From the NCBI GenBank assembly GCA_903839355.1, contig CAIMBV010000217.1, forward strand, positions 1-11,490: a DNA stretch of 11,490 nt, written 5' to 3'. Source of the stretch: an uncultured Actinomycetes bacterium (GTDB taxonomy: Bacteria > Actinomycetota > Actinomycetes > Nanopelagicales > Nanopelagicaceae). The position numbers were made by a program, and so were the translations under genes. This document shows positions 1 to 11,490 of the stretch, piece after piece. The notes beneath the pieces are model-generated. The model was not told the origin of the DNA, did no database searches, and worked only from the letters and a program-made list of their open reading frames with translations. Numbering within the stretch: position 1 is the first letter of the stretch; every line of letters starts with the position of its first letter.

Positions 1-1
1 A

Positions 2-1516
2 AAAAATGGCCAGGTCATCGATATGTGGAATCTCGATGGTGGAACTAGCAGCGAGCAGGCTTACAAGAATGTTCCCTTTTACCTCACAAATAAAGGTTAC
101 GGAGTCTTTGTAAATAACCCTGGCCGAGTCTCATTTGAGGTAGGCACCGAAGCGGTGGAGCGAGTGCAATTTTCTGCTCAGAGCGAAGATCTCGAATATC
201 TAGTGATCTATGGTCCAACTCCCAAGGAGATTATTTCGAAATACACCGCACTCACGGGAAGAGCGCCAGTTCTACCAGAGTGGTCTTTTGGGCTCTGGCT
301 CAGCACCTCTTTTCTTACCGACTACAACGAGGCAACCGTCAATAAATTTGTCGATGAGATGGCAAACCGTGATATTCCATTGTCTGTTTTCCACTTCGAC
401 TGCTTCTGGATGCGCGAATTTCATTGGTGTGACTTTGAATGGGATCCAAGAACTTTTCCAGATCCCAAGGCGATGTTGGCTCGCCTCAAAGCAAAGGGAG
501 TCAAGATTTCTCTTTGGATAAACCCCTACATTGCTCAAGCCTCATCAATATTTGATGAAGCGGCGAGTTCTGGATACTTATTGAAAAGAGCCGATGGCTC
601 TGTCTGGCAATGGGACATCTGGCAGGCTGGTCAGGCCATCGTTGACTTTACAAATCCAGCGGCTCGGGAATGGTTCAAGTCGAAGTTGCGCCCGCTGCTT
701 GAGATGGGCGTCGACACTTTTAAGACCGATTTCGGCGAGCGAATTCCAACGGATGTTCAATACTTCAATGGCGCCGATCCCGAGCAGATGCATAATCTTT
801 ATGCGCTCATTTATAACCAAACGGTCTGGGAGTTAATGCAGGAGATGAAGGGCGACCAGGCGATTCTCTTTGCGCGCAGTGCCACGGCGGGGGGTCAGTC
901 GATGCCCGTTCATTGGGGCGGGGACAACACATCTAGCTTTGAATCAATGGCGGAAAGTCTGCGTGGGGGATTGAGCCTACTTAGCAGCGGTTTCGGGTAT
1001 TGGAGCCATGACATTGGAGGCTTCGAAGGCACCCCTGATCCCGCAGTTTTTAAACGCTGGCTCGCCTTTGGATTGCTCAGCTCTCACTCCCGTCTGCACG
1101 GAAGCGGCAGCGTTCGAGTTCCATGGAGCATCGACGAAGAGTCAGTCGATGTGACACGAACCTTTGTTCAGCTTAAGCAGGGACTGCTCCCCTACCTCCT
1201 TCAGGTCGCCCAGATCGTCAATGAAGAAGGAACACCCATGATGCGACCGATGTTCATGGAATTTCCTGAAGATAAGACCGTCTGGTTTTTGGATCAGCAA
1301 TACATGCTCGGACCCGATCTGCTGGTTGCCCCGGTATTTAGCGCCGAAGGTAGCGTGGAGTTCTATCTACCAGCTGGCGAGTGGAGAAATTATTTCACGG
1401 GCGAGTTGGTAAACGGGGGTCGCTGGATCAAGGAAGTTCACGGCTTCCACACTCTTCCGTTATATATTCGTTCAAACCCAGTTCTGCTTTCGCGGGATTC
1501 TTTTACTAACTTCTAA
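2..1516 (+). CDS. yicI: GH31 alpha-xylosidase, YicI type (5' partial)
   Basis: This is the C-terminal two thirds of a family 31 glycoside hydrolase that would release alpha-linked xylose from xylo-oligosaccharides, probably in the cytosol. The frame is open to the left edge, so the ATG at 23 is internal. Similarity to E. coli YicI, as I remember that sequence, is dense, for example [20 protein letters not shown] and SSHSRLHG. The catalytic nucleophile is Asp in KTDFGERIP (codon 728-730) and the acid/base is Asp in HWGGD (codon 923-925), so the active site is intact. About 170 N-terminal residues lie outside the window. The protein stops soon after [12 protein letters not shown], roughly 100 residues before the end of YicI, so the distal beta-sandwich domain is missing. 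The stop overlaps the stop of the convergent pilin-like gene. The family is certain; xylosidase specificity is inferred from YicI-like motifs. Confidence 0.93.
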
Positions 1517-2304
1517 CTCGATAATGTAACGGTTCTTATTAGTTTCTGGCCTTCAACCGTCGTGCTGAGTGTAATCTGCTGAACGATTCCGCTCTTCGCA
1601 CGTGCGAATTTGCCGCTAGAACGATTGCTACCGAGCGAGCTCTTCGCTGTTACTGAATCCGTATTCTTCTGACAGGAAGTCCAGTTTGAATGAGCGTTAT
1701 TTACTTTAACCTCAACTGAGACAACAGTAAGTGAGAGTTCTTTTGAATCACTATTTCCATTGCTGACAACGGTAAATGTGTAAACCCCCGAGCTCTCTGT
1801 CTGTGGCACTCCAGATATGACTCCATCGGCAGAGAGCGAAAGTCCCGCTGGAAGAGTTGGAGAGACGCTCCAATTGAAATCCGATACTCCATTGATTGTG
1901 CTGAGCCGGGCAAAATAAGGATGAGATTTTCCATCAGAGGGGGCTTGCCCGAGTGGAAGTGAGGTCGTAGCGATCGCAAGATTTGCCGAGCTTGCCCCAG
2001 ATGAAACAGCAGATGTAACAAGGTTGTACGGCTCTGGATTGCTGGAGGTGCAAGGTTGAAAATTCTGGATCTGAATCTGATGAACTGCAGAAGCGAGGTC
2101 TGCGGAAGCGACCAGAGTTGGATCGCTCCGCAGCGCAGACGCCCGGGCCTGGGAGACGGCCCCAAACAAAACTATTCCCCCGATAACCATGATTATTAGC
2201 ATGGCAATGATTTCAATCAGCGATATTTCACGCGCGCCACTGGACACAAAGTCATCATGACGCCTCGAATCAGGGTAACCGTGCGATCCGCTGTGCTTAC
2301 TCAT
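1513..2304 (-). CDS. Pilin-like membrane-anchored protein with putative Ig (He_PIG) domain
   Basis: This 263-aa protein of unknown function is probably exported and held in the membrane. Residues 1-26 are polar, followed by [16 protein letters not shown] (28-43). That resembles the prepilin motif LIE plus a hydrophobic helix, with Glu31 in the +5 position, but the residue at -1 would be Glu26 instead of Gly, so processing by a prepilin peptidase is doubtful. Residues about 126-195 ([18 protein letters not shown] and what follows) match the He_PIG putative Ig domain seen in surface proteins. Cys84 and Cys211 could form a disulfide. GGTGA sits 4 nt before the ATG. The gene lies 31 nt downstream of a small secreted-peptide gene on the same strand and may be cotranscribed with it. 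Its TAG stop (1513-1515) overlaps the stop of the GH31 gene. A minor pseudopilin or a simple signal-anchored surface protein are both possible. Confidence 0.72.
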
Positions 2305-2335
2305 AAGGTCACCAAAATTGTCCTAAAACTCAAAA

Positions 2336-2503
2336 TTAACCGGCGATAGATCCGCAACAAAGTGGCGGACCAGCCATAAATACAATCTTGCCCTTGCCCG
2401 ACGATAGTGATCCCTGTGTTTTGGTGGCTGCCTGGCTTGGGGTTGCCGTCAAAACTAATCCCACAACCAATGCGCTTGCTACTGCGACGACTTTTCCGAT
2501 CAT
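2336..2503 (-). CDS. Small secreted peptide precursor (55 aa), ends in a Cys-Cys motif
   Basis: I do not recognise this gene. The 55 codons start with ATG at 2503, preceded on the minus strand by a GAGGGG ribosome-binding sequence 9 nt away. The product has a classic signal peptide: MIGK, a hydrophobic core (VVAVASALVVGLVLTA), then a likely cleavage after TPSQA (residue 25). The remaining 30 residues are a Ser/Gly/Lys linker and a hydrophobic tail, FMAGPPLCCGSIAG, with adjacent cysteines. A possible promoter lies upstream (TTGATT at 2584-2589, 17-nt spacer, TTTACA at 2561-2566, read on the minus strand). The gene is divergent from the XRE-TPR regulator and upstream of the pilin-like gene. The signal peptide and RBS argue for a real gene. 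It could also be the remnant of a longer secreted protein. A peptide-pheromone role is inference from layout only. Confidence 0.62.
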   Translation of the reverse strand: MIGKVVAVASALVVGLVLTATPSQAATKTQGSLSSGKGKIVFMAGPPLCCGSIAG

Positions 2504-2601
2504 TTCTTTAATCCCCTCTGGCGGTGGTTCAAATCGGGTTCTCCCGACCGAATTCGAACGTGTAAAGGATTGGGGTCGAATCGAATCAACTTGTCAATTT
2601 T

Positions 2602-2620
2602 CTTTACTATGTTAGTAAAG
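2602..2620. promoter_or_regulatory. Perfect palindrome, likely operator of the XRE-TPR regulator
   Basis: CTTTACTA and TAGTAAAG form a perfect 8+8 bp inverted repeat around a 3-bp centre. Measured from the proposed leaderless start at 2646 it covers about -44 to -26, overlapping the -35 zone. That is where a dimeric HTH regulator could block or stimulate its own transcription. It also lies upstream of the divergent small-peptide gene, so it could control both. TTGTCA occurs three times close by (2591-2596, 2623-2628, 2636-2641), the last two with a 13-bp period, and may be a second recognition element. Confidence 0.5.
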
Positions 2621-2630
2621 CATTGTCATG

Positions 2631-2645
2631 TGCTATTGTCAATAC
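2631..2645 (+). promoter_or_regulatory. Extended -10 box giving a leaderless start at 2646
   Basis: TGC followed by TATTGT (2634-2639) is an extended -10 element, and exactly 6 nt separate it from the ATG at 2646. No Shine-Dalgarno sequence precedes either candidate ATG (2628 or 2646). A leaderless transcript starting at 2646 explains this best and decides the start codon. Confidence 0.45.
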
Positions 2646-4004
2646 ATGGAGAAACTCACCTTTGGCGAACGCCTTCGCCAACTCAGGGTCAAAGCCGACC
2701 TCACCCAGCCAGAGCTCGCCCAGGACATCACCAGCGTGAGCCATATATCCCTGATCGAATCCAATAAGCGCCACCCTTCGGATGAGATCGTCACCAAATT
2801 GGCGTCCCGGCTGGGGGTCCCAGTTGAGTTTCTTCGATATGGGCCTGAATCAGAGTCAAACCAGAGTCGTCGCAAGGATTACATATTCGCTGAAATCTCC
2901 TTCAAAAATGGCGACTTCGCTTTCGCCCAGACTCTTCTTGAAAAGATATTGAAAATTCCATCCCTTCCTGCCGATACCGAATTTGAGCTCCAAGTTCAAT
3001 CTCTCTACGCCCAAACGCTGGAAAAATCTGGTGATCTAGATCGGGCTGCCATTGAGACAAAGAGAGCCATTGCTTTAGCTCAGAGCGCGGGGCTTCCATT
3101 GCAGGTCATCGAAATGACTATCACTCTCTCGAAATATGCAAGAGAATCCGGCGATTTTGTAACAGCTCTAGAACTTTTAGAACAGGCAGAGAAATCTGTC
3201 CCCGCCCAACTCCAGAAAAGTGCGACATATGCGCGCTTGCTCTCGAGCAAGATCGCCATTCATTTCCTCCGTGGAGATTACATTCGCGCTTATGATATTT
3301 CGAAGGCTGCGATGGTTATCTTCGATGATCAAACAGATCCGATTGCACGAGCATCCATTTATTGGAACGCAAGCGTTGCGGCAGATGCAATCCAGGATGC
3401 CTCTCAGGCACTTCTATTGGCCCAGAGAGCAGCCGGTCTATTTTCGGAATCTGAAGACTCTCGAGAAGAAGGCAGCCTACGAGTAGCTATTGCCTGGCTT
3501 CTCACTCGCCAGACACCGCCTGATATAACAGGTGCTCAAAGGCAATTAGATCGAGCGGGTGTTCTTTTGAAGGAACATGGATCTCCGGTCGACCTTACTT
3601 ACTATCTAACAGAGTTGGCTCGAGTTGAGTGGCTTAAAGGTGATTTTGAGAAATCTCTTGAGACCATCAAGTCAGCTATCGCCAACACAGATCCAAGCAA
3701 AGATCTCTTGCAACGGGCTGATGCCTACCTCTTAGCTGCGCGCGCTGAAATTAGTTTGGGTCGTCAATCAGAATCAGAGATGAACTTGCTTGCCGCTAAA
3801 GGCAGCCTGCTAGGGATGGAACTATCTCGTCAAAATGCACTCGCATGGCGCGAACTCGGGGACATTTATTCTGGACTTGGCTACCTTGAAGATGCAATAG
3901 ATGCCTATCGGCAAGCGCTACAAGAGGCTGGCGTTGCCGCAAGTCCACTGGCCTTTTCAGATCTCAAAAGTTCACAGAAAGGAGTTACTTCTCGCCAAAA
4001 ATAG
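2646..4004 (+). CDS. XRE-family HTH transcriptional regulator with TPR sensor domain
   Basis: This is a cytosolic DNA-binding regulator of 452 aa. Residues about 5-64 form a Cro/C1-type helix-turn-helix (FGERLRQLRVKADLTQPELA, then ISLIESNKRHPS). From about residue 78 to the end the protein is a run of helical TPR-like repeats with small-residue and aromatic spacing, such as AQTLEKSGDLDRAAIETKRAI and LGDIYSGLGYLEDAIDAYRQAL. This is the build of the RRNPP peptide receptors (PlcR, NprR, Rgg), but also of many orphan actinobacterial regulators. A start at 2628 in the same frame would add MCYCQY; I prefer 2646 because an extended -10 sits 6 nt before it. The gene diverges from a small secreted-peptide gene and has a palindrome in its promoter. 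Its ligand and targets cannot be read from sequence. Confidence 0.87.
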   Translation: MEKLTFGERLRQLRVKADLTQPELAQDITSVSHISLIESNKRHPSDEIVTKLASRLGVPVEFLRYGPESESNQSRRKDYIFAEISFKNGDFAFAQTLLEKILKIPSLPADTEFELQVQSLYAQTLEKSGDLDRAAIETKRAIALAQSAGLPLQVIEMTITLSKYARESGDFVTALELLEQAEKSVPAQLQKSATYARLLSSKIAIHFLRGDYIRAYDISKAAMVIFDDQTDPIARASIYWNASVAADAIQDASQALLLAQRAAGLFSESEDSREEGSLRVAIAWLLTRQTPPDITGAQRQLDRAGVLLKEHGSPVDLTYYLTELARVEWLKGDFEKSLETIKSAIANTDPSKDLLQRADAYLLAARAEISLGRQSESEMNLLAAKGSLLGMELSRQNALAWRELGDIYSGLGYLEDAIDAYRQALQEAGVAASPLAFSDLKSSQKGVTSRQK

Positions 4005-4022
4005 TTAACCTGCCGAAAAATA

Positions 4023-4069
4023 GTCAATTGGGGCACGAAGTAATCTCCTTCTGAGTGCCCCAATTTGAC
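4023..4069. terminator. Hairpin terminator between convergent genes
   Basis: GTCAATTGGGGCAC (4023-4036) pairs with GTGCCCCAATTTGAC (4055-4069), giving about 14 base pairs with one bulged base and an 18-nt loop that can itself pair GAAG with CTTC. It lies between the stop of the regulator gene (4004) and the stop of the minus-strand CopC-CHRD gene (4080), so it can serve both directions. There is no clear U tract on either side. Confidence 0.75.
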
Positions 4070-4079
4070 TCCCAATTAG

Positions 4080-4862
4080 TTACTTCTTCAATACTCCCGC
4101 AACATCGCCATCAGGGTATTTCTTAGAATGCAACATAAATACATAATCCTTTGCATTCGCAGCGAGTGTGGCAAGTGAAACTCCATCTTCTTTTTGACAG
4201 ACCGCAGATTTGGAGTTCACACTTGCAAGTTGAAGAGGAAGAAAGATTTCATCAGAGATCGTCAGATTCTTTTGGTTAGCAGCGTGAACGTGAGCAGCGG
4301 TTATATCTTTAACGGTTGTAGTGATCTGATAACAAAATGTGTCGTTATCAAAATTAATTGTAAAGGTTCCCGAAGCGGTATCTGTCGGAGAACCAACCCC
4401 ATCGAGCACGCCTTTACCATTTGCTAGAGCGTGAAAAGTAACGCTTCCTGACGTTGGAACTTTGATGGAAGAAGTAACCTTCTTTGTGTCGCCTACATTG
4501 AAACTGAAACTTCCATTAAGTACGTGTCCATCTTGAGCCGCCACCCGAAAGATAACCTTATAAATTCCGGACATCACCATAGAGGGCTGGAGAACATTCG
4601 AAAGGATCGACCCTTTCACAATATTGTCAGGTGAAGTGATTGTCATACCCATGGGGTCAACAACCTGGACCCGATTAACCGAGGAGCTTCCTAAGGTCAA
4701 TAACGGGTTAGCAAATTTCAAGACGATCGACTCGGGCAATTGCGAAACGGTGGCTCCAGCGGTTGGGTTAGATCCGATAAGAACCGTATGAGCAGAAGCA
4801 ATGGGCGCTAACACCACCCCTAGGAGCAGTGCCAGCACAAGCGAGAATCGACCTTTCTTCAC
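4080..4862 (-). CDS. Exported copper-binding protein, CopC-CHRD fusion
   Basis: This is a secreted two-domain protein of 260 aa. Residues 1-24 are a signal peptide (MKKGRFSLVLALLL to IASA), and predicted cleavage leaves His25 at the mature N-terminus. In CopC proteins the N-terminal amine and His1 are Cu(II) ligands; the other usual ligands, Asp and His of a DGH motif, are present as Asp111 and His113 in DGHVLNGSFSF. Residues about 25-123 are the CopC domain (SNPTAGATVSQLPESIVLKF). Residues about 140-260 look like a CHRD domain, with HVHAA at 191-195 and LHSKKYPDGDVAGVL near the end; Cys177 and Cys222 could pair. It starts with GTG, whose GTGA overlaps the SCO1 stop by 4 nt, so the two are translationally coupled. 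It probably carries or scavenges Cu(II) outside the membrane. Confidence 0.88.
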   Translation of the reverse strand: MKKGRFSLVLALLLGVVLAPIASAHTVLIGSNPTAGATVSQLPESIVLKFANPLLTLGSSSVNRVQVVDPMGMTITSPDNIVKGSILSNVLQPSMVMSGIYKVIFRVAAQDGHVLNGSFSFNVGDTKKVTSSIKVPTSGSVTFHALANGKGVLDGVGSPTDTASGTFTINFDNDTFCYQITTTVKDITAAHVHAANQKNLTISDEIFLPLQLASVNSKSAVCQKEDGVSLATLAANAKDYVFMLHSKKYPDGDVAGVLKK

Positions 4863-5686
4863 ATCTTCATCTTAGGGCCAATGGGGAGCCCAAAGACCTC
4901 CTGGAGTGCGCCATACACTGCTCCGATAGTCCAATCCGGTTGTTGCGGCTTAAGGAGATTCAGACGACCTTGATCGCTGAGGAATCTTTTAAGTGTGGCT
5001 GGAAGCTCCGTTGGATTCGCCACCGCAGGATTTCCAAGGTCAATCCAACGATAATGAGAATTTGGTCCGAGCAATATCACTACATCATCATGTTGAATGT
5101 CGTAGGTAATTTTCTTCCCAGTCTGCCAATCGACACCCTCTCCATCTTCATTGGGAATCTTCTTGGTGTAAACCCCAAACCAACTCCAGAACTTGGTGAT
5201 ATCTGCAGCACTACCGGTTGCTAAGGTCCAATCAGAATTTCCGTAGAGAGCTTGATATGCCTTCAGCCGAGAGACGGTGTCCCGTCCTGGATCCACAGTA
5301 ACTTCAAGCACTTTCACTTTAGAACTATCTCCAGCTTTGTTAACCGCCAGGGCAATGTCTCGCATATTGACCGTTGTCATTGGGCAGATCATGTCGCAAC
5401 TGGTGAAGAAATCAGTCAGGACGATCTCTTTGCCGCGGAGAGATGCCAACGTAAAACTTTTTCCGTTCTGATCTTTCAATGAGATATTGGCGATGGCGTC
5501 AGGCATCGCAGCATCGAAAATTGTTCCGCCCATCATGGCGGCCGTGCCGCTAATTGGTGGAGGAGTCGGCGCTGACATATCCATTCCAGCCATTGGTTTC
5601 GGTTTGGCAGAAGGAGTTGCGGCATACGATGCCGAAAATCCGGTCATCACCAGAAAGATTGAAAGTGCGAGCGCTGTCTTTTTCAC
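4859..5686 (-). CDS. SCO1/SenC copper chaperone for cytochrome oxidase assembly
   Basis: This is an exported thioredoxin-fold protein that delivers copper to the CuA site of cytochrome c oxidase and/or controls thiol redox state there. I chose the GTG at 5686 (275 aa) over the ATG at 5728 because AGGAG lies 5 nt upstream and the product then begins directly with a signal peptide, MKKTALALSIFLVMTG. A Pro/Met-rich linker follows, with MAGMDM at 32-37 and MM at 51-52. The copper site is complete: Cys97 and Cys101 in TSCDMICPM, and His199 in YDIQHDD. The C-terminus extends to GPKMKM. It is followed, with a 4-nt overlap, by CopC-CHRD. A zinc-ribbon gene ends 45 nt upstream. Confidence 0.93.
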   Translation of the reverse strand: MKKTALALSIFLVMTGFSASYAATPSAKPKPMAGMDMSAPTPPPISGTAAMMGGTIFDAAMPDAIANISLKDQNGKSFTLASLRGKEIVLTDFFTSCDMICPMTTVNMRDIALAVNKAGDSSKVKVLEVTVDPGRDTVSRLKAYQALYGNSDWTLATGSAADITKFWSWFGVYTKKIPNEDGEGVDWQTGKKITYDIQHDDVVILLGPNSHYRWIDLGNPAVANPTELPATLKRFLSDQGRLNLLKPQQPDWTIGAVYGALQEVFGLPIGPKMKM

Positions 5687-5731
5687 GTGATCTCCTGAAC
5701 TCGAATAGTGCCTAAGTTTAGTTTTCATTTG

Positions 5732-6343
5732 CTAAATGTGCTTATCGCTACGACTGGAAAACGGGCAATTCATCTTTGGGTACTTATTGGTGCGCATATT
5801 TGGCGTCATGATAAAGATATGACCCTTGGAGCATCGCCACTTTAATCGCTTGCCGCTTCCATAGGTCACAGTTTGCGGGTCCCACTCAAAGGCTTGCAGC
5901 GCCAAATGCGGGTGGGTTGTCTGTAAATCGTTGAAACCAGGCAGGACTTTTCTATTTGAACAGTAGGGGCATCCAGATCCCGAACTCCTGTGAGAAACCT
6001 TAGCGAAAAATGTGTGACCCAATGGGCAGCACCACTCTCGAACTTCACCTGCCCCTGCGGTGATGGTGGTTGGATCCCAGCCCAGGGCTTGTGCCGCGAT
6101 CTCGGGATGGGTCGTTCCCAGATCATTTTTACCAACGACCAACACCTTTCCAGAGCACTCAGGACAATGTATGACCCTTCCGCGTGAAGTCCGCGCGTTC
6201 GGGCTGGTGATGAAGACATGTCCTTGCTCGCATCTCCAAGGCCTATCCACTCCGGAACCAGATGTGACTTTGGCTGGATCCCAACCAAAGGCTTCTTTAG
6301 CCAAGGAGGGAAAAGATTCTTCAATAGCTTGCTTTATTGCCAC
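5732..6343 (-). CDS. Triple treble-clef zinc-ribbon protein (DUF4379-like)
   Basis: This 203-aa protein is built from three repeats of the form HPxLAxQAxxWDPxTVTxGSG, WxC, GHxF, CPxC. That resembles the 'probable zinc-ribbon' family (PF14311, DUF4379), which often occurs in several copies and is sometimes linked to nucleases or phage-type genes; its function is unknown. Zinc ligands are Cys38/His42/Cys60/Cys63 and Cys106/His110/Cys125/Cys128. The third repeat keeps Cys171, His175 and Cys193 but has Ser196 (codon TCC) where Cys is expected, and the protein ends soon after. I chose the GTG at 6343 because GGAG lies 5 nt upstream. The alternative ATG at 6388 would have its AAGG inside the arm of a 12-bp hairpin. 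There is no signal peptide or membrane segment. It is an odd member of a copper locus. Confidence 0.82.
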   Translation of the reverse strand: MAIKQAIEESFPSLAKEAFGWDPAKVTSGSGVDRPWRCEQGHVFITSPNARTSRGRVIHCPECSGKVLVVGKNDLGTTHPEIAAQALGWDPTTITAGAGEVREWCCPLGHTFFAKVSHRSSGSGCPYCSNRKVLPGFNDLQTTHPHLALQAFEWDPQTVTYGSGKRLKWRCSKGHIFIMTPNMRTNKYPKMNCPFSSRSDKHI

Positions 6344-6392
6344 TTTTACTCCAATTCTCCTGCATTCTATTTTTCTTCCGTGTTCCATCTGT

Positions 6393-6437
6393 AACCTTGA
6401 ATCGCTCTCTCAATGATCAGGAGAACGATTCAAGGTT
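6393..6437 (-). terminator. Perfect 12-bp inverted repeat after the ferric-reductase-like gene
   Basis: AACCTTGAATCG (6393-6404) and its exact complement CGATTCAAGGTT (6426-6437) enclose a 21-nt loop, whose CTCT and AGAG edges can add a few pairs. It begins 12 nt beyond the stop at 6449 and lies before the zinc-ribbon gene, so termination or attenuation is the likeliest role. There is no U tract, as is often the case in actinobacterial terminators. Confidence 0.55.
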
Positions 6438-6448
6438 CTCTGGATTAA

Positions 6449-7321
6449 TTAAATGTTTGCTATGAAGTCAGAGTTGCCGGTGAAGACAATCAGAAGGGCT
6501 GCCAGGATTCCCGCATAGGCCACTCCGACCAAGGCCTGCGAAGTCAGGTACTTTCCACCAGATTTCTTCTCCGAATTCTTCTTTGCCAATTCGTTGAAAC
6601 GCTTGGCAAAGAGCCACAAAAGTGGAATCTGCAGTAACCATGTTGTAGGTCTGATCCACTTGTAATAGCTCATATCCAATCCAAGAATGAGTGAGTGCCA
6701 AACCGATCCGATATAAAAAATCAGAATGAATCGGTGGAGGTACTTCCACGTAGAGACTCCGATTTTGCGGCGGAGATAGAAGGTAGGACCCAGCAATAAC
6801 AAAGTGTAAAAGGCGATAATTCCTACGTCATAACCCCACACCGCAGCTGGCCAACCGGTCTTTGCATTTGCCCAACCGTTGAACCAAAAAACGGTCCGCC
6901 ACGAATCACCCATGGCGTCAAAGACTGTGGCCACCGCATGAACGATCACTAGACCGAGGGTCAGTAAAGCGATGTGACGGTGCAGTTGATCAATTGATCT
7001 ATATCCCAGCTTTAACCAACCAACAGCTCTTCGGGATTGCTGCAAACCCAATAAAACCGCCAAATATGAGGTGACGAGTCCAACTAGACCCGAGGCTTGC
7101 AAAATTGGGAACGACCAGAAGGTTCTTGTTTTGTTCATATGCATGCTAGGCATGCCAAGCGCTGCGGCGCTCTTATCTTGAGATTGAAGATGATAAATAA
7201 AGAAATAGAGGGCCAGGAATGCCACTACTCCTGTGATAGTTACCAGCCAGGCAGATTTTCTGGAAGAAAATTGCACGGTGGAATTTTTGTCATCCTGAGA
7301 GGACTCCACATTGATAGACAC
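6449..7321 (-). CDS. Ferric-reductase-type haem membrane protein
   Basis: This 290-aa polytopic membrane protein has about seven hydrophobic segments and matches the ferric reductase-like transmembrane domain. Two histidine pairs fit two stacked haems: His114/His128 in QLHRHIALLTLGLVIVHA and His196/His209 in YLHRFILIFYIGSVWHS. The 14- and 13-residue distances equal those of the haem ligands in gp91phox. There is no FAD or NAD(P)H domain, so electrons must come from a partner or from quinol. The first external loop holds MPSMHM (57-62), a possible copper site. The start is GTG with AGGAG 5 nt upstream. It follows the 46-aa membrane peptide by 33 nt. I infer a role in reducing extracytoplasmic Cu(II) or Fe(III); a quinone-linked oxidoreductase is an alternative. 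Confidence 0.85.
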   Translation of the reverse strand: MSINVESSQDDKNSTVQFSSRKSAWLVTITGVVAFLALYFFIYHLQSQDKSAAALGMPSMHMNKTRTFWSFPILQASGLVGLVTSYLAVLLGLQQSRRAVGWLKLGYRSIDQLHRHIALLTLGLVIVHAVATVFDAMGDSWRTVFWFNGWANAKTGWPAAVWGYDVGIIAFYTLLLLGPTFYLRRKIGVSTWKYLHRFILIFYIGSVWHSLILGLDMSYYKWIRPTTWLLQIPLLWLFAKRFNELAKKNSEKKSGGKYLTSQALVGVAYAGILAALLIVFTGNSDFIANI

Positions 7322-7354
7322 ATTTACTCCTAATATAAAAATTATGGATATTCA

Positions 7355-7495
7355 TTAGTGCGATCTCCGATAAAGCCACCAGGCGAAAACCGCGATAAGA
7401 GCGATACCGGTAGCTATCAACATTGGAAGATTGCTTTGCAGGAAACCCTGACTCATGTTCATTCCAGCCATATCGGACTGTAGGAAATGATTCAT
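7355..7495 (-). CDS. 46-aa single-pass membrane peptide with Met-rich N-terminus
   Basis: This small gene has strong support: AAGGAG lies 6 nt before the ATG at 7495, and the product has a clear membrane design. Residues 1-23 are polar with a Met motif, MAGMNMS at 9-15. Residues 24-41 are a hydrophobic segment (LPMLIATGIALIAVFAWW), and LYRRSH closes it. By the positive-inside rule the RR end is cytosolic and the Met motif faces outward. The motif nearly repeats MAGMDMS of the SCO1 protein in the same cluster. The ferric-reductase-like gene starts 33 nt downstream, so they are probably cotranscribed. I do not recognise a family. Inferred roles are a Cu(I)-binding accessory subunit or a partner of the reductase. 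Confidence 0.7.
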   Translation of the reverse strand: MNHFLQSDMAGMNMSQGFLQSNLPMLIATGIALIAVFAWWLYRRSH

Positions 7496-7529
7496 TTAGC
7501 GCTCCTTGTATAAGTCAAACCCACTTGAT

Positions 7530-7544
7530 TCGGCAGGTTGCCGA
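7530..7544. other. Short hairpin upstream of the 46-aa peptide gene
   Basis: TCGGCA, a 3-nt loop GGT, and TGCCGA form a perfect 6-bp stem. It lies in the 79-nt gap between the stop of the polytopic membrane protein (7575) and the AAGGAG of the small peptide (7502-7507). It could be a weak terminator or an mRNA-processing element; there is no U tract. Confidence 0.3.
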
Positions 7545-7574
7545 GAAGTTAGGTTTGCAGGTTCTTAACTAGTA

Positions 7575-8153
7575 CTAAATTTTTACTAGACGAACCGGCG
7601 GAGCACTCAACCGAGAAGTTGCCTCGGTCAGAAAACTTTGAAGCTGTGTGATGAAGGTATTGAGTTCGATCTTGATCTGATTGAACTGGGTAGAAACCAA
7701 TTCAGTTCTTGGAATGAAGAATGGAACAAAGATGGTTGCTAGGAAGTATCCTGCAAAATTCCAGAAGGGCTCGCTCTTTCGAATGAAGAGGTAAGAAGCA
7801 ATTCCAGCAATTGTGTGTGAGGCGATCATCGTGGTCGGGCTCATCGTGGAACCCATGTTCATGGACAATATGCGCGAGGTGCCACCACAAACCGGGACAA
7901 GCATTCTCATTTGTCCGCTACCCAACAGGAAGTGGGCTCCCGCTTGAGCAACGATCACTACTAAGGCCAAGCCTGGACCTTCAAGCTCTCTGACGCTGAG
8001 GATGGAGAGGATGGCTATCAGACCCACCGAGATTCCCAAGAATGGGACTAGTGGGATGAAGGTCCCACAACCAACTGAGTGAGCGATTACAGCCCCGAGG
8101 AGCAAGACTCCGCTATTGAGCAGTACTCGCGGGTTGAGCACTCTGGTGGACAC
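7575..8153 (-). CDS. Polytopic membrane protein with Met/His-rich loop, copper-locus associated
   Basis: This 192-aa integral membrane protein has about five hydrophobic segments and a polar, possibly amphipathic C-terminus. It carries AQAGAHFLL (69-77) followed by a loop with SMNM (97-100), Met104, Met109 and SHTIAG (112-117). From memory this resembles short actinobacterial membrane proteins (AQxxxH, a Met/His-rich loop, then SH and a further segment) found near CopC/YcnI genes; I cannot name a family. Cys29 and Cys89 could form an extracytoplasmic disulfide. I chose the GTG at 8153 over the GTG at 8192 because TATTCT lies 6 nt upstream with TTACCC 17 nt further, a promoter for a leaderless mRNA, and neither start has a ribosome-binding site. 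It is the first gene of the minus-strand copper-type cluster. A metal-binding or transport role is inferred. Confidence 0.72.
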   Translation of the reverse strand: MSTRVLNPRVLLNSGVLLLGAVIAHSVGCGTFIPLVPFLGISVGLIAILSILSVRELEGPGLALVVIVAQAGAHFLLGSGQMRMLVPVCGGTSRILSMNMGSTMSPTTMIASHTIAGIASYLFIRKSEPFWNFAGYFLATIFVPFFIPRTELVSTQFNQIKIELNTFITQLQSFLTEATSRLSAPPVRLVKI

Positions 8154-8159
8154 GGGAAA

Positions 8160-8188
8160 AGAATAATGACTCCCGTGAGGAGGGGTAA
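8160..8188 (-). promoter_or_regulatory. Promoter for the leaderless membrane-protein gene
   Basis: Read on the minus strand: TTACCC (8183-8188), a 17-nt spacer, TATTCT (8160-8165), then 6 nt to the GTG at 8153. Spacing is ideal for a vegetative promoter with the start codon at +1. Confidence 0.45.
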
Positions 8189-8217
8189 CCACTTAAGAAA
8201 AGTTTCTCAAGATTACG

Positions 8218-8290
8218 TGCCCCGAGTGGGGGTCGAACCCACACTTGGAGGATTTTAAGTCCTCTGCCTCTGCCATTGGGCTATCGGGGC
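8218..8290 (-). tRNA. tRNA-Leu (UAA anticodon), type I fold
   Basis: A 73-nt cloverleaf can be folded completely. The acceptor is GCCCCGA with TCGGGGC, and the discriminator is A at 8218. The D arm has a 3-bp stem (GCC/GGC). The anticodon stem is GAGGA/TCCTC with loop CTTAAAA, giving anticodon TAA. The variable loop is CAAGT, and the T arm is GTGGG-TTCGACC-CCCAC. The anticodon reads UUA (Leu), and the A discriminator fits leucyl-tRNA synthetase, but the 5-nt variable loop is not the long arm expected of tRNA-Leu. CCA is not encoded. The membrane-protein gene follows on the same strand. Confidence 0.85.
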
Positions 8291-8298
8291 GCACACTG

Positions 8299-8326
8299 AT
8301 CAACGAGAGCGAATCAACGAGAACGT
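8299..8326. repeat. Two tandem 14-bp units ahead of the tRNA gene
   Basis: ATCAACGAGAGCGA is followed directly by ATCAACGAGAACGT, identical at 12 of 14 positions. The pair lies just upstream of the tRNA (minus strand), where its promoter should be. Nothing else is evident in the 138-nt gap up to the Rieske gene apart from the -10 box noted there. Confidence 0.4.
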
Positions 8327-8416
8327 GAGTCTACTAGCCCGCTGTGACGCCATAAAACGCAGCCACTGTTCACGCAAAATAGTCAATTTCATACTGCTCC
8401 GACTCACTTCAACGGG

Positions 8417-8422
8417 TAATTT
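8417..8422 (+). promoter_or_regulatory. -10 box for leaderless Rieske mRNA
   Basis: TAATTT stands exactly 6 nt before the ATG at 8429, and there is no Shine-Dalgarno sequence. I see no convincing -35. Confidence 0.35.
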
Positions 8423-8428
8423 CTGCCC

Positions 8429-9019
8429 ATGGCAAAATTCAATCCTGCTCGCAGAAGCGTGCTTATTGGCTCTGGCACCGCACTCCTCCTGGCTAAATTT
8501 CCAGTCGCTGCCTTTGCACAAAGTCCAACTGCCGTCTGCTCTCGCGTCGGCCAAAAAATTATTTCTAAAGGCAAGAACTACATCTGCGTAAAGAGCAATG
8601 GAAAATTGCAGTGGCAGGCTCTCGTACCAGCTAAGCCGCCAATCTCATTACATCCCTCAAAGTCATCTGGTGGAACAGCGCCTGCTCCAGCAACTTCTCC
8701 ATCAAAGGTCAATGGCTATTTCGTGGCGAATATCTCTGAATTATCCGAAGGTGTATCGAAGATTGTCGTAGCAAAAAATATGCAGGGTCAATCTGTATCG
8801 ATTGCGCTATATCTCTCTGGAAAAGTAGTTACGGCTCATTCAACTGTCTGCACACATATGGGTTGCGCAGTCGGAGCAGCAGGCAAGCAGCTTGACTGTC
8901 CTTGTCATGGATCTGTTTTCGATGCCCAGACAGGCGCGGTAGTCAATGGTCCAGCGCAGTCTCCACTTCAAAGCTACCAAGTAGCACAGGTGAACAACGA
9001 GATTTACATTACTAATTAA
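8429..9019 (+). CDS. Tat-exported Rieske [2Fe-2S] protein
   Basis: This 196-aa electron-transfer protein acts outside the membrane. The N-terminus has twin arginines (RRSVLIGSG, 8-16) and a hydrophobic stretch ending in VAAFAQ, a Tat signal or anchor. Residues about 34-65 form a small module, CSRVGQ, YICVKSNGKLQW, with two cysteines (37 and 53). A Pro/Ser linker leads to the Rieske domain (about 96-196). Its cluster ligands are Cys141/His143 in CTHMGC and Cys157/His160 in CPCHGS; Cys146 and Cys159 supply the disulfide typical of high-potential Rieske centres. The GPAQSPL loop is present. The protein resembles cytochrome bc1 and arsenite-oxidase small subunits, but no such partner gene lies here. 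It ends 6 nt from the convergent EXPERA gene. Confidence 0.93.
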   Translation: MAKFNPARRSVLIGSGTALLLAKFPVAAFAQSPTAVCSRVGQKIISKGKNYICVKSNGKLQWQALVPAKPPISLHPSKSSGGTAPAPATSPSKVNGYFVANISELSEGVSKIVVAKNMQGQSVSIALYLSGKVVTAHSTVCTHMGCAVGAAGKQLDCPCHGSVFDAQTGAVVNGPAQSPLQSYQVAQVNNEIYITN

Positions 9020-9025
9020 ATTGAA

Positions 9026-9517
9026 TCAAAACTTTCGTTGGAACGGTAGTGGTTTACGCATCCTAATAATTAGTAGTAACGGGATGAGAACGTAAGGCCC
9101 GTTATATGCCAAGAAGACCCAAGGGTGCGGAGTTCTCCATTGAGGTTCACCAAAGAATTCAACACCAAAGACAACGACCCCCGTAATTCCTGAGATCAAC
9201 GTTCCATAAATAACTGCGAAGAGCTGAATCCACTCTTTGCCCTTAAGAATGGAATAAACCAGAACCAAGTAAAAAGGTGCATAAACAAAGGCAGAGAGTC
9301 CCGTTACAAATCTCATCCAAATAGGTGGGTGCAAGAAAAGAGGATCATTTACGCTGGCATAGGAATAATTAAGCCTCGCCAGAATATTTCCGCTATGTGG
9401 GGATTCAACGACACCAAGAGTGGGGATGGCATCGCTGATGATGCAGGTTATAAACGCCCACGAGAAGAAAACCAGAAATAGATAGTCGAATTTTCTCTGT
9501 TTCAGAGGGAGAGTCAC
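9026..9517 (-). CDS. EXPERA/TMEM97-like four-helix membrane protein
   Basis: This 163-aa protein has four predicted membrane helices and resembles the EXPERA superfamily (emopamil-binding protein, TMEM97/sigma-2 receptor, DUF2781). Motifs include IISDA near residue 29, NDPLFLHPPIWMR (57-69), GVEFFG (118-123) and AYNGPYVLIPLLLIIRM (137-153). The order and spacing match human TMEM97, whose Asp29 and Asp56 correspond to Asp29 and Asp58 here. The family handles sterols or related hydrophobic ligands in eukaryotes; the bacterial substrate is unknown. The start is GTG, with no ribosome-binding site. TAATTT (9524-9529, minus strand) lies 6 nt upstream, suggesting a leaderless mRNA. An in-frame TAA at 9527-9529 rules out a longer N-terminus. 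The antiporter gene ends 31 nt upstream. Confidence 0.72.
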   Translation of the reverse strand: MTLPLKQRKFDYLFLVFFSWAFITCIISDAIPTLGVVESPHSGNILARLNYSYASVNDPLFLHPPIWMRFVTGLSAFVYAPFYLVLVYSILKGKEWIQLFAVIYGTLISGITGVVVFGVEFFGEPQWRTPHPWVFLAYNGPYVLIPLLLIIRMRKPLPFQRKF

Positions 9518-9548
9518 CGAGGAAAATTATCACACCTTGAAAGATTTC

Positions 9549-10637
9549 TTAGATAGTAAATAAGATCGTTATTAAGGCGCTCAGCATGATGGCGCCGGCT
9601 TGACCGGCGCTCACTATGTGATTTTCACTCCCCAGCGTTACTGCAGCCGCAGGAATTCCTAACTGGGCGCTGGCCAGAAAAATATCGCGTTTTGGTTGTG
9701 CAAAGAGAGCTGAAGGTAGGTGCGCTATTAGGGCGCCAATGCACATCAGTATCGCCAAGATGATGGTGTCGTGCGAGTGAAAAGTTTGGCGAATATTTAT
9801 CGAGGCACCTAGCCATACAAAATAAATGGGTGCAAATAGCCCTTCGCTCACTCCAAATATCTGCCTGGATAAACGATGTGGAACTCCTATGCTGGCAAAA
9901 GCCACTCCCAAGGTGAAGCCCGCGATCATTACTGAGGCATGAAAGCGAATCGCAACCGCCGCAACTAAAAGCAAGGTTGCCAAACTGATGCGGAGCTCTA
10001 AACCCAGGTGATCTAATTTGGAGATCCCATGGGCTAAGTCAAGCCAACCTTTACCTTTTGCATATCGGAGCGCAAAATAGATCACAACAGATAACGCCAA
10101 AACCAGTAGCGCGCCCTCCGTTGCCTCTACTCGGTTCGTCTTTTGAGTAAAGAAGGGTAGGGCAACAAAGGCGATGGAATCAGCGAGCGTCACTTGCGTA
10201 ATCAAAATGCTCCGTGAGAGCGAAGGCGCCACACTCTCAACGAGAGGAACGACGAGAGCGGCAGAGCTTGAAAAGGAGATAACAGCTAGCAACTTCCAAT
10301 TGTGGAAGTGAGCGAAATGATCTATAAGAATTGCTACGACGACTGCCAATCCAAAATTTGCAAGCAGTATCCAGATCGCCTTCTCAAAGGATTTCTTGGT
10401 GAGAGTTCTGTAGTCGATATGGCTCCCCGCGCCAAACATAAGGAGGGCGAAGCCAACCGTGGCAAATAATTTTAGGCTGGGATCTGCGACCGGAATCTTC
10501 TTAAAACCACTATCTCCCAAGATTGCACCAACGAGTAACTCACCAACGGCGACCGGTACGCCCCACCGTTTTGGAATTCTAAGGAGTGGCCCCACCAATC
10601 CAGCGACAATGAGACCGCCTAATAACTGGATACTCAT
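9549..10637 (-). CDS. CPA2-type cation/proton antiporter
   Basis: This 362-aa integral membrane protein of the sodium/hydrogen exchanger superfamily (PF00999, CPA2 branch, Kef/NapA-like) has about 11-12 hydrophobic segments. Family signatures are RWGVPVAVGELLVGAILG (24-41), LFATVGFALLMFGAGSHID (57-75) and SFSSSAALVVPLVE (121-134). TLADSIAFVALPF (150-162) carries a likely ion-coupling Asp153. It has no C-terminal TrkA_N domain, unlike KefB/KefC. I chose the ATG at 10637 because the protein then starts with the first membrane helix; a further 54 upstream codons would overlap the divergent gene and look non-coding. TAGCCT (10645-10650, minus strand) sits 7 nt before the ATG, so the mRNA may be leaderless. 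Ion specificity is unknown. Confidence 0.88.
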   Translation of the reverse strand: MSIQLLGGLIVAGLVGPLLRIPKRWGVPVAVGELLVGAILGDSGFKKIPVADPSLKLFATVGFALLMFGAGSHIDYRTLTKKSFEKAIWILLANFGLAVVVAILIDHFAHFHNWKLLAVISFSSSAALVVPLVESVAPSLSRSILITQVTLADSIAFVALPFFTQKTNRVEATEGALLVLALSVVIYFALRYAKGKGWLDLAHGISKLDHLGLELRISLATLLLVAAVAIRFHASVMIAGFTLGVAFASIGVPHRLSRQIFGVSEGLFAPIYFVWLGASINIRQTFHSHDTIILAILMCIGALIAHLPSALFAQPKRDIFLASAQLGIPAAAVTLGSENHIVSAGQAGAIMLSALITILFTI

Positions 10638-10644
10638 TGGAGAT

Positions 10645-10650
10645 AGGCTA
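10645..10650 (-). promoter_or_regulatory. -10 box for the antiporter gene
   Basis: TAGCCT on the minus strand lies 7 nt before the ATG at 10637; TTGCGG occurs 15 nt further upstream. The 52-nt gap to the divergent DUF885 gene must hold both promoters. Confidence 0.3.
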
Positions 10651-10689
10651 CTGCCAGAGCTGAAACCGCAACAGTGAGGACGAGTATCA

Positions 10690-11490
10690 ATGTCAGATCC
10701 GATTACTATCCAAGAACTTTCCGCTGATTTTTGGAGTTGGAGAGCGGCGCAGCAACCTCGCTCCGGTGATGACATTCCCCGTATTGAGCGCCCCGACAAT
10801 TGGATTCCGCGTTGGTCTGCAGGCGATGTGGAGCACTACAGAGTTGAGCTCGCGTCATTTGAAAGTTCGTTAGCCACAATATTTAATCTCACGGATCTCA
10901 ATTCAACTACTTCCCCATCCGAGTGGATCGATAAAGCACTAATACATTCCGCACTGTCACGCGTTAAATGGGAGTTGGATTACCTAGAAATTTGGCGACG
11001 CCAACCTCGCTTTTACATTGATCAAACCGTTGGGGTTATCTTTGATTACTTAACCCCACTCGAAGTTAATGGATTGACTATTAAGAATGTGCGCAGAATA
11101 TTGCTGAGTTTCGGAGTAACGCTCACCGATGCCCGGAGCAATCTAACTGGAAGTGCTTATAAAGAGCTTGCACAAGAGTCGATAGCGGAACTCGCTGACA
11201 TCCAAGAGCAATTGAATACCGTCGGTGAAAATCTGCTCTCTTATGTTTCCGCAGATGAGGCGGAGGCCTTTTTGAGTGAGTTTGTAACCGCAGGAAATGA
11301 ACTTGCCGAGTTCCGCACCTGGCTTATCGAATCGCTTCCGACCTTTCCAGATTTCAAGCCGATTGGTCTAAGTGGCTTTGAATGGTTCTTAAAGAACGTC
11401 GCTTTCAACCCACTGACTCCTACCGAACTGATCAATATTGGTCACTTAGAGTTTGAGCGATCCATCTTCCTGGAGAAGGTAACAAAGAAT
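10690..11490 (+). CDS. DUF885-family protein (3' partial)
   Basis: The frame is open from the ATG at 10690 to the window end (267 codons). A GAGG sequence lies about 10 nt upstream. Recognisable DUF885 features are DFWSWRAAQQPRSGDDIPRIERP near the N-terminus (written here only as a guide to residues 13-35), then a Trp-rich segment DYLEIWRRQPRFYIDQTVG, and GFEWFLKN followed by LTPTELINIGHLEFER near the visible end. Members are helical soluble proteins of about 550 aa, usually called putative metallopeptidases, with an HExxH-type motif in the C-terminal half, which lies outside the window. There is no signal peptide, so it is probably cytosolic. Substrate is unknown. Confidence 0.75.
   Translation, partial: MSDPITIQELSADFWSWRAAQQPRSGDDIPRIERPDNWIPRWSAGDVEHYRVELASFESSLATIFNLTDLNSTTSPSEWIDKALIHSALSRVKWELDYLEIWRRQPRFYIDQTVGVIFDYLTPLEVNGLTIKNVRRILLSFGVTLTDARSNLTGSAYKELAQESIAELADIQEQLNTVGENLLSYVSADEAEAFLSEFVTAGNELAEFRTWLIESLPTFPDFKPIGLSGFEWFLKNVAFNPLTPTELINIGHLEFERSIFLEKVTKN

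Follow-up and report, generated by a model that had tools for sequence, protein, structure and literature searches.

Gene content and setting of the locus

The window, a stretch of 11,490 nucleotides, derives from a small genome and contains a group of copper-handling genes beside a tRNA-Leu gene, all on the minus strand (Table 1). In the direction of transcription these encode TM205, a 46-amino-acid peptide, FRE (a reductase-like haem protein), SCO and CopC-CHRD. A sixth same-strand gene, which an earlier note on this DNA did not name, lies between those for FRE and SCO; no link to copper was seen for its DUF4379 product. The methionine motifs that the note had read from four of the proteins are all present as described: SMNMGSTM in TM205, MAGMNM in the peptide, MPSMHM in FRE and MAGMDM in SCO.

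Table 1. Features of the cluster in window coordinates
Feature	Position	Strand	Basis and remarks
tRNA-Leu (TAA)	8217..8290	-	ARAGORN, Rfam; copper cluster adjoins; variable site
TM205, polytopic protein, unnamed copper-linked family	7575..8153	-	homologue alignments
TM205 codons 95-126	7815..7910	-	M95, M97, C102, M122 and H126 in 15/15 rows; M117 in 14
46-aa peptide, Met-rich N-terminus, one predicted membrane helix	7355..7495	-	Shine-Dalgarno 6/7
MAGMNM of 46-aa peptide (residues 9-14)	7454..7471	-	89% DNA match to SCO linker motif
FRE, ferric-reductase-domain membrane protein, four predicted haem His	6449..7321	-	Pfam, alignments, model, folds
MPSMHM of FRE (residues 57-62; M57, M60, M62), outer loop 1	7136..7153	-	alignments
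Hairpin 3' of FRE stop, without T-run	6393..6437	-	-27.4 kcal/mol, z -6.8; inverted repeat I4
DUF4379 treble-clef protein	5732..6343 (start 6388 possible, 6343 likelier)	-	Pfam 1.3e-24
SCO, signal-like N-terminus, CxxxC, candidate His in YDIQHDD	4859..5686	-	Pfam; solved Sco relatives
MAGMDM of SCO linker (46-51 from ATG 5728)	5576..5593	-	relatives' linkers
CopC-CHRD	4080..4862	-	Pfam; 4-nt overlap with SCO
Hairpin 3' of CopC-CHRD stop	4022..4070	-	-26.9 kcal/mol, z -6.2

Both strong hairpins are missing from the list of terminator-like matches because no T-run follows them. A third folding stretch, between the TM205 and peptide genes, is weaker (z -2.4). Promoter- and terminator-like matches are no more frequent than in shuffled sequence (4 against a mean of 5.0, and 6 against 4.4, respectively). 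The hairpin after FRE divides this gene from the SCO and CopC-CHRD half, and a single operon for the cluster is therefore not established.

The tRNA-Leu stretch is 100% and 98.7% identical in two genomes of the same genus (G171 and G045, respectively), and other genes lie beyond it in both. The position of the locus is thus a variable one. A 16-nucleotide direct repeat, identical at 15 of 16 positions, flanks the locus (4014-4029 and 8373-8388); it was rejected as an attachment site because its first copy overlaps the hairpin after CopC-CHRD. Also rejected were integration marked by duplication of the tRNA 3' end (no second copy within the window), a phage origin (no relative confirmed among viral contigs), spread by plasmids (three plasmid matches only, at 28-31% identity) and an odd base composition (the genes of the window have 44-51% G+C). 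At 69% completeness and 1.3% contamination, the draft genome might conceivably contain a fault of binning or assembly here.

The reductase-like haem protein

FRE consists of 290 amino acids and matches the Pfam family Ferric_reduct (E = 3.6e-9; 37.2 bits against a cut-off of 28). The predicted haem histidine pairs are located on helices 3 and 5, and His114, His128, His196 and His209 are kept in all 97 rows of the alignment. The M..M.M pattern of the first outer loop is found in 110 of the 120 homologues listed (of 225 found), a frequency above chance; of the ten exceptions two are truncated sequences and three carry M...M.M. Residue 65, Met in most relatives, is Thr here. The earlier reading of this motif as outward-facing is supported and now extends to a family-wide cluster on a protein with a reductase fold and, as predicted, two haems.

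The predicted fold of FRE was judged from its model to match solved members of the ferric reductase superfamily, although Foldseek returned no match at E ≤ 0.001 (best 0.067) and the top reductase rows reach TM-scores of at most 0.46 by query. Rows for STEAP and NOX are tied, and the fold therefore does not choose metal over oxygen. Its resemblance to yeast and animal metal reductases, together with the strong conservation of methionines on its outer face, makes FRE a candidate copper reductase. In Alicyclobacillus the genes next to FRE are cydAB, which encode a copper-free oxidase. Since the fold is common to iron, copper and oxygen reductases and most distant FRE loci have no copper gene nearby, FRE might instead carry electrons outward to some other acceptor, such as iron, oxygen or, in the manner of MsrQ/YedZ, a protein partner, with methionines that are structural or serve another metal. 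This seems distinctly improbable, given that four to five Met columns are conserved on the outer face only, that these columns have largely disappeared from a sister subfamily which retains the haem histidines, and that the neighbours in the window are copper-related. As a candidate for copper reduction, with its outer Met cluster and its place beside SCO and CopC, FRE is concrete enough to be tested as a purified protein.

TM205 and the 46-amino-acid peptide

Neither TM205 nor the peptide has a Pfam or NCBIfam match above cut-off. The TM205 reading frame is open from 8192, and the GTG start at 8153 agrees with homologues. Two motifs, MRM at 95-97 and SMNMGSTM at 110-117, are numbered on a protein of 205 amino acids (the second falls at 97-104 when counted from 8153). 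The first is the better conserved, with M95 and M97 in every row, whereas only 11 of the 15 rows retain the M.M at 111/113. The structure model of TM205 is poor (pLDDT 55). Each of the 14 TM205-family loci detected, the window's own counted, has SCO or CopC at a distance of no more than 2.1 kb. The family is thus tied to copper genes, which is a separate gain for annotation and, together with the Pfam assignments of SCO and CopC-CHRD, upholds the proposal that the cluster handles copper.

The 46-amino-acid peptide represents a 90% cluster of seven member sequences from 15 contigs. The homologue search gave this cluster only and no diverged homologue, and a screen of 23 fetched loci for small Met-rich reading frames, which does recover the peptide in the window, found none.

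SCO and CopC-CHRD

SCO matches the SCO1-SenC family (E = 2.4e-23; 83 bits against a cut-off of 22.8), and its CxxxC aligns to that of solved Sco proteins; the His in YDIQHDD is a candidate ligand identified by eye. The GTG at 5686 has a better ribosome site than the ATG at 5728. SCO is 66.8% identical to its counterpart in G101 and 65.1% to that in G108, in which the linker motif reads MAGMNM and MPGMPGM, respectively. It is missing in several others, and only 5 of 16 relatives' linkers contain MxM or MxxM.

CopC-CHRD matches both CopC (E = 2e-15; 58 bits against a cut-off of 23.3) and CHRD (1.3e-8). It has an N-terminal His after a putative signal as well as a DxH site, and both histidines align with those of CopC 6nfq. 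In G101 and G108 the SCO and CopC-CHRD parts occur at a separate locus that also includes PCuAC and another SCO gene, and CopC-CHRD is fused to a PCuAC-like part. The PCuAC of the window's genome is on another contig (C4). The same genome encodes a cytochrome oxidase subunit, COX2, with a CuA motif, and the oxidase that the note had named as the possible client of SCO is accordingly at hand.

A proposed composite copper-handling locus

The five genes had been proposed to form one co-occurring system, and the distribution of FRE does not bear this out. Among 296 genomes of the order a full FRE match is found in the window's own genome only, with one other, weak match, so FRE is not a common gene of the order. 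A scan of genome contigs yielded three loci. Around three distant FRE loci, neither SCO nor CopC occurs within roughly 8 kb (regions of 16.5-16.8 kb), and two of the three genomes contain no SCO match whatsoever. Given also the SCO and CopC-CHRD locus of relatives, the hairpin after FRE and the variable tRNA-Leu site, one ancestral five-gene relay is unsupported and a composite copper locus is supported.

Based on these observations, our tentative reading, held at a little under an even chance, is of two parts brought together at the tRNA-Leu site: a module of TM205, the peptide and FRE, and a SCO and CopC-CHRD pair that seems to have departed from the SCO-CopC-PCuAC-TM-SCO2 locus of relatives. 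FRE would most likely move electrons from quinol or a cytosolic donor across the membrane by two b haems, an inner one at His114/His196 and an outer one at His128/His209. Cu(II) would be reduced at the outer Met site (M57, M60, M62 and M137) and held there as Cu(I), the Met/Cys/His segment of TM205 and the Met-rich peptide would take up or hold this Cu(I), and delivery to the oxidase's CuA site would fall to SCO; the genes might be jointly regulated. Counted against this composite reading are the three distant loci, the Alicyclobacillus cydAB genes, the hairpin split, the weak Foldseek matches with their STEAP/NOX tie, the 23 loci lacking a peptide-like frame and the quality of the draft genome.

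Some of the same evidence would fit two unrelated neighbours, that is, a TM205, peptide and FRE module that lies beside a relocated SCO and CopC-CHRD pair in a tRNA-Leu island and shares no pathway with it. The hairpin, the separate location of SCO and CopC-CHRD in G101 and G108, the other cargo past the same tRNA in G171 and G045, and the three distant FRE loci all point this way. However, the TM205 family adjoins SCO or CopC wherever it was detected, and four other contigs seem, judging from equal contig sizes, to carry both FRE and a TM205 homologue. We regard unrelated neighbours as unlikely. Copper tolerance would reverse the electron flow, with Met-bound Cu(I) oxidised and electrons passed to the quinone pool. 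Met sites prefer Cu(I), tolerance genes often travel in islands, and this locus sits at a variable tRNA site. However, SCO and a CuA-type COX2 indicate supply, and a Pfam scan of the nine proteins of the window found no multicopper oxidase or efflux gene, so that tolerance is very improbable.

Comparison with known systems

RclA is reportedly a bacterial Cu(II) reductase. Among the papers listed in a literature search of mostly open-access work, none described an FRE-like haem protein with a Met cluster beside SCO or CopC.

The sco operon of Streptomyces encodes Sco, a PCuAC-like and CopC/CopD-like proteins and delivers copper to cytochrome oxidase (PMC3603459). Here too SCO adjoins a CopC protein, and PCuAC is present in the genome and fused to CopC-CHRD in the two relatives. 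Unlike that operon, the window does not hold SCO, PCuAC and CopC together: CHRD replaces CopD, PCuAC lies on its separate contig, and FRE, the peptide and TM205 are added.

Two bacterial proteins invite comparison with FRE. CrpH, a Gram-negative PepSY_TM haem protein, supports haem-copper oxidases, and there is speculation that it reduces copper in the periplasm (PMC13038864). Both proteins are proposed to use haem to reduce copper on the outer side, in the service of oxidases. Unlike CrpH, FRE belongs to a different Pfam family (no PepSY_TM match at E ≤ 1), and no Met cluster is described for CrpH in the accessible part of that report. CcoG, said to be absent from Firmicutes, is an iron-sulphur protein that reduces Cu(II) for the assembly of cbb3 oxidase (PMC7558416, PMC13344008). 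The role suggested for FRE is likewise dedicated copper reduction for oxidase assembly, by a haem protein of the ferric reductase domain (FRD) type instead of an iron-sulphur one. It is possible, if rather doubtful, that the Met-site subfamily of short four-His FRD proteins, from Actinobacteria, Firmicutes and many metagenome sequences, comprises outward haem cupric reductases. Bacteria that lack CcoG would then have a Cu(II) reductase dedicated to the delivery of copper, which in this locus would work together with the small Met-rich peptide and with TM205, the membrane protein of the copper-linked family.

The ferric reductase domain superfamily includes STEAP, FRE, NOX, YedZ and short bacterial forms, and the STEAP/YedZ subgroup has Arg in place of the first haem His (PMC3591440). 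FRE shares the fold, and its histidine spacings of 14 (114/128) and 13 (196/209) correspond to 101/115 and 209/222 in NOX2 numbering. It lacks the Arg change (His114 in 97/97 rows) and, in the Pfam scan, the C-terminal dehydrogenase domain of NOX and the long FRE proteins. Unlike most short forms it nevertheless has four His, a combination called rare in that account, the main text of which does not mention methionine (PMC3591440).

Gene content of the copper locus

On the minus strand the locus reads tRNA-Leu, a polytopic membrane protein (TM205), a 46-aa peptide, a ferric-reductase-domain membrane protein (FRE), a DUF4379 protein, SCO and CopC-CHRD. The window is contig C217 of a draft genome, presumably that of an actinobacterium with a small genome, which comprises 1.19 Mb in 287 contigs (completeness 69%, contamination 1.3%). 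The genes and methionine motifs described in an earlier note are all present where it placed them, and that observation holds. Its reading of CopC, a haem protein, the motifs and SCO as one five-gene copper relay is not upheld, because SCO and CopC-CHRD have a separate history and the parts of the locus may form two transcripts. Strong hairpins, both lacking a T-run, lie 3' of FRE (z -6.8) and 3' of CopC-CHRD (z -6.2).

Coordinates of features in the window and in related loci (L-numbers)
Feature	Position	Strand	Remark
tRNA-Leu	8290-8217	-	
TM205	7575-8153	-	with relatives (e.g. L044:5861-6367), a membrane family without a name; C-terminal [AG]PP in several
46-aa peptide	7355-7495	-	
FRE	6449-7321	-	contains MPSMHM
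DUF4379 treble-clef gene	5732-6343	-	three repeats; between FRE and SCO
SCO	4859-5686	-	
CopC-CHRD	4080-4862	-	
HTH-TPR regulator gene	2628-4004		converges on the copper locus
EXPERA-domain gene	9026-9517		between Rieske and KefB; missing there in G171 (L045) and G045 (L046)
16-nt direct repeat	4014-4029, 8373-8388		15/16 identical; brackets locus and tRNA-Leu
CopC-CHRD-PCuAC fusions	L081:5853-7061, L082:1586-2818		three-part, in two related genomes
FRE homologue, Terrilactibacillus	L006:8016-8781		two ORFs
203-aa membrane protein, Alicyclobacillus fastidiosus	L004:7365-7976		MNMGH repeats; directly before FRE homologue
FRE sister subfamily	L009-L033		in 25 class genomes; retains the haem histidines and a single Met (MPxLADADxYW)

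FRE and its methionine cluster

The standout of the locus is FRE, probably a membrane protein with two haems, whose outer side bears a Met cluster. Within the order, a full match was found only in the window's own genome among 296, with one other weak match (28 bits), and a single-sequence search matched none of 150 other genomes of the family. In the phylum, 4 of 396 genomes pass E 1e-30: the window's own and three of the sister type. The FRE profile matches in 52 of 394 genomes of the class, the window's own included; 25 of the matches have E-values between 8e-47 and 9e-38 (FRE itself scores 7e-144), and the remainder do not reach 1e-12. In an alignment with FRE, these 25 sister proteins keep the haem histidines (His114 in 24, the other three in all) and Met57 (25/25), but mostly do not keep the rest of the cluster (Met62 5/25, Met65 1/25, Met60 0/25, where there is a gap, and Met137 0/25). 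The Met cluster therefore marks FRE's own subfamily rather than the fold. The favoured interpretation of FRE is an outward-facing copper reductase or a Cu(I)-handling electron carrier, with putative copper substrate, donor and partners.

Named holders of FRE are A. fastidiosus, Streptomyces humicola, Terrilactibacillus and Heyndrickxia acidicola. The divided Terrilactibacillus homologue is either a broken gene or a sequencing error. SCO and CopC profiles built within this analysis found neither gene in the 16.5-16.8 kb around the FRE loci of the first three; genome-wide, only S. humicola has SCO matches (three). In Alicyclobacillus, cydAB lies ~450 nt downstream of the FRE homologue.

SCO and CopC-CHRD

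Many further genomes of the family have SCO and CopC pairs without FRE. The same-genus genome G101 carries, in sequence, an HtpX-like gene, SCO (66.8% to the window's SCO; MAGMNM in its linker), a fusion of CopC-CHRD with PCuAC (65% across the CopC-CHRD part), a second SCO and an opposite-strand histidine-kinase-like gene (HtpX and kinase names assigned by eye). In G108, another related genome, SCO (65%) is followed by a fusion of the same kind (51%), then by a TM protein and a second SCO. The PCuAC part of both fusions was assigned because it is 44-45% identical to the PCuAC encoded in the window's genome, rather than by Pfam scan. That PCuAC (PF04314, 33.8 bits, cut-off 29.4) is a stand-alone protein encoded on contig C4, with an HtpX-like gene, a TM205 paralogue and a second SCO. 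Since the related genomes keep SCO and CopC-CHRD with PCuAC and a second SCO, and the remainder lies on C4, the pair seems to have relocated to the tRNA-Leu site; a binning fault is a possible source of the same pattern. An MxM or MxxM motif occurs in 5 of 16 SCO linkers.

TM205 and the tRNA-Leu site

Across 15 TM205 proteins, the window's own included, M95, M97, C102, M122 and H126 are invariant and M117 is kept in 14; the M.M at 111/113, part of the motif given in the earlier note, persists in 11. The TM205 profile found 14 loci in 12 of 121 genomes of the family, all of which have a SCO or CopC match no more than 2.1 kb away (13 of 13 within 1.1 kb, the window's own left out). This neighbourhood supports a copper role for TM205 independently of its motifs. 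Equal longest-contig sizes (47494, 28494, 6008 and 2980) are read as FRE and TM205 homologues sharing contigs in four cases. The N-terminal letters of homologues P0124, P0126, P0129 and P0130 match a tRNA-Leu read-through (P0123 imperfectly), so the position beside tRNA-Leu is one that they have in common with the window's gene. KefB, Rieske and tRNA-Leu are common to the window and the related genomes G171 and G045, the G045 contig being cut inside KefB; past tRNA-Leu, one of the two carries an MFS-like gene and the other a sugar ABC operon (names by eye).
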